Source: Synechococcus sp. Nb3U1
GTDB taxonomy: Bacteria > Cyanobacteriota > Cyanobacteriia > Thermostichales > Thermostichaceae
Assembly: GCF_021533835.1 (NCBI RefSeq)
Contig: NZ_JAKFYQ010000002.1
Location: forward strand, 620,001 to 684,000
DNA length: 64,000 nucleotides
Reading direction: 5' to 3'
Shown: positions 1 through 64,000 of the stretch, in pieces
Numbering within the stretch: position 1 is the first letter of the stretch
How the letters are laid out: each line of letters begins with the position of its first letter
Translations under genes and position numbers: made by a program
Notes under the pieces: generated by a model
What the model saw: the letters and a program-made list of their open reading frames with translations, nothing else
What the model was told of the DNA's origin: nothing
Database searches by the model: none

Positions 1-1049
1 GGGCGGTAGAACCGATGGTAGCTATAAACGGGGGTAGCCGGAAAGCCACGGCGAATTTTATGGGATCCCCCTGCGCCGGGATCAAAGTTGTGGATCCCTT
101 CTTGAATGGCCAGCGCAATCGGCTCGTAGTAGCAAACATTAAAATGTAGAAACTTGACCTCTTCCCGACATCCCCAGTAACGTCCAAACAAGCGATCGCC
201 CTTACGGATACAGAAGGACATCCCCACCACCTCTGCGTCTCGTTCCCCGGCCACCAGCACCACCCGTTCCCGATAGTTGGCGTGTAACGACTCAAAAAAT
301 CGACGATTCAGGTACTTGCTCCAGTTCCAAAATTGGGCGCAAGTATTGCTGTAGAAGTCGTACATCAAAGAAAGTAGCCGAGGCGAGATGCGATCCCCTG
401 TATAAATGTTCAGGTTTAGGCCACTTTTTTCCATGGCAGCCCGTTCCCGCTTGATGTTACGTCGTTGGTTGGCATTAAACTGACCCAAAAAGTCTTCATA
501 AGAGCGATAGCCAGGGTTGTGCCATTGGTAATTGTGGGTAATGCGGGGAATGAATCCATCCGCTTCCAGTTGTGCCCGCCAGTCTAGATCCACGTAGAGC
601 AAACTGAACACCGAAATATCATTCTCTCGACAAAAGCGATCGATGGCCATCAACATCAACGGCCAAAGTTCGGCTTCTAAACTTTCGGGATGAACCAGAA
701 TGCGATAGCCCGTAGCCGGAGTAAAAGGGGCCATGCCGATCAATTTTGGGTAGTAGCGTTCCCCCAGTTGGCTGGCGACTGAGGCCCACTCTTGGTCGAA
801 AACAAATTCCCCCTGGCTGTGGCTTTTCAGATATAGCGGGGCAGCAGCGATCAACTGGCCTTCGGATTCCACCAACAGATGACAGGGCATCCAGCCGGTT
901 TTGCGACTGGCAGATCCTGAGCTTTCCAAACTATGCAGCCATTCATATTCCAAAAAAGGAGAGGTGCGCCCCGTTTCCAGCGCTTGCCAGGCGGCGGCTG
1001 GGATCTCGCGGATATCGTGGCACCAACGCAACTTCAAACGGGTTGACAT
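1..1049 (-). CDS. FemAB/GNAT-like peptidogalycan-type protein (COG3146), 3' end outside window
   Basis: My reading of the minus strand gives an open frame from an ATG at 1049 (MSTRLKLRWCHDIREIPAAA) to the window edge, about 349 residues without a stop. Recognisable stretches are FNANQRRNIKRERAAM, FYSNTCAQFWNWSKYLNRRFF and GRYWGCREEVKFLHFNVCYY, which match the COG3146/DUF482 family, a FemAB-like double-GNAT fold. The family is usually annotated as N-acyltransferase or 'peptidogalycan biosynthesis' but its substrate is not established. The start overlaps the end of the small gene upstream by 16 bp, so the two are probably co-translated. The C-terminus lies outside the window. Confidence 0.85.
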   Translation of the reverse strand, partial: MSTRLKLRWCHDIREIPAAAWQALETGRTSPFLEYEWLHSLESSGSASRKTGWMPCHLLVESEGQLIAAAPLYLKSHSQGEFVFDQEWASVASQLGERYYPKLIGMAPFTPATGYRILVHPESLEAELWPLMLMAIDRFCRENDISVFSLLYVDLDWRAQLEADGFIPRITHNYQWHNPGYRSYEDFLGQFNANQRRNIKRERAAMEKSGLNLNIYTGDRISPRLLSLMYDFYSNTCAQFWNWSKYLNRRFFESLHANYRERVVLVAGERDAEVVGMSFCIRKGDRLFGRYWGCREEVKFLHFNVCYYEPIALAIQEGIHNFDPGAGGSHKIRRGFPATPVYSYHRFYR

Positions 1050-1222
1050 TTGCCTGCTCGGATCAGTCCGACCCGTCGTGCGATCGCTTCTGCTTGGCTG
1101 GGGAAAGGCCCCCAGTGCTCCTGCTGGTGCAAGAGGGGATCCTCAGCAGAAAGGGATAACACCTGACAGGATCCCTGCGGTTGTTTGATCACATACCATT
1201 CTGGAACAGGATCCGAAACCAT
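1034..1222 (-). CDS. Small conserved cyanobacterial protein (62 aa), unknown function
   Basis: A 62-residue protein beginning MVSDPVPEWYVIKQPQGSCQ and ending with a GPFPSQAEAIARRVGLIRAGKCQP tract. From memory this pattern (WYVV-QP-x-G, then W-GPF-x-S/T-x-x-EAIARRVGLIRAGKC) recurs in small cyanobacterial proteins, but I know no assigned function. A GGGAG motif sits 7 nt before the ATG. It has no membrane segment or signal peptide. It overlaps the FemAB/GNAT-like gene by 16 bp, which argues that it is translated and not a chance frame. Confidence 0.75.
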   Translation of the reverse strand: MVSDPVPEWYVIKQPQGSCQVLSLSAEDPLLHQQEHWGPFPSQAEAIARRVGLIRAGKCQPV

Positions 1223-1280
1223 GCTGCTACTCCCTCGCCTAAGATAGGACTTCCCTGACGGGGCCTATCTTCCCTTGATT

Positions 1281-2342
1281 TTAGTCGGGATCCCTCGGCT
1301 CGTAATAGCGGTTAGCCAGCTCTAGGGCTGCCTGAAACTTTTGCTTGCGGCTGAGATCGGATCGACGGGCGATGTGAGCGAAGGTATTGATGTCCGGGGG
1401 CAAAAAGTCAAAAGAGCGCTGTTCCTGAACAATGTCCACTACCAAGGCGCAAAGAGCCTGCTGATAATCGTTATAAAAAATTTTTCCCAGAGCCTTGAGG
1501 CGACCATCCGGCACCGGATTATTAAAATCGATTGCCTGCAACTCCCCCCGCTCATCGATGAACATCTCCACAGAGTTCATCTCATAGCCTAAGACCCGAT
1601 TGATAATTTGACAGGTATCAATCACCTTTTTGCCCAGTTCTGGGCTGAGAAACTCGGGATCAAACAGATACTCACTGGCATCCATTTTGCGGAAGATATA
1701 TTTGATAGGGATAATTTTACGGCCAATACATAAGGCGCGAATTTGCCAAGGATAGGGGGTTTTTACCTTCTCCTGGATCATCATCACCTGGGATCCCGAA
1801 TGGTTATACAGATACAGCAGTTGATCCATATTATGGGCTAGCTCCACCCCGATTGCCTCTCGACCTTCGGCGGGTTTGATCACAATCGGCCAGCCCAGCT
1901 CTTCGGTCATGCCCTGCCAATCGAAAAATTTGTGATATTTAAAATCATCTCCCTGCAGAGCTGGAGCTTCTTTGGGGGGCAGGATGTAGGTTTTCGGGAT
2001 AGAAATACCCAGATCTTTGACCACCATGTAGGCAGCATCTTTATTGCGCAGATAGTAATAGAAGCTGAAGGGATTATTGATGATGTAAACCCCCTGAAAG
2101 GCAAAGCCCATGAATAAGCCAATTGCCTGGGGATACAGGTAGCTAAACCGATCCAGGATCAGGCGATATTTAGTGCGGTAATCGAGATCGACTTCGTGGA
2201 TGGTGACGTGTTCGGCGCGGATCTTATAGGTTTGGCCATTGACGGCGGAGATGGGCGGGAGCGCGTTCAGCCGTGCTACGGTGTCGTCCCCAAAAGGTTC
2301 GCTAAAATGCAGGCTGCCGATCCAGTAGTCTTCCGTCGTCAT
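1281..2342 (-). CDS. ATP-grasp (RimK-like) carboxylate-amine ligase
   Basis: A 353-aa protein starting MTTEDYWIGSLHFSEPF. The ATG at 2342 is preferred over an upstream frame extension because GGAGG lies 8 nt before it and the extension would run into the upstream gene. Features are a pre-ATP-grasp segment (residues ~1-110), a lysine region PIVIKPAEGREAIGVELAHN (~170-190), and a C-terminal metal/ATP site NSVEMFIDERGELQAIDFNN (~265-290) in which E, D and N are the expected Mg-binding residues. ATP-grasp enzymes join a carboxylate to an amine through an acyl-phosphate; the substrate here is unknown. It follows the alpha/beta-hydrolase gene with a 29-bp gap, which indicates an operon. Confidence 0.88.
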   Translation of the reverse strand: MTTEDYWIGSLHFSEPFGDDTVARLNALPPISAVNGQTYKIRAEHVTIHEVDLDYRTKYRLILDRFSYLYPQAIGLFMGFAFQGVYIINNPFSFYYYLRNKDAAYMVVKDLGISIPKTYILPPKEAPALQGDDFKYHKFFDWQGMTEELGWPIVIKPAEGREAIGVELAHNMDQLLYLYNHSGSQVMMIQEKVKTPYPWQIRALCIGRKIIPIKYIFRKMDASEYLFDPEFLSPELGKKVIDTCQIINRVLGYEMNSVEMFIDERGELQAIDFNNPVPDGRLKALGKIFYNDYQQALCALVVDIVQEQRSFDFLPPDINTFAHIARRSDLSRKQKFQAALELANRYYEPRDPD

Positions 2343-2371
2343 TGTTTTCCCTCCACACCTCATAGGGGATC

Positions 2372-3103
2372 CTACGCGAAGGCTCGGATTTGCGCTTGCC
2401 ATGTGGGCCAGTCGTGATCCCCTTCCCACACCTCCAATTGATGGGGGATCCCGTTGCGGTTGAGCACCTCCGACAGCCGCAGATTATCACCGAGGCAGTG
2501 GTCGTGATGTGCGGTCAGTAACTTGAGATCCGTATTGCGCCCCCCCAGTTGATCCCACAGTTGTCGACTCATATTGGACATGTAGGCGAGCGGATTGATG
2601 AAATACAGCTCCTGCTCCGCCTGCTGGGGATCCCAGCCGGTAATGGATCCGAGGGCTGCCACATCATAAGGCCCACCCAAGGCCAAACAACGGCGTACCA
2701 GGCCCGGATGGCGACAGGCGAGATTCACTGCATGGGTTGCCCCTAGCGAAAACCCCGCTACCACCAAAAAATCATTCTGGGTTTCCTCTCGGGCATAGGG
2801 GATCAGCTCCCCCACCCAGTGTTGCTCCAGCAACAGCCATTGATCCCGCCGTTGGGGCAACTCCAGCTCACGGTTGAAAAAGGTTTCCCAGTCTAGGGTT
2901 TCCACACAAAAGGCTTGCAGGTAGCCCTGCTCCAGGTGATGGCTGAGGCTGGCGATAATGCCGCGATCCTCTAGGTCGAAGAAGCGGCCATTACTGGTGG
3001 GCAAACAGATCAGCGGGTAACCCTGATGCCCGAAGTGGAGCATTTCCATATCCCGGTTCAAGATCCGAGAGGGGAAGCGCAGGTATTGACGGGAATAGGA
3101 CAT
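2372..3103 (-). CDS. Alpha/beta-hydrolase, esterase family (COG4947-like)
   Basis: A 243-aa cytosolic protein (MSYSRQYLRFPSRILNRDME) with an esterase-type alpha/beta fold. The nucleophile elbow is GFSLG near residue 118, and the catalytic histidine is probably in EGDHDWPTW at the C-terminus. The sequence FGHQGYPLICLPTSNGRFFD near the N-terminus fits the oxyanion-hole region of this family. There is no signal peptide. It is the first gene of a two-gene unit with the ATP-grasp ligase downstream; I read the pair as making and breaking, or loading and releasing, an unknown acyl product, which is inference. Confidence 0.88.
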   Translation of the reverse strand: MSYSRQYLRFPSRILNRDMEMLHFGHQGYPLICLPTSNGRFFDLEDRGIIASLSHHLEQGYLQAFCVETLDWETFFNRELELPQRRDQWLLLEQHWVGELIPYAREETQNDFLVVAGFSLGATHAVNLACRHPGLVRRCLALGGPYDVAALGSITGWDPQQAEQELYFINPLAYMSNMSRQLWDQLGGRNTDLKLLTAHHDHCLGDNLRLSEVLNRNGIPHQLEVWEGDHDWPTWQAQIRAFA

Positions 3104-3224
3104 GGGAACTAGAGGAGGGATCCTCTGAAGATATACCAGGCTTTGCTCACCAAGAGCAGAGTGAGATCCGCCTTGCTAGGTGAATATCCGAGCCATTCTG
3201 ATCCGTTCAGGGTCAGCCACCGGC

Positions 3225-3872
3225 TCAGGAAATCTCCGTGAACAGATCCTTAAGGGCGGTGCGAGCGGCCAAGTGCTTACGGGTGGACTCAAGAATTTCT
3301 TCTTCCCGTCGCAGGCGGCCTTCGGTGCTGAGCATTTCCAACAGGGCCTGCTGCTCCTGCGGTGCCCCATGAAAGTGGCCGGCAATCCAGTAGGACAGCT
3401 CCGTCGGGGTGGTGGGTAATTGATCCGGCAGTTCCGTATCCCGCTCCATCAGCTTGCCCGAGAGGCGTACCACATCTTCCAGTAGGGTAGACACCTGCCG
3501 CACCAAACCTTGCAAATCAGAAGGGGTCGGCTCATCCTCGATCCACTCCACCAACCCCACCCGGAAGGGTTTTTCCCGAACGTAGTCCAGAAGGCGGAAG
3601 CGCTGCTGCCCCAGGGTCAAAATATCCATGCGATCATCCGGCAACCGCTGCACCTGCAACACCTCGGCACAACAGCCTACCCGGGCTGGGGATCCCGTCT
3701 GGGGATCGAACATGAGCACCCCAAAGCGCCGATCCGTCTCCAAAACGGTGTTGATCATCATGCGGTAGCGAGGCTCAAAAATATGCAGCGGCAGAGGGCG
3801 GCCCGGAAACAGCACCACCTCCGGCAGCGGGAACAACGGCAGCTCACGAACATCCAGTGAAGAGGAAGGCAT
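3225..3872 (-). CDS. Lon N-terminal (substrate-binding) domain protein
   Basis: A 215-aa protein that is only the N-terminal LON domain of Lon protease, without ATPase or protease domains. The diagnostic start is LPLFPLPEVVLFPGRPLPLH followed by IFEPRYRMM (residues ~11-40), with GVLMF and the CAEVLQV strand after it. The C-terminal 80 residues are helical (LLEDVVRLSGKLMERDTELP and LEMLSTEGRLRREEEIL). Stand-alone LON-domain proteins of this length are common in cyanobacteria and their role is unproven. It is separated by about 120 bp from ruvC on the same strand. Confidence 0.92.
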   Translation of the reverse strand: MPSSSLDVRELPLFPLPEVVLFPGRPLPLHIFEPRYRMMINTVLETDRRFGVLMFDPQTGSPARVGCCAEVLQVQRLPDDRMDILTLGQQRFRLLDYVREKPFRVGLVEWIEDEPTPSDLQGLVRQVSTLLEDVVRLSGKLMERDTELPDQLPTTPTELSYWIAGHFHGAPQEQQALLEMLSTEGRLRREEEILESTRKHLAARTALKDLFTEIS

Positions 3873-3966
3873 AGCGTCTGTGCTTTTCGTTGTAATGAGT
3901 CTAGCCCATCTTCTTTACTGATCTTTACCAATATCGGAGCGGATTTTAGGACTCCATCCCGAGCGA

Positions 3967-3994
3967 GTTCTGGAATCTCTGTTCTGGAATCTCT
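3967..3994. repeat. 14-bp perfect tandem duplication at the ruvC stop codon
   Basis: The 14-mer GTTCTGGAATCTCT occurs twice back to back at 3967-3980 and 3981-3994. The second copy reaches into the ruvC stop codon (3993-3995 on the minus strand). It looks like a recent slippage duplication and has no apparent coding effect. Confidence 0.8.
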
Positions 3995-4490
3995 AAAGAA
4001 AGCGATGGTGCCAAACGGTGAGGGCAATGGCCAGGGCATCGGCGGCATCGTCAGGGCGGGGCAAGCTCGGCAGGTTGAGTTCTCGGGCCACCGCGGTTTG
4101 GACGGCGTGTTTATCGGCGCGCCCATATCCGGTCAGGCTTTGTTTCACCTGTGCGGGCGTAAACTCCGCCGGCAACAGCTGATGCTGGGCCAAAGTGAGC
4201 AAAATCACCCCACGGGCCTGAGCCACGGCAATCGTATTGCCCATTTTGTAGAAGAAGAGTTTTTCGATCCCCACCTGTTGGGGGCGCAGTTGGTGCAGTA
4301 GCTGATCCAAATCGTTGTGCAAAGTTTGTAGGCGTTCCGGCATCGATTGTTGGCTCGAGGTGCTGATCACGCCGTAATCGACCGTTTTTAAGCCTGTGGA
4401 TCCCGCCAGAATACAGCCAAAGCCCATGGTGCCCAAGCCTGGGTCAAGGCCGAGGATCAACTGATCTGCTCCAGGGGGCTGCTGGCTCAA
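3993..4490 (-). CDS. ruvC: Holliday junction resolvase RuvC
   Basis: A 165-aa protein, normal length for RuvC. The RNase H-like active site is visible: first Asp in [14 protein letters not shown] (~residue 15), Glu in [15 protein letters not shown] (~75), and the C-terminal acidic pair in [14 protein letters not shown] (~148). The DNA-binding signature [13 protein letters not shown] is also present. RuvC cuts Holliday junctions as a dimer after RuvAB branch migration; ruvA and ruvB are not in this window. It lies 13 bp after pgsA on the same strand and is probably co-transcribed with it. Confidence 0.97.
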
Positions 4491-4503
4491 AGGGTCGGAT
4501 ACT

Positions 4504-5103
4504 TCAGGCAGAGGTGCTCTCCTTGTCCAGTCTGGAGATGGGATCCGGCTCGGTATGGTCGTTGCGCAGATACATCAACCCTGAGAGCAAGGTCAGAACC
4601 ACCGCCAGCCAAAAACAGGGGATCCCCATGGGCCACCCCGGGATCAACAGAGCGATGGCCAGGATTTGTGTCACGGTTTTTGCCTTGCCCCAGAGGTTGG
4701 CCCCGCGAATGTGGGTTTGGTTCACCCGCCAACCGGCAATAGCCAGTTCTCGACCCACAATTAGAAAGACCCCCCAGGCTGGGATCCGACCCAACTCCAG
4801 CAAACTGAGCAGAGGGGCTAACACCAGCAGCTTATCTACCAAGGGATCCAAAAACTTGCCCACATCCGTCACCAACCCATAGCGCCGCGCCAAGTAGCCA
4901 TCCAGCCAGTCGGTGGCAGCCGCCAATAGGAACGCCCAAAAGGCCAATCGTTCTCCTCGCGGGGATCCCCAACTTAATCCCAGCAAAATGAACGGGATCC
5001 CGGCCAAACGCAAGAGGGTAATGGCGGTGGGCAGATTCACCCCTGCCAGTTTGGTTCCCTGGCTTGGAATGCCCTTTTCTACCTTGGCTTCGCCTGAGTT
5101 CAT
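4504..5103 (-). CDS. pgsA: CDP-diacylglycerol--glycerol-3-phosphate 3-phosphatidyltransferase
   Basis: A 199-aa integral membrane enzyme that makes phosphatidylglycerol-phosphate, the precursor of PG, which cyanobacterial photosystems require. The CDP-alcohol phosphotransferase motif DG-x2-AR-x8-G-x3-D-x3-D is read in [12 protein letters not shown] and [11 protein letters not shown] (residues ~65-92), with several hydrophobic helices around it. The N-terminus ([20 protein letters not shown]) adds about 20 polar residues before the first helix. Its ATG overlaps the TGA of the upstream nucleoside hydrolase (ATGA), so translation is likely coupled to a gene that ends in a minisatellite. Confidence 0.96.
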
Positions 5104-6254
5104 AGGACTCCGTCCTGCTGACGCGATTGGACTCCGTCCTGCTGACGCGATTGGACTCCGTCCCGCTGACGCGATTGGACTCCGTCCTGCTGACGCGATT
5201 GGACTCCGTCCCGCTGACGCGATTGGACTCCGTCCCGCTGACGCGATTGGACTCCGTCCCGCTGACGCGATTGGACTCCGTCCCGCTGACGCGATTGGAC
5301 TCCGTCCCGCTGACGCGATTGGTAATGGCCCAATCGCTCCGTGAGCAGATCGTAAAAGCCCTGGGCATCGACCTCAAAAGCCACCTGGACATTGGCAGGC
5401 TGGCCACTGGATCCCCAGCGATCCACCACCGTGCGGCCCAAGTTGAGAGGGCTAGCGGTTTCCACTTCCACATAACAGGGCTTTGTCTGGAACAATTGGG
5501 GTTCGAGCAGATAGGCGATCACACAGGGATCATGCAAGGGCCCACCGGGCAATCCGTAGCGCTCGATGTCGAACTTGCCATAAAAGGTGAGCATGGCAGC
5601 CACCGTCTGCCCCACTTTTGTCCCCAGGGCGCGAATCCGCTCGATTCGCTCTGGGGTGCTGATCACCCGATGCGTCACATTCAATCCCAACATCACCACC
5701 TCTCGGATCCCGGCACTGAGCACCACCTGCGCTGCATGCGGATCCGTGAGGATGTTGAACTCGGCTGCCGGGGTGACATTACCCTCAAAAGCGGATCCCC
5801 CCATGAACACTAGCGTCTCAATATGATCGACAATCTGCGGCTGTTGCACCAAGGCCACTGCCAAGTTGGTCATGGGGCCGAGCAGCGCCAGGGTGACCGG
5901 CTCCGGAGCAGCCATCAAAGTTTGGATGAGATACTGCACTCCATGAGCGGATCCCAGGGGCATTTTCGGCTCCGGCAGATCGGCCCCATCGATCCCAGTT
6001 TTGCCATGCACATGTTCGGCAGTTTCCAAAGGGCGCAACAGCGGACGCGGACAGCCAGCATAGACCCCCATCTCAGGATGACCCGCCAATTCACAAATAC
6101 GCCGGGCATTGTCGCTGGTTTGTTGCACCGAAACATTCCCGGCCACCGTCGTGATGCCGAGCAGTTCCAACTCCGGCGAAGCCATGGCCAACAACAGCGC
6201 CACAGCATCATCTTGGCCAGGGTCACAATCGACAATCAACGGGCGTCGCGCCAT
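5100..6254 (-). CDS. Inosine/uridine-preferring nucleoside hydrolase with a tandem-repeat C-terminal tail
   Basis: A 384-aa protein. The first ~310 residues are a complete IU-type nucleoside hydrolase: the calcium-binding motif VDCDPGQDDAVALLLA (residues ~8-23), LALLGPMTNLA, FMGGSAFEGNVTPAAEFNI and the late metal Asp in GGPLHDPCVIAYLL. It should release ribose from a nucleoside in purine/pyrimidine salvage. After GFYDLLTERLGHY, where family members normally stop, come nine copies of the octapeptide QSRQ(R/Q)DGV and a final Leu. The tail is encoded by a 24-bp minisatellite. The gene's stop overlaps the pgsA start. Confidence 0.93.
   Translation of the reverse strand: MARRPLIVDCDPGQDDAVALLLAMASPELELLGITTVAGNVSVQQTSDNARRICELAGHPEMGVYAGCPRPLLRPLETAEHVHGKTGIDGADLPEPKMPLGSAHGVQYLIQTLMAAPEPVTLALLGPMTNLAVALVQQPQIVDHIETLVFMGGSAFEGNVTPAAEFNILTDPHAAQVVLSAGIREVVMLGLNVTHRVISTPERIERIRALGTKVGQTVAAMLTFYGKFDIERYGLPGGPLHDPCVIAYLLEPQLFQTKPCYVEVETASPLNLGRTVVDRWGSSGQPANVQVAFEVDAQGFYDLLTERLGHYQSRQRDGVQSRQRDGVQSRQRDGVQSRQRDGVQSRQRDGVQSRQQDGVQSRQRDGVQSRQQDGVQSRQQDGVL
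5105..5322. repeat. 24-bp tandem repeat, nine units, coding the nucleoside hydrolase tail
   Basis: Nine direct copies of a 24-bp unit starting GGACTCCGTCC and ending GACGCGATT fill 5105-5320, with the next GG at 5321-5322. Units differ only at one C/T position (CCTGCTG or CCCGCTG), which gives Gln or Arg in the peptide; in plus-strand order the variants are T,T,C,T,C,C,C,C,C. As 24 is a multiple of 3, copy-number change keeps the reading frame. At least four of the six frames are open through the array. Confidence 0.95.
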
Positions 6255-6432
6255 AGGGATCCCAGCAATAGTTCAACCCTTAGTGTAGGCGGCAATTGCC
6301 GAGACCACCCTACGGGATCCTGACCACGGCAGCGCTGTCAGATCTCACAGGTTTCCCAACCCCAATTCCCTGACTCACAGGGATCCCGCCCAGATTTACA
6401 ATATAAAGAGATACCCCACCTTTTGCTCCTCG
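6255..6432. promoter_or_regulatory. Divergent intergenic region, nucleoside hydrolase / kaiA promoters
   Basis: This 178-bp spacer separates the minus-strand nucleoside hydrolase and plus-strand kaiA. A plausible -10 box for kaiA is TACAAT at 6397-6402, just before an A/T run; no good -35 hexamer stands 16-18 bp upstream. Two GGGATCCC copies lie in the spacer. Assignment of the promoter is tentative. Confidence 0.35.
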
Positions 6433-7440
6433 TTGAACCCCAGTACACAGCCACTGCGTATCTGTCTGCTGCAAGCCTGGGATCCACTCGATGGGGAACC
6501 ATTGGTTTGTGAATCAATCTTGCCGCCCCAACGCTTTGCCAGCGAGACTTTCCGCGAGCCAGACCTGTTCCTCAAGCACTTACACCAGCAAAATGGCAGC
6601 ATCGACTGCTTGGTATTGCTGGTGGATCCGGTTCGACTGGAGCAACTAGAGCGCATCGGCAACCAACTGTGCGAATGGGGGCTGCTCTTGCCCACGGTGT
6701 TGGTGCTGGTTTTAGAGTCCTCAGAGCCCGAGCCTAGCCCAGAAGAAACCTGCCCTCAGCGCGGACGCGCCCAAGCTCTGCCGAGAACCCCTCATGCTGC
6801 CGCCGTCAATGCCCTCCTCAAACGGGAGCAATTTTTCTACCACAACGCTACCTTGGTGCGCTCCCTGGCGCCGCGAGACCTGCTGATGCATACCAATGGC
6901 ATTTCTCCCCTGGAGTTATTGATTGAGCGGGCCATCGCCCTATTTTTACAAGTTTCCCCCACCTGTGGTCTACCGCAAGGCCAAGTACGCCCGAAAGAAC
7001 AAGCCTACCTGACCTACAGCAACCAGCAACAGCAGCATCTGGCGGAAAAATTGCGGGAACGGCTGGGCTATGCCGGAGTGTATTATCATCGTGACCCCAC
7101 TTTGTTCTATCGACGCCTGCCTGAACCGGAACGGCGGGCCTTGATGCAGCGGCTACGGGGTCTGTACCAAACCATCGTCCTCGAATATTTTCAGTCCCCA
7201 GAAACCGCCAATGCCCGCATCGATGAACTGGTGGCGCTGGCCTTTTTTGCCGATATTGGCGCTGCCCAACTGTTGGAGCTGCACATGGGCTTGATGGAAG
7301 ATTTTGCCAAACAACTGAAATTGGAGGGCCGCAATGAGGAGATCCTGCTGGACTATCGCATTACCCTGATCGATGTGATGGCCCACCTGAGCGAAATGTA
7401 CCGCCGCTCCATTCCCAAACCCGCGCCGAGGGATCCCTGA
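6433..7440 (+). CDS. kaiA: Circadian clock protein KaiA
   Basis: A 335-aa protein with a TTG start (MNPSTQPLRICLLQAWDPLD). The N-terminal pseudo-receiver domain spans about 1-115 (GSIDCLVLLVDP; LPTVLVLVLES). The C-terminal KaiC-binding domain is clear: LAEKLRERLGYAGVYYHRDP, RIDELVALAFFADI, DFAKQLKLEGRNEEILLDYR and LSEMYRRSIP. KaiA stimulates KaiC autophosphorylation by binding the KaiC A-loop. It is longer than the ~284 aa of Synechococcus elongatus, mainly through a charged, proline-rich insert near residues 98-125. It is 3 bp from kaiB. No strong Shine-Dalgarno precedes the TTG, so the exact start is uncertain. Confidence 0.95.
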   Translation: MNPSTQPLRICLLQAWDPLDGEPLVCESILPPQRFASETFREPDLFLKHLHQQNGSIDCLVLLVDPVRLEQLERIGNQLCEWGLLLPTVLVLVLESSEPEPSPEETCPQRGRAQALPRTPHAAAVNALLKREQFFYHNATLVRSLAPRDLLMHTNGISPLELLIERAIALFLQVSPTCGLPQGQVRPKEQAYLTYSNQQQQHLAEKLRERLGYAGVYYHRDPTLFYRRLPEPERRALMQRLRGLYQTIVLEYFQSPETANARIDELVALAFFADIGAAQLLELHMGLMEDFAKQLKLEGRNEEILLDYRITLIDVMAHLSEMYRRSIPKPAPRDP

Positions 7441-7443
7441 ATC

Positions 7444-7752
7444 ATGTCTGCCGAAACTCGCAAAGCCTACGTTCTCAAGCTCTACGTGGCGGGCAACACC
7501 CCCAACTCCCTGCGTGCCCTCAATACCCTGCAAGATATTTTGGAAAAAGAGTTTCGTGGCGTGTATAGCCTCAAGGTGATCGACGTCTTGAAAAATCCGC
7601 AGCTGGCAGAGGAGGATAAGATCTTGGCAACGCCGACTTTGGCCAAAATCCTGCCGCCACCGGTGCGCAAGATCATTGGCGATCTGTCGAACCGCGAGAA
7701 AGTGCTGATTGGCCTAGACCTGCTCTACGAAGAATTGGACGCAGAGGCTTGA
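7444..7752 (+). CDS. kaiB: Circadian clock protein KaiB
   Basis: A 102-aa thioredoxin-like fold-switching clock protein. Family landmarks are [18 protein letters not shown] at the N-terminus, [16 protein letters not shown], the cis-proline region [20 protein letters not shown] and the acidic tail [10 protein letters not shown]. KaiB binds phosphorylated KaiC and sequesters KaiA to start dephosphorylation. It sits between kaiA and kaiC on the same strand with gaps of 3 and 28 bp, the canonical kaiABC order. Confidence 0.98.
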
Positions 7753-7780
7753 ACCACGCTACGGGAGTGAGGAGAGTGGA

Positions 7781-9406
7781 ATGAATCAGCCATTTGGATC
7801 TGCTGAGCCAGAAAAGCCACAGGATAACCTATCAGAACCAGCCACCGAGACCGCTAAACCGAGCCGCCGCATGGGGCTTTCGCAGCCGCGCGGGATCCCG
7901 AAAAAACCCACGGGCATTGAGGGCTTCGATGACATTAGCCACGATGGCTTACCCTTGGGCCGCACCACCTTGGTCAGTGGCACCTCCGGCACCGGCAAAA
8001 CCCTGTTCGCCATTCAATTCCTCTACAACGGCATCATTCAATATCAAGAGCCGGGCATCTTCGTCACCTTTGAGGAAACCCCCATCGATATTATTCGTAA
8101 CGCCTCCAGTTTTGGCTGGGATCTACAGGCGTTGATCGACAAGGGGCAACTGTTTATTCTCGATGCCTCCCCCGACCCAGAAGGCTACGAAGTGAGTGGC
8201 AACTTCGATCTGTCTGCCCTGATCGAGCGCATTCAGTACGCCATCCGCAAGTACAAAGCCAAACGGGTATCCATTGACTCGGTCACCGCCATCTTTCAGC
8301 AATACGACCCTGCCGGCATAGTCCGGCGAGAACTGTTTCGCCTCACCGCCCGCCTCAAGCAGACCAACGTCACCACTGTCATGACCACAGAGCGCACCGA
8401 CGAGTACGGGCCGATTGCTCGCTTTGGAGTGGAAGAATTTGTCTCCGATAACGTTGTGGTTTTGCGCAACATCCTGGAAGGGGAAAAGCGGCGGCGTACC
8501 ATCGAGATCTTGAAACTGCGGGGCACCACCCACATGAAGGGGGAATACCCCTTCACCATCACCAACGACGGCATCAACATCTTCCCCTTGGGGGCCATGC
8601 AACTGACGCAGCGCTCCTCCAATGTGCGGGTATCTTCCGGCATCGAAAAGCTAGACGAAATGTGCGGGGGCGGCTTCTTCAAAGATTCGATTATCCTGGC
8701 CACCGGCGCCACCGGCACCGGCAAAACCTCGCTGGTGAGCAAGTTTCTCGAGCGGGGCTGCCTGGATGGGGAACGCTGCATTCTCTTTGCCTACGAAGAA
8801 TCGCGGGCCCAGCTTTCTCGCAACGCTTCCTCCTGGGGCATCGACCTAGAAGAGTTCGAGCGGCAGGGTTTACTGAAGATCATCTGCGCCTATCCCGAGT
8901 CCGCCGGCCTAGAAGATCACCTACAGAAGATCAAAACCGAAATGATGGGGTTCAGCCCATCCCGCATCGCCATCGATTCCCTTTCGGCTCTGGCACGGGG
9001 GGTGAGCCAAAACGCCTTTCGTCAGTTTGTAATCGGGGTGACCGGCCTGGCCAAACAAGAAGAAATCACCGGCTTTTTCACCAACACCACCGACCAATTC
9101 ATGGGATCCCATTCCATCACCGAATCCCACATCTCCACCATCACTGACACGATCATCCTGCTGCAGTACGTAGAGATCCGGGGCGAGATGGCCCGCGCCC
9201 TCAATGTCTTCAAAATGCGCGGCTCCTGGCACGATAAAGGCATCCGCGAATACTTGATCTCCAACACTGGCATCCAAATCCGCGACTCCTTCCGGGGCTA
9301 CGAGCGCATCATCAGCGGATCCCCGACCCGCATTAACGTGGATGAGAAAAACGAGCTCTCCCGCATTGTGCAGAATGTTCAGGCTCTTGACGAAGACGGG
9401 TTTTAA
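7781..9406 (+). CDS. kaiC: Circadian clock ATPase/kinase KaiC
   Basis: A 541-aa double RecA-like protein. CI Walker A is GTSGTGKT (~residues 67-74) and CII Walker A is GATGTGKT (~309-316). The autophosphorylation pair corresponding to Ser431/Thr432 of S. elongatus is in ESHISTITDT, here about Ser452/Thr453, and VFKMRGSWHDKGIREYL follows. It forms the hexameric core of the oscillator with KaiA and KaiB. The protein has a ~20-residue polar, proline-containing N-terminal extension relative to S. elongatus. ATG 7781 follows GGAG by 6 nt. Confidence 0.98.
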   Translation: MNQPFGSAEPEKPQDNLSEPATETAKPSRRMGLSQPRGIPKKPTGIEGFDDISHDGLPLGRTTLVSGTSGTGKTLFAIQFLYNGIIQYQEPGIFVTFEETPIDIIRNASSFGWDLQALIDKGQLFILDASPDPEGYEVSGNFDLSALIERIQYAIRKYKAKRVSIDSVTAIFQQYDPAGIVRRELFRLTARLKQTNVTTVMTTERTDEYGPIARFGVEEFVSDNVVVLRNILEGEKRRRTIEILKLRGTTHMKGEYPFTITNDGINIFPLGAMQLTQRSSNVRVSSGIEKLDEMCGGGFFKDSIILATGATGTGKTSLVSKFLERGCLDGERCILFAYEESRAQLSRNASSWGIDLEEFERQGLLKIICAYPESAGLEDHLQKIKTEMMGFSPSRIAIDSLSALARGVSQNAFRQFVIGVTGLAKQEEITGFFTNTTDQFMGSHSITESHISTITDTIILLQYVEIRGEMARALNVFKMRGSWHDKGIREYLISNTGIQIRDSFRGYERIISGSPTRINVDEKNELSRIVQNVQALDEDGF

Positions 9407-9769
9407 ACAGGCACTGAGTCCTATCGCTCCAGCAGGAGGCTTTATGGCCCCCATCCCACTTCTGAAAAAGCTGAAATGGCCTGCTCAAGCCGGGAAGCGT
9501 TGAATTTGGAAGGATCAGCGAAACAGCTTCTTGGAGAACACCGCAGTTGGGGAAGATAATTACTGGCAGGAGCAGGGAAAGGATGCCTCAGCTAATGAGG
9601 GACATAAGAGGGACATAATGAGATACACAGTGGATTCTGCTCTGAAACGAGCAAACCCTGATCCGCGCAGGACTTGAACGGGATCCCTGGCAAACATGGA
9701 TCGGCTAACACAGACATTTCCCGACAGTCAATGGCGAATCGGTGGTAACCCCCGAATAAATTGGGTAGT
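9407..9769. other. Intergenic region between kaiC and pilM
   Basis: A 363-bp stretch with no supported gene; the minus-strand frame across it overlaps pilM and looks like a shadow. It contains a perfect 11-bp tandem repeat (9597-9618). No convincing terminator with a T-run follows kaiC. It probably holds the pil promoter, but I cannot place -35/-10 boxes with confidence. Confidence 0.6.
9597..9618. repeat. 11-bp direct repeat upstream of pilM, candidate regulator site
   Basis: GAGGGACATAA occurs twice head to tail at 9597-9607 and 9608-9618. Spacing of one helical turn is typical of tandem binding sites for OmpR-type or similar regulators. It lies about 150 bp before the pilM start. Regulatory function is inference. 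Confidence 0.4.
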
Positions 9770-10927
9770 ATGCGTCTAGCAGTGGCGCAAAGGGCGGTAT
9801 TTCCCGGAGTGTTTAGCTTTCTCGGCGGTTCCAAAACCCAAACCATGCTTGGGGTGGATATCAACCCTGAGCGCATCGCGGTCGCCCAACTGAAAAAGCA
9901 GGGCAATGGTCGCTATCGTCTGGCCCACTACCACAGTGTGGAAATGCCAGAAGGAGCGATGATCGAAGGGCGCATCCTCGATCCGGGCACGATTGGCTTA
10001 GCCCTCATGAATTTGCTGAACGAGAACAAAGTTCCTACCAACTTGCCGACAGCGACAGCAGTGCCTGTGCGAGAAGCGATTGTCCGTTTAATTCGCTTGC
10101 CGGCTGACCTGCCCGCAGATGAGTTGCGTCGGGTGGTACTAGAGCAAGAAGCTGAGCTGTACATCCCCTACCCTCGAGACCAAGCGGATGTAGATTACCA
10201 GCCCTTGGGCCTGGATCTTTCCCAGGACGGCATCGAACGTATCGAAGTGTTGTTGGTGGCCATTCCCAAAGAGGTGGTAGACAACTACTTAGAGGTGCTA
10301 CGGGCGGCCAACCTGAAGGTGCGCTGTGTGGAGCTAGCTAGCTTTTCTCTGATTCGCACCATCCGCGAACAACTGACCCAATACGGCCCCCAAGAGGCGG
10401 TGTTGCTCAGCTCGATCGGCTACGAGAGCAGCGAGATCAGCATTTTGGTGAACGGGATCCCGCAATTTACCCGCACCGTTAATATTGGTACCATTCACAT
10501 GCGGCAGGTCTTGGCCCAGTCCCTGAACTTGCCGATTAGCCGCACTGGCGATCTATTGCAGTCTCTGAAGCTACCCCTGATCAGCCCAACGGATGTGTTA
10601 TCTACCGGAGAGCAGCCCATTACTGGTAACCCTGGTGTAACAGCAGTCATGCGGGTTATCTCCGATTTAGCGGATGAGATCAAGCGCTCCATTGACTTTT
10701 TCATCAATACAGAAAGCAGCGCTCCAGTCATAAAGGTGCTCCTGGCTGGCCCTGGAGCCAGCATTGGGCAAATTGATGGGTTCCTATCTCAGTCGTTGAG
10801 CATGGCGGTGGAATTGGCGGATCCCTTCGGGAACATTACCGTGCCGGATTCTTTAGAGCTGCCCTTAGAGGAACGCCCCGCCATGGGAGTAGCCCTGGGG
10901 TTGTCTCTACGGGAGTACAACAAGTAG
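9770..10927 (+). CDS. pilM: Type IV pilus assembly protein PilM
   Basis: Actin-like ATPase-fold protein of about 385 aa that, with PilN, PilO and PilQ, forms the pilus alignment complex at the inner membrane. Recognised by LGVDINPERIAVAQLKKQGN at the N-terminus, AVPVREAIVRLIRLPADLP, EAELYIPYPRDQADVDYQPL and VLLAGPGASI near the C-terminus. The start is ambiguous: ATG 9770 is used here, but GTG 9809 (giving MFSFLGGSKTQTMLG) looks more like family N-termini, and TTG 9761 is also in frame. It heads a plus-strand pil cluster. Confidence 0.93.
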   Translation: MRLAVAQRAVFPGVFSFLGGSKTQTMLGVDINPERIAVAQLKKQGNGRYRLAHYHSVEMPEGAMIEGRILDPGTIGLALMNLLNENKVPTNLPTATAVPVREAIVRLIRLPADLPADELRRVVLEQEAELYIPYPRDQADVDYQPLGLDLSQDGIERIEVLLVAIPKEVVDNYLEVLRAANLKVRCVELASFSLIRTIREQLTQYGPQEAVLLSSIGYESSEISILVNGIPQFTRTVNIGTIHMRQVLAQSLNLPISRTGDLLQSLKLPLISPTDVLSTGEQPITGNPGVTAVMRVISDLADEIKRSIDFFINTESSAPVIKVLLAGPGASIGQIDGFLSQSLSMAVELADPFGNITVPDSLELPLEERPAMGVALGLSLREYNK

Positions 10928-11003
10928 AGCTAGCGGCCTATGGGTCAGCACAGATTACCGAGATAGATCACTGATGCAATAGTGCGCAAGGCGGTCAGGA
11001 AAG

Positions 11004-11705
11004 ATGTACACACCGGATATTAACTTCCTTAAAGAAAGACCTGATGTCATCGACACATCTCGGACAGATGGAGGGAAAGTGCCTGGGCCTGGGGGGGGAT
11101 CCCAGAACTGGATCCCGGCCATTGGCCTTGGGGCGGTGGCGGCGGCGGTGGCAATTGGGGCTTTTCTGTATTTCCAAGACAGCTTCAGCCGTCAGTTGCA
11201 AACCCTGCAAGCGGAGCAAACCCGGCTCAACAACGAATTGAGTACGGCTAATGCGGAGTTGGCCCGTCTACAGGCTCTTGACCAAGAGCTGCAAACCATT
11301 CGTGCCCAAACGGAAGGATTCCGCTCGTTCTTGGGATCTGTCCAACCTTGGTCGGCTATTCTAGAAGACTTCCGCCGTAGGGTTCCAGGTCAAGGGGTAT
11401 GGATAACGGGTGTGAGTGCCTCCGGAGATACCCTCAACGTGCAGGGGGGGGCGATGGATTTTGCCCAAGTAAATGATTTCTTGCTCACCCTATTGGATTC
11501 GGATTTTGTCACGGGTGCTGTGATCAACCGCAGCGAGCGTATCGATGGCACGGATACCACCGAACCCAGTGTCAACTATGGTCTGACTGTGACGGTTCGC
11601 ACCCTAGGGGATCCCGATCCAGAATTTACCCGTGAATTGGAGTTGCGGGGTGCCACTGGTTTGGTCGAGAAGATTAGAATTTTGCGCCAAGTGGAGGCGA
11701 ACTAA
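11004..11705 (+). CDS. pilN: Type IV pilus assembly protein PilN
   Basis: A 233-aa bitopic inner-membrane protein. It begins MYTPDINFLKERP, matching the short cytoplasmic PilN motif that binds PilM. A transmembrane helix follows (IPAIGLGAVAAAVAIGAFLY, ~35-54), then a coiled coil (LQAEQTRLNNELSTANAELA) and a ferredoxin-like periplasmic domain. It lies 76 bp after pilM, and its stop shares one base with the pilO start. Function: alignment complex linking PilM to PilO and the secretin. Confidence 0.93.
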   Translation: MYTPDINFLKERPDVIDTSRTDGGKVPGPGGGSQNWIPAIGLGAVAAAVAIGAFLYFQDSFSRQLQTLQAEQTRLNNELSTANAELARLQALDQELQTIRAQTEGFRSFLGSVQPWSAILEDFRRRVPGQGVWITGVSASGDTLNVQGGAMDFAQVNDFLLTLLDSDFVTGAVINRSERIDGTDTTEPSVNYGLTVTVRTLGDPDPEFTRELELRGATGLVEKIRILRQVEAN

Positions 11706-12412
11706 TGGCCGGACAATACCCAGTAGACAGTTATTACGATGAACAGGTTGTGGCGGCTCCGGCGGGCCCCCCAGTTTTGTTGGGAATAGAGCTGACCCCG
11801 ATTCGGATTGGGTTGCTGATTGGGGCCTTGGGCATTGGTACAGCGGGGGTTTTGGCCTTTACCCAACTGCGCCCACTGATTGAGCAAGTACAAGCCGTGG
11901 AAGAGGATGTAGCCAACAAAACCACGCAACTGCAAGGGGTACAGGGTCAGATTGCCAGCCTACAGGATGTCCCCAATCAGATCGAGAGGGCTCGCGTGGA
12001 GCAGCGACAGATCAGTGCGTTGCTCTCGACTCCTGAGAATGCCGACACCCAGTTACTTGACTTAAATCGTCTGGTTCAAGGACGAATTGGCAGCGAGTTG
12101 CGCAGCTTTAACCCCTCTCCGTTAGGGCCAGCTTCTTCGGCGAATCCCGAGGTTCCAGCCATTATTGCTCCGGCCATCCAGGTGCAAACCACCCGTGTCA
12201 GCCTACGTGGCCCTTACACAGACGTAATCAACCTGATGGGGGATGTAGAGCGGTTGCGGACGCTGTTCCGGGTCAGCAATATCACATTGCAACCTATCCC
12301 TGATACCGGTGAGTTGAACAGTTCATTCGACCTAATTGCCTACATCTACAATAGTGAGATTCCTCTGGGCACTGCTCCAGCTCCTGCAGGAGGAGAAACA
12401 CCGACTCCTTAG
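11705..12412 (+). CDS. pilO: Type IV pilus assembly protein PilO
   Basis: A 235-aa partner of PilN. It has one transmembrane helix (IRIGLLIGALGIGTAGVLAF, residues ~37-56), a coiled coil with VEEDVANKTTQLQGVQGQIA, and a C-terminal ferredoxin-like domain with SLRGPYTDVINLMGDVERL. The ATG overlaps the last base of the pilN TAA, so translation is coupled. The C-terminus is a short Pro/Gly/Thr tail. A terminator hairpin stands about 180 bp downstream, so pilQ is likely expressed separately. Confidence 0.92.
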   Translation: MAGQYPVDSYYDEQVVAAPAGPPVLLGIELTPIRIGLLIGALGIGTAGVLAFTQLRPLIEQVQAVEEDVANKTTQLQGVQGQIASLQDVPNQIERARVEQRQISALLSTPENADTQLLDLNRLVQGRIGSELRSFNPSPLGPASSANPEVPAIIAPAIQVQTTRVSLRGPYTDVINLMGDVERLRTLFRVSNITLQPIPDTGELNSSFDLIAYIYNSEIPLGTAPAPAGGETPTP

Positions 12413-12838
12413 CCCCCAACAGGGTTACAGCCCTTTCTCTGGTCACCTAGCCCAGCAAATCTTACCAATCAGTTGCTCATCGCGCCAGCAGGCCGGAGGC
12501 CTTGCAGGGGACGCAAGCGCAGGCATCGTCACAGGAAACCCCGTGAAAGAGCTGTAATTGCTGACTTGGCCTAGCCGTTTGTAACTGGCAAAGGGATCCT
12601 GCGGCGGCGGGATCCCTTTTTGATGGATGGATAAAGGGTAGGAGAAAATTGGCGACAAAGCACAGGTAGCGTTGCTTAATCGAAGATCCAGGAAAAATTT
12701 TCTGTGAACTAGCTACAGATAGTGGCAAATGCCAATATTTCGGGTTTGATTAGGGAAGCACTGGGTGAACGAGTCAGAGGAGCACCCGTGGTGAGGTTAA
12801 GCAAGAACACGGTAGGGCGAACTGAGTGAGGTGTGAGG
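12413..12838. other. Intergenic region between pilO and pilQ
   Basis: A 426-bp spacer with no supported coding sequence. It holds the terminator at 12590-12621 and, after it, about 215 bp that must carry the pilQ promoter. A small palindrome GGCC-gga-GGCC lies near 12490. I cannot assign promoter boxes with confidence. Confidence 0.6.
12590..12621 (+). terminator. Rho-independent-type terminator after pilO
   Basis: A perfect 10-bp stem, AAAGGGATCC (12590-12599) with GGATCCCTTT (12610-12619), closes a G/C-rich 10-nt loop and is followed by further T residues. The stem is built from two copies of the dispersed GGGATCC element. Confidence 0.75.
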
Positions 12839-14941
12839 ATGATGAACCGTCGAGTAGCTTATGGGTGTGCATTGAGCTTGATCCTGTCATTGCCCATGTT
12901 GGCTATGGAAAGTCGGATCGATGAAGTTGTAGCTCAACAGTTGACCTCCGCAAATCCCCAAAGCATCAGCCGTATCAAGGATATCCGCTTGGTGGCCAAT
13001 GGCAACCGCATGAAACTCGAGATTGATACAGTGGGGGGAACTCGCCCGCAGGTGTTCTTTACCCAGCAAGGCCAGTCTTGGATCGGCGATATCACCAATG
13101 CTCAATTGGATATGGGTTCAGGTAGCTATCGCGAAGAGTCGCCGTTGCCGGGGGTGAGCTTTATCGAAGCCAAGCAAGTGGGCAGTGACAGTGTGCGGGT
13201 GCAAATTGCAGGCACGTCAGCAGCTCCCCAAGGACTATTGGCTCAGCGCAGCCCTACCCAATTGGTTTTCGACTTTGAAGGATTGCCCTCTGCTCAAGTG
13301 GCAGCTGCTCCGGGTCAAGCAACAATACCAGTCATGGCTCCCCAAGCTCCTGTTGCTCAACCGCCCGCGCCTCAACCTATTCAACCCATTGCCCAGAGTC
13401 CCGCCCAAACACCTCCTCAGCCCCCTGTCAGCGCTCCTGCAGCTCCTGCCTCGCCGATAATTTCTCAGGTGCCCTCAGTAGGGCAGTTGAACCAACCGCA
13501 ATTGCCCCCAGGCGCTATTGATACTAATGCTTCTCAATTTCAGGGTAGAGCAATGGCTCCTCCAGCAGGAGATCTGGCTGTCGGAAGCATTATTCCTGCT
13601 CCACCTCCAATCGATTTAGGATCCAATGCCAACATTACACTGACCTTAAAAGATGCTCCAGTTGGAGATGTGTTGAGTCTATTGGTACGTCGAGCTGGAT
13701 TAAATGTGGTTCTGAATGACATACCTCCTGATATGACTATTTCTCTAGATGTGGCAGACTCGCCTCTACAGGAAACCTTTAACTTCATTTTGCGACTGAA
13801 AGAGCTTCAGGCCTCTCGCTCAGGTCAGACTGTATTTATCGGCAGTGCTCTGCCTGGAGTTGGTCAGCAGATTGTAAAAACATATCGTTTGAATCAATTA
13901 AGAATAGAAGAGACGGAACAAACTTTTGACCTTAATGCTTCAGGTACAGCTGGAGGAGGAGGAACTGTAGAAATCAATGCTACACAATTAAGCATCACCC
14001 CCAGTGCAATCAGAGATAGAATCCAAGGAATTTTAGAAGCATCGAACATACCTTTAACTCAACCGTCAGCGATCCAGGCAGACCCAAGAACAAATTCACT
14101 AACTATTGTTGCCACACCTACACAACATGATGTGATTGCGGCTTATCTTGCCCAAATTGATTTGAGAAGTCGCCAGGTTTTAATTAGTGCCAGATTCATT
14201 GAGGTTAACCTCAATAATGGTTCTGATCTAGGAGTTGCACTGGGTAGTGCCTCTGGCAACTTTGCTCTAGGATCTGGAGACAACACCAACTTTGGTGGAA
14301 CCCCTCTTAACCAACCCGCAGGATCTTCAGTTCCTAACGTTGGTGTTGTTCCTGCCTCAGGAACTGGGGGCTCGCTTGTGTTTAACACCCTAAATCGGTT
14401 GCAACAATCCCTAGCAGCACGCATAGATGCAGCTATTTCTTCAGGGACAGCTAAGACATTAGCTGATCCAAAGGTAATCGTTGCTAATAATACTGGTGCA
14501 GCTATTATAGTTGGCCAAGAAGTTATAACTAACAGGAGATTGCAAACAGATCCTGCTACTGGTACATCGACCGTCGTCTTTGAAAAAGGAAATGCAGGAG
14601 TTAACTTGATTATTCAAAACGTCAGAATTGATGACAATGGATATATAACATTGAATCTTCTCCCTCAGATTTCCTCTATTGACAGTCAAATTACGCTTTC
14701 TGATGGAACTGTGATTAGCTTGCTAAATCAGCGCTCTGTCGGAACCTTGCAAACTAGACTTAAAGATCGAGAAACACTGTTCGTTGGAGGGTTAATACAA
14801 GAGGAGGATCGTGTATCCGTGGATAAAGTTCCACTTCTTTCCGAGATTCCTCTGCTTGGTTCTCTTTTCCGTAGACAAAGCACGACCAATAATAGAAGTG
14901 AGGTTGTTGTTTTGATTACCCCATTTATCTTGGAAGAATAG
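12839..14941 (+). CDS. pilQ: Type IV pilus outer-membrane secretin PilQ
   Basis: A ~700-aa secretin. Signal peptide (RRVAYGCALSLILSLPMLA), N-terminal AMIN-type domain (residues ~45-150, RIKDIRLVANGNRMKLEIDT), a long Pro/Gln/Ala linker (~160-255), STN-type domain (ITLTLKDAPVGDVLSLLVRR), NolW domain (DPRTNSLTIVATPTQ) and a C-terminal secretin domain ending VPLLSEIPLLGSLFRRQST and EVVVLITPFILEE. It forms the pore for pilus extrusion and DNA uptake. Start: ATG 12839 with GAGTGAGG 7 nt upstream; GTG 12833 and ATG 12842 are alternatives. The 3' half (~13600 on) is visibly more AT-rich than the surroundings. Confidence 0.94.
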   Translation: MMNRRVAYGCALSLILSLPMLAMESRIDEVVAQQLTSANPQSISRIKDIRLVANGNRMKLEIDTVGGTRPQVFFTQQGQSWIGDITNAQLDMGSGSYREESPLPGVSFIEAKQVGSDSVRVQIAGTSAAPQGLLAQRSPTQLVFDFEGLPSAQVAAAPGQATIPVMAPQAPVAQPPAPQPIQPIAQSPAQTPPQPPVSAPAAPASPIISQVPSVGQLNQPQLPPGAIDTNASQFQGRAMAPPAGDLAVGSIIPAPPPIDLGSNANITLTLKDAPVGDVLSLLVRRAGLNVVLNDIPPDMTISLDVADSPLQETFNFILRLKELQASRSGQTVFIGSALPGVGQQIVKTYRLNQLRIEETEQTFDLNASGTAGGGGTVEINATQLSITPSAIRDRIQGILEASNIPLTQPSAIQADPRTNSLTIVATPTQHDVIAAYLAQIDLRSRQVLISARFIEVNLNNGSDLGVALGSASGNFALGSGDNTNFGGTPLNQPAGSSVPNVGVVPASGTGGSLVFNTLNRLQQSLAARIDAAISSGTAKTLADPKVIVANNTGAAIIVGQEVITNRRLQTDPATGTSTVVFEKGNAGVNLIIQNVRIDDNGYITLNLLPQISSIDSQITLSDGTVISLLNQRSVGTLQTRLKDRETLFVGGLIQEEDRVSVDKVPLLSEIPLLGSLFRRQSTTNNRSEVVVLITPFILEE

Positions 14942-15020
14942 AAGAAATATGAGTTTTTACTTGATTTTTCTTAGAGATCGATCTTAGAGATTGAGTAGAT
15001 CATGAGTGATTTGTGAATCA

Positions 15021-16202
15021 ATGCTGAGGCTAGACTCTCGCTATCGATTATGGATTAAGCTGGGATCCTTGCTGCTCAGCTTTGGGCTGGCTTTTGGATT
15101 GGCATGGGCTGGGTTGGGTTGGACTCAGCCTCAGAAATTATCTTTATCGGTACAAGGGCAGAGTTATCCGCAACTGGTAGAACAGGCTCGTCCTTTGGTT
15201 TGGCAAGCCTTGGGGCAACAGTTTCAGGCGCAATCGCAAGCGGAGCAAGTGACTCTAGAGGTGCTGGGACAAGCCGGGGAGCAGCAAGTACCCCTATTCA
15301 CGGTGCGTATGCCCCGCAGTGCTTGGCAGCAAAACCTGTCTCCCTCTCAACTGGAACAATACAGCACGTTTTATCCAGATGCCTTGGCTCTTTTGCAGCC
15401 TCGTGCCCCTGTGCAGCAAGCTCAACTGGAATTTACAGCTCCTCCTCCAACGGGCATTTCTCTGGTTTCTAGCACTCCTTCTCCTGGTCAAAGAGGGATC
15501 CCGATTGATCAACGCATTCATCTGCGTTTTGATCAGCAGCTCCCAGCAGGCCTAACCAGTTTGGCTTTTGGTATTCAGCCGCCTCTCGAAGTCGCTTTTG
15601 ACATTCAAGGCAATGATCTGATTTTTCAGCCGTTACAATTGCTCAGCTACAGCACCGATTACAAGGTTTTGTTGCCTGCTTCTGGGGAGCTGGATTTGCA
15701 AAAACCCGTAGAGCTAACCTTCCGCACGGAACCTCAGTACACCTATCAGCGGGATATTAAACCCTTGCTAGAAGCTAGTTGCGTGGGTTGTCATCAGCAG
15801 GCGGGTCGGATGCGACGCAGCTTGTTGGATAGCTATACAGCGGTGATGCGTTATGTGACACCCGGTTCGGCAACCAGTGAGTTGCTGAAACCCCGCTGGT
15901 TAGCGCGTCATGCTGTCATTCAACGGGCGGCAGGGATCCCTTTGAATGGAGGGGGAACAACGACGGTAGATGCCTTGAGCTTATTGTCAGAAGGAGAAGG
16001 AGGGGCTGAACCAACACCAACTGCTGACCCACAGGGGGAATCTCCGGGATCTTTTATCGGGCGCAGTGGATCCCCGGAATTGGCTTACATTCGCCGCAAC
16101 GGTACTAGTGTGGATCGTCTAGGCCACCTTAGCCCTCACGAAATTCAGATATTGCGTACCTGGATTATTCAGGATCAGGCTGCTGAGACCTTCTCGGGAT
16201 AG
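15021..16202 (+). CDS. Secreted/anchored protein with Ig-like and single-CXXCH cytochrome-like domain
   Basis: A 393-aa protein starting MLRLDSRYRLWIKLGSLLLS; the first ~35 residues are a signal peptide or anchor. Residues ~140-245 (SSTPSPGQRGIPIDQRIHLR, LSYSTDYKVLLPASGEL) look like a bacterial Ig-like (Big_5) domain. Then comes one haem-attachment motif CVGCH (~255) and a tail with HLSPHEIQILRTWIIQDQA, resembling the end of planctomycete-type cytochrome c domains. The usual M-P-P ligand region is not recognisable, so haem ligation is uncertain. A GTG at 15006 is an alternative start. It lies 80 bp after pilQ. Function unknown. Confidence 0.75.
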   Translation: MLRLDSRYRLWIKLGSLLLSFGLAFGLAWAGLGWTQPQKLSLSVQGQSYPQLVEQARPLVWQALGQQFQAQSQAEQVTLEVLGQAGEQQVPLFTVRMPRSAWQQNLSPSQLEQYSTFYPDALALLQPRAPVQQAQLEFTAPPPTGISLVSSTPSPGQRGIPIDQRIHLRFDQQLPAGLTSLAFGIQPPLEVAFDIQGNDLIFQPLQLLSYSTDYKVLLPASGELDLQKPVELTFRTEPQYTYQRDIKPLLEASCVGCHQQAGRMRRSLLDSYTAVMRYVTPGSATSELLKPRWLARHAVIQRAAGIPLNGGGTTTVDALSLLSEGEGGAEPTPTADPQGESPGSFIGRSGSPELAYIRRNGTSVDRLGHLSPHEIQILRTWIIQDQAAETFSG

Positions 16203-16311
16203 AAAGAACTGCAGGTCGTGTCGAGATCATCCTCCTCAGGCCATGAGCCAGGAATCGAGCATTGGGTTGAAGGAGGCCCCCCCGGCTTCTAGCCCTAGGG
16301 AGGATGTCAGA

Positions 16312-16875
16312 ATGGGGATAGCTTGTCCTACGGTTGTTCACATGACCTTTAGCCTACGCCAGATAGGGGATCCGATCCTGACTCAGGTGGCAGAGCCGGT
16401 AACGGAGTTTCGGGATCCCGGCCTACAACACTTGATCGAGATCATGTTGAGCACCTTGAAGACCTCCAGCGGGGTGGGGTTAGCCGCTCCTCAGGTGGGA
16501 TCCTCGCTGCAGGTGATCCTCGTTGCTTCGCGCCCAACCTTGCGCTACCCGGAGGCTCCGCAGATGGAACCTTTGGTGATGATCAACCCTCGTCCCTTGG
16601 CGGCTAGCCCCGAGCAGGTGCTGGGGTGGGAGGGCTGTTTGAGTGTACCGGATCAGCGGGGGCTGGTGGCCCGTTCCCGGGAGGTGGAAGTGGAGTACTA
16701 CACCCCGCAGGGATCCCGGCAAAGGGTGGCGTGGCAGGACTTTCCGGCGCGGATTTTCCAGCATGAATACGATCATCTGATCGGTCAAGTGTTTTTGCAG
16801 CGGCATCCGCAGCAATTGCTCTCGGAAGCTGAGTATCAAGCGCAAATTTTGGGGCAACCCGCAACCGCTGCTTGA
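16312..16875 (+). CDS. def: Peptide deformylase
   Basis: Removes the N-formyl group from new proteins with a metal in the HEXXH-type site. All three motifs are present: GVGLAAPQVG, WEGCLSVP (metal Cys) and FQHEYDHLIG (two metal His plus catalytic Glu). The ATG at 16312 is chosen because GGGAGG sits 8 nt before it, giving 187 aa (MGIACPTVVHMTFSLRQIGD). An in-frame ATG at 16243 would add 23 residues with no recognisable domain. It is followed after 11 bp by the DCC-family gene. Confidence 0.95.
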   Translation: MGIACPTVVHMTFSLRQIGDPILTQVAEPVTEFRDPGLQHLIEIMLSTLKTSSGVGLAAPQVGSSLQVILVASRPTLRYPEAPQMEPLVMINPRPLAASPEQVLGWEGCLSVPDQRGLVARSREVEVEYYTPQGSRQRVAWQDFPARIFQHEYDHLIGQVFLQRHPQQLLSEAEYQAQILGQPATAA

Positions 16876-16886
16876 GGAGGCCGAGC

Positions 16887-17315
16887 ATGCCGTATTTGGT
16901 CATTTACGATGGGCTGTGCAACCTCTGTGCCAACGGGGTCAAGTTTTTGGAGCAGCTGGATCGCGGGCAACGGTTTTGTTATGCCCCCATGCAAGAGACG
17001 TCCACCTTGGCTGAATGGGGGATCCAACCGGCAGACGTTGAGCTGGGCATGATTCTGATCAACCTGGAGCAGCCCGCTCAAAGGTGGCAGGGATCTGCAG
17101 CAGCGGAGAAGATCGCAGAACTGCTGCCCGGTGGAGACCTGTGGCTTTTTCTGTACCGAGGTATCCCGGGCTTGAAAACCTTGGGGGATCGGGGCTACGA
17201 ACAAATCCGCGATCACCGCTACGAGTGGTTTGGCCGCCGCGACGCCCTTTACTCATCTGCCTACCCCGTCTGTGCTCACTGTCAGGATCGGGATCCCGTT
17301 TCCACATCAGACTGA
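16887..17315 (+). CDS. DCC-family thiol-disulfide oxidoreductase-like protein (DUF393)
   Basis: A 142-aa protein with the family signature near the N-terminus, VIYDGLCNLCANGVKFLEQL (Asp-x-x-Cys-x-x-Cys), a thioredoxin-like fold inferred from the family, and the late sequence GRRDALYSSAYPVCAHCQDR with a second Cys pair. The family was named after a conserved DCC motif; here it reads D-G-L-C-N-L-C. Start: GAGGAGG 7 nt before ATG 16887. Substrate unknown. It sits in a tight plus-strand run between peptide deformylase and the pentapeptide protein. Confidence 0.88.
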   Translation: MPYLVIYDGLCNLCANGVKFLEQLDRGQRFCYAPMQETSTLAEWGIQPADVELGMILINLEQPAQRWQGSAAAEKIAELLPGGDLWLFLYRGIPGLKTLGDRGYEQIRDHRYEWFGRRDALYSSAYPVCAHCQDRDPVSTSD

Positions 17316-17317
17316 AC

Positions 17318-18556
17318 ATGCTTCATTTGACCCAGCAACTGCTGCATCGCTATGCCCAGGGGGAGCGAGATTTCAAGCGATTGGACTTGAGCCAAGCAGG
17401 TTTGCGGGGAGCCGATCTGCACGAGATCAACCTGAGCGGAGCCGATCTTTCGGGGCTACGTCTGTGCGAGGCTGTGCTCTACCGGGCTGTTTTGGTGGGA
17501 ACCACCCTCTGGGAAGCCAACCTGCGCCAGGCAAACCTGCAACAGGCTAATCTCTGTCGGGCTAATTTACGTCAAGCTAACCTGTGGCGAGCCCATTTGA
17601 GTCGTGCCGATTTGAGCAGTGCCCGCTTGAGTGGAGCCATCCTTTGCTGTGCCGATCTCAGCTACAGCCGCCTGGAGGGATCCCATCTGCAGGGGGCGGA
17701 TTTACAGCAGGCCAACCTCAGCCATGCCGATTTGGGTAACGCCAATTTGCGCCAGGCCCATCTCAGAGGGGCTGATCTCAGCTATGCCCGTCTCACGGGT
17801 GCCGATTTGCATCAGGCCGATCTGACTGGAGCAGACTTACAGGGATCTCTGCTGCGGGGCGCTCACCTGACCCCAGAAACCCAAATAGCCGAGAAATGGC
17901 GACAGGTATGGCAAATAGTTAACCAGGATCGAGAAGTGCAACATCTGGTGGGAAAGGATCTGGCCGGGGCCAACCTGCACGGGGTCTATCTCCACTCTGC
18001 TCAACTGGATCGGGCCACCCTCACCGCAACGGACTTTAGCGGAGCCATTCTCCACACCACCTCCTTGCAAGGGGCTGACCTGAGACAAGCTCGCCTACTT
18101 CAAGTGGATCTGGAGGGATCCGATCTGCGCGGGGCCAACCTCGCCCATGCCGATTTACGCGGCGCTAACCTACGTGGATGCCACCTGGAGGGGGCCGACC
18201 TTACCGGATCCGATCTGCGGGGCGCTGACCTGGGACAAGCTATTTTGCGGGGCACTACCCTTGATACGCAAACCCAACTGGACGGCAAATCGAGGCAAGT
18301 ATGGCGCATTCTCAATCGACCGCGTACCCTTTGGTCATTGCCCCAAGCCAATCTCGCGGATGTCTATTTGCGCCGCGCCTATTTGCGGCAAGCCAATCTC
18401 GCTGGGGCGGATCTGCGAGCCAGTGACCTGCGGGAGGCAGATCTAGAGGAAGCTAATTTAAGCCAAACTGACCTGCGGGGCACCAATCTGCGGGGGGCCA
18501 ACCTGAGTGGGGCGCAACTGAAGGGATCCCTGTTTGACGAGTACACCATTCTTTAG
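17318..18556 (+). CDS. Pentapeptide-repeat protein
   Basis: A 412-aa protein made almost wholly of A(D/N)LXX pentapeptides, expected to fold as right-handed quadrilateral beta-helices. After a 25-residue N-terminal part (MLHLTQQLLHRYAQGERDFK) there are three repeat blocks, separated by two similar non-repeat spacers: TPETQIAEKWRQVWQIVNQD and DTQTQLDGKSRQVWRILNRP. The spacer motif (KWRQVWxIVN) recurs in cyanobacterial pentapeptide proteins. It has no signal peptide and no enzyme domain; role unknown. Only 2 bp separate it from the DCC gene upstream, so they are probably one transcript. Confidence 0.93.
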   Translation: MLHLTQQLLHRYAQGERDFKRLDLSQAGLRGADLHEINLSGADLSGLRLCEAVLYRAVLVGTTLWEANLRQANLQQANLCRANLRQANLWRAHLSRADLSSARLSGAILCCADLSYSRLEGSHLQGADLQQANLSHADLGNANLRQAHLRGADLSYARLTGADLHQADLTGADLQGSLLRGAHLTPETQIAEKWRQVWQIVNQDREVQHLVGKDLAGANLHGVYLHSAQLDRATLTATDFSGAILHTTSLQGADLRQARLLQVDLEGSDLRGANLAHADLRGANLRGCHLEGADLTGSDLRGADLGQAILRGTTLDTQTQLDGKSRQVWRILNRPRTLWSLPQANLADVYLRRAYLRQANLAGADLRASDLREADLEEANLSQTDLRGTNLRGANLSGAQLKGSLFDEYTIL

Positions 18557-18710
18557 CTTTACGGTGGGTGAACCGCAGGTCGTTCCCAGCCCGCACTCTA
18601 TCTGAATTGGGTTTGCTCAATACCACTCTCTAGAGCTAACCGGAGCGCCGAACAGCCACAAGCTGCCGGTTGTGGTTACAGAGAGTCAATCGGCCTGGAT
18701 CTGATGGATA

Positions 18711-19382
18711 ATGGGATGCCCATCTTTGCGGGCAACCGGGTTTTTCGGGATCCCTGCTGTGTTGTTATTGGATCGCTCTCCCCTCACCTTTTCCCCTGAT
18801 GAAGCGCGGGAGAAATTGCTGTATCTGCTCACCCAATTGGCCTATCGCGAGGGATCCTTTACCCTCACCTCCGGGCGACAGAGCGATTACTACATTAACT
18901 GCAAACCCGTCACCCTGCACCCGCAAGGAGCCTATTTGGTGGGATCCCTGTTGCACGGGCTGTTGCCCCCCGAAACCGAAGCAGTGGCAGGGATGACGTT
19001 GGGAGCCGATCCGATTTTGACGGCAGTGGGTTTGGCCTCTTTACAGCGGCAGCCGGCAAATCTACCCGCATTGATCGTGCGCAAGCAAGCCAAAGGGCAC
19101 GGTACCCAAGCCTGGCTAGAGGGGCCACAACTGTCTCCAGGAACTCGCATCTGGGTTTTGGAGGATGTGGTCACCACCGGTGGATCGGCTCTCAAGGCAG
19201 TGGAACGGGTGCGGGAAGCAGGTTATCGGGCGGAAGGGATCCTCACCTTGGTGGATCGTTTGGAGGGGGCGGAGGCCTGCTACCAAGAGGTTGGCATCCC
19301 GTTTCGGCGCTTGCTGACCATCGCGGAAATTCGCGCCTACTACCGAGCATTGTCCAACCCAGCAGGCCATGATCCCTGTTAA
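18711..19382 (+). CDS. pyrE: Orotate phosphoribosyltransferase
   Basis: A 223-aa enzyme that joins orotate and PRPP to give OMP in pyrimidine synthesis. Seen are SFTLTSGRQSDYYINCKPVT (orotate/PRPP loop), VAGMTLGADPILTAVGLAS, the flexible catalytic loop RKQAKGHGTQAWLEGP and the PRPP-binding motif VLEDVVTTGGSALKAVE. ATG 18711 is used; the N-terminal 20 residues are not conserved, so a GTG around 18759 could be the true start. The decayed TnpB element begins immediately after its stop. Confidence 0.95.
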   Translation: MGCPSLRATGFFGIPAVLLLDRSPLTFSPDEAREKLLYLLTQLAYREGSFTLTSGRQSDYYINCKPVTLHPQGAYLVGSLLHGLLPPETEAVAGMTLGADPILTAVGLASLQRQPANLPALIVRKQAKGHGTQAWLEGPQLSPGTRIWVLEDVVTTGGSALKAVERVREAGYRAEGILTLVDRLEGAEACYQEVGIPFRRLLTIAEIRAYYRALSNPAGHDPC

Positions 19383-19432
19383 GCTCTACTTGGTGTTGAG
19401 CCGGCCAATCCAACAGGCTGACATCCTACCGA

Positions 19433-19454
19433 CGCTGTTGCTACGCATACAGCG
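19433..19454 (-). repeat. Hairpin beyond the tnpB 3' end (right-end candidate)
   Basis: CGCTGT (19433-19438) and ACAGCG (19449-19454) are perfect complements around a 10-nt loop. The position is where the right-end palindrome, and in active elements the scaffold end of the guide RNA, would lie. Confidence 0.45.
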
Positions 19455-19467
19455 CTGGGTTCCTCTT

Positions 19468-20366
19468 TCATCCAGCCGACTTGCCCAAACCAATGGCTTG
19501 ATTCAGATAGGGGCCGTTCTGTCCAGAGGCGTTGATTTCCGTATGCCCTACGGTATTTATTCCAGCCAATTTTAATCCCTTCTGCAAAATGTTCCACGCT
19601 GCATTCTCATCTCTGCATCTGACAGAGCCGCAGTGGGGACAAACATGAGTGCGGGTGCTGAGCGTTTTGTGAACGGGCTGTTTGCAGTCGAAGCAATCAA
19701 TCGTGGTGTTCTGGGGTGGAACAGGTTGCTGCACTTTGCCAAAGATTTGAGCGTAGTATTTCACCCAGTCCACAAACAAACTCCAGGCTGCATCGCTAAT
19801 CGATTTAGCCAAGTGATGATTGCGAACCATGTTCTGCACCTGTAAATTTTCGTAGGCAATGAAGTCGCTAGACATCACCAACGCACGGGCTTGTTTCACA
19901 GGCCAGTCTTGACGCTGCCGACTTACTTTCAGGTGTTGTCGTCCCAGACGATTGATTGCTTTTCTGCCATTCTTAGATCCTTTCTGCTTCTTAGAGACTC
20001 GACGCTGCAAACGTTTCAGCTTGCGCTCCGATTTCCTCAAGAACTTAGGATTTTCTACCTCAGTTCCATCGGTTGCCTTGTAGAAATACTTCAATCCCAG
20101 GTCAATACCAACGGCTTTACCTGTGGGATGAATGGTTCCTTACTCGCCTGTCTCGCCATCGAATTAAGCTTACCTGCCCATTCAAATTCCTTGGCCAATA
20201 CCGCACAGAGTTTGGAGAGATCGTACTGATTTACCCCTTTGATATCCATCCGGTGGCGCAAACACCTGTTACGAATGAATTGAGCCGTTCTAATCCCATC
20301 GTCAAGTGCTGCAAACTGAATTGGATTCCCCCTGAGCTTGGTTTCCAGAACGCTCATGAGCGACAA
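19468..20366 (-). pseudogene. tnpB: TnpB (OrfB) RNA-guided nuclease, frameshifted with internal deletion
   Basis: Two fragments of one TnpB. The N-terminal piece (20366-20091) reads MSLMSVLETKLRGNPIQFAA through NSMARQASKEP, then goes out of frame and stops. The C-terminal piece (ending 19468) carries the zinc ribbon (CFDC / CPHC), RuvC-II Glu in IAYENLQVQN and RuvC-III Asp in RDENAAWNIL. RuvC-I GIDLG is encoded just upstream of the TTG at 20094, in the same frame but with a stop before it. About 100 residues normally lying between the N-terminal part and RuvC-I are missing. Hence a deletion plus frameshift; very likely inactive. Confidence 0.88.
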
Positions 20367-20378
20367 GACTTGAATCTT

Positions 20379-20414
20379 ATGAGCTTACTTATGAGCTTAC
20401 TTATGAGCTTATTT
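20379..20414. repeat. 12-bp tandem repeat upstream of tnpB
   Basis: Three head-to-tail units, ATGAGCTTACTT at 20379-20390 and 20391-20402 and ATGAGCTTATTT at 20403-20414, just before the tnpB start on the minus strand. Probably slippage within the element; no function assigned. Confidence 0.8.
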
Positions 20415-20455
20415 CACCATAACCGGGAGAACCAATGTATGTCCGATAGATTATT

Positions 20456-20480
20456 GTCCGGCTTCGTACCTACGCCGGAC
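20456..20480 (-). repeat. Hairpin beyond the tnpB 5' end (left-end candidate)
   Basis: GTCCGGC (20456-20462) and GCCGGAC (20474-20480) form a perfect 7-bp stem with an 11-nt loop. It fits the left-end palindrome recognised by an IS200/IS605 transposase. From 20481 to 20657 I see no gene. Confidence 0.45.
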
Positions 20481-20657
20481 TCGCATTTATCCCAACACTA
20501 TGCCTCCGGCAGGCTACGCCAGAGTGCGGGCCTTCTGCTGCATGTGGGTAATGACAGCTTGATCCAGCGATAATCATTGCAGCTCATGCGGTCTAATGTC
20601 TTGTTTGACAAGCATTCTAGGTCGCCTCAGATCCTCCGTGAAGTCGGGAAAAGCCGT

Positions 20658-21530
20658 ATGCTATCGCCTGCTTATTCTGCTCTGCCCAACCGTGCTCCCC
20701 TGAGTTTGCCCCATGGAGCCCGGGTGGCGGTGTATGTGGTGATGAACATCGAACATTTCACCTTCGGTAAACTGGGCACAGCCATTCAACCCCATCTCAC
20801 CAGCCCTCCAGAGATCGCCAATTATGGCTGGCGGGACTACGGCAATCGGGTCGGGATTTGGCGGCTATTTGAGCTGTTTGCGGAGTTGGGGATCCCGGTC
20901 ACTGCCGCTTTGAATGCCGAGATGGTGGAGCTTTACCCGCCGATTATCGATGGGATCCGTCAGTACCAATGGTCGGTGATGGCCCATGGCTGGAACAACT
21001 CCACTGGGCACAGCGGCATGGCGCTGGAGGTGGAAGAGGAGCTGATCGAGCGCAGTCTAGAGCTTTTGGACAAAGTTTCTGGAGCCCGTCCTTGGGGTTG
21101 GCTGACACCGGGGTTTTCTATTACCGAGAACACCTTTGCGCTGTTGCGAGCCGCCGGGATCCGCTATACCACCGACTGGGTAAATGATGATCAACCCTAC
21201 TGGTTAGAAACCGCTGCCGGCCCGCTGCTGGGGATCCCTTACACCCTAGAAACCAACGACATCAGCCTTTGTCTCAGCGCCCGCTTGCCCGGAGAAGCCT
21301 TCGCTCAAGCCCTGATCGATCAATTTGATCAACTGTGGCGAGACGGGGAACGATCCCCCCGCATTATGGCGATTGGGCTGCACCCCTTCATCGTTGGGCA
21401 ACCCTTGCGCATGGGATCCCTGAAAAAAGCCCTAAAATACATCCAATCGCACCCCCACACCTGGCTCACCACCAGTGATAGCCTCCACGAGTGGTACATC
21501 CAAGCCTGCCCCGCTCCCGAACCAGTCTGA
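20658..21530 (+). CDS. Polysaccharide deacetylase-family protein (PuuE/allantoinase-like)
   Basis: A ~290-aa NodB-fold protein. Family marks are RVAVYVVMNIEHFTFG near the N-terminus, WRDYGNRVGIWRLFELFAEL, GIPVTAALNAEMVE, VMAHGWNNSTGHSGM (metal-site region), GWLTPGFSITENTFALLRAA and the late MAIGLHPFIVGQPLRMGSL. The subgroup acts on N-acyl substrates and includes the PuuE-type allantoinases; the substrate here is not determinable. The ATG at 20658 is used, because the in-frame extension to 20577 runs into IS-derived sequence. No signal peptide, so it is likely cytosolic. Confidence 0.88.
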   Translation: MLSPAYSALPNRAPLSLPHGARVAVYVVMNIEHFTFGKLGTAIQPHLTSPPEIANYGWRDYGNRVGIWRLFELFAELGIPVTAALNAEMVELYPPIIDGIRQYQWSVMAHGWNNSTGHSGMALEVEEELIERSLELLDKVSGARPWGWLTPGFSITENTFALLRAAGIRYTTDWVNDDQPYWLETAAGPLLGIPYTLETNDISLCLSARLPGEAFAQALIDQFDQLWRDGERSPRIMAIGLHPFIVGQPLRMGSLKKALKYIQSHPHTWLTTSDSLHEWYIQACPAPEPV

Positions 21531-21635
21531 CCCCATTTCAACTCCAGCTCACCCTTTGCCAGTGTGGGATCCCACCTCGCAATAGCCGAAGAAACGGCTA
21601 CAGTAACCTGGAAAGCGTTCCGCTCTTTGGGTGCC

Positions 21636-24155
21636 ATGACTCAGCAATTAACTCTCGCCGGACTGGGATCCAACTCGAACGGCGGGCCACGTCTGGGGCA
21701 GGTGATTGCCACCGATTTGCAGGGGGAGATGCAGCGCTCCTACCTAGAATATGCCATGAGCGTGATTGTGGGGCGGGCTTTGCCGGATGTGCGGGATGGC
21801 CTCAAGCCGGTGCACCGCCGCATTCTTTACGCCATGCACGAGTTGGGCCTGACGCCGGAGCGTCCCTATCGCAAGTGTGCCCGTGTGGTGGGGGATGTGC
21901 TGGGGAAATATCACCCCCACGGGGATCAGGCGGTGTATGACGCGCTGGTGCGCATGGTACAGGAGTTTTCCAGCCGTTACCCCTTGGTGGCGGGGCACGG
22001 CAACTTTGGCTCGGTGGATGACGATCCGGCGGCGGCCATGCGCTACACCGAGTGTCGGCTGGCAGAGGTGAGCCATACGGCTCTTCTGGAGCAGGTGGGG
22101 GAAGAGATCGTCGAGTTTATGCCTAATTTCGACGGATCCCAGGCGGAACCCACCGTTCTGCCCGCCCGTTTGCCGATTTTGCTTCTAAATGGCTCTTCGG
22201 GCATTGCCGTGGGCATGGCCACCAACATCCCTCCCCACAACTTGGGGGAATTGGTGGATGGCTTATTGGCGTTGATCGATAACCCCGATTTGGAGCCGGA
22301 GGCTCTGCTGCAGTGGATCCCGGGGCCAGATTTCCCCACTGGAGGCCAAATTGTCGATAGCCAGGGGATCCGCGAAGCTTACTTGACCGGACGTGGATCG
22401 ATCCCGATGCGGGGGGTGGCGCAATTTGAGGAAATTCAACCGGGCAAAGGCCGGCATCGGCGGCCTGCCATCATCATCACGGAGTTTCCCTACCAGGTGA
22501 ACAAAGCCGCCTGGATCGAGAAGGTGGCGGAACTGGTGAATCAGGATCGCATCGCGGGCATTGCCGATCTACGGGATGAATCGGACCGCACCGGTATTCG
22601 TGTTGTGGTAGAGCTGAAGCGGGAAGCCAACCCACAGGCGGTTCTGCAGCAGTTGTACAAACTCACCCCTCTGCAGAGCAACTTTGGGGCAATTTTGTTG
22701 GCCTTGGTCAACGGAGAACCGCAACAACTGAGCCTCAAAGGGATCCTGCAACACTTTCTGGCCTTCCGAGAAGCCACTCTGAATCGCATTTTTCGTGCCG
22801 AACTGCAGCGGGTGCAGCGCAAAGCCGAAGAGGTGGAAGGGATGTTGCTGGCCTTGGCGGATCTGGATCGGGTGATCGATTTGCTGCGCCAAGCCCCGGA
22901 TGGCTCCACCGCCAAAGGACAACTGCAAACCCACCTGGGGTGTACCCCCCAGCAGGCGGATACAATTTTGGCCATGCCTCTGCGCCGCCTGACGGGATTG
23001 GAGCAGGAACGTCTGCAACAGGAACACCGCGCATTGCAGGCCCGCATCGAAGAATTACAAGGGCTACTGGATGACCGCCGTAAACTTTTGAATTACCTGA
23101 AAAAAGAGCTGCGACAGCTGAAGAAAATCCACGCGGATCCCCGGCGCACCCAGATTCTTTCCGCCGCGGAGTTGGAAGCGGAAGTGGCTCAAATTCCCAC
23201 CGGCGAAGATAGCGAAGACACCCATTTCCTATTGCAATTTACCCGCAAAGGCTACGTGCGCCGCCTTCCCTTGCCCAACCGTCGCTCCCGCAGCAACCCC
23301 GCCCAACGGGAACTGGGGGAGGATGGGCTGACCGGCCTGGAGTCTGTGGCTTTGCATCAGGAAATTTTGGTGTTAACCGCCCCAGGCAGAGCCTTTACCA
23401 TCCCCATCGAAGGGATCCCGCTCAGTACCGGGTCATCCCGAGGTGTACCGTTGCTGACCCTATTGCCTGCTCCGGAGCCGATTGTCGCCACCTGGACGCT
23501 GGATCCTAACCAAGTGGATGCCGCACTGGTGTTGCTCAGCCGGCAGGGACGGATCAAACAGGTGGCTTTGGCGGATTTCGTCGGCCTCACCCAACGGGGA
23601 TCCACCGCCCTGAAGCTGAAAGACGACGACAAGCTAGGTTGGGCTGCCATTCACGATCCCAGACAAGACGGCTGCACGGTTATCCTGGCCACCTCAGGAG
23701 GGCGGTTGTTGCGGCTGCCCCTTAACGGCGAGCAAATTCCCCTGATGGGCCGGGTGGCGATGGGCAATCAGGCTCTACGTTTGGGCCGCAAAGAACAGAT
23801 CGTCGGGATGACCCTGCTTCCTCCCGAAGGGATCCTGGTTTTAGCCAGTCAATCGGGGCACCTGAAGCGGCTGGCCCTGAGTGAGATCCCGACGATGGAG
23901 CGGGGCATGGTCGGGGTACAGGCCTTTAAGTTTGCGAGCAAAACCGATGCTTTGGTGGGACTCGTGGGCCTAACGCCAGACCCGAATCGGTCAGGGCAAC
24001 CCCAGGTGGATCTCTTCACCGAGTCGGAACGGATCCACTCGTTTCTGCCGGAGGAGATCCCTTTACAAAATCGTGCTGGCGGCGGATCCCCGGTGTTGAA
24101 ATCGGAGCGAGCCACCGGGCTGCACTTATTTTGGCCCCAGTGGTTACCGGAGTGA
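21636..24155 (+). CDS. gyrA: DNA gyrase / topoisomerase IV subunit A
   Basis: An 839-aa type IIA topoisomerase A subunit. N-terminal breakage-reunion domain: [31 protein letters not shown], the DNA-gate region [20 protein letters not shown], and the catalytic tyrosine in AMRYTECRL (~Tyr137). A coiled coil and a beta-pinwheel C-terminal domain follow. Gln occupies the position of the quinolone-resistance Ser83 of E. coli. Cyanobacteria often carry two such subunits; I did not see a canonical GyrA box (QRGGKG), so gyrase versus topo IV cannot be settled from this copy. Start ATG 21636 ([17 protein letters not shown]). Confidence 0.93.
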
Positions 24156-24191
24156 TGGGTCGGTCTTGGGGATCCCAGAGGGGCTATCTGG

Positions 24192-24782
24192 CTATGGCTT
24201 GGATTTTTGCGTGGGCGGAGGGGAAGCAACAGTCTCATCTGGAGCAGGGGGATCCTCCGGTGCTTCTGGATGACGTACCGGCTCAGGAACGGTGCCCCCC
24301 GCTTTGAGAATGAGATATTGCAGGGTTTGATGCAGTTGTTCCAGTAGGGCGCTGATGGCGTGTCGAAAATCGCCGTGGTCTGCACTCATTCGTTCCAGTA
24401 GGGCGCGGGTGATGTCCTGAAAATCCCTCAGGATCTGCTGATGCTGGGCGATGACTTGCACCAATTGGCTTTGCTCCTTGACCAAATCCCGCAAACAAGA
24501 GCGCAACTCGTCCATCTGGTTTTGCCAAAAAGCTTGCCCTTCCCGCAATTCCATGACACTGGTACGCAAGTCGGCGGTAGAGTCTCGTAAAGCTTCACTG
24601 TGGCGGCACTCGGCTTCCAACTGTCGTTGCTGCTCTTGCTGCTGCTGGCGCAGTTCGGAGTTGGCCTGCAGATTGGCTTCCGCGGCTCTGAGCAGTTGAG
24701 CCAGTCTGACCGCGGTGGCGGCCCAGCGCTCCTCCGGCAGGAGAGGTTGACCTTGGCAAGCTCGCTTGCAGAAATACTTCAC
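24192..24782 (-). CDS. Coiled-coil hypothetical protein
   Basis: About 196 aa from GTG 24782 (KYFCKRACQGQPLLPEERWA), with an AGGA motif about 10 nt upstream. Upstream in-frame starts (ATG 24866, GTG 24896) would add a segment unlike the rest. The central 110 residues are a long amphipathic helix or coiled coil rich in Gln, Glu, Leu and Arg (LRQQQQEQQRQLEAECR; DELRSCLRDLVKEQSQLVQV). The C-terminus is a Pro/Glu/Ala tail (PEAPEDPPAPDETVASPPP). No domain of known function recognised. It converges on gyrA with a 36-bp gap. Confidence 0.6.
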   Translation of the reverse strand: MKYFCKRACQGQPLLPEERWAATAVRLAQLLRAAEANLQANSELRQQQQEQQRQLEAECRHSEALRDSTADLRTSVMELREGQAFWQNQMDELRSCLRDLVKEQSQLVQVIAQHQQILRDFQDITRALLERMSADHGDFRHAISALLEQLHQTLQYLILKAGGTVPEPVRHPEAPEDPPAPDETVASPPPTQKSKP

Positions 24783-24963
24783 AGTTGCTATTTCCTGTAT
24801 CGAATGGAACCAAAAGCTGGACACAAACCTGCAAATCGGGATCCGCCCCAGTTGTGCCCCGATCATATACCGAAGCTGAGATGGTGACGGTGCCACACCC
24901 CAGGGATCCCGACCCGCCCTTTAGGATGGAGAAGCACAATCGAGGTGAAAATGAGGTGAAAAA

Positions 24964-25839
24964 ATGCCCTCGTTAGCCAATCAGGTGGTGTTGATCACCG
25001 GAGCCTCCGCCGGAATTGGGGAAGCCGTCGCTCTAGAAGCCGCCAAACAAGGGGCCCGATTGGTACTGGCGGCCCGTCGGGAAGGGGTGCTGCAAACCGT
25101 TAAAGATCTGGTGGTGGGGCGCGGGGCTGAAGCGCTAATCGTCCCAACAGATATGGCAGATACCAGCCAAGTGGAAACCCTGGCTCAAAAGGCCTTGGAT
25201 CACTTTGGCCGGGTGGATATTCTGGTGAACAATGCCGGTTACGGTCAGATGGGACCGGTAGAAGAAGTGGATGTAGCGGCGATGCGGCGGCAATTTGAGG
25301 TGAATGTGTTTGGCCTGCATACCCTTACACGGGCTCTGTTGCCCCAAATGCGCGAACGAGGCAGTGGCCGCATCCTCAACCTCAGCTCTGTGGCCGGTCA
25401 GATGTCCATGCCCTTTAGTGGTGTTTACAACGCAACCAAATTTGCCGTTGAGGCTCTCAGCGATGCTCTGCGGGTGGAAGTGGCCCCTTTTGGCATCAAG
25501 GTGATCTTGATCGAGCCGGGGCCAGTGGCCACCGAGTTTGGCCGCGTGGCAGAAGAAGCCTTCGGAGCGGTCGTCAACCCCAATGGCCCCTACAAAGCGA
25601 TTCTGGAAAATACCGCCGATATGGCCAGCTCTTTTAACAAGATGGCCTGGCCGGTGGACAAAGTGGTGGAGCCGATCATGAGGGCGATGACCGATCCCCA
25701 CCCTTCCGATCGCTACACCGCCTTTACGGGGGGTAAAGTGGCTCTAGGTCTCATGCGGTTGTTGCCGGCGCCTTTGGCGGATCAAATGTGGCGGCGCATC
25801 TACAAGTTGGATCAGCTGGGATCCCCTGAATCGGCCTAG
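24964..25839 (+). CDS. Short-chain dehydrogenase/reductase (SDR)
   Basis: A 291-aa classical SDR. NAD(P) motif TGASAGIGEAVALEA near residue 13, with AARR at the end of beta-2 suggesting NADP preference; NNAGYGQMGPV; catalytic Ser in ILNLSSVAGQM and the Tyr-x-x-x-Lys pair in GVYNATKFAVEAL; IEPGPVATEFGR after it. The C-terminal segment (RAMTDPHPSDRYTAFTGGKV) resembles enzymes annotated as retinol/steroid-type SDRs. Substrate unknown. It starts 67 bp past the other strand's promoter region and precedes ftsH. Confidence 0.92.
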   Translation: MPSLANQVVLITGASAGIGEAVALEAAKQGARLVLAARREGVLQTVKDLVVGRGAEALIVPTDMADTSQVETLAQKALDHFGRVDILVNNAGYGQMGPVEEVDVAAMRRQFEVNVFGLHTLTRALLPQMRERGSGRILNLSSVAGQMSMPFSGVYNATKFAVEALSDALRVEVAPFGIKVILIEPGPVATEFGRVAEEAFGAVVNPNGPYKAILENTADMASSFNKMAWPVDKVVEPIMRAMTDPHPSDRYTAFTGGKVALGLMRLLPAPLADQMWRRIYKLDQLGSPESA

Positions 25840-25980
25840 TGGCAGGCTTTTTGGGGGCATACGCTTTGGGACTGAACTCTGGCCAGGCTCCCATCGGTGC
25901 CGGGGCGGGGTTGTATCTACCTGAGTCGGCAAGTTAAGTTTGTTAAAGGACTTTTAATCGAGCGGGTGTTTCCTCATTTT

Positions 25981-27879
<1,899 letters not shown>

Positions 27880-28015
27880 GGGATCCCATCAAAATTGTTG
27901 GGTTGATTAACTTGGGAGGGTAGTTGTTGGGAGCTTAATCCTGGCGGCTGCCCTTCTTTTCTTGTCTTCTTTGTTCAAATTGTCGTTTTTGATTTTTGTC
28001 TCGTCAGGTTGTCTG

Positions 28016-28834
28016 ATGCTCACCTCTCCTTCTGCTCTGCCTGTTCACCTCTACCGTTGTCTGAGCTGTGGGCAGGAAGGCTTAGCTCAATCACCGGAGC
28101 GCGAACAGGGCCAGCCGGATCGGATCTACTGCCCCAGTTGCGGTCAGATTTACCCACTACTGGCCTCTGGCGCTGTGGACTTTATCGGCAATCCACCGGA
28201 TCTGCGCCTGAGCTTAGCCCAAGCGATTGCCCATTCCCCTGGGTTTGCTTGGGGTTACGACCGGCTGTGGCGGCCCTGGGCGCTGTCTCTGCTGACGGGG
28301 GAAAGTTTTGGCGCCGAACGGGAGGGCAAACTGCTGACGGAGTGGATAGGAGCAGCGAATCCTGTCCTGGATTTGGGCACCGCCGGGGGGTACTGGAGCC
28401 GGTTGATCTTGGCGGCAGATCCACAGCGGACGGTGATGGGCTTGGATAATGCGGCGGGGGTATTGGTAGAAGCTGCTCAACAGGCCCGACCCGATTGGCA
28501 CCACTACAACCTAGTACGGGCTCGCGCCGAACAGTTGCCGCTAGCCTCCGGAGCCTTTGGGGCAGTGATCAGTGGGGCCAGCTTGAATGAGTTGCCACTG
28601 GATCCCTCTTTGCAGGAGATCGCGCGCATCTTGAAACCAGGGGGCGTGTTTGTATCTATGCATAGCCAACAGATTCAGGGATGGGGACAAACCCTACAGC
28701 AATGGCTTGGGGCAACAGGCTTGCGCTTTTTCTCAGAATCGGAGCTACAACAGCATTTGCTCCAGGCGGGGTTGCATCTGGAACGTTATCTCAGTTTTGG
28801 ATGGGTGGCTTTTGTGCGGGCGGTGCGCTCCTGA
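28016..28834 (+). CDS. Class I SAM-dependent methyltransferase with N-terminal zinc ribbon
   Basis: A ~272-aa protein (MLTSPSALPVHLYRCLSCGQ). Two CxxC pairs (CLSCGQ, CPSCGQ) form a zinc ribbon in the first 45 residues, as in RlmA-type and some ubiquinone-type methyltransferases. SAM motif I is VLDLGTAGGYWSRLIL, motif II includes VMGLDNAAGVLVEAAQ, motif IV VISGASLNELPL, then ILKPGGVFVSMHS. Methyl acceptor unknown. ATG 28016 is preferred to a TTG at 27962 because the added residues form an unrelated hydrophobic stretch. Confidence 0.88.
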   Translation: MLTSPSALPVHLYRCLSCGQEGLAQSPEREQGQPDRIYCPSCGQIYPLLASGAVDFIGNPPDLRLSLAQAIAHSPGFAWGYDRLWRPWALSLLTGESFGAEREGKLLTEWIGAANPVLDLGTAGGYWSRLILAADPQRTVMGLDNAAGVLVEAAQQARPDWHHYNLVRARAEQLPLASGAFGAVISGASLNELPLDPSLQEIARILKPGGVFVSMHSQQIQGWGQTLQQWLGATGLRFFSESELQQHLLQAGLHLERYLSFGWVAFVRAVRS

Positions 28835-28896
28835 TCTGCACGCTGCTCCAGAATATGGGTAGAATTGAGCACTCCAGACTGCTATAGGGGGATCCC

Positions 28897-29415
28897 TTGC
28901 ACGAGATTTCCATCACCTGGGCTGACTACCACCGCAAAATCGAGGAGTTGGCCGTCAAAGTTTACGAAAGCGAGTGGGAGTTTAACCAAATCGTCTGTAT
29001 TGCCAAAGGGGGCTTGCGAATTGGCGATACCTTGGCAAGACTCTTCGATCTGCCACTGGCAATTCTTTCTGCTTCTTCCTACTCTGGCCCTGGCAACCGC
29101 CAACGGGGAGTCTTGACCTTCTCGCGTGACTTGGCTATGACCACCGCCAATTTGGGGAGCGAGATACTGCTGGTGGATGATTTGGCGGACTCCGGTGTGA
29201 CTCTCAAGCGGGCCGTCCATTGGCTCAAACATCATTACGGCTTCTACATAGAGGAAATTCGCACGGGTGTGCTGTGGTACAAAGCAGCTTCGGTGTACCA
29301 GCCGGATTACTATGTGGATTACCTGCCGGATAACCCCTGGATCCATCAGCCCTTTGAACCCTACGAGCAACTGACCCCACAACAACTGGCGCAAGCGCTC
29401 CGGGCTTCTAGTTAA
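28897..29415 (+). CDS. Phosphoribosyltransferase-family protein
   Basis: A 172-aa type I PRTase with TTG start (LHEISITWADYHRKIEELA, first residue read as Met). Motifs: FNQIVCIAKGGLRIGDTLAR (xanthine/hypoxanthine PRTase-like loop) and PRPP-binding ILLVDDLADSGVTLKRAV. The C-terminal NPWIHQPFEPYEQLTPQQL resembles the bacterial xanthine-PRTase group, so purine salvage is the best guess. A GGGGG run stands just before the TTG. It converges on the AAA ATPase gene with a 35-bp gap. Confidence 0.88.
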   Translation: MHEISITWADYHRKIEELAVKVYESEWEFNQIVCIAKGGLRIGDTLARLFDLPLAILSASSYSGPGNRQRGVLTFSRDLAMTTANLGSEILLVDDLADSGVTLKRAVHWLKHHYGFYIEEIRTGVLWYKAASVYQPDYYVDYLPDNPWIHQPFEPYEQLTPQQLAQALRASS

Positions 29416-29450
29416 TTTTCAATGAATGAGAGTCGCAATTAATTGACCAA

Positions 29451-31325
29451 TCAACTGGATTGGCGTTGTTGGTGCAGTTCCTCGAAGGCTTGTAAAAAGT
29501 CTTCCTGTCGAATCACCAAGGTCTTGGCGTCTACGACTTCTGCTCCAGCCCGGTGACGACGAATCGCAGCAATGGCGGCTCGGTTACTCAAAAGGGCCAG
29601 ATCGGCACCGCTCCAACCTTCGGTACGCTCAGCCCAATTCCCCAGATCCACATCGGGCCCCAGAGGACGGGTGCAATTGTGCACGGCCAAGACTTCCCGC
29701 CGCCCCGCTTGGTCAGGTAACTCAACGCTCAGATGTAGTTCCAGCCGACCAGCCCGGGTGAGGGCGGGATCCAAACTGGCTTTGCGGTTGGTGGCGGCCA
29801 CTAGCAGTACCCCCTGACTGGGGCGGATCCCGTCCAGTTCCGAGAGCAGTTGACCCAACACCCGGTCGCTGACGCCACTGTCGCCAGAGTAGCTCCCCCG
29901 CGCCGGAGCCAGGGTATCAATTTCATCGATAAACACCACGCAGGGAGCACACTGACGGGCACGGGCAAACAGCTCTCGCACCGCTTGCTCTGAGGATCCC
30001 ACCCATTTGCTGAGCAACTCTGGGCCAGATACCGCGATGAAGTTGGCTTTGGCTTGGGAGGCAATGGCTTTGGCCAATAGGGTTTTACCTGTGCCCGGTG
30101 GGCCGCTCAACAGCACTCCTTTCGGTGCTTGCGCTTGAGCCTGTTCATAAAGTTCTGGGTGCAGCAGGGATCCCTCGACGGCCTCTTGCAAAATCTGTTT
30201 GGCTTGGCCCAATCCGCCGATCTGATCCCAACTTACCTGCGGCGACTCGATCTCCACCGACCGCAACACCGCCGGTTTCACCTGTTGCAAGGCCAGTTGA
30301 AAATCTGCTGCCGAAACCGAAAGTGATTCCGGTACTGCAGAGCCCAGATCCGGTATTTGTCGCCGCAAAGCCGCATAGGCCGCCGCCTGGCACAAACCGC
30401 GCAAATCTGCCCCGACGAAACCCAGGGTTTGATCCGCTAAATTATCCAGATCGACATCCGCCTCCAGAGGCATGTCGCGGGTATGGATGGCCAGAATTTC
30501 CCGCCGTCCCTCCCGATCTGGCACCTTAAAGATCACCTCCCGGTCAAAGCGTCCCGGACGGCGTAGCGCTGGATCGATGGCATCGGGTCGATTGGTAGCG
30601 GCCAGCACCACTATGCCCTTTTGGGCAGCAAACCCATCCATCAAGCCCAGCATTTGCGCCACCAAGCGTTTTTCCACCTCCCCTTCTACCGCCGCTCGGT
30701 TCGGGACTAGGGCATCTATTTCATCAATGAACACCAAACACGGGGCTGATTTGGCGGCTTTTTCAAACACCTGCCGCAAGCGGGATTCTGCTTCACCATA
30801 GTATTTACCGATGATCTCAGGGCCAACAATGGCAATGTAATTCACCCCCAAGCTTTCGGCTAGAGCGCGGGCGGTCAGGGTTTTTCCAGTGCCAGGGGAT
30901 CCCACTAGCAGTACCCCTCGGGGCGGCTCCAGGCCCAATTTGGCCAGCAGTTCCGGTCGTTTCAGGGGGATCTCCACCATCTCCCGCAGAATTTGCAGTT
31001 GTTCCTTCAACCCCCCCACATCCTTGAGGCGCGGCCTGCCATCCGAAGGGGTTGGGGCTGGACTGGGGGCCGTCGAAGCGGAAGGAGAAGAAGCTTGCTG
31101 AACTTGGGGTTCATTGCTCCAGGAGGAATCCCCCCCTCCTGTTGCTGTTTGCACACTACCGCGGCGGGGAGGAATAGAACCAGAGCGGGGAATAGAGCTG
31201 CCGAGGGAACGACTTTGAATGCGCACTTCCGTTCGCAGTTCCCCGCTTTGTTTTTTTTCATCCAGCTTCTGAGCCAGCTCGATCAACTGCTCAATGCCCT
31301 GCACAAAGTCGCTTAAATCCGCCAT
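29451..31325 (-). CDS. Tandem AAA ATPase, CDC48/VCP-like
   Basis: A 624-aa protein with two complete AAA modules. D1: Walker A VGSPGTGKTLTARAL, Walker [14 protein letters not shown], arginine-finger region ATNRPDAIDPALRRPGRFDR. D2: [14 protein letters not shown], pore region KWVGSSEQAVRELF, CVVFIDEIDTLAPARG and ATNRKASLDPALTRAGRLE. The N-terminal ~110 residues are not the CDC48 N-domain: a helix (DLSDFVQGIEQLIELAQKLD) and a Ser/Pro/Gln-rich linker. It should work as a hexameric unfoldase; substrates unknown. Start MADLSDFVQG at 31325; a further in-frame ATG exists upstream at 31373. Confidence 0.93.
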   Translation of the reverse strand: MADLSDFVQGIEQLIELAQKLDEKKQSGELRTEVRIQSRSLGSSIPRSGSIPPRRGSVQTATGGGDSSWSNEPQVQQASSPSASTAPSPAPTPSDGRPRLKDVGGLKEQLQILREMVEIPLKRPELLAKLGLEPPRGVLLVGSPGTGKTLTARALAESLGVNYIAIVGPEIIGKYYGEAESRLRQVFEKAAKSAPCLVFIDEIDALVPNRAAVEGEVEKRLVAQMLGLMDGFAAQKGIVVLAATNRPDAIDPALRRPGRFDREVIFKVPDREGRREILAIHTRDMPLEADVDLDNLADQTLGFVGADLRGLCQAAAYAALRRQIPDLGSAVPESLSVSAADFQLALQQVKPAVLRSVEIESPQVSWDQIGGLGQAKQILQEAVEGSLLHPELYEQAQAQAPKGVLLSGPPGTGKTLLAKAIASQAKANFIAVSGPELLSKWVGSSEQAVRELFARARQCAPCVVFIDEIDTLAPARGSYSGDSGVSDRVLGQLLSELDGIRPSQGVLLVAATNRKASLDPALTRAGRLELHLSVELPDQAGRREVLAVHNCTRPLGPDVDLGNWAERTEGWSGADLALLSNRAAIAAIRRHRAGAEVVDAKTLVIRQEDFLQAFEELHQQRQSS

Positions 31326-31512
31326 AGCTGGGACTTCCATCCACACAAGTTGACTTGCAATGGGATCTGCCAAAAGTTCTAGCCTCCCCCCAGTTGGGCC
31401 TGTTCAGGTTTGGTGAACGGGATCCCGGAATGGCTAGATGTTTAGTATGACACCATTCCCTCAGCCTGCTGTCAGAATTGAGGGGCAGCAAGGGCAGAAC
31501 GGAGACCCTAGG

Positions 31513-32220
31513 CTACGAAGTCGAAGCCACCCCCGCTTCTGGAACGGCTTTTGAGGGTGAGCCCATCTGCTCTCGGATCCAGCTCAGCCAGAGATCCAAT
31601 CCTTCCCCCGTTTTGGCCGATAGAGGAAAAATCGGCACGGAGGGGTTGATCTCGCGGATATTGGCCTGAATGCGATCCAGATCAACGTCTAACACGGGGG
31701 CCAGATCCACTTTGGTGATCAGCAGGCAATCCGCCGCTCGAAACATGATCGGGTACTTGAGGGGTTTGTCTTCCCCTTCCGTGACACTGAGCAGGGCGAC
31801 TTTGGCGTGCTCCCCCACCTCAAACTCCGCCGGACAGACCAAGTTGCCGACATTCTCCACCAAGATCAAATCCAGCTGCCGCACGTCCAGCAGTGATGCC
31901 AATTGGTGCAGGCCCCCCGCCACCATGGCCGCATCCAAATGACAGGCCCGCCCCGTATTGATGGCAATCACCGGGATCCCGTAGCGACGCAGCCGTTCCG
32001 CATCCAGATGGGTGGTCATATCCCCCTCGATCACGGCGATGCGCAGTTGATCGGCGAGGACGGCCAAGGTTTTTTCCAACAGCGAGGTTTTGCCCGCCCC
32101 CGGCCCGCTCATGAGGTTCAGACAGGTGACTCCCCAAGTATCGAAATGCTCCCGATTGTGGTCGGCCTGGTGTTGGTTGGCGTGGAGGAGGTTAATCCCC
32201 ATATCCAGCACTTGATGCAT
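31513..32220 (-). CDS. hypB: Hydrogenase/urease nickel incorporation GTPase HypB
   Basis: A 235-aa SIMIBI GTPase. P-loop [17 protein letters not shown] (~37-50), metal/switch region [33 protein letters not shown] (Cys-His metal ligands), [16 protein letters not shown] and the base motif [12 protein letters not shown]. It loads nickel into [NiFe] hydrogenase with HypA. No hypA or hydrogenase structural gene is in the window. The N-terminus is moderately His-rich ([16 protein letters not shown]), possibly a nickel store. It lies 39 bp after the CpcS-type gene. Confidence 0.95.
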
Positions 32221-32259
32221 GGTAGAGCCTGTGAAAGTAGGGTTCAGAGGGAGAAAGCC

Positions 32260-32826
32260 CTAGGAAGAATGGGCCTGGGCCATTTCAGGAGTAGGGGTGG
32301 GGTTAGCCGAGAGTTTGCGCACCTCTGAACAGAAGGAGGCCATGCTGAACCCTCCGAACCGCTTGACCGTACTGGCCCGCAATCGCAGGTTAGGGCTGGC
32401 AAACCAAATGCGCTCTTCCGATTCGGTCATCTCATATTCGGTGTAGAGGGTGAGAGCACCATCGGATCCCATCACGTAGGTGCCCGCCACCGGCACTTTC
32501 TCGGCATAGCCCTGATCCCGCAACAGTTGCCCGCGCATCGGATCGCTCTGATCGGGGATCGGCACCAGCACCACATCCCCTTTGTACTCTTCGTTGTCCC
32601 ATTCCTGTTCGCCGTTCCATTGCACACGCGCTGCCCCAACAGATCGCTGCGGATCCACCTTGAACAGCTCACAAATGCGCAAGACTGCCGGATCGTCTGC
32701 AGCAAGGGTGGCGATCTGTACCTTGGACTTGCCTCCCTCCGAGCGGCGAAAGGCAAGATGATGGCTGGTACGCTGGCTCATCCATTCCCCGGCACTCAGG
32801 GCGAAAAACTCCATAACGGTCATCAT
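32260..32826 (-). CDS. cpcS: CpcS/CpeS-type phycobiliprotein chromophore lyase
   Basis: A ~188-aa lipocalin-fold lyase that attaches phycocyanobilin to a cysteine of phycobiliprotein subunits. Characteristic sequence: [70 protein letters not shown] and [20 protein letters not shown]. The start at ATG 32826 (MMTVMEFF) or 32823 fits the family; an extension to 32898 does not. Subtype (CpcS versus CpcU) is not resolved. No phycobiliprotein structural genes are nearby. Confidence 0.93.
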
Positions 32827-32894
32827 GGCCGACGCGGGATCCTCTATCGATGGAACAGGATTTGCTGATTTTAGCTTGCGTTGCAACCCAAGAC

Positions 32895-33413
32895 TCACTC
32901 CTGCCGGTTTTGATGTTCCCGCCAGAACTGTTCTGCAAAAGCCACCGTCGGATGGATGGGAGCACGCGGATGACTCAGGAGTGGCATATTAGCTTCTTCA
33001 GGGGTGCGATTGCCCTTGCGTTGGTTACAGCGTTCACAGGCAGTGACCACGTTGTCCCAACTGTGGGATCCCCCTTTGGAAAGGGGCACCACATGATCCA
33101 GGGTGAGGTGGTTGGTGCTGCCACAGTATTGGCAACTGTGGTGATCCCGCCGCAACACTTCCCGCCGATTCACAGGGGGCACTCGCCAAGTGCGTTCTTT
33201 GCCTTTGATGGTGAGACGAATGTGCTCGGGCACCTCAATTACATGGCTAGGGGAGCGCACCTTCCACACCGGTACGTTCATCATCGATAGCGGCTCCGCC
33301 TTGCCTGTCAGCAGCAGCACAATCGCACGTCTAATGTTGACTCGGCTGATGGGCAAATAGTTTTGGGAGAAGACGACGATCGACTGTTCCAGAATGTGGG
33401 TAGCGGCAATCAT
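32895..33413 (-). CDS. HNH endonuclease-family protein
   Basis: A 172-aa protein with a C-terminal HNH/McrA-type domain: [22 protein letters not shown], then [20 protein letters not shown]. The H-N-H residues and two CxxC pairs (CQYC, CERC) for structural zinc are present. The first ~75 residues ([20 protein letters not shown]) are typical of small free-standing cyanobacterial HNH proteins, whose role is unknown. A 15-bp dyad (33538-33552) lies about 125 bp upstream of its start. It is followed by the lyase gene after 68 bp. Confidence 0.9.
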
Positions 33414-33537
33414 GGCTTAGCTCCTCCATTTGCCGCCATTCTCCTGAGGAATCTACCGAATGGCAAGCTTTTCCCCGCATTGGAATGAACTTGCAGGAGA
33501 GGTGCCTCAACCAAGTCAAGCGGGTGTTGGATAAGTG

Positions 33538-33552
33538 AATGTAAATTACATT
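33538..33552. promoter_or_regulatory. 15-bp perfect dyad, Fur-family-like 7-1-7 operator candidate
   Basis: AATGTAA at 33538-33544 and TTACATT at 33546-33552 are perfect complements around a single A, the 7-1-7 pattern of Fur/PerR/Zur boxes. It overlaps a possible minus-strand -10 (TACAAT) for the HNH gene and lies 39 bp past the histidine kinase stop. Binding by a Fur-family protein is inference. Confidence 0.4.
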
Positions 33553-33590
33553 GTAGTCTTGTGTACTATAAGTGCCCAGGTCTTTGTGTT

Positions 33591-35030
33591 TTATCCTCTG
33601 ACTTCTAGGCCAAACTCGGCATAGGGCTGGAGTGGCATAGTTACGGTGAAAGTGCTGCCCTTGCCTGGCATAGATTCAACGCTGATTTGCCCACGCATAT
33701 TTTCCACAAGAGCTTTGGCAATTGTCAGGCCGAGGCCCATTCCCCCCTGCTGGCGGCTGCGGCTGGGGGAAACGGAGTGAAACCGCTCGAAAATCCGTGA
33801 CTGCTGATCTAAGGGAATGCCAATGCCCTGATCTTGCACATGAAATAAGGCTTGGTCGGCGGATCTCTCTAAGCGTAGGGTAATGGGGGCACCGGGATCC
33901 GAGTAGCGAATCGCGTTGGAGATGAGGTTCAGCATCACCTGTTTGAGGCGATCCCAATCTGCTATCACCGTTAGAGGGGTAGGGGAATTTTCCACTCCAA
34001 TTGGGTTGGGGCCGAGTTGTTGGGCCAAAGCGCCAATTTCCTCCAAGAACCAATCCAAACGCAAAGGTTTCAGTTGCAGGCGTGATACTCCTGCTTCTGC
34101 TCGTGCCAAATCCAGCAAATCCTTGAGCAGGCGCACCACCCGCTGCGTCTCTTCCAAAGAAAGGGTGAGGTTTTCCCGCTGGTGATCCGTGAGGTTATCC
34201 CCGCGCCGCAGGGTGCTTTCCAGGTAGCCGTGCACGATCGCCAAAGGGGTACGCAACTCATGAGAAATGTTGCTGAGCAGTTGTTTTTCCTGATCCCAAG
34301 CTGCCGAGAGACGATTCAACATACCGTTAAAAGATTCGGCCAGTTGCATGACTTCGGTAGGGGCTTTCTCCAAAATCAGACGGGCTTCCGGCAGCGTTTG
34401 GGGGGAAAGGCTGGCAGAAAGCTGGCTGATGCTGTGCAAAGGCTGTAGGGAGCGGCGGATCAACAGGGATCCCAAAAAGGCGATCAGGGTGGCGGTAGAA
34501 ACCCCAGACAACACCAGTGTGCGCAAAAAGGCCAAATACACTTCGTAGGAATCGGTGACATCTGTAACGGTCGTAACCTTGAGACCATTGGGATCGCTCG
34601 GATCCAGGGGTTGCTGACAGAGGATGAAGTAGTAGTCCCGATCCCGCATCAGGGTAGGTACAGCGGGCGGAGTAATGAGCACCTGCGGCTGGCTGTCGAA
34701 ATTGAGAGAGGTGGCCAAGATATCTCCGGCTGCATTGGTGACCTTAAACCAACGATCGGAACGAGTATACTTGTCGATGGTGCGTTGGATAGCCTGTGCC
34801 TCTGGGTAAAACTCTCGGTAGGTGGCCACATCCTGCTGAAAGACCATCACCGTCATCTCATGCCAACGGTTCGTCCGCACAAACAGGTCATACCGCAGAC
34901 GATAAGTGGCGATCCCCCCGGTTACTCCCAAAACCGCCAGGCAAGCCCCTGTGGAAATCAACACCAACCGATTTTGCAAAGACCGCCAGAGAGAGAAGAG
35001 CACCCTGTTGCCCCACCGCGACGGATTCAC
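33591..35030 (-). CDS. Sensor histidine kinase (HAMP, HisKA, HATPase)
   Basis: A 479-aa membrane kinase with GTG start (NPSRWGNRVLFSLWRSLQNR after Met). TM1 ~22-43, periplasmic sensor ~44-160, TM2 ~165-190, HAMP (RRSLQPLHSISQLSASL), H-box SNISHELRTPLAIVHGYLE (~258), N-box KQVMLNLISNAIRYS, G1 VQDQGIGIP, G2 GMGLGLTIAKALV. All kinase motifs are intact. It resembles cyanobacterial metal- or redox-sensing kinases (RppB/NrsS/ManS group), but the signal is unknown. No response regulator gene adjoins it in the window. Confidence 0.94.
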   Translation of the reverse strand: MNPSRWGNRVLFSLWRSLQNRLVLISTGACLAVLGVTGGIATYRLRYDLFVRTNRWHEMTVMVFQQDVATYREFYPEAQAIQRTIDKYTRSDRWFKVTNAAGDILATSLNFDSQPQVLITPPAVPTLMRDRDYYFILCQQPLDPSDPNGLKVTTVTDVTDSYEVYLAFLRTLVLSGVSTATLIAFLGSLLIRRSLQPLHSISQLSASLSPQTLPEARLILEKAPTEVMQLAESFNGMLNRLSAAWDQEKQLLSNISHELRTPLAIVHGYLESTLRRGDNLTDHQRENLTLSLEETQRVVRLLKDLLDLARAEAGVSRLQLKPLRLDWFLEEIGALAQQLGPNPIGVENSPTPLTVIADWDRLKQVMLNLISNAIRYSDPGAPITLRLERSADQALFHVQDQGIGIPLDQQSRIFERFHSVSPSRSRQQGGMGLGLTIAKALVENMRGQISVESMPGKGSTFTVTMPLQPYAEFGLEVRG

Positions 35031-35084
35031 TCTATCGACTGGGGCTGATGTTCGTCTGAAACTCAGATGAGAATTTACTGAATA

Positions 35085-35117
35085 TTTTAAGAAGTTTTAA
35101 GAAAATGTTTTAGGAGA
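35085..35117. promoter_or_regulatory. Direct repeats in the histidine kinase / GH57 divergent region
   Basis: TTTTAAGAAG (35085-35094), TTTTAAGAAA (35095-35104) and the weaker TTTTAGGAGA (35108-35117) form a row of ~10-bp direct repeats in an AT-rich stretch about 60 bp upstream of the kinase start. Such repeats are typical OmpR/PhoB-family sites, so autoregulation by the cognate regulator is possible. Confidence 0.4.
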
Positions 35118-35256
35118 TGACTGTCGAGGAGAAATCTCCACCCAGACCGGGAAATACCCCAACAATACAGGGATCCCAGACATTCCAGAGTTTCTTACGA
35201 TCGGGGAAAGAAGAGATGGGCTAGTATCCGGGTGATGGTCGGATCCCGTTTGCCCC

Positions 35257-37464
35257 ATGACCTACCCGCTCCACGTCGCCTTGATCTGGCACCAGCATCA
35301 GCCTCTTTACAAAAGTCCGGTGGCGGGAAAATATCGCATGCCCTGGGTGCGCCTGCACGGGATCAAAGATTACCTCGATCTTGTTCTGCTGTTGGAGCGG
35401 TTTCCCCGCCTGCACCAAACCGTCAATCTAGTGCCCTCCCTGATCATACAAATCGAAGAGTACGTGGCGGGTTCGGCTTTTGATCCTTACTTAGAGCTGA
35501 CCCTAACCCCGACAGAAAAACTGAATACTGAGCAGTTGCGTTTTGTAATCGAGCGCTTCTTCGACAGCCACTACCCCCACATGATTGAGCCTTATCCCCG
35601 CTATCGACAGCTCTACGAGCAACGGGAATCCCAGGGGGTGAACTGGTGCCTGCAGTACTGGACTCAGCAAGACTTCAACGATCTGCTGGCCTGGCATAAC
35701 CTGTCTTGGTTTGATCCCTTGTTTCAGGAGGATCCCGAGATTGAGGGCTGGATCAAGATGGGATCCGGGTTCACCCTGGCGGATCGACAACGCATCTATG
35801 CCAAGCAACAACAAATCCTCAGTGCCATCATCCCCCAGCACGCCAAAATGCAGAGCAACGGGCAACTGGAGCTGACCACCAGCCCCTATACCCACCCCAT
35901 TTTGCCCCTGTTGGTGAGCGAACGATCAGCGCGGGTGGCTCGACCGGGCTTGCCCTTACCCCGCTACAGCTTCCACTGGAAACAGGATGTTCACACCCAC
36001 CTAGAACGGGCTAAGCAAGTCTACCGAGAGCGTTTTGGCCGGGATCCGCGCGGGCTGTGGCCCTCAGAGCAATCCGTGAGTCCGGCGATTTTGCCGCTGA
36101 TTCAAAAGCAAGGCTTCGACTGGATTATCTCTGATGAAGGGGTATTGGGCTGGAGCCTTGGGCATCCTTTTCACCGCGATGAACAGGGCCATATCCTCGA
36201 GCCGGATCAACTTTACCGGCCCTATCGCCTGGAAACCGAACTTGGGGAGCTGGCGATCATTTTTCGGGATCACCGCCTTTCGGATTTGATTGGCTTCAGC
36301 TACAGTGCTATGTCCGCCGATGCTGCTGCCAAAGATCTGATCGGGCACCTAGAAACCATTCGCAATCGTCTGCCGCAGGATCAACCCTGGCTGGTGACCA
36401 TCGCCTTAGATGGAGAAAATTGCTGGGAATACTACCCCCAAGACGGTAAGCCCTTCCTAGAAAACCTCTACACTCGCCTCAGTCAGCACCCCTCCCTCCG
36501 TTTGGTGACGGTGTCTGAGTTTTTGGATCAATTTCCCCCCACCGAGTTTTTGTCGGCAGAGCAGCTACACAGCGGCTCCTGGATCGAGTCGGATTTCACC
36601 ACCTGGATCGGGGATCCCGTCAAAAACCGCGCCTGGGAACTCCTCGCCCAAGCCCGTCAAGTGATTCAGGATCACCCCAACGCCAACCCGCAAGCTTGGG
36701 AAGCCCTCTGGGCCGCTGAGGGATCCGATTGGTTTTGGTGGTTTGGCATGGGCCATTCCTCCGCCCACGATGCCGTTTTCGATCAATTGTTTCGGGAACA
36801 CCTACAAGCGCTCTACAGCAACCTGGGAGAAACGATCCCGACGGTGCTGTACTTCCCCCTTGAAGACCACGATGGCCTGGGGGATCGCCTGCCGCAAGGA
36901 TTTATTCACCCCACCATCAATGGCCGTCCGGCGGAACGAGAATGGACCCAAGCGGGGCGAGTTGAGATCGGGGGGGCAAGGGGCACCATGCACCGCAACA
37001 GCACTGTTCGTCGCCTCTGGTACGGCTTTGACCACTTCAACTTCTATTTGCGGCTGGATTTCAGCTCGGCCATCCAACGGCCCAAACACCTGCAAGTGCT
37101 GTGTTTTTATCCCAACCGTATTACCATTAACAGCGCCATTCCCCTCCAGGCTTTGCCAGAAGAGGCTCCCCTCAACTACCACTACCGGCACCTGTTACAG
37201 CTGTTTTTGCCCCCACCCAGTACTGGCCAACATCCGACGGAGGTGTCAGTCAAGCTTTTAGAAGCAGGCGAGTACCACAGTTGGCATGCCATCGATCATC
37301 AAATTCAGGCGGTGGTGGATACTTGCCTAGAGGTGGCAGTTCCCTGGAGCAATTTGGGCACCCAGCCGGGGCAGGAAATGCAGTTCATCATTGTGGCGGC
37401 GGAACGGGATACCTTCCAGGAGGCAATCCCCCCCAAGGCGACCATTGCCCTGCGCATTCCCTGA
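35257..37464 (+). CDS. Glycoside hydrolase family 57 protein (alpha-amylase/glucanotransferase type)
   Basis: A 735-aa GH57 enzyme. The diagnostic N-terminal motif is VALIWHQHQPLY (~8-19). Region 3 GLWPSEQSVSP carries the probable nucleophile Glu (~273), and region 4 VTIALDGENCWEYY the probable acid Asp (~385). WWFGMGHSSAHDAVFDQLFR begins the C-terminal part, followed by a beta-rich domain (residues ~540-735). GH57 members include amylases, 4-alpha-glucanotransferases and branching enzymes; the exact activity on glycogen or maltodextrin cannot be fixed by eye. It is divergent from the histidine kinase. Confidence 0.93.
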   Translation: MTYPLHVALIWHQHQPLYKSPVAGKYRMPWVRLHGIKDYLDLVLLLERFPRLHQTVNLVPSLIIQIEEYVAGSAFDPYLELTLTPTEKLNTEQLRFVIERFFDSHYPHMIEPYPRYRQLYEQRESQGVNWCLQYWTQQDFNDLLAWHNLSWFDPLFQEDPEIEGWIKMGSGFTLADRQRIYAKQQQILSAIIPQHAKMQSNGQLELTTSPYTHPILPLLVSERSARVARPGLPLPRYSFHWKQDVHTHLERAKQVYRERFGRDPRGLWPSEQSVSPAILPLIQKQGFDWIISDEGVLGWSLGHPFHRDEQGHILEPDQLYRPYRLETELGELAIIFRDHRLSDLIGFSYSAMSADAAAKDLIGHLETIRNRLPQDQPWLVTIALDGENCWEYYPQDGKPFLENLYTRLSQHPSLRLVTVSEFLDQFPPTEFLSAEQLHSGSWIESDFTTWIGDPVKNRAWELLAQARQVIQDHPNANPQAWEALWAAEGSDWFWWFGMGHSSAHDAVFDQLFREHLQALYSNLGETIPTVLYFPLEDHDGLGDRLPQGFIHPTINGRPAEREWTQAGRVEIGGARGTMHRNSTVRRLWYGFDHFNFYLRLDFSSAIQRPKHLQVLCFYPNRITINSAIPLQALPEEAPLNYHYRHLLQLFLPPPSTGQHPTEVSVKLLEAGEYHSWHAIDHQIQAVVDTCLEVAVPWSNLGTQPGQEMQFIIVAAERDTFQEAIPPKATIALRIP

Positions 37465-37492
37465 GCCTGTTTTTCTTCGTAGGATCCCTGGC

Positions 37493-38443
37493 ATGTTGCG
37501 CGATCTCTACCCTCCCATCCAGCCCTATGATCAGGGCATGTTGGTGGTTTCGCCCCTGCATACGCTGCACTACGAGCAATGCGGGGATCCGGCGGGTAAA
37601 CCGGTCATTTTTCTCCATGGAGGGCCGGGGGGCGGCATTGACCCCGTGTATCGGCAGTATTTCGATCCCCAGCGTTGGCGGGTGGTGTTGTTCGATCAGC
37701 GCGGGTGCGGGCAAAGTCGCCCCTATGCAGAGCTCCGGGAGAATACCACCTGGGATCTGGTGGCGGATATCGAAAAGCTCCGCCAGCACCTGCAGATCGA
37801 GCGCTGGGTGGTATTTGGGGGCAGTTGGGGGAGTACCCTTGCTCTCGCCTACAGCCAAACCCATCCAGAAGCCTGTCTGGGGCTGATTTTACGGGGCATT
37901 TTTTTGCTGCGCTCGTTCGAGATTCGCTGGTTTTATCAATCAGGAGCCAGCCACCTCTTCCCAGAAGCTTGGCAGCATTACTTGGCGCCGATCCCGCCCG
38001 AAGAACGGGACGACCTCCTGGGGGCTTACCATCGTCGCTTAACCCACCCTGATCAAGAGGTGCGCTTGCAGGCAGCGCGGGCTTGGGCCATTTGGGAGGC
38101 CAGCACCAGTAAGCTAATCCCTAGCCCTGATCTAATCCAACGGTTCGGACGGGGGGAATTTGCCGAGGCCTTTGCCCGCATCGAGTGTCACTACTTTGTC
38201 CATCGAGGTTTTCTGGATCCCGAAGATCAATTGCTCAGGGGTGTGGGGCGGATCCGCCACTTGCCGGGGGTAATTGTGCAGGGTCGCTACGATGTGGTGT
38301 GCCCGCCTATTTCTGCCTGGGAGCTGCACCAGGCTTGGCCCGAAGCGGAGTTTCAGGTGATCCCGGATGCTGGACACTCCATGACCGAACCTGGGATCCG
38401 CTCCGCCCTGATCGACGCTACCGATCGATGGGCTGGCCTTTGA
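37493..38443 (+). CDS. pip: Prolyl iminopeptidase
   Basis: A 316-aa alpha/beta-hydrolase peptidase (family S33) that removes N-terminal proline. HGGPGGGIDPVYRQYFDP (oxyanion region), DQRGCGQSRPYAELRENTTW, nucleophile elbow VFGGSWGSTLALAY (Ser ~110), EARAWAIWE-type cap segment here ARAWAIWEASTSKLI, acid in VQGRYDVVCPP and His in DAGHSMTEPG. Length and motifs match the standard enzyme. Start ATG 37493 (MLRDLYPPIQPYDQGML), 28 bp after GH57. Confidence 0.95.
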   Translation: MLRDLYPPIQPYDQGMLVVSPLHTLHYEQCGDPAGKPVIFLHGGPGGGIDPVYRQYFDPQRWRVVLFDQRGCGQSRPYAELRENTTWDLVADIEKLRQHLQIERWVVFGGSWGSTLALAYSQTHPEACLGLILRGIFLLRSFEIRWFYQSGASHLFPEAWQHYLAPIPPEERDDLLGAYHRRLTHPDQEVRLQAARAWAIWEASTSKLIPSPDLIQRFGRGEFAEAFARIECHYFVHRGFLDPEDQLLRGVGRIRHLPGVIVQGRYDVVCPPISAWELHQAWPEAEFQVIPDAGHSMTEPGIRSALIDATDRWAGL

Positions 38444-38697
38444 AACCCTGAGAGGATCCGGGACAACCTGAGTTCTGCTGGGGATCCCAAAAGATTGAAG
38501 AATTGCAACACGAATGCCAGCAAAAACCTGGGATCCAGTCCAGAAGCACGGCCAAGCCTATCGACAGTTGCCGATTTTGGGTTTATCACTGAGGGAAGGG
38601 TGGCGCCAAACTGCCCCAGTCAAGCTTTCCGCCGTCTTGATTGAGACTTGTGCGGTCTCCGAGCTCATTCTTTTTTTGCCGTTTCCAGGGTCGATCC

Positions 38698-39246
38698 ATG
38701 CAGAAACCAACCCATCTGTTCAAGCTTGCCCTAGCCCTGCCCGCCTCCTTGTTGCTGGCAGATGCAGTTGTGGCCTACCCCTGCGACTCGGTTGGGGGTG
38801 AAGCCTACAACTCCTACAGCCCCACAGTTCAGGTCACCAGCCACAGCGCCAACGGCTTTACGGTTCAAGTGGTTCCGGCTTCCTTCACCAATGCCATCGC
38901 CAATGGTTTCATTGGCATTGCTATCGAGGCAGTGGAGGATCAGCCAGCCCAAACTGCGCTTGGCCGTCGGTTGTTGGGATCCGCTCCCACGGTTCGGGGT
39001 GTACGAGTGGTGGGGCTGCTCAATGATGGCCCTGCACAACTGGCAGGCTTAGCCCATGGAGACATTTTGATTGGGGTGGATGGCGAGCGGGTCACCTCTG
39101 TGCAGCATGTGCAGCAGATCATCCAAAATATCCCGGTTGGCCAATCGGTGCCGATTACCTTCCGCCGCGGGGGACGGGTGCTGTCTACGGTGGTGGCGGT
39201 GGGAGATGGCCGTGTGTTGCGGCCCCTGATGTTGCAGCAGCAGTGA
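38698..39246 (+). CDS. Exported PDZ-domain protein
   Basis: A 182-aa protein with a signal peptide (MQKPTHLFKLALALPASLLL ADA, cleavage near VVA-YPC). Residues ~85-175 form a PDZ domain: GVRVVGLLNDGPAQLAGLAH, GDILIGVDGERVTSVQHVQQ and IPVGQSVPITFRRGGRVLST. There is no protease domain, unlike Deg/HtrA proteins. It is probably periplasmic or lumenal and may bind C-terminal peptides. An in-frame ATG at 38641 would put 19 residues before the signal peptide and is less likely. Confidence 0.88.
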   Translation: MQKPTHLFKLALALPASLLLADAVVAYPCDSVGGEAYNSYSPTVQVTSHSANGFTVQVVPASFTNAIANGFIGIAIEAVEDQPAQTALGRRLLGSAPTVRGVRVVGLLNDGPAQLAGLAHGDILIGVDGERVTSVQHVQQIIQNIPVGQSVPITFRRGGRVLSTVVAVGDGRVLRPLMLQQQ

Positions 39247-39295
39247 TCCCAATGATCTTGGTGATCTTGTAGATGTAGAGGTTGATCTGAGAGAA

Positions 39296-39592
39296 ATGTG
39301 GGCGGTCTGGGTGGTTTGTGGCTTGAATGGGCTGCTTTTCATTGCCTTGATCGCTCTTGTTCCTATGGTTTGGGCCTTGAGATCGGCCCTCTTGGCCACT
39401 GCTCAGGCCATGGATGAGTGGAGCGAAGCGGCTCAAGGGGCTTTGGCTCCCACTCCCGCCGAGTTATTGCGCCTGAAGCAAAGTTTGCAAGAAAGTCGAG
39501 CTACCCTTACCCTCTGGCAGCGGCGGTTGCAGTTTTGGCAGGGGATCCGCCGGATGGTGTTTTGGGTTAAGGACAGATTTTATCCGAGATGA
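39296..39592 (+). CDS. Small single-pass membrane protein, unknown function
   Basis: A 98-aa protein: N-terminal transmembrane helix (VVCGLNGLLFIALIALVPMV) followed by a cytosolic helical region (LLRLKQSLQESRATLTLWQR; WQGIRRMVFWVKDRFYP). No known domain. Its last codons overlap the ATG of the hydantoinase B gene (ATGA), indicating translational coupling and that both are expressed together. Confidence 0.78.
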   Translation: MWAVWVVCGLNGLLFIALIALVPMVWALRSALLATAQAMDEWSEAAQGALAPTPAELLRLKQSLQESRATLTLWQRRLQFWQGIRRMVFWVKDRFYPR

Positions 39593-41214
39593 GCGATAGT
39601 TCGTCCCTAGCCAATCCGATCCGACTGCAGGTGATGGCCAATGCCCTGGCGGGGATCGCTGAAGAAATGGGGGCACGCCTGATTCGCGGTTCCTATTCCG
39701 CCAATATCAAAGAGCGACGAGATTGTTCCACGGCTTTGTTCGATGCTCAGGGATCCTGTATCGCTCAGGCGGCTCATATTCCGGTGCATTTGGGGGCGCT
39801 CTCGGAGGCAGTGCAGGCAGTTATCGCAGCTGATCCGCGGTCAGGGGATGTGTTCGTCCTCAACGACCCCTATCAGGGGGGATCCCATTTGCCGGATCTG
39901 ACGGTGGTGACGGCTATTCCTGCCTTGGAGGCAGCCGCTGTCATTTGTGCTTACGCGGTCAATCGTGCCCATCACGCCGACATTGGCGGCATGCGTCCTG
40001 GGTCTATGCCCGCCGATTCCACAGAGATTTGGCAGGAGGGCCTGGTGATCCCGCCGGTACGGTTGGCTCGCCTGCAGGCATCGGGAGCTTTGGATTGGAA
40101 CGAGGATCTGCTGCGCCTGATCTTGGCCAATGTGCGCAATGCCGAGCAGCGCCGTGGAGATTTACAGGCCCAGGTGGGAGCCAACACGATTGGCTTAAGA
40201 CGGTTTCGGGAGCTGCTGGCCCAGTTTGGGGAGACAGAAGCTTGGCAGTTGATCACCGGGGTGATCGATTACAGTTGCCAGCGGATGCAGGCCCAAATTC
40301 GGGCCTTGCCGGATGGGGTCTATACGGCAGTGGATCAACTGGAGGGCTACGGGGATCCTCCAGAGCCGATCTGGATTCGCGTCCAAATTGAGGTCAAAGG
40401 AGACAGCCTGCGGGTGGATTTTGCGGGTACGGATGCGGCCACAACCGGAAACCTGAATGCCCCTTTGGCGGTAACCCGGTCGGCGGTATTGTTTGCTCTG
40501 CGCTGTTTGTTGGATCCCTCCGCCCCCAGCAATGCCGGGTTAGAAGCGCCGATCGAGATTGTTGCTCCCTCGGGCTGCCTGGTGAATGCTGAGTTTCCGG
40601 CGGCAGTGGCGGCGGGCAATGTGGAAACCTCGCAGCGCATTGCCGATATTGTGTTGCACGCCTTAGCCCCTGTGGCGGGATCCCTGAGCATTGCCCAAGG
40701 GCAGGGCACCATGAACAATTGCGTGCTAGGCAACCGCCACTTCACCTACTACGAAACCCTGGGGGGTGGACAAGGTGCCAGCTCCCTTCGGCCCGGCCCG
40801 GACGGGATCCACGTCGGCATGAGCAACACCCTCAATACCCCGATCGAGGCCCTAGAAATGGAGTATCCCCTGCGGGTGATCCGCTACGAGTTGCGCCAAG
40901 ACTCCGGTGGCCATGGCCGACAGCGAGGCGGCTGGGGACTGACCCGTTCCCTGCGGGTTTTAGAAGATTGCACCCTGTCTCTGCTTACCGATCGTCGCCA
41001 CCACGCCCCGCAAGGGGAAGCCGGTGGGGGTTCTGGACAGGTAGGGATCAATCTCCTCAACGGGGATCCCTTGCCCAGCAAAATTAGCCGACCTTTACAA
41101 GCGGGGGATGTGATCACACTGCACACTCCTGGGGGGGGCGCCTGGGGATCGATAGATTCCACAGCGGGGGCGGAGACTAACGGGATCCCGTGCTCAGACA
41201 GCGGAGGTGAGTGA
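39589..41214 (+). CDS. hyuB: Hydantoinase B / oxoprolinase-family protein
   Basis: A 541-aa HyuB-type protein. Family landmarks: ANPIRLQVMANALAGIAEEM, IKERRDCSTALFDAQGSCIA, DVFVLNDPYQGGSHLPDLTV, VNRAHHADIGGMRPGSMP, GNLNAPLAVTRSAVLFALRC, the QGTMNN motif, ETLGGGQGA and the late GGWGLTRSLRVLE. These proteins normally act with HyuA in ATP-dependent opening of hydantoins, 5-oxoproline or related rings. No hyuA is in the window, so the partner is elsewhere or the substrate differs. Its 3' end overlaps the convergent thioredoxin gene by 38 bp. Confidence 0.93.
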   Translation: MSDSSSLANPIRLQVMANALAGIAEEMGARLIRGSYSANIKERRDCSTALFDAQGSCIAQAAHIPVHLGALSEAVQAVIAADPRSGDVFVLNDPYQGGSHLPDLTVVTAIPALEAAAVICAYAVNRAHHADIGGMRPGSMPADSTEIWQEGLVIPPVRLARLQASGALDWNEDLLRLILANVRNAEQRRGDLQAQVGANTIGLRRFRELLAQFGETEAWQLITGVIDYSCQRMQAQIRALPDGVYTAVDQLEGYGDPPEPIWIRVQIEVKGDSLRVDFAGTDAATTGNLNAPLAVTRSAVLFALRCLLDPSAPSNAGLEAPIEIVAPSGCLVNAEFPAAVAAGNVETSQRIADIVLHALAPVAGSLSIAQGQGTMNNCVLGNRHFTYYETLGGGQGASSLRPGPDGIHVGMSNTLNTPIEALEMEYPLRVIRYELRQDSGGHGRQRGGWGLTRSLRVLEDCTLSLLTDRRHHAPQGEAGGGSGQVGINLLNGDPLPSKISRPLQAGDVITLHTPGGGAWGSIDSTAGAETNGIPCSDSGGE

Positions 41215-41563
41215 GGAATAATTGCTCACAGCGGCGCAACACCTCATCCCGACTGGCGAAGTGCTCCAGCCTTTGCACTTCTTGACCTTTCTCAAACAAA
41301 ATCAAGGTAGGCAGAGACTGCACCTGATAGCGACGAGAGAGCAAAAAATTCTCATCCACGTTCACCCGCACCACCTTAACGGCCCCCTCCCATTCGGCTG
41401 AGAGACGCTCGGTAATCGGCTGGATGAACCGGCACAACCCACACCAAGGAGCGCCGAAATCCACCAAAACCAATCCAGCACTCGTCAAAAGTTCTTGATT
41501 AAAGGTATCTAATGCGACTTGCAAGATCGCGGCTCCCAAACTAAAGAAGTTCTTTGGGATCAT
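41177..41563 (-). CDS. Thioredoxin with WCGLC active site (cyanobacterial TrxC type)
   Basis: A ~128-aa thioredoxin fold. The active site is VDFGAPWCGLCRFIQPI, with Leu in place of the usual Pro (WCGPC). The cis-proline motif VQSLPTLILFEKG and VNVDENFLLSRRY are normal. From memory, a cyanobacterial group called TrxC carries exactly this WCGLC site. The ATG at 41563 follows the stop of the NnrU-type gene by one base, so they form a two-gene unit. Its end overlaps hyuB on the other strand. Confidence 0.88.
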   Translation of the reverse strand: MIPKNFFSLGAAILQVALDTFNQELLTSAGLVLVDFGAPWCGLCRFIQPITERLSAEWEGAVKVVRVNVDENFLLSRRYQVQSLPTLILFEKGQEVQRLEHFASRDEVLRRCEQLFLTHLRCLSTGSR

Positions 41564-41564
41564 G

Positions 41565-42299
41565 CTACCAGGCAACTTGGCTGGCTGCAGACACCATTTG
41601 TGTATGGAAGGCGTAAAGAATCAATACAAAGCTGAACACACCCAGGTAGGCCCAGCGGAAAAATTCTCGCGGGCGCAGTTGCTGCCGCTGCTGTAGAATC
41701 GCCAAGCCGGGGATCACGGAGGTGCGGGCCTTGAGCTCCCGGAAGGATTGGCCATATTTCCGCTCCAGTCGGTGATCCCCGTGCCAAACCGCAAACAGAT
41801 GATAAGCAATTAAACCTACTGAGGCCACCACCATAAAACTGGATCCGATCCAAAGGGAATGGGCCACACACCAAATCACTTGGCCGACCATTTGCGGGTG
41901 ACGGGTGATGCGCGTGATCCCCGTCTCAAACAGATAAATTTTCGGTTTTTGAATGGCGGCAATTTCCAGCAAGTTAAAGGTGGCTGGGTACAGAAAGAAA
42001 AAAGAGAGCGCCGATAAGATCACCACGGTGGTGTGGATGCCGGGGACAGCTTGTAGATTCCACAGGATAACCCCGTCGTAGCGATGGTTAAAAAAGTAGA
42101 TCAACAGCAGCAGCGCCAAACTGATGCTCACTAAAGCGAAGAGGACTCGATACAGGCGGGCTCCGATCCACTCCTCTCCCCAAGGACGCAAATAGGCCAA
42201 TCCGCTGTGGGCACAGGCAAAACCCAGGATTAGGGCCAGCATCGTCCAATGGGATCCGTAGGAGGTTAGCAGGAGATCGCCGGATAGGGTGAGCTGCAT
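41565..42299 (-). CDS. NnrU / Z-ISO-family membrane protein
   Basis: A 244-aa integral membrane protein with about six hydrophobic helices (LALILGFACAHSGLAYL; LYRVLFALVSISLALLLLIY; VVILSALSFFFLYPATFNLL; SSFMVVASVGLIAYHLFAVW). The conserved motif TRITRHPQMVGQVIWCVAHS and HGDHRLERKYG place it in the NnrU family. That family includes the 15-cis-zeta-carotene isomerase Z-ISO of plants, which uses haem, so a carotenoid role is plausible but not shown. It is divergent from psb27 across 66 bp and co-transcribed with thioredoxin. Confidence 0.85.
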   Translation of the reverse strand: MQLTLSGDLLLTSYGSHWTMLALILGFACAHSGLAYLRPWGEEWIGARLYRVLFALVSISLALLLLIYFFNHRYDGVILWNLQAVPGIHTTVVILSALSFFFLYPATFNLLEIAAIQKPKIYLFETGITRITRHPQMVGQVIWCVAHSLWIGSSFMVVASVGLIAYHLFAVWHGDHRLERKYGQSFRELKARTSVIPGLAILQQRQQLRPREFFRWAYLGVFSFVLILYAFHTQMVSAASQVAW

Positions 42300-42365
42300 G
42301 GGTGGTTTGCTCCTCTTTCGCCACTGCCTGTCTTATGCTTAAAGATAAGTTACATTGGGCTTCCC

Positions 42366-42767
42366 ATGCTTAAAACCTTTTTTCTGCGTCTTGTTGGCCT
42401 GCTCTTATCCGTAACCCTTTTGCTGGGCTTGGTGAATCCAGAGGCTCAAGCGGCCCGCCTCACGGGCAAGTATTACGAAGACGGCATGACGATGATTCAA
42501 ACCCTGCGCACCGTTCTTTCGGAAGGGGATCCCTTGATGAACCCGGAAGAGGCTCGCGCTGAGGCGATGGAGGCGATTCAAGAATTTTCTGGGCGCTATC
42601 ACGGCCAACGCTACGATAAGCTGCAATCTTTCACCACCCTGCGCACCGTGTTTAATACTCTGGCTTCCCAGTACCGCATGTCTAATCGTCCGCTGAAGCC
42701 GGAGCGAATGGAGCGGGTATTGATGCAGCTGGATCGGGCAGAAGTGGCGTTGCGGCGGGAAGGCTAA
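42366..42767 (+). CDS. psb27: Photosystem II assembly protein Psb27
   Basis: A 133-aa lumenal PSII assembly factor that binds CP43 and delays Mn-cluster loading during repair. Mature domain: TGKYYEDGMTMIQTLRTVLS, ARAEAMEAIQEFSGRYHGQR and a four-helix bundle ending LMQLDRAEVALRREG. The signal sequence LLLSVTLLLGLVNPEAQA has no cysteine, so the lipobox seen in most cyanobacterial Psb27 is absent and cleavage after AQA by signal peptidase I is predicted. It is divergently transcribed from the NnrU-type gene. Confidence 0.94.
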   Translation: MLKTFFLRLVGLLLSVTLLLGLVNPEAQAARLTGKYYEDGMTMIQTLRTVLSEGDPLMNPEEARAEAMEAIQEFSGRYHGQRYDKLQSFTTLRTVFNTLASQYRMSNRPLKPERMERVLMQLDRAEVALRREG

Positions 42768-42972
42768 GCCAGAAGCTGATGATTTTGATGAATCTGATCC
42801 CGATCACAGGCAGACTTCTCTCCCACCTCCTAGAGTGATCTTGATCAAACTGGCTCAGGAACTTCTCATCAACCCTTCAGTGCTCTTCAAGGTTCGGATC
42901 TGAAACTGAGAATCAGGAGGGCTAGACAGTTTTGCTGAGGATCCCTCGGCCTGGAGAATTTGGGAGGTTGTC

Positions 42973-43485
42973 ATGCGCAAGACTCAATGGATGGTTCTTT
43001 CGGCGGTATTGGCTGTTGGGATCGGGTCAGCCATTCTCACTCGAGTACAAACCCCTACGGTTCAGGCCCAGACAGCGGTGATTGCCTTCGGAGTAGAGGC
43101 GGGATCCGATGGGCCTTTTTTTGCTCCTGATGGCCTGGCCATTCGGGGTTACGACCCAGTGGCGTACTTCATCGATGCGCAACCGGTACAGGGTTCTGCT
43201 GAGCACGAATGGGCATGGGGTGGAGTGACCTGGAGGTTTGCCACTGCCGACAATTTGGAGCGATTTCGCAACAACCCGGAGCGATTTGCGCCCCAGTATG
43301 GAGGATTTTGTGCTTGGGCGGTGGCCAATAACTATCTTTACCCGGTCGATCCCTTCGCTTGGCGGATTGTAGACAACAAACTCTACTTGAATGCCAATCA
43401 GCGGGTGCAGCGCAACTGGGAACGGGATATTCCGGGATTTATTGAGAAAGCCGATCTCAACTGGCCGGGCCTCCAAAATCCGTAA
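42973..43485 (+). CDS. Exported YHS-domain protein
   Basis: A 170-aa protein with signal peptide (WMVLSAVLAVGIGSAILTRV, cleaved near VQA-QTA). Residues ~50-130 are a YHS-type domain: GLAIRGYDPVAYFIDAQPVQ, EWAWGGVTWRFATADNLERF, NNPERFAPQYGGFCAWAVAN. YHS domains often bind metals; the single Cys in GGFCAWAV matches the family. Function unknown. GGGAGG precedes ATG 42973 by 5-6 nt. Confidence 0.88.
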   Translation: MRKTQWMVLSAVLAVGIGSAILTRVQTPTVQAQTAVIAFGVEAGSDGPFFAPDGLAIRGYDPVAYFIDAQPVQGSAEHEWAWGGVTWRFATADNLERFRNNPERFAPQYGGFCAWAVANNYLYPVDPFAWRIVDNKLYLNANQRVQRNWERDIPGFIEKADLNWPGLQNP

Positions 43486-43542
43486 CCCTGCGGGCTGACG
43501 ATTACATTGAAGCATTTACACTGACATTGGGACGCCACTGTT

Positions 43543-44418
43543 TCAGGCGGTGCGCAACAGCACCTTGATCCCCACCCGGTAGATGCCGCTCTCGCAGAGT
43601 TCCAGATGGCCCCCCATCTGGCTGAACAACCGTTCGCTCACCCGCCAAGCGGCGCTGACATCCGGTTCGATCGGCACATGGCATCGTCCCTCTAGGCTCC
43701 ATTCCAAGCACAGTTGCCCTTCTCGTTCGGGAGAGAGATAGGCTTGCAGGGCCATTGAGCCGTAGCGTAGGGTGCGAATGCCCCATCGACACACCCCTAA
43801 CAAAGCCTGCACCAAGCCATAGGGATCCGCCCAGACCGTCAAGGTTTCAGAGAGAGGGGGTAGATCCGGGACTTGAGGTTCGGTTTCATGAACACGTGGA
43901 TGCAACGCTGGCCACTCGTAGCGGATGCCCTGATCCTGTGCCTGGAGACGGGTAAGGCTATGTACATCCTGCAAGATTGGGTAGAGCGGAATGGGCTCTG
44001 GCTGTAGGGGTTGAATGGGTAGATGGTGGCGAGCAAGACGGGTGTATTCCTCCAGGAGCTGAATTAGTCGAACCACACCCTCTTTGGCACTTTGAATGTA
44101 TTCCCGTTCCTCTTCCGGGGAATCACAGAGATCGGACAACACCAATTGCAGGGATCCCATTTGGCTGCTGAGGGGGTTGCGCAGCTCGTGGCCAATACTG
44201 AGGAGCAACTCCTGTTGAAAAGCCCGCATCACTTCTGATCGTTCAAAGGCAAACTGCCAATCTACTGCCTCTTTGCTAGAGGTCAGGAGGGTATCTTGGG
44301 GGCTATCCGGTTTAGAGCCAGCTGAGCGCAACGATTTCCTCACACAGAGAAGGTGACCAGGAGAGCTGAGGATCCCGCTTGTTGTCGAGTTTTGCTCTCG
44401 AACCAATCTAACCCACAC
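43543..44418 (-). CDS. Histidine kinase-like protein with degenerate ATPase domain
   Basis: A 291-aa soluble protein with GTG start (position 44418). The dimerisation/phospho-acceptor motif is intact, LLLSIGHELRNPLSSQMGSL (His ~95). The ATPase half is degraded: the expected N-box Asn is missing (ADPYGLVQALLGVCRWGIRT), no D-x-G-x-G box is visible, and the G2 region reads SAAWRVSERLFSQMGGHLEL. No transmembrane or sensor domain. It may be a phospho-acceptor or scaffold instead of an active kinase. It converges with the YHS gene. Confidence 0.82.
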   Translation of the reverse strand: MWVRLVREQNSTTSGILSSPGHLLCVRKSLRSAGSKPDSPQDTLLTSSKEAVDWQFAFERSEVMRAFQQELLLSIGHELRNPLSSQMGSLQLVLSDLCDSPEEEREYIQSAKEGVVRLIQLLEEYTRLARHHLPIQPLQPEPIPLYPILQDVHSLTRLQAQDQGIRYEWPALHPRVHETEPQVPDLPPLSETLTVWADPYGLVQALLGVCRWGIRTLRYGSMALQAYLSPEREGQLCLEWSLEGRCHVPIEPDVSAAWRVSERLFSQMGGHLELCESGIYRVGIKVLLRTA

Positions 44419-44460
44419 GGATCCTATCCTGAATGCAGAAACCAGGCCAACGGGATCACC

Positions 44461-45393
44461 CTATGAACTGGGCATGAAATGGGCACTCACCACCCGCTCG
44501 ATCCCCGCCAGATCCGCGTGAACTTGAATCTGCTGGTAACACCCCAGAGCTTGTAACTGCTCCACCACCCAGCAGGCTTGTCCCTGCATCACCTCCACTG
44601 CCCAAAAGGAGTTCGGGGCCAGATACTCAGGCGCTCTTTGGATCAGCACTCGCAGAGCATCCAATCCATCCGGGCCACCATCTAGGGCTTGCTGGGGTTC
44701 GTGCCAACTCACTTCCGGCATCAGGTTAGAGATTTCGCTGGAGGGAATGTAGGGTGGGTTTGAAAGTAGGCCGCGCAGCCGATTTCGCCAGGGATCCAAA
44801 GGGACAAACCAAGAACCGGACAGTAACTGCACCCGTTTCTCTAGGGTATGAGCGGCCACATTGGCTGCTGCTACTCTCAACGCCTCTGGGCTGGAATCGA
44901 CCGCCAAGAGCCGCAGATCGGGGTGTTGACGGGCCAAGGCAATGGCAAGGGCTCCACTGCCGGTGCCTAGATCGACAAAATAGGATCCCTGGGGCAAAGG
45001 GTTGGCTTGCAGCCAAACAGAGGCCTGCTCCACCAGCAGTTCCGTTTCCGGGCGCGGGATCAACACCGCCGGGGTCAACTGCAGACTCAACCCCGCCCAC
45101 TCAACCTGCCCCAACAGGTATTGCAGGGGGATTCGTTCTTCCAGGCGCCGTTGCCAAAGAACTTGTACTTCCTCTAAGGGATCCCAATCCCAAGCTGAAT
45201 CCTGCTCCCCAAGCTTGACCACAGGAGCCTGGCCCATAAGCCGCTGCAAGGGCCCCCAGCCCAGCTTTTCCCGAAGCAGAATATCTACCTCTTCTCGGGG
45301 GATCCCAGCCGCTTGGGCTGCACCCATGGCTTGTAAACGCCACTCCTGTAGCCTGGCAACTGCCGACCCTTCCGGTAGGGATCCCATATTCAT
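44461..45393 (-). CDS. prmC: Release factor glutamine N5-methyltransferase PrmC
   Basis: A 310-aa enzyme that methylates the GGQ glutamine of RF1 and RF2. N-terminal helical substrate domain (EEVDILLREKLG; RRLEERIPLQYLLGQVEWAG), LTPAVLIPRPETELLVEQA, SAM motif FVDLGTGSGALAIALARQHP and the catalytic NPPY in LLSNPPYIPSSEI. All hallmarks intact. Two ATGs (45393 and 45387) are possible starts. It lies 12 bp after mazG on the same strand. Confidence 0.95.
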   Translation of the reverse strand: MNMGSLPEGSAVARLQEWRLQAMGAAQAAGIPREEVDILLREKLGWGPLQRLMGQAPVVKLGEQDSAWDWDPLEEVQVLWQRRLEERIPLQYLLGQVEWAGLSLQLTPAVLIPRPETELLVEQASVWLQANPLPQGSYFVDLGTGSGALAIALARQHPDLRLLAVDSSPEALRVAAANVAAHTLEKRVQLLSGSWFVPLDPWRNRLRGLLSNPPYIPSSEISNLMPEVSWHEPQQALDGGPDGLDALRVLIQRAPEYLAPNSFWAVEVMQGQACWVVEQLQALGCYQQIQVHADLAGIERVVSAHFMPSS

Positions 45394-45405
45394 ATTCAGA
45401 AGCCA

Positions 45406-46542
45406 TCAGGGATGTTGTTGTTTGGCCTGCTGCCACAGGGCTTCTAGCTGTTCTAGGGTGCGGCCCTTGAGGACATTGGAGAAGCCTGCCCCATTATTGA
45501 GAGGTTGAGCATGGTCGGTAGGATCTGGAGGAGTTAGAGGGCCACCGGATCCCGCATCTGCCTGTTCTCGAGCCAATTCTTCCATACGCAAAAACCGATG
45601 GGCAAAGCGCAGGTTGGTTTCTGTCAAAGCTTGGGCGGCATCCAGCTCATACCAACGGCCCAAGTTGACCAGCGCAAAAAAGAGATCTCCCAGTTCCGCC
45701 TCTTGGCGAGAGGGATCCGGATTAGCCTGCCCCAGTTCTTGGCGCAACTCGGCTTCTTCCTCTCGGATTTTGGCCCAGATTCCTTCTACCTCCGGCCACT
45801 CAAACCCCGCCCCCACCACTTTACGAGAAATCTTCAGGGCAGCCATTAAAGGGGGCAAACTTTGGGCGTAGTGCAGGAGTTTTTGGCCGAGGGTTTGATC
45901 CGGTTGCTCAGTTTGCTTGATGTCTTCCCAGGTTCGGTGCAGCTCGGGTAAATCTGCGATCACAGCATCCCCAAACACATGCGGGTGACGACGGATCAAC
46001 TTATCGGCAATGCCCGCAGCCACAGCTTCTAGATCAAAGTGCTTCTGCTCAGCAAAGATCTGGGACTGCAACACCACCTGCAACAGCAAATCCCCAAGCT
46101 CATCGGCAATAGCAGCGGGATCCCCGGCTCGAATGGCGGCTACCGTTTCATAGGCTTCTTCAAGAATATAGGGGGTGAGGGATTCTGGGGTTTGGGCGCG
46201 ATCCCAGGGGCATCCTTCAGGGGCACGCAACTGAGCGACAATAGCAGCCAAACGGCTCATGTGCTGGACAGAAGAGCAACGCTCCAGGTAAAGATGGGTA
46301 AAACGGTCTGATGCTTGCGGATCCCAGCTTTGTAGCGTCAGTGGCCCAGCCACCACCTCTAGGTCTTCCGCGAGCAAGGTCAGAGATCGGCCAGGCGCAC
46401 AAACCGACCGTAGAGCGTCACGTAGTTCAGTTGGATCTTTCCCTCCACAGCTTTTCAGCAACAGGGATCCCTGCCCAGCGATCGACCACTGCGCCAGATG
46501 GTTTTGCCAATCGGGCTGAAGACTATCCAGCGTTTGCAGCAT
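45406..46542 (-). CDS. mazG: Nucleoside triphosphate pyrophosphohydrolase MazG
   Basis: A 378-aa protein. Residues 1-90 are a cyanobacterial N-terminal addition (SLTLLAEDLEVVAGPLTLQS), then two MazG helical domains: VAQLRAPEGCPWDRAQTPES, EEAYETVAAIRAGD, ADELGDLLLQVVLQSQI with the EExxE/ExxD metal residues, and KISRKVVGAGFEWPEVEGIW, EEEAELRQELG, AELGDLFFALVNLGRW. It hydrolyses non-canonical NTPs to NMP and PPi and can influence ppGpp levels. The C-terminal tail is low-complexity. ATG 46542; the start overlaps the DUF2949 gene by 20 bp. Confidence 0.94.
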   Translation of the reverse strand: MLQTLDSLQPDWQNHLAQWSIAGQGSLLLKSCGGKDPTELRDALRSVCAPGRSLTLLAEDLEVVAGPLTLQSWDPQASDRFTHLYLERCSSVQHMSRLAAIVAQLRAPEGCPWDRAQTPESLTPYILEEAYETVAAIRAGDPAAIADELGDLLLQVVLQSQIFAEQKHFDLEAVAAGIADKLIRRHPHVFGDAVIADLPELHRTWEDIKQTEQPDQTLGQKLLHYAQSLPPLMAALKISRKVVGAGFEWPEVEGIWAKIREEEAELRQELGQANPDPSRQEAELGDLFFALVNLGRWYELDAAQALTETNLRFAHRFLRMEELAREQADAGSGGPLTPPDPTDHAQPLNNGAGFSNVLKGRTLEQLEALWQQAKQQHP

Positions 46543-46744
46543 GGTCAAAAGGGTAGGTACGGCCCAAATCCAAGAGACGGCTGAGCTGCTCGAGATCGAT
46601 AAAACTCAGTTCCAAAAGGATCATCAGCAACGGCCCCTGCTGACGATGCTGCAATTTTTTGGCGAGGCTTAGTTGGGAACGGTCGATAATACCCGTTTCC
46701 AGTAGATATTCTTCAAGAGCGGGTGGGGGGATGGGATCTAGCAT
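46523..46744 (-). CDS. DUF2949-family small protein
   Basis: A 73-aa protein (MLDPIPPPALEEYLLETGII; LAKKLQHRQQGPLLMILLEL; SFIDLEQLSRLLDLG). The layout of short helices with 'GPLLMILxxxxxIDLEQLxxLLDL' fits DUF2949, a cyanobacterial family of unknown function. It overlaps mazG by 20 bp and heads a DUF2949-mazG-prmC transcription unit. Confidence 0.8.
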   Translation of the reverse strand: MLDPIPPPALEEYLLETGIIDRSQLSLAKKLQHRQQGPLLMILLELSFIDLEQLSRLLDLGRTYPFDHAANAG

Positions 46745-47310
46745 GGTTCTTTTGGGGTGCTGGGGAGGGGACAGGGAAGAAACTGAGAAGATAGCAAACT
46801 TATGTAATTATTCTTAACACTTTTCAAGAAATTCGGCAAAGGTCAGGCTGGCGAATGGGCCAAAGGGGAGATTGCCAAGCTCTTTGTGGGCAGTTCCCCG
46901 ATAGGAACCCCCTCGAATTGCGAGGGCAAATGAGACTTCTGTATCTAGGGACACAAAAAATGGATGGGAAGGGGTCACGGAATAATAGCAGGTTTAGGGT
47001 CGATTGACAGTATCTTAAGGTGTTGCCGATTTTTTCTCTTCCGAGAAGCTACTTAGCCTTGACAAGGCGTCACTTTGTTGTTCCATCAATTCCAGAATTT
47101 GGATAAAAAATTTGCATTGACCCTTCAGGGATCTGATTCGCTGCAATCTCGAGAAACCTGATCAGCAAAGGCTTTCAGATTTTTTGCCTCACCGGCCTGG
47201 CCCCTCTGGGATCCCCTCTGATACCTTGGTTTGCTGTGGATCACGGCCCAAATATTCACAATTCTTTAATCTCAGTTAAGCTAGAGATGGTTGTGTGCGC
47301 GGAGCCGCTC
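46745..47310. other. Long divergent intergenic region before sipA, with stacked hairpins
   Basis: A 566-bp region with no supported ORF between minus-strand DUF2949 and plus-strand sipA. It contains adjacent stems at 46893-46908 and 46910-46926 and several TTGACA-like hexamers (near 47004 and 47060) without clear matching -10 boxes. It is more AT-rich than its surroundings, as expected for promoters, and may encode a small RNA. Confidence 0.55.
46872..46929. ncRNA. Candidate structured RNA element (two adjacent hairpins)
   Basis: GTTCC/GGAAC (46893-46897 with 46904-46908) is followed at once by CCCTCG/CGAGGG (46910-46915 with 46921-46926). An outer TTGCC (46872-46876) can pair with GGCAA (46925-46929) as an alternative fold. 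No T-run follows on the plus strand, so it is not a plain terminator. It could be a small RNA or the leader of the minus-strand mazG unit; I do not recognise a known family. Confidence 0.25.
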
Positions 47311-47547
47311 ATGTCAGAGGTTCAAGGTCTGCTGCCGGTGGGGGCGACGGTTCAGGTGGTGGAGATGCCCCCGTATCTGAAAACGGCTGATCCGATGCCG
47401 ATGCTGCGCTCGGCCAACCTGATCCAACTGCACGAGCAAGGGGTGGTTTTACAACGGCGGCTCTTGGGTACCTACAGTGTGCAGTTTGCCAATGGCATTT
47501 TTTTGATCGATGGGAAATATCTTGCTCCAGTGGGATCCTCTTCTTGA
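47311..47547 (+). CDS. sipA: SipA-family regulatory protein (DUF3148)
   Basis: A 78-aa protein: MSEVQGLLPVGATVQVVEMP, PYLKTADPMPMLRSANLIQL, HEQGVVLQRRLLGTYSVQF, IFLIDGKYLAPV. The PYxKTADPMPMLR block is the family signature. SipA was found as a partner of the NblS histidine kinase in Synechococcus elongatus and has an SH3-like fold; a role in high-light or stress signalling is inferred. Start ATG 47311; a TTG/ATG extension to 47236 lacks similarity. Confidence 0.87.
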   Translation: MSEVQGLLPVGATVQVVEMPPYLKTADPMPMLRSANLIQLHEQGVVLQRRLLGTYSVQFANGIFLIDGKYLAPVGSSS

Positions 47548-47683
47548 GGCACTGCTCTCTTTTCGGGGCTGACTGGGATTTGTTGGCTGTTCTTAATCTC
47601 AAGGAACCGTAGGCCTTTCTGGAGAAGTGAGTCTTAAACTTGCCGGCGGACTTTCGCGGTAGATTAAAGTGTGCTGGTTGTGA

Positions 47684-47704
47684 TTGAGTCAGAATCTGGC
47701 TCAA
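47684..47704. promoter_or_regulatory. 21-bp inverted repeat upstream of serA
   Basis: TTGAGTCAGA and the arm TCTGGCTCAA face each other around one central base and pair over ten positions with one G-T wobble. It sits 70 bp before the serA ATG. With no T-run, an operator is more likely than a terminator, but this is inference. Confidence 0.35.
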
Positions 47705-47774
47705 TGGGTGGGAGCCACCCCGAGGCCTGTTACCCTGACCCTTTTCTCTGCATTCCGTTAGGCTAGCGTTGCTC

Positions 47775-49355
47775 ATGCCCAAAGTTATCGTCACGGATCC
47801 CATCGATCAGGCTGGAATCGATATTCTCTCCCAAGTGGCCCAGGTGGAGGTACAAACGCAACTCACCCCCGAGCAGTTGATCGCAGCCATTCCCAACTAC
47901 GATGCCATCATGGTGCGCTCCGGTACGCGGGTTACCCGGGAAGTCATCGAGGCGGGCGTCAACCTCAAGATCATCGGTCGTGCTGGGGTAGGGGTAGATA
48001 ATATCGATGTGCCGGCGGCAACCAAAGCCGGGATCCTTGTCGTCAATTCCCCGGAAGGCAACACCATTGCTGCTGCCGAACACGCCATCGCCCTGATGAT
48101 GGCACTCTCCCGCCATGTGCCGGATGCCAACGCCTCGCTCAAATCCGGCCTGTGGAAACGGCAAGAGTTTGTTGGGGTAGAAGTTTACAAAAAAACGCTG
48201 GGGATCGTCGGGCTGGGCCGGATCGGCTCCCATGTGGCCCAGATTGCCAAAGCCATGGGCATGAAGTTACTGGCCTTTGATCCCTACCTTTCCATGGAGC
48301 GAGCGGAGCAGTTGGGGGTGCGCTTGGTGGACTTCAAAACCCTAGTGCAAGAATCCGACTACATCACCCTGCACATTCCCAAAACCCCCGAGACCACCCA
48401 TCTTTTTAATGCAGAAACCTTCAGCCTAATGAAGCCGACCGCCCGCTTGATCAACTGTGCCCGGGGCGGGTTAATTGATGAGCAAGCCCTGTACGAGGCC
48501 ATTACCTCGGGTCAAATTGCTGGGGCGGCACTGGATGTGTTTGCCTCCGAACCTCTCAAAGAGTCGCCGCTATTTTCCTTGGGCAAGGAAGTGCTGCTCA
48601 CTCCCCACTTGGGCGCCTCTACCGAAGAAGCGCAGGTGAATGTGGCCATTGATGTGGCGGAGCAGATCCGGGATGTGTTGTTGGGGTTGCCAGCCCGTTC
48701 GGCGGTGAATATCCCCGGTTTACAGGCGGAGGTGCTGCAAAGCCTCAGGCCCTACCTGGACTTGGCGGAAACCTTGGGCAACTTGGTCGGCCAATTGGCC
48801 GGGGATCGCGTCAGCCAGTTGGAAATCCGCTTGCAGGGGGATTTGGCGGAAAAAGATGGTCAACCAATTATCGTTGCTGCTCTAAAGGGGTTGCTCACCC
48901 TTGCCTTGCGGGAGCGGGTCAACTATGTCAATGCCTCTATCGAGGCCAAAGAGCGGGGTATTCGGGTGGTGGAAACCCGGGATCCGGCCCTCAAGGATTA
49001 TTCGGGATCCCTGAGGTTAACCGCCCATGGCCCCAATGGGATCCGCTCGGTTTCCGGGGCACTCATCGGCGAACGGGAGGTGCGGGTCACTCAGATCGAC
49101 GAGTTCCCGATTAACGTTCCGCCTTCTGCCAACATGCTCATGACCCTGCACCGGGATATGCCGGGGATCATCGGTCGCATCGGGGCGCTGCTGGGGGCCT
49201 ACAACGTCAATATTGCCAGTATGCAGGTGGGGCGTAAGCTGATTCGGGGTGAAGCGGTAATGGTACTCAGCCTGGATGATCCGCTGCCGGATGGGATCAT
49301 CGAGGAAGTACTGAAGCAACCAGGGATCCGGGATGCCTTTGTGGTCAATCTCTAA
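47775..49355 (+). CDS. serA: D-3-phosphoglycerate dehydrogenase
   Basis: A 526-aa enzyme that oxidises 3-phosphoglycerate to phosphohydroxypyruvate, the first step of serine synthesis. Long type with substrate/NAD domains (GRAGVGVDNIDVPAATKAG; Rossmann GLGRIGSHVAQIAKAMGM), the catalytic Arg, Glu and His (INCARGGLIDEQAL; LTPHLGASTEEAQ), an allosteric ASB domain (~320-450) and a C-terminal ACT domain (MLMTLHRDMPGIIGRIGALL). ATG 47775 (MPKVIVTD). Confidence 0.97.
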   Translation: MPKVIVTDPIDQAGIDILSQVAQVEVQTQLTPEQLIAAIPNYDAIMVRSGTRVTREVIEAGVNLKIIGRAGVGVDNIDVPAATKAGILVVNSPEGNTIAAAEHAIALMMALSRHVPDANASLKSGLWKRQEFVGVEVYKKTLGIVGLGRIGSHVAQIAKAMGMKLLAFDPYLSMERAEQLGVRLVDFKTLVQESDYITLHIPKTPETTHLFNAETFSLMKPTARLINCARGGLIDEQALYEAITSGQIAGAALDVFASEPLKESPLFSLGKEVLLTPHLGASTEEAQVNVAIDVAEQIRDVLLGLPARSAVNIPGLQAEVLQSLRPYLDLAETLGNLVGQLAGDRVSQLEIRLQGDLAEKDGQPIIVAALKGLLTLALRERVNYVNASIEAKERGIRVVETRDPALKDYSGSLRLTAHGPNGIRSVSGALIGEREVRVTQIDEFPINVPPSANMLMTLHRDMPGIIGRIGALLGAYNVNIASMQVGRKLIRGEAVMVLSLDDPLPDGIIEEVLKQPGIRDAFVVNL

Positions 49356-49406
49356 TCCCCCAGATGGCTGGAGTTAGCCCACCGACTAACCTTCGCAGAG
49401 GCCAGA

Positions 49407-49589
49407 ATGAGATCTGTATCCAGTCGGATCTGGACAAGGGATCCAACAGGGGGAGGCAGCTCTGGCCTACTGGGTAAGTCCAGTCCAGTGCTCGAAGTGG
49501 AAATTCGGGCCTTGCCAGCACGGCAACGGGAAGCTTTGGTGAAGTTGAGGAGCCTGGGGGATCTGACCGCGTGGCTGGCCCACTCGTAG
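49407..49589 (+). CDS. Possible small ORF, DUF4351-like relic
   Basis: A 60-aa frame (MRSVSSRIWTRDPTGGGSSG). Its end, VEIRALPARQREALVKLRSL followed by GDLTAWL, faintly recalls the C-terminal DUF4351 module of Rpn-type transposase-like proteins. It has no clear Shine-Dalgarno. It may be a degraded remnant or a chance frame. Confidence 0.25.
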   Translation: MRSVSSRIWTRDPTGGGSSGLLGKSSPVLEVEIRALPARQREALVKLRSLGDLTAWLAHS

Positions 49590-49627
49590 GAACCCTAGTA
49601 GAAATTGATCTTAAGGAGTCAAGTCTT

Positions 49628-50965
49628 GTGCAAGTAGAGGTATTGGCAGAACAAGCACAAAGCTGTGCAAAACGTCTGGGGATCCATCAATTTGATCTGT
49701 ACGGGGCGCAGGTGGATGAAACCAGCGTGCAGGTGGATCAAGGGGATCCCCGCCAGGTGAAAGCCTCCAATCGCTCTAGCGTGACGGTGCGGGCCTGGAA
49801 TGACCAAGGGCAGGTGGGAGTAACCTCCACGACTGATGTGGATGAGGCGGGCTTAGAACTGGCTCTGCAGACGGCTTTTGAGGCCAGCCACTTTGGCCTA
49901 CGGGAACATGCACCCCAATTTAGCCCCGAAGCCACCCTGCCCATTGCCCAACCCTCCAACGACAAAGCGCCACTGGCTCTGGCCAGCGACCTCTTGGAGC
50001 AATTGGTGGCCGCCGAAAAAGAATTGCTGGGATCCCATCCTGCCATTCAGGGGGTGCCCTACAATGGCTTAGCCCAGCGCCAAATTGATCGCTTTTACCT
50101 CAATAGCGAACAAGCCCTACGGCAGGAAGGCCATACCCTCACTTCGGTGTTTCTCTACAGCAAAGCCGAGCAGGAGGGCCGCAAACCCCGTAGTGGGGGA
50201 GCCCTGCGGGTCAGCCGCAGCCTAGAGGAGTTGGATATTCAGGGCTGTGTCAAGGAAGCTGCCGAGAAATTGATCAGCCACCTGGACTATGAGCGGATCC
50301 CTTCCGGCAAATATACCGTGGTCTTTTCCGGAGAGGCGTTTCTGAGTTTGCTAGGGGCGTTCTCCAATTTGTTCAATGCCCAGAGCATTTTGGATCATCA
50401 AAGCCTATCCACCCCAGAGTCTTTGGGCACTGTGGTGGCCTCACCGCTGCTCTCGGTGTGTGACGATGCGTTGCACCCAAGTAAGGTCGGGGCGATTAGT
50501 TTTGATGGGGAAGGCACCCCTACCCGCCGGATTCCCTTGATTACCAATGGTGTGCTCACCCACTTTCTCCACAGCGCTGGCACGGCCAAACGGTTGGGCG
50601 CTCAGCCGACTGGACATGCCAATATCGGCTCCAAGGTCACGGTGGGATCCCATTACTACCATGTGTTTGCTGGATCCCCGCCGGAAAGCACCTATGACCT
50701 GTCTACTGCCGAGAATGTTGTCTGGATCGATGAACTACAAGCCTTGCACGCTGGGGTCAAACCCTTGCAGGGATCCTTCTCGCTGCCTTTTCAGGGCTGG
50801 TGGGTTCGCAATGGGGAGCGCATCAGCATTGAAGCGGCCACAGTAGCAGGGGATTTTTTGCAGGTCTTGAAATCCATTGTTTATGTGGAGCCCGAGCCAC
50901 AACTGACTCCAGGGGGTTTGTGCCCGCGCATCTGGGTTACCGATCTCTCCATTACTGGACAATGA
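49628..50965 (+). CDS. pmbA: TldD/PmbA-family metalloprotease (PmbA type)
   Basis: A 445-aa PmbA-like protein. GTG 49628 is chosen as start because AAGGAG lies 9 nt upstream. Landmarks: DLYGAQVDETSVQVDQGDPR, VTVRAWNDQGQVGVTSTTDV, LDYERIPSGKYTVVFSGEAF, SFDGEGTPTRRIPLITNGVL, IDELQALHAGVKPLQGSFSL and GGLCPRIWVTDLSI. As in PmbA generally, the HExxxH motif belongs to the TldD partner and is absent here. The pair processes modified peptides and antitoxins in E. coli; no tldD is nearby. Its TGA overlaps the next ATG. Confidence 0.93.
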   Translation: MQVEVLAEQAQSCAKRLGIHQFDLYGAQVDETSVQVDQGDPRQVKASNRSSVTVRAWNDQGQVGVTSTTDVDEAGLELALQTAFEASHFGLREHAPQFSPEATLPIAQPSNDKAPLALASDLLEQLVAAEKELLGSHPAIQGVPYNGLAQRQIDRFYLNSEQALRQEGHTLTSVFLYSKAEQEGRKPRSGGALRVSRSLEELDIQGCVKEAAEKLISHLDYERIPSGKYTVVFSGEAFLSLLGAFSNLFNAQSILDHQSLSTPESLGTVVASPLLSVCDDALHPSKVGAISFDGEGTPTRRIPLITNGVLTHFLHSAGTAKRLGAQPTGHANIGSKVTVGSHYYHVFAGSPPESTYDLSTAENVVWIDELQALHAGVKPLQGSFSLPFQGWWVRNGERISIEAATVAGDFLQVLKSIVYVEPEPQLTPGGLCPRIWVTDLSITGQ

Positions 50966-51765
50966 AACTCACCCGTATCGATCTCAACAGTTGGCTAATC
51001 CAGACCGAAGGGCAAACCCTGCTGCTGGATCCGTGGTTGGTGGATCCCTTGGTATTCCTGGGGTTGCCCTGGTTCATCCGCATCCAGCACCGCAATCCGC
51101 CTCCTTTCACACCGGAAACCCTACCCCAAGTCGATGGCATTCTGCTCAGCCAAGCCCAGCCGGATCATTGCCACCCCCCTACCCTGCAACGCTTGGATAA
51201 ACGGATCCCCGTTTTGGCCTCTCCGGCAGCGGCCAGTGTAGTGCGTGGTTTGGGCTTTGCCTCGGTACAGGCTCTGGCTCCCTGGCGGTCGGTGCAGTGG
51301 GGAGATGTGCGTATCACGGCGGTTCCTGGCGCTCCCCTGGGGCCGATCCGCGAACTGGGCTACCTGCTTGAAGAAGAGAAATCCCAGACTCGGCTTTACT
51401 ACGAACCGCACCTGTCCGAGCCGGATATCCGCCAACGACTACAGCAGGAATTCCATCCCATCTATACGCTGCTTATTCCGGTGGTGGGGCAGGTTTTCCC
51501 CCTTTTGGGAGAGGTAATCATGGGGCCAGAACGGGCCTTGCAAGTGGTGGAAGCGCTGCATCCCAGACAGGTGGTGCCAACGGCGATGGGAGAGGTGGTT
51601 TACTCCGGCTGGTTTGCTTCCCAAATTCGCACCCTCGGCAGCTTAGAGGAATTTCGGGAAAGGCTGGGATCCCTAAATGCCTACGCAAGAACCTCCATCC
51701 AGTTGTGTTGCCCTGCCCCCGGAGAAACAGTGACTTTGTCCACATCCACAGAGGCGATGGCATGA
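50962..51765 (+). CDS. MBL-fold hydrolase-like protein with altered metal motif
   Basis: A 267-aa metallo-beta-lactamase-fold protein (MKLTRIDLNSWLIQTEGQTL). The usual HxHxDH is replaced by SQAQPDHCHPPTLQRLD, keeping only Asp-His; TAMGEVVYSGWF is near the end. I recall cyanobacterial and chloroplast relatives with a similar 'DHxHPPTL' segment, so the change may be family-wide. Function unknown. Coupled to pmbA and to the DUF2358 gene by ATGA overlaps on both sides. Confidence 0.85.
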   Translation: MKLTRIDLNSWLIQTEGQTLLLDPWLVDPLVFLGLPWFIRIQHRNPPPFTPETLPQVDGILLSQAQPDHCHPPTLQRLDKRIPVLASPAAASVVRGLGFASVQALAPWRSVQWGDVRITAVPGAPLGPIRELGYLLEEEKSQTRLYYEPHLSEPDIRQRLQQEFHPIYTLLIPVVGQVFPLLGEVIMGPERALQVVEALHPRQVVPTAMGEVVYSGWFASQIRTLGSLEEFRERLGSLNAYARTSIQLCCPAPGETVTLSTSTEAMA

Positions 51766-52202
51766 GCACTTCTTCTCAAGCTAGCCCCCCCAGGGATCCC
51801 GGCCCCGATCTGCTGGTCGTTTTGCGAGAGGACTATGCCCGTTTTCCAGAAAATCAGACCTACTCTATTTATGATCCGCAGGTGTATTTCAAGGATCCCG
51901 TAAATGAATTTCGTGGCCTGAGTCGGTATCAACAGATGATTGCTTGGATGGGACGTTGGTTTCGAGATATTCGCCTCGATTTGCACGAGATTCAGCAAAC
52001 CGGCGCTCAGATCCGCACCGAATGGACCTTGAGCTGGTCGCTACCTTTACCTTGGCATCCCCGTCTGCAGATCCCGGGTTGGACAGAGTTGCACATCAAT
52101 GAAGCTGGGCTGATTGGATCCCATATTGACTATTGGCGCTGTTCCCGTTGGGATGTCTTGGGTCAAGTGTTCTGGCCCAGGGATCCCAGCAGATCCCGTT
52201 AG
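51762..52202 (+). CDS. DUF2358-family protein
   Basis: A 146-aa protein: VVLREDYARFPENQTYSIYD, PQVYFKDPVNEFRGLSRYQQ, WFRDIRLDLHEIQQTG, TEWTLSWSLPLPWHPRLQIP and SHIDYWRCSRWDVLGQVF. This arrangement fits DUF2358, an NTF2/SnoaL-like fold found in cyanobacteria and plastids, function unknown. It starts inside the stop of the MBL gene (ATGA). Confidence 0.87.
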   Translation: MSTSSQASPPRDPGPDLLVVLREDYARFPENQTYSIYDPQVYFKDPVNEFRGLSRYQQMIAWMGRWFRDIRLDLHEIQQTGAQIRTEWTLSWSLPLPWHPRLQIPGWTELHINEAGLIGSHIDYWRCSRWDVLGQVFWPRDPSRSR

Positions 52203-52266
52203 ATGATCAATTCGTCTGCTAGAATCACAAAGCTGACTTTTTAGCCCTAGCTGAGTCACGCCTTTT

Positions 52267-52351
52267 GGAGAGATGGCCGAGTGGTCGAAGGCGCAGCACT
52301 GGAAATGCTGTGTGGGGCAACTCACCGTGGGTTCGAATCCCACTCTCTCCG
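52267..52351 (+). tRNA. tRNA-Ser (GGA anticodon)
   Basis: An 85-nt class II tRNA. Acceptor arms GGAGAGA (52267-) and TCTCTCC pair; the D-arm contains GCCGAGTGGTCGAAGGC; anticodon stem CAGCA/TGCTG with loop CTGGAAA gives anticodon GGA, reading UCC/UCU. A variable arm follows (TGGGGCAACTCACC region) and T-arm GTGGGTTCGAATCCCAC. CCA is not encoded. Confidence 0.96.
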
Positions 52352-52938
52352 TCTCTAATGGGTCGTTGCCGCAACTCACCGTGGGTCAGGCCATCCGGCC
52401 CGCTGAAGCGAACAAATCCCACTCTCTCCGGGATTAAAGTCCTGCCCCTCTTTGGTCTCGATCAAACCCACGCAACCAGAATAGGAAAGCAAGCTTGGCA
52501 GAGCTATCAGGTAGGCAAGCCTTGGGTATTTAGGGTGACCCTCCACTGGCAGGGATCCGACTGTGGAACTCTAGGCTTGTGCCCCTCTTCCATCCAGACC
52601 TCTGATAGGTGTATCCAGATTAATCTCCTCTTGTCTTGCTGCTCAAAAGCGAAGCGAAAACTGCGGTCTCCCTCGAACGCAAGCGCGGCGGATCCCTCGG
52701 CACACTCAGGTTACCTCTCTACAATGAGAAACATCCCGCAACCCATAGCAAAAACTGGGTGGTAGGGGGCTGGCGCTTTTGTTATCCTGTCGCATAAGTT
52801 CCCCCTCTAGCCCGACTCGGGATCCACAGGGGCAATTTGGCAGATTCTGCCCGGCACTCGACGCTGGCGAAACCCGCAACTACTGGCGCGAACGTGGCGT
52901 AGCTGTTATTGGCAGGCTTGGAGAGAGGATATCACCCG
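52352..52938. other. Non-coding stretch after tRNA-Ser
   Basis: 587 bp with no supported protein gene; frames across it look like chance. It holds the interrupted copy of the tRNA 3' end (52371-52430). A TACAAT box at 52719-52724 may be a -10 for the downstream HEAT-repeat gene, without a clear -35. Confidence 0.6.
52371..52430 (+). pseudogene. Partial tRNA-Ser duplicate split by a 28-nt insertion
   Basis: GCAACTCACCGTGGGT (52371-52386) and AATCCCACTCTCTCCG (52415-52430) repeat the variable/T-arm and acceptor end of the tRNA-Ser 20 bp upstream. Between them, 28 nt replace the three T-loop bases TCG. There is no 5' half, so it is not a functional tRNA. Confidence 0.85.
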
Positions 52939-53709
52939 ATGTTTACTTGGCTCTGGACGAAACAGTTTTCTCGAATGAACCAGAGGCTACAGACTTTGGA
53001 GTTAGCTCGTGAGGAAAACCTTTTATCCCCTGATCTGAGCGCTCAAACCCTGCAAGTAGCCCCTGACTTTTGGGAACGGCAACATCAAGCCTTTGTCTAC
53101 GTGGATAAGCAAATTCAGAAGGTGAGCCGTCGCAGCAAGATCTGGGGGGGGATGGCGTTGCTGGCCATTTTGGCGGATGCAGCGTTGGTGGTAGCAGGCC
53201 TGACAGCGATTCAGTCTTTGCAGCAGGTGCGGGCCGACCAGAGCTTAACTCGCATTTCCCAGCAGGCGACTGTCCCGGATCCTGTTCAGCAAGCCTTTGA
53301 TGATCTGGTAGCTCAACTGCCACAGATGAGCGTGGCAGAGCGGTATCGTGCCCTAGAAGCTCTAAATGCCCTCTCGGCTATCTCGATGGCTCGCAGTGGC
53401 AGTGGGTATTACTACGGCAGTTCAGGAATGTCTGTATATGGCTCTGCTCCCACAGCGGCAGCTAACCCTCTCGAGGCTCAACTGCAAACCATTTACCAAC
53501 TGGGTCAAATGCGCTCGGTGGAGGCTGTGCCGGCTTTGGTGACCAAACTTTCGGATGGTGATGCGGCGGTACGGGAGGCGGCAGCTCGTGCCCTGGGGCA
53601 AATCGGGGATCCACGCGCCCTCGATCCGCTGCATAATTTGCTGGCTCAAGAGCCCAATGAATTGGTTCAAGATGCAGCGATTGGTTCGATTGCACAAATG
53701 CTCCGCTGA
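52939..53709 (+). CDS. Membrane-anchored HEAT-repeat protein
   Basis: A 256-aa protein. One transmembrane helix (~75-97, GMALLAILADAALVVAGLTA) divides a helical N-terminal part (MFTWLWTKQFSRMNQRLQTL) from a C-terminal part. The latter ends with HEAT/PBS-lyase-type repeats: QMRSVEAVPALVTKLSDGDA, VREAAARALGQIGDPRALDP, LHNLLAQEPNELVQDAAIGS. A Gly/Ser/Tyr-rich link lies in the middle. Such repeats mediate protein contacts; it lacks obvious lyase residues. Start ATG 52939. Confidence 0.82.
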   Translation: MFTWLWTKQFSRMNQRLQTLELAREENLLSPDLSAQTLQVAPDFWERQHQAFVYVDKQIQKVSRRSKIWGGMALLAILADAALVVAGLTAIQSLQQVRADQSLTRISQQATVPDPVQQAFDDLVAQLPQMSVAERYRALEALNALSAISMARSGSGYYYGSSGMSVYGSAPTAAANPLEAQLQTIYQLGQMRSVEAVPALVTKLSDGDAAVREAAARALGQIGDPRALDPLHNLLAQEPNELVQDAAIGSIAQMLR

Positions 53710-53776
53710 GGAGCGTTCTTGGGGAATAGCCGGTTGGTCGTGTAGGTTGTGTGTGGTCTGGGTTGAGGCATTGGGG

Positions 53777-54664
53777 ATGAACATGGGTATGACAGGCAGG
53801 CTGGGTAGGCTGCTGGGAGCTGCTCTTTTGGTTTGGGGATCCGCACAACCTGTTTGGGCACAGGATCCCTTCCGCGAGGGGGCCAATGCGCGGCAGATCA
53901 GCCCAGAGGTGGCGGCGGCCTTTGAAGAGTTCTTTTGCGCGGGGCGCTATAGCCAAAGTCGGGAGAAGTTGGAAACTGCCAGAGAGGCATCTCCTGAGGA
54001 ACCGATGGTCTATGCCCTGTTGGCGGCACTGGCCTATCAAGAGGGGGATATGCAGGAGTTTGCTCAGTTGGCCACCCAAACTCGGCAGGTGGCCGCAGAG
54101 CTGAAGAAAACGGATCCCCTGCGCGGCAATCTTTACGAAGGTGTGGGCTATGGGCTGGAGGCAGCCAATACGGTGGTGCGGGATGGCGTGGTGATCGGCT
54201 TGCCCAAGGCTCTGCCGACCCTGAATCAACTGTTTGCCTCCATTCGAGCAGCACAGGCGGTGGATGGCAGCGATCCGGAACTGAACCTTTTGAATGGCTA
54301 TATGGATCTGTTGCTCACCTACCGGGAAAAGGCCCTGAACCAATTTCAGTTGGCGGCCCCCCAGTATATGTCCTACCGCGGGCAAGCCTTGGCCTATCGG
54401 GATATGCAGCGCTACGCAGAGGCCCTTGAGGCGGTGGATCAGGCGATTGCCACTTCCTGTGACAACCCGGAGTTGTACTATTTGAAGGCGCAAATTTTGG
54501 TCTCTCAAGGGGAGGATCGCGAGGCGGTACCCTTGTTTGACCAAGCTTTGCAAGCCTCTGCCCAATTGCCGGAGCCGCTGGTGGCTCAAATTCAGATGGA
54601 ACGGGATCGCGCCGCCCAACGAGGAGGATTGACCGGTCAGTTGCCCGCTACGGCTACCCCATGA
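53777..54664 (+). CDS. Exported tetratricopeptide-repeat protein
   Basis: A 295-aa protein with signal peptide (GRLGRLLGAALLVWGSAQPV WAQ). Helical repeats follow: VYALLAALAYQEGDMQEFAQ and YADMQRYAEALEAVDQAI-like YRDMQRYAEALEAVDQAIAT, then PELYYLKAQILVSQGEDREA and PLFDQALQASAQLPEPLVAQ, typical TPR spacing. Likely periplasmic or thylakoid-lumenal scaffold; similar proteins in cyanobacteria are unassigned. The ATGs at 53777, 53783 and 53789 cluster; the first is used. Its stop overlaps the rsmD start. Confidence 0.82.
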   Translation: MNMGMTGRLGRLLGAALLVWGSAQPVWAQDPFREGANARQISPEVAAAFEEFFCAGRYSQSREKLETAREASPEEPMVYALLAALAYQEGDMQEFAQLATQTRQVAAELKKTDPLRGNLYEGVGYGLEAANTVVRDGVVIGLPKALPTLNQLFASIRAAQAVDGSDPELNLLNGYMDLLLTYREKALNQFQLAAPQYMSYRGQALAYRDMQRYAEALEAVDQAIATSCDNPELYYLKAQILVSQGEDREAVPLFDQALQASAQLPEPLVAQIQMERDRAAQRGGLTGQLPATATP

Positions 54665-55215
54665 GTTTACGAATTAGTGGCAAACGAGAACTGCAAACCC
54701 CAGAGGGTTTAGCGACCCGGCCCACACCTTCTCGGGTACGTCAGGCCCTGTTCAACATTTTGCAAGGACGGGTGGAAGGCTGCCGCTGGCTGGATCTCTG
54801 CTGTGGAGCAGGTACGGTGGGGGCAGAAGCCCTGTGCCAGGGGGCTGCTTTTGTGGCCGGCATTGAAATTGCCGCTCCTGCCTGTCGGATCATCCGGGCC
54901 AACTGGGCCAAAGTGGCGCAGCCGGAGCAAGCTTTTCAAGTGATTCAGGGGGATGCCCGCAAGTTGCTCAATCGGGGGTTGGCATTGGATCCTTTCGATT
55001 ACGTTTATTTTGCTCCCCCCTATGAGGCGGGGCTGTATACGCCCCTGCTGCCCCTCATCCCACCCCTGCTTAAGCCAGAACAAGGGATCTTGATTGTCGA
55101 GCATCGCACCGGTTACGAACTTCCCGAACAAGTGGGATCCCTGCTGCGGTCTGACCAGCGCACCTACGGGCAAACCACCCTGGCTTTTTACCGTGACCTT
55201 GCAGACTGGCTCTAG
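54661..55215 (+). CDS. rsmD: 16S rRNA (guanine966-N2)-methyltransferase RsmD-like
   Basis: A 184-aa methyltransferase. MSLRISGKRELQTPEGLATR, PTPSRVRQALFNILQ and SAM motif WLDLCCGAGTVGAEALCQGA match RsmD. The catalytic (D/N)PP(Y/F) motif reads FAPPYEAGLY, with Ala118 in place of Asp. The rest of the fold, including DYVYF and GILIVEHRTG, is intact. The ATG overlaps the TPR gene stop (ATGA), and the stop overlaps the convergent gene by 4 bp. Confidence 0.9.
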   Translation: MSLRISGKRELQTPEGLATRPTPSRVRQALFNILQGRVEGCRWLDLCCGAGTVGAEALCQGAAFVAGIEIAAPACRIIRANWAKVAQPEQAFQVIQGDARKLLNRGLALDPFDYVYFAPPYEAGLYTPLLPLIPPLLKPEQGILIVEHRTGYELPEQVGSLLRSDQRTYGQTTLAFYRDLADWL

Positions 55216-55829
55216 CTGGGGAAAGGGGTGCTGACGAAGCCAATTTCCAGCAGTTGTTGATAGGCTTGGCTCCCCAGTTCGCGGGTTGGTCCCTGGCTGC
55301 CGATCACCTGGATCAGACGTCCCACCGCTTCTTCTGGGCGTCCTGAGGCTCGGTAGACAACGGCCAAATCGTAAGCAGCTTGATCCCGTTCTTGAGCGGC
55401 AACACGGGCCAGTTCCCGCTGTTCTTCCGAAATGCGGTTTTGGATCCCGGCGAAGGCCCGCGACAGCTCCTGATGATAGTTGGAGCGCTGGTTGTAGGCA
55501 TCGAACACCTGTTGTAGGAGTTCAGCAGCCCGGTCGTAGTTTTGCGCTTGCAAGGCGGCGTCGGCTTCTGCAGCCAGTTGCTCAGCTCGTAAAACGCTGA
55601 GGGTGCTGCTGGGTTGCTCTAAAGCCCGGAACTGCTGTGGATTGGGGATGAGCTGTTGCCCAGATGGGGAGGGCAATTGCTGGGCGGTAGCCCAAAAGCC
55701 GGAACCGACCCCAAGAGCAAGACCCAAGAAAAGGCCAAGGAACAGACGTGTCCAAGAACGGCGCAGAAAGTCAAACCCATGTCCAATCATTTGCAGGTAG
55801 TCCTCAAAACCTTTTTTGACCCGTTCCAA
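55212..55829 (-). CDS. Membrane-anchored TPR-like hypothetical protein
   Basis: A 205-aa protein: N-terminal amphipathic part (MERVKKGFEDYLQMIGHGFD), one transmembrane helix (LFLGLFLGLALGVGSGFWAT, ~30-49), a Gln/Pro/Ser linker, then helical repeats (RAEQLAAEADAALQAQNYDR; AAELLQQVFDAYNQRSNYHQ; YDLAVVYRASGRPEEAVGRL) resembling TPRs. Function unknown. It converges on rsmD. Confidence 0.78.
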   Translation of the reverse strand: MERVKKGFEDYLQMIGHGFDFLRRSWTRLFLGLFLGLALGVGSGFWATAQQLPSPSGQQLIPNPQQFRALEQPSSTLSVLRAEQLAAEADAALQAQNYDRAAELLQQVFDAYNQRSNYHQELSRAFAGIQNRISEEQRELARVAAQERDQAAYDLAVVYRASGRPEEAVGRLIQVIGSQGPTRELGSQAYQQLLEIGFVSTPFPS

Positions 55830-55886
55830 TTTACCTCACTCTCATTCCCCCAGTGCTGCCTCCATCCGTATGGAGAAACCTGTTGC

Positions 55887-57431
55887 TCAACCCTTGACGG
55901 AGCGGGGCTGGGGGGGGATGGCGCTGCTAGGCCTAGGCATTGGCGCTGCTTTGCTGTTGGCGGTGTCACTAGCTTGAACCGCTTCAGATTCCTGGGTGGA
56001 TAGGGCTACTTCCGGCAACAGCGGCAAGTTCAGGATCAGCTCATACATGTGGATGTATTCCAGCGCCGACCATTGCCAACTGAAGTTGGTGGCCATGCCC
56101 CGCTTTTGTAGCGCTTGCCAGGTCTCTTTATGCTGGAAGGCTTCCCAAGCCCGTGCCAGGCAAGTATAAAAATCCAGGGCTTCGTAGCGATCAAAACAGT
56201 AGCCGGTACCAATCCCCTTGCTGGGCACATGATGGCTAACGGTATCCACCAACCCCCCTGTGCGCCGCACAATCGGTACACAACCGTAGCGCATGGCGAT
56301 CATCTGGCTGATGCCACAGGGCTCAAAGCGGCTGGGCATCAGAAAAGCATCCGCTCCCCCGTAGATCAACTGGGCCAATTTCGGTTGGTAGCCCTGCTGA
56401 TAGGACATTTTATTGGGATGGCGTTCGGCCATTTCCCGAATCCGCCCTTCGTAGTAAGCTTCGCCACTGCCTAGCACCACACATTGAGCATCGCTGTAGG
56501 CCAAAAAGCGATCCAGAGCTTGAACCAACAGATCAATACCCTTTTGCTCCACCAGACGGGCTACCATCCCCAGCGTGAATACCTCTGGATTGGCCGCCAA
56601 ACCCGCCTGAGCCTGTAGAGCCGCTTTATTCGCTGCTCTTCCCTGCAAATCTGAGAGGCTAAAGGTGGCGACCAGGTTGGGATCCGTACTGGGATCCACT
56701 TTGTTCAGATCAATACCATTCAAAATGCCCCGTAGGCGTTCCCCTTTCCAGGCCAGCAGATCCTGTAAACCCTCACCGTGCAGAGGGGTGCGAATCTCCA
56801 TCGCATAGGTGGGAGAAACGGTATTCACCTGATCGGCGTAGAGGATCCCAGCAGCCATGGCATTGTGGGCGGAAAAATACCAGGGCAGCCAGGTCATGCG
56901 TTCCAGTTGCCAGCGCCAAGGCCCTTGATAGGCCAAGTTGTGAATGGTGAACACTGTGCCAATGTCAGAAGCTTGGTGCATCCAGGCCGGGATCATGGCT
57001 GTGTGCCAATCGTGGCAGTGAATGATATTCGGTTTCCAGGGGTAGTAGGTCCAGGCAAACTCGGCAACAGCGTTGGCAAAGAAGGTGAAGCGCCAGAACT
57101 CATCCTCGCCGTAATAAATGCGATGGGGGGCAAAAGCATAGTGACTGACCAAGTACAGTGGCACATCAGTCCCGGGCAGAACGCTCTCATAAATCTCGGC
57201 CACTTGACCCATCACTTGTTTGGCCCAAATGGGTGCTTGGGAGCGCCGGTATTGATCCGACTTCTCCCCAAATTGATCCCACAGGAAGCCATAAAACGGC
57301 ATGATGATGCGTACATCCTGGCCTAACCCCCGCAAAACCGAGGGCAGGGATCCCACCACATCTGCCATGCCCCCCACCTTGGCCAGTGGTGCTGCCTCCG
57401 CCGACGCGAACAAAATCCTGGCTTGAACCAC
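55887..57431 (-). CDS. glgA: Glycogen synthase GlgA
   Basis: A 514-aa GT5 ADP-glucose glucosyltransferase. GTG 57431 is the start, with GGAGG 5 nt upstream. N-terminal ARILFASAEAAPLAKVGGMA (ADP-glucose Lys), DWHTAMIPAWM, FTIHNLAYQGPWRWQLERMT, LNGIDLNKVDPSTDP, GMVARLVEQKGIDLLVQALD and PSRFEPCGISQMIAMRYGCV (C-terminal active-site Glu). It ends with a ~40-residue Ser/Ala/Pro-rich tail. It elongates glycogen, the carbon store used at night. Confidence 0.96.
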   Translation of the reverse strand: MVQARILFASAEAAPLAKVGGMADVVGSLPSVLRGLGQDVRIIMPFYGFLWDQFGEKSDQYRRSQAPIWAKQVMGQVAEIYESVLPGTDVPLYLVSHYAFAPHRIYYGEDEFWRFTFFANAVAEFAWTYYPWKPNIIHCHDWHTAMIPAWMHQASDIGTVFTIHNLAYQGPWRWQLERMTWLPWYFSAHNAMAAGILYADQVNTVSPTYAMEIRTPLHGEGLQDLLAWKGERLRGILNGIDLNKVDPSTDPNLVATFSLSDLQGRAANKAALQAQAGLAANPEVFTLGMVARLVEQKGIDLLVQALDRFLAYSDAQCVVLGSGEAYYEGRIREMAERHPNKMSYQQGYQPKLAQLIYGGADAFLMPSRFEPCGISQMIAMRYGCVPIVRRTGGLVDTVSHHVPSKGIGTGYCFDRYEALDFYTCLARAWEAFQHKETWQALQKRGMATNFSWQWSALEYIHMYELILNLPLLPEVALSTQESEAVQASDTANSKAAPMPRPSSAIPPQPRSVKG

Positions 57432-57553
57432 AATGACCTCCGTATTGTTCCGGATCCCAGCCCAGTTGCCTATAGCCAAAACCCTTCCCATCCTAAAACA
57501 GAAGGGATCCCTGCACCGGATGAGCAGTGGCTGGGCATAATTCTGAGATTGTG

Positions 57554-57580
57554 TTGCAGTTTCTTGATATTTCGTAAGAT
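57554..57580 (+). promoter_or_regulatory. psbD: Candidate psbD promoter
   Basis: TTGCAG (57554-57559) and TAAGAT (57575-57580), 15 bp apart, lie 80 bp before the psbD ATG. Both match sigma-70-type hexamers at four of six positions; the spacer is short. Tentative. Confidence 0.35.
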
Positions 57581-57659
57581 AGAAGGACGGTGACGCTCAG
57601 GGATCCTGGGCGCCGCCTGATCGCACTTCATTCGTTGTTATTCCGGAGACACTCATCTT

Positions 57660-58718
57660 ATGACCATAGCGGTAGGACGCGTGCGTCAGGAGCGAGGATG
57701 GTTCGACATCGTCGACGACTGGCTCAAACGCGACAGATTTGTCTTTATCGGCTGGTCCGGCCTGTTGCTGTTCCCCTGCGCCTTCTTGGCCTTGGGCGGC
57801 TGGCTGACCGGCACCACCTTTGTCACCTCTTGGTACACCCACGGGTTGGCCAGCTCCTACTTGGAAGGGGCGAACTTTCTGACAGTGGCGGTTTCCTCGC
57901 CTGCCGACAGCATGGGGCACAGCCTGTTGCTGTTGTGGGGGCCAGAAGCGCAAGGGGACTTCACCCGCTGGTGCCAAATCGGGGGGTTGTGGACGTTTGT
58001 TGCCTTGCACGGGGCCTTTGGGTTGATTGGCTTCATGCTGCGGCAGTTTGAGATTGCTCGCTTGGTGGGGGTACGCCCTTACAACGCCATCGCCTTCAGC
58101 GCGCCGATTGCAGTGTTTGTGAGCGTATTTTTGATGTACCCGTTGGGGCAGAGCAGCTGGTTTTTCGCCCCCAGCTTTGGGGTAGCGGGGATCTTCCGGT
58201 TTCTGCTGTTTTTGCAAGGGTTCCACAACTGGACCTTGAACCCGTTCCACATGATGGGTGTGGCGGGTGTGCTGGGAGGGGCCTTGCTGTGTGCCATTCA
58301 TGGGGCGACGGTGGAGAACACCTTGTTCCAGGATGGGGAAGGGGCGAACACCTTCCGGGCGTTTGAGCCGACGCAAGCGGAAGAGACCTATTCGATGGTG
58401 ACGGCGAACCGGTTTTGGAGCCAGATTTTTGGGATTGCTTTTTCCAACAAGCGGTGGCTGCACTTTTTCATGTTGTTTGTGCCGGTGACGGGGCTGTGGA
58501 TGGCCAGCATCGGGATTGTGGGGTTGGCGCTGAACCTGCGGGCGTATGACTTCATCAGTCAGGAGACGCGGGCGGCGGAGGATCCTGAGTTTGAGACGTT
58601 CTACACCAAGAACATTCTCTTGAATGAGGGGATCCGGGCCTGGATGGCGCCGCAAGACCAGCCCCATGAGCACTTTGAGTTCCCTGAAGAGGTGCTCCCC
58701 CGCGGTAATGCCCTCTAA
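57660..58718 (+). CDS. psbD: Photosystem II D2 protein
   Basis: A 352-aa reaction-centre protein of normal length ([20 protein letters not shown]). It binds P680 chlorophyll, pheophytin, Q_A and the redox-active TyrD. Visible motifs: [38 protein letters not shown]-type [35 protein letters not shown] and the lumenal/stromal helices in order; the end [16 protein letters not shown]-type reads [15 protein letters not shown]. psbC, which usually overlaps psbD, does not follow, so this is likely a stand-alone second copy. Confidence 0.98.
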
Positions 58719-58817
58719 GGTGAGCTACTAAGTTTTAAGTTTTTTGCCACGGATCCACCCCTGGCGAGCCCTGAATGGGTTTTGAATCAGTTTGAATTAG
58801 TCAAGTTTGCAATGTTT

Positions 58818-58859
58818 GGGGATCCTACAGACCTGCGGGCTAAGGGATCCCTGTTTTTT
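58818..58859 (+). terminator. Probable terminator after psbD
   Basis: GGGATCC (58819-58825) can pair with GGATCCC (58845-58851) around a 19-nt loop, followed by TGTTTTTT. It is again built from the dispersed GGGATCCC element. It ends just before the 3' end of thiM on the other strand. Confidence 0.5.
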
Positions 58860-58863
58860 GGGA

Positions 58864-59721
58864 TCAATTTGCCAAGGTAACTGCCGCTTGCACCTGCCCC
58901 CGTGCCGCGAGGGTGGATCCCTCCACCGCATCCAAAGCATCCAGAAAGGCCACCGCAAAACTGCCTGGTTGGCTTGCTCGTTCTGCCGCCAGCTCTGCTG
59001 CCACTGCAAAATGGGTATGGGCCGCCACCAAAGCCGTGAACGGATCAGAAGCTACCGCTCCATAGGCTGCAGCCAAGGCTCCCAAAGCACAGCCAGCCGC
59101 CGTGACTCGCGTCAAGAGTACATTCCCCCCGGCAATACGGACTAAGGTTGGGGTTTGGGTGGCACCAACCCGGCCCACTACGTAATCCACAGCGCCAGAG
59201 GCCGAAACTGCCCCAGCATAATCCAGTAACTTTACAGCAGAATCCATGGCGGCACTGGGATCCGCAGTGCTATCTACACCCCGCGCACCTTTTCCTAACC
59301 CTGCCAAGCCGAGGATTTCAGAAGCATTGCCACGAATCATCGCCGGATGATGCGCTAACAGCTCAAGAGCCACTCCCCCCCGCCAGGGCAACCCCCCCGC
59401 CCCAATCGGATCCAAGACCCAGGGTTTCCCTGCTTCCTGGGCTGCTGCGGCTGCCAAGCGCATTGCCTCCACCTGAGCTTGGGTAGGGGTACCTAGGTTG
59501 ATCAGGACAGCATTGGCCACTCGCGCGAACAAGCCCGCCTCTTCCGGGTTGTCTACCATGGCTGGAGAAGCTCCCACCGCCAGCAAGGCATTGGCCATAA
59601 AGTTGGTGGAGACGCTATTGGTGAGGCATTGCACCAAAGGACACTGCGCTCGCAAGGCCACCTGAGCGGCGATCACATCTTGCAGGGTGGGCGCATGAGG
59701 AGTGAAAGCTGCCGAGGTCAT
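58864..59721 (-). CDS. thiM: Hydroxyethylthiazole kinase
   Basis: A 285-aa ribokinase-fold enzyme phosphorylating 4-methyl-5-(2-hydroxyethyl)thiazole for thiamine salvage. Diagnostic sequence QCLTNSVSTNFMANALLAVG followed by ASPAMVDNPEEA, then WVLDPIGAGGLPWRG, MIRGNASEILGLAGLG, VRIAGGNVLLTRVTAAGCAL (catalytic Cys region). No TPP riboswitch is visible in the short upstream gap. It lies 33 bp after aroK on the same strand. Confidence 0.95.
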   Translation of the reverse strand: MTSAAFTPHAPTLQDVIAAQVALRAQCPLVQCLTNSVSTNFMANALLAVGASPAMVDNPEEAGLFARVANAVLINLGTPTQAQVEAMRLAAAAAQEAGKPWVLDPIGAGGLPWRGGVALELLAHHPAMIRGNASEILGLAGLGKGARGVDSTADPSAAMDSAVKLLDYAGAVSASGAVDYVVGRVGATQTPTLVRIAGGNVLLTRVTAAGCALGALAAAYGAVASDPFTALVAAHTHFAVAAELAAERASQPGSFAVAFLDALDAVEGSTLAARGQVQAAVTLAN

Positions 59722-59754
59722 GGGAAAGTTGTGAGTGCTGTGTATTTAGTTTAG

Positions 59755-60321
59755 TTAGCGGGAAGGGATCCCTTCCCGCAGACGGGCACGAATCGCTTGC
59801 CAAACCTGTTCTGCCAATTGGGGCAGACGGGTTTCCGATAGGATGGAGACCCGCACATCTGCCTGGGCATAAAAGGGCTGCCGCTGCTCCATAAGCCTGT
59901 GCAGAGTTACTTCCGGATCCGGCGTTTGCAACAGGGGGCGTTGGCCGGGATCCTTAAGCAGCCGTTCCCAAATCAGCGCGGGAGCCACATCCAGCCAAAT
60001 GGTGAGGCCGTGGTGCAAGTAGCTCCAATTTTGGGGCCGTAGGACAATACCGCCTCCCGTGGCGATTACCAGCCGCGTGTAGCTGCTCAACTGGGCCAGC
60101 ACCTGTGTTTCCAGATCCCGGAAAGCAGCTTCTCCTTGGTCAGCAAAAATCTGGGGAATGGGGCAACCGGCTATCTGCTCCACCAGCGCATCCGTATCGA
60201 AAAATTGAAATCCTAACTGTGTCGCCAGCTCGATCCCCAGAGTCGATTTGCCACTGGCCATCATACCAATCAAGTAGAGATTAACCCCCTGCAATCGCTC
60301 AGCTTCTTCTGGATGAATCAT
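59755..60321 (-). CDS. aroK: Shikimate kinase
   Basis: A 188-aa P-loop kinase that phosphorylates shikimate in the aromatic amino-acid pathway. Walker [18 protein letters not shown], shikimate-binding [10 protein letters not shown] and [25 protein letters not shown], and the lid region [13 protein letters not shown]. Normal length and motifs. Near its start the DNA repeats ATGAATCATGATGAATCATG, so a second start 12 bp upstream is possible. 38 bp from riboflavin synthase. Confidence 0.95.
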
Positions 60322-60359
60322 GATGAATCATGTGGATGAATCCTGAACACTTAGGAAAA

Positions 60360-60995
60360 CTAAACATAGCCATGCTCGGCCAGAAATTCCAAAGAAATGG
60401 CACTTTCGGGTGAACCTAGACCCAACAATTTTTCCACATATTTGCCCAGCATATCTGCCTCCACATTCACCGGATCCCCAACTTGCAGCAGAGACAGATT
60501 GGTATTGCGGTAGGTTTGGGGAATCACAGCCACACTAAACCAGCATCCCCCCTGACGCACTTCCGCAATGGTGAGGCTTACCCCATTCACTGCCACACTG
60601 CCCTTGGGCACGATGTATCGACCGATATCGCCGGGAACCTTGAAACTCAGCTCCCAGGCATTGTTCGTTGCCACCTGATCCCACAGTTGCCCAACCCCGT
60701 CAATGTGGCCGCTGACAAAGTGCCCTCCCAGCTTATCCCCCACCCGCAGCGAAGGTTCTAGATTGACAGTGCGCTGGCCGGATCCCTGGCCCCAGATCGA
60801 GCGACGCACCGTTTCTGGAGACACATCTGCCAAAAAGCCATCAGGCAGAATCTCTACCACCGTCAGGCAGAGGCCATCCACAGCGATGCTATCTCCGTAA
60901 GCCAGTTGGGGCTGCAACTCTGGGCAGGTGATCTGTACCCGCGAAGGGCTAATCAACTGGGCTGTACCCATCCTTTGCACTAAGCCCGTAAACAT
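60360..60995 (-). CDS. ribE: Riboflavin synthase alpha chain
   Basis: A 211-aa enzyme that dismutates two 6,7-dimethyl-8-ribityllumazines to riboflavin. The two lumazine-binding repeats are visible: MFTGLVQRMGTAQLI, DSIAVDGLCLTVVEI, SLRVGDKLGGHFVSGHIDGV; and KGSVAVNGVSLTIAEVRQGG, QTYRNTNLSLLQVGDPVNVE. The standard MFTG start is intact. No FMN riboswitch precedes it; 18 bp separate it from the ABC-F gene. Confidence 0.95.
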   Translation of the reverse strand: MFTGLVQRMGTAQLISPSRVQITCPELQPQLAYGDSIAVDGLCLTVVEILPDGFLADVSPETVRRSIWGQGSGQRTVNLEPSLRVGDKLGGHFVSGHIDGVGQLWDQVATNNAWELSFKVPGDIGRYIVPKGSVAVNGVSLTIAEVRQGGCWFSVAVIPQTYRNTNLSLLQVGDPVNVEADMLGKYVEKLLGLGSPESAISLEFLAEHGYV

Positions 60996-61013
60996 TCAGA
61001 TGTGCCTCCCCCT

Positions 61014-62732
61014 TTAGGCTTTGCTGGCTGCTTTTTTGGTTTTCTGTTTTTCCCGTTCTTTGGCACGTTTCTCAGCGGCTTTGGCAGCCTTTTCCGCAGC
61101 TATTTGTGCTTGCCGAGCCTTTTCTTTCTCTTCCTCGATTTTTTCTAGGTAGTAGTGATAATCTCCTTGATAAGAGATTAACTCGCCATCACGGATTTCT
61201 ACAATTTTGTTGGCTACCTGAGAAATGAAGTAGCGATCATGAGAAACGATGATCACCGTTCCATCATAGTGCTGTAGAGCCTCCTCCAACATCTCTTTAG
61301 CTGGAATATCCAGATGATTAGTAGGCTCATCCAAAATCAGCAGGTTGGCTGGTTGCAACAACATTTTTGCCAGTGCCAAGCGAGCCTTTTCTCCTCCGCT
61401 TAAGGCTATCACTTTCTTAAAGACCGTATCACCACTGAACAAAAATCGACCCAGCAGAGTCCGCACTTCTTCGTTTTTCCAGTCGGGCACCTCGTCGTGG
61501 ATCGTGTCCATGACAGTTTTGTTTAGATCTAGGGCCTCTGCTTGGTTCTGCTCAAAATAGGAGGGAATAACATTGTGCACCCCCAGCTTGACAGATCCCT
61601 CGGTAGGCTGCTCTAGGCCTGTGATCAGACGCAGAAGCGTGGATTTGCCAGCTCCATTCGGCCCTAAAAAGGCAACACGATCTCCCCGTTCAATCAACAG
61701 ATTTGCCCCTAAGAAGAGGATCTTATCCCCATAGCTGTGGGTTAAATCCTTGATTTCTACCACCTCACGGCCACTGCGAGGGGCAGGCGGAAAGCGGAAC
61801 TTAAGGGTGCGCACATCACCAACAGGAGCCTCGACGCGCTCGATCTTCTCCAGTTGCTTTTCACGGCTTTTGGCCTGGGTGCTGCGGGTGGCGCTGGCCC
61901 GGAAGCGATCCACAAAAGCTTGCTGCTTTTCAATTTCTTTTTGTTGCCGTTCGTAGGTAGCCTGCTGGGCTTCCCGTTGCTCGGCTTTTTGTAGAAGATA
62001 TTGAGAATAGTTACCCAAGTAAGTGGTGGATACCCCTCGCTCAGTTTCAACAATTTGGGTGCAAAGTCGATCCAGGAACTCCCGATCATGAGAAACAATT
62101 ACCATGGGGATAGTCAGGCTCTTCAAATAAGTTTCCAGCCACTCGATGGTTTCCAAATCTAGATGGTTGGTCGGCTCATCCAGAAGCAACAAATCCGGTT
62201 TTTGCAATAGGATTTTTCCTAAGCTCATGCGCATCTGCCAGCCCCCACTAAAGGCACTGACTAAGCGATCACCGTCTTCCGGCTCAAACCCCATTTCCGG
62301 CAAGATTTTATCAATGCGGGCATCCAGTTCATAACCATGCAAACTCTCAAATTGTCTCTGCAGGCGATCCATGCGGTGCAAGAGAGCTTCCAGCGTATCG
62401 GGATCCGCCTGTTCCATTTGCCGAGTAACTCGGGCCAGCTCCAATTGGATGCGATTTTCTTCCTCAAAAACCGTCCAAAACTCCTCCCGTACGGTGCGAG
62501 CAGGATCCACCTCAAACTCCTGGGTGAGGTAGGCAATGTGCAGGCTGGCGGGGCGAATCACTTCTCCGGCGGTGGGCTCTTCCTGACCGGAGATAATCTT
62601 GAGTTGGGTGGTTTTTCCGGCCCCGTTCACCCCCACCAAGCCGATGCGATCCCCGGGTTTCACCTCCCAGTTCACATCCCGGAGCACTTCGCCCGTCGGA
62701 TAGATCTTGCTGATGTGTTCCAGTCGCAGCAT
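61014..62732 (-). CDS. ABC-F family ATPase (translation factor type)
   Basis: A 572-aa soluble protein with two ABC modules. ABC1: GLVGVNGAGKTTQLKII, signature FSGGWQMRMSLGKILLQ, LLLLDEPTNHLDLETIEWL. ABC2: FLGPNGAGKSTLLRLI, LSGGEKARLALAKMLL, LILDEPTNHLDIPAKEML. The interdomain linker with QREAQQATYERQQKEIEKQQ marks ABC-F proteins (Uup/EttA group), which act on ribosomes instead of transporting. The Lys/Ala-rich C-terminal coil (EKAAKAAEKRAKEREKQKTK) resembles Uup. No membrane domain. Confidence 0.94.
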   Translation of the reverse strand: MLRLEHISKIYPTGEVLRDVNWEVKPGDRIGLVGVNGAGKTTQLKIISGQEEPTAGEVIRPASLHIAYLTQEFEVDPARTVREEFWTVFEEENRIQLELARVTRQMEQADPDTLEALLHRMDRLQRQFESLHGYELDARIDKILPEMGFEPEDGDRLVSAFSGGWQMRMSLGKILLQKPDLLLLDEPTNHLDLETIEWLETYLKSLTIPMVIVSHDREFLDRLCTQIVETERGVSTTYLGNYSQYLLQKAEQREAQQATYERQQKEIEKQQAFVDRFRASATRSTQAKSREKQLEKIERVEAPVGDVRTLKFRFPPAPRSGREVVEIKDLTHSYGDKILFLGANLLIERGDRVAFLGPNGAGKSTLLRLITGLEQPTEGSVKLGVHNVIPSYFEQNQAEALDLNKTVMDTIHDEVPDWKNEEVRTLLGRFLFSGDTVFKKVIALSGGEKARLALAKMLLQPANLLILDEPTNHLDIPAKEMLEEALQHYDGTVIIVSHDRYFISQVANKIVEIRDGELISYQGDYHYYLEKIEEEKEKARQAQIAAEKAAKAAEKRAKEREKQKTKKAASKA

Positions 62733-63256
62733 GGTGTTCCTTGTGTGATCGATGTGGGATCGATGCCGATTTGGCCAAAAGCAGACAGGAGGCTCCGCCC
62801 CAACGAGAGTATGGCGTTTTCTTTACATTCCCCACCTGATCTTACGCAGTCCTGGGATCCACGTCCACGCACCGATACCCAGATCCCGCCCCATGCGCCA
62901 ACCGGATCCCCTGCCACGGCAGCAGAGGAAGATGTAATCTATGTTACGATTTTTGGCAATTTTTGTTACACTCCTACTTGACGTGAAATAATAAAGAAGG
63001 CATTAAAGATAGATCGATTAGAGACAGATCAAAAACAGATTGATGATGTTCTCAAAAGCAGTTTTAATAATCAACTCACTCGTTGACTGATCTGGATACA
63101 TTACCTGAAGTGGTTCTGAAGCGAGAAAAGAGCTTGTGCTCTTTCCCAGGAATCTTTGTTTTTAATTAGGGGTTATTGAGGAATTACTGGGGCTAAATAA
63201 TTCTAATTTTTTGTTTTTTGTAATTAGGATGTAGGCGAAGAAGGAGTCATGCCAAT
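62733..63256. other. Long divergent intergenic region, AT-rich leader of the GAF/PAS gene
   Basis: 524 bp without a supported gene. The half nearest the sensor gene (from ~62930) is clearly AT-rich. TTGACG (62978-62983) with CATTAA 17 bp on (63001-63006) is a possible plus-strand promoter. A hairpin lies at 63127-63144. Confidence 0.55.
63127..63144 (+). promoter_or_regulatory. Leader hairpin upstream of the GAF/PAS sensor gene
   Basis: AAAGAGC (63127-63133) and GCTCTTT (63138-63144) form a perfect 7-bp stem with a TTGT loop, about 110 bp before the start codon. It could be a transcript-stability or attenuation element; no known riboswitch is recognised. Confidence 0.3.
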
Positions 63257-64000
63257 ATGGTAATCCCGCAAAAGATTATGGATTCCAAACTGTTTTCTAG
63301 AGCAATGATAGAGCCACAAGAAGATTCTCACTTGGAGCAATTCAAGCAAACAAAGCAAGATTTGGCAAAAAGGAATCGGGAATTACAGCTCCTCTATCAG
63401 CTATCTAGACTACGTTGGTCTACCACAACCCTGCGTCAGGCTCTTCAGTTAGGGGCAGCTCAAATTGCACAAGCAACCTCATTTCCGGTGGTAGCGATTG
63501 AGCTGTATGATGCTACTCGCCAGATGATGGTGTTTGAGGGCATGAGCGGGATCCCTGTGCCGGAGGGCATCTCGGTGTTGGAAGTGCCCGTTTCGGAGAC
63601 CTATTCAGGCCCCGTGGTGCAGCAAAAACAGGCTTTTGTAAAAACCTTTTCCCCTAAAGAAGAGAAAGCCTGTGCTCACAATCGTTGGCTCAGTCAGCTG
63701 AAGATTGGCACCTTGGTCTGTATCCCAATGCTATTTGGGGAAGAAGCGATCGGCACCCTTAGTTTGGCTCATCCCGAACCGATTGCAGTGGATCAGGATC
63801 AGTTAGCTGGGTTGATCAGTCTGGCCAATTATCTAGCCCTGTTGGTGCATCATAAGCAGGTGGAAGAAAATCTGCGCCAAAGTCATGAGCGCTACTCTTT
63901 GGCTCTTCAAGCCATGAAGGGCGTTGTCTACGAATGGGATCCCCGGGCCAATTCTGTGCTGCGTGAAAAGGGTTTGTATGAGCTGCTGGGCTTTCGAGAG
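63257..64000 (+). CDS. GAF/PAS sensory protein, 3' end outside window
   Basis: My own translation from ATG 63257 (MVIPQKIMDSKLFSRAMIEP) runs open to the window end, 248 codons. Residues ~30-60 form a coiled coil (LAKRNRELQLLYQLSRLRWS). Residues ~65-200 fit a GAF domain (ALQLGAAQIAQATSFPVVAI; GTLVCIPMLFGEEAIGTLSL). A PAS domain of the PAS_3 type then begins (RYSLALQAMKGVVYEWDPRA). The output domain (histidine kinase or GGDEF/EAL) is not visible. AAGGAG lies 10-11 nt upstream. Confidence 0.82.
   Translation, partial: MVIPQKIMDSKLFSRAMIEPQEDSHLEQFKQTKQDLAKRNRELQLLYQLSRLRWSTTTLRQALQLGAAQIAQATSFPVVAIELYDATRQMMVFEGMSGIPVPEGISVLEVPVSETYSGPVVQQKQAFVKTFSPKEEKACAHNRWLSQLKIGTLVCIPMLFGEEAIGTLSLAHPEPIAVDQDQLAGLISLANYLALLVHHKQVEENLRQSHERYSLALQAMKGVVYEWDPRANSVLREKGLYELLGFRE

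Follow-up and report, generated by a model that had tools for sequence, protein, structure and literature searches.

A split duplicate of a tRNA-Ser 3′ end holding a copy of a dispersed 24-nt hairpin repeat

The split duplicate behind tRNA-Ser(GGA)

Behind an intact tRNA-Ser gene lies a second copy of that gene's 3′ end, opened at its T loop by 28 nt. Where did the copy come from, and what entered it? We address this question in a window of 64,000 nucleotides, positions 620001-684000 of contig 2 in a 3.49-Mb genome (G000). The tRNA-Ser(GGA) gene occupies 52267..52351 on the forward strand, and both ARAGORN (52266-52353) and Rfam (52267-52351; RF00005, 63.7 bits) call a single tRNA-Ser there, with no Rfam match at the locus beyond the tRNA itself. 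After a 19-nt linker (52352..52370, +) comes the left arm of the duplicate, composed of the variable arm and the 5′ half of the T stem (52371..52386, +), which copies 52317-52332 exactly (GCAACTCACCGTGGGT, 16 nt). The right arm, composed of the 3′ half of the T stem and the acceptor strand (52415..52430, +), is likewise an exact 16-nt copy of 52336-52351 (AATCCCACTCTCTCCG). The two arms are 3 nt apart in the tRNA (TCG, in the T loop) and 28 nt apart in the duplicate, where they flank the insert CAGGCCATCCGGCCCGCTGAAGCGAACA (52387..52414, +).

The direct repeat of the tRNA's 3′ end consequently amounts to 16 + 16 exact nucleotides, and 32 exact bases in register inside about 80 bp are well past chance. 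The duplicated stretch is the last 35 nt of the tRNA and stops at the exact tRNA end. The complete unit is 79 nt long; the insert exchanges 3 nt for 28, a net gain of 25 that equals one 24-nt unit plus one loop base. A preliminary description of this DNA had reported the split duplicate and its insert, and both are borne out by the exact arms and by the recurrence of the unit in two genomes. Its estimate of about 490 gene-free base pairs after the split copy is also roughly right: the next good gene, encoding a HEAT-repeat protein, opens at about 52909-52941. Within this interval, 52462-52472 is an 11-nt inverted match (91%) to the tRNA's T arm at 52326-52336, either by chance or as another inverted tRNA fragment.

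A dispersed hairpin repeat as the source of the insert

The preliminary description suggested that the locus may be the scar of an excised element or a recombination hotspot. The 28 nt belong to a dispersed repeat of 24 nt: aligned to its GGCC type, they agree at 24 of 25 bases and have one loop insertion, a score that none of 5000 shuffles attained. A 26-mer of the insert, allowed up to three mismatches, had matched this locus only, as if the insert were locus-specific; a local-alignment scan of flanks then exposed the family. As judged from these alignments, the insert is firmly a member of a genus-wide dispersed repeat family.

The repeat has the consensus AAGGACTCCGTCCCGCTGACGCGAACGG and a period of 24, consisting of a 4-bp hairpin (its first eleven bases) and a constant arm. 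Nine stem types occur, such as GGAC/GTCC, GGCC/GGCC, GTGC/GCAC and TCGC/GCGA, and compensating changes on the two sides preserve the pairing. Of 100 copies, located for the most part through the constant arm, 70 have all four stem pairs; random window positions have them in 2.2% of cases. The 70% is somewhat favoured, since some of the searched loci had been retrieved through patterns that included stem bases. The loop in the insert is four nucleotides (ATCC) against the usual three; the only listed copies with a GGCC-ATCC-GGCC hairpin are those in the split units behind tRNA-Ser(GGA).

The search for the insert elsewhere, which the preliminary description had proposed, proved productive. A two-mismatch pattern finds 66 copies in G000 and 91, 32, 246, 301 and 88 in the five congeners compared (G001 to G005, in that order). 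The reversed pattern finds none in any of these six genomes. Our comparison also extended to genomes outside the genus; in each of the 14 included in the repeat counts the same pattern finds 0-8 copies, and the repeat is restricted to the genus, G007 with its few copies excepted. Searched with exact patterns, IMG/VR contained no match to the split unit or to the repeat.

Several sites differ in the presence of the repeat. A tandem array of 9.1 copies (GGACTCCGTCCCGCTGACGCGATT; 5105..5322, +; TRF) is cleanly missing at the orthologous site of G005, the closest congener, and a single copy separates two paralogous stretches of G004, being present in one (L114) and absent from the other (L115). 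These comparisons of orthologous and paralogous sites indicate, at the level of sequence, that the repeat moves. The array lies in frame at the C-terminus of an open reading frame on the reverse strand (5100-6254, MARRPLIVDCDPGQDDAV...), whose product looks like a nucleoside hydrolase by its sequence; it adds about nine SRQRDGVQ octapeptides, which are absent in G005. A solitary copy (GGCCTCCGGCCTGCTGGCGCG) is found at 12481..12501 on the reverse strand. The window also contains, at about 12426-12556, a MITE-like repeat of about 130 bp that matches several further places in G000 and is lacking at the orthologous G005 site.

The locus and its integrase traces in related genomes

The window is rich in GGGATCCC, an octamer reported to dominate in strains JA-3-3Ab and JA-2-3B (PMC4390886). 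From this richness and from the relatives found, we infer that the window and its relatives probably belong to the hot-spring Synechococcus A/B group (Thermostichus). The split unit is present once in G000, once in G004 and twice in tandem in G002; it was not found in G001, G003, G005, G006 or G007. Both G000 and the first of the G002 units have exact arms, and the second G002 unit has decayed in its right arm. Across the three genomes the tRNA-derived arms are identical or nearly so, whereas the linkers, which are not tRNA sequence, barely align. Exact arms beside divergent linkers suggest that the neighbouring tRNA has corrected the arms or recombined with them.

Because the unit is present in G002 and G004 and absent from the others, it is neither an assembly error nor fixed. 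Mis-joining can happen at short repeats beside a tRNA, but the independent assemblies of G002 and G004 (the latter a single 3.05-Mb contig) hold the same unit with linkers of their own, which leaves an assembly error a negligible chance. The other outcome that the preliminary description had set against its proposal, the same arrangement in every relative and no islands, does not hold either, since only some congeners carry the unit. The same distribution bears on the idea that the split copy is a functional RNA, folded and processed along with the tRNA. The exact arms in G000 and in the first G002 unit, together with the small hairpin that the insert can form, would fit such a role. Yet the copy is absent in G001, G003 and G005, one right arm in G002 has decayed, Rfam recognises only the tRNA, and the exactness of the arms is accounted for just as well if the tRNA next to them has acted as a donor in gene conversion. 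We consider a functional RNA highly improbable, and the unit has no evident function.

The surroundings of tRNA-Ser(GGA) are changeable. Its downstream neighbour varies among most congeners. In G005, both the tRNA gene and the unit are missing here, and a DUF2358 gene is joined to the region upstream of the HEAT-repeat gene, with window position 52237 meeting 52602. G005 carries its tRNA-Ser(GGA), with a different acceptor-stem pair, on another contig. That gene stands at the contig's start, which has about 120 bp of repeat in common with the start of another contig; the G005 loci concerned are on contigs C32 and C10.

The integrase evidence comes from two sister species. G003 and G004 contain pieces of one leader together with the start of an integrase gene with an Arm-DNA-bind_3 domain (PF13356 match), and all five matches to this leader or integrase begin just behind the 3′ end of a tRNA-Ser gene: GGA, UGA and CGA in G003, GGA and UGA in G004. 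These truncated copies are located at G003:C44, C28 and C77 and at G004:C1:2510929 and 1798382. At the GGA locus of G004 the split copy is followed immediately by the relic, and a diverged relative of the insert adjoins the truncated integrase in both species. The UGA copy of the leader in G004 has lost its first 226 bp or so, exactly from the tRNA end. Because all five traces start just 3′ of tRNA-Ser, tRNA-Ser 3′ ends are, on sequence grounds, old integrase sites in the genus. The preliminary description's proposal of an integrase site thus stands for the tRNA ends and falls for the insert, which is a small repeat and not the footprint of an island. Its proposed comparison of relatives gave integrase traces in G003 and G004 and no intact island at tRNA-Ser(GGA) in the congeners compared.

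In G000, the leader has no match, and the DNA downstream of the split copy in the window shows no homology to it and no recognisable integrase relic, island or second att copy. Consequently, excision at the window's own locus is a matter of inference only. Two tyrosine recombinase genes are all that G000 keeps, and both lie away from tRNA-Ser genes; the second intact one lies at G000:C1:1945907-1946503 in a 427-aa frame, and most congeners have only one full-length match. Viral relatives of the integrase start occur at 17 loci, none adjoining a tRNA-Ser in the DNA examined, and phage and plasmid matches to the locus are essentially to the tRNA only. A core motif taken from the G003/G004 integrase junction had few matches elsewhere, mostly unrelated, and was dropped. 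So was a simple tRNA-to-tRNA exchange of flanks: the helicase region found downstream in G003 and G004 has its G000 counterpart in inverted orientation about 3.3 kb upstream of tRNA-Ser(CGA), and a relative of the small gene preceding that region lies downstream of tRNA-Ser(CGA), placements that do not show such an exchange.

Origin of the unit and its relation to known systems

We propose, with a probability of roughly 0.78, that the unit is a functionless, displaced tRNA 3′ end whose T loop was hit once by the dispersed repeat, and that recombination later removed or doubled it. An integrative element would have landed at tRNA-Ser, and the displaced end of the earlier tRNA copy would have remained after most of the element was deleted. 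With no tRNA depending on the displaced end any longer, the small repeat could then have settled in its T loop. The rarity of the ATCC loop, known among the listed copies only from this locus, suggests one shared ancestral insertion, which would have preceded the split of G000 and G002 from G004. Recombination between tRNA and copy could subsequently remove or double the unit while leaving the tRNA intact. If the unit is ancestral, three losses are needed (G001, G003 and G005), and for divergent linkers to stand beside near-identical arms, the tRNA must have converted the arms or the events must have been separate and recent. The insertion has no clean empty site, because the sole unsplit version is the tRNA itself.

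The least settled part of this proposal is how the duplicate arose, given that the window has neither a recognisable relic nor a second att copy. As the source of the 3′-end duplicate, turnover of integrative elements is about as probable as plain local duplication and other routes taken together. Local duplication would have copied the tRNA end by slippage or unequal exchange with no integrase involved, the repeat inserting later; it shares the repeat part with our preferred reading and differs only in the origin of the duplicate. Units of about 80 nt do double in tandem in G002, and the window's locus has no integrase relic, but the duplicate ends exactly at the tRNA end, the G004 copy abuts an integrase relic and the linkers are not of tRNA sequence. 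Taken as a whole, this account is plausible, though it falls short of an even chance.

A more doubtful account makes the entire unit an island scar: an integrative element would have had its att site in the 3′ end of tRNA-Ser and, on excising imprecisely, would have left behind both the duplicate and, as element sequence, the 28 nt. It gains from the integrase relics behind tRNA-Ser(GGA), (UGA) and (CGA) in G003 and G004, from the diverged relative of the insert 3′ of the truncated integrase there, and from the 35-nt duplicate, which extends, like an att core, precisely to the end of the tRNA. It loses in that the 28 nt belong to a family whose copies number from tens to hundreds in each genome, the majority far from tRNAs, and in that G000 lacks the integrase leader and any remaining island end. 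It is improbable, though less so than a functional RNA, that the repeat is an actively copied element whose insertion favours stem-loops like the T arm, with displaced tRNA ends at integrase sites as its landing pads. Under the displaced-end reading that we prefer, the locus is a recombination scar, at a site on which mobile elements landed repeatedly in sister species, and the att origin of the window's duplicate has about an even chance of being correct.

One spot joins two kinds of genome wear, the decay of integrases that used tRNA-Ser and the spread of a genus-wide 24-nt hairpin repeat. This repeat can insert in tRNA sequence and can lengthen proteins in eight-residue steps. Its clean presence/absence sites between close species, together with compensatory stem changes, provide a means to study the multiplication of very small repeats.

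Mobile repeats of very small size are a familiar kind, as are att scars at tRNA genes. Cyanobacteria carry small dispersed repeats (SDRs), reportedly described by Elhai et al. (2008, Genome Res. 18:1484). Our repeat is SDR-like: it is about 24-28 nt long, has dispersed copies (66 in G000, 32-301 in congeners, none with the reversed control), varies in presence between relatives, forms tandem arrays and also lies inside genes. It differs in its confinement to the genus, bar the few G007 copies, and in its paired hairpin with a constant arm. In the literature covered, the SDR classes of Elhai et al. apart, we found no description of it, including by full-text search for its sequence.

REP elements, known as GTAG- and CGTC-tagged repeats (PMC3733652), and REPINs (PMC3116915) are similar in being short, palindromic and numerous with compensatory stem changes. 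In contrast, the position-wise consensus of 70 copies of our repeat lacks GTAG, and lacks CGTC too once the stem itself is set aside, its arrays are direct tandems rather than inverted pairs, and it also occurs in reading frames. Compared with the tRNA 3′-end att duplications of tyrosine-integrase islands, the window has no integrase or island, its copies are 19 nt apart and one T loop holds a repeat; what it has in common with them is the 3′ part of a tRNA repeated downstream, with Arm-DNA-bind_3 relics behind the tRNA-Ser genes of sister species.
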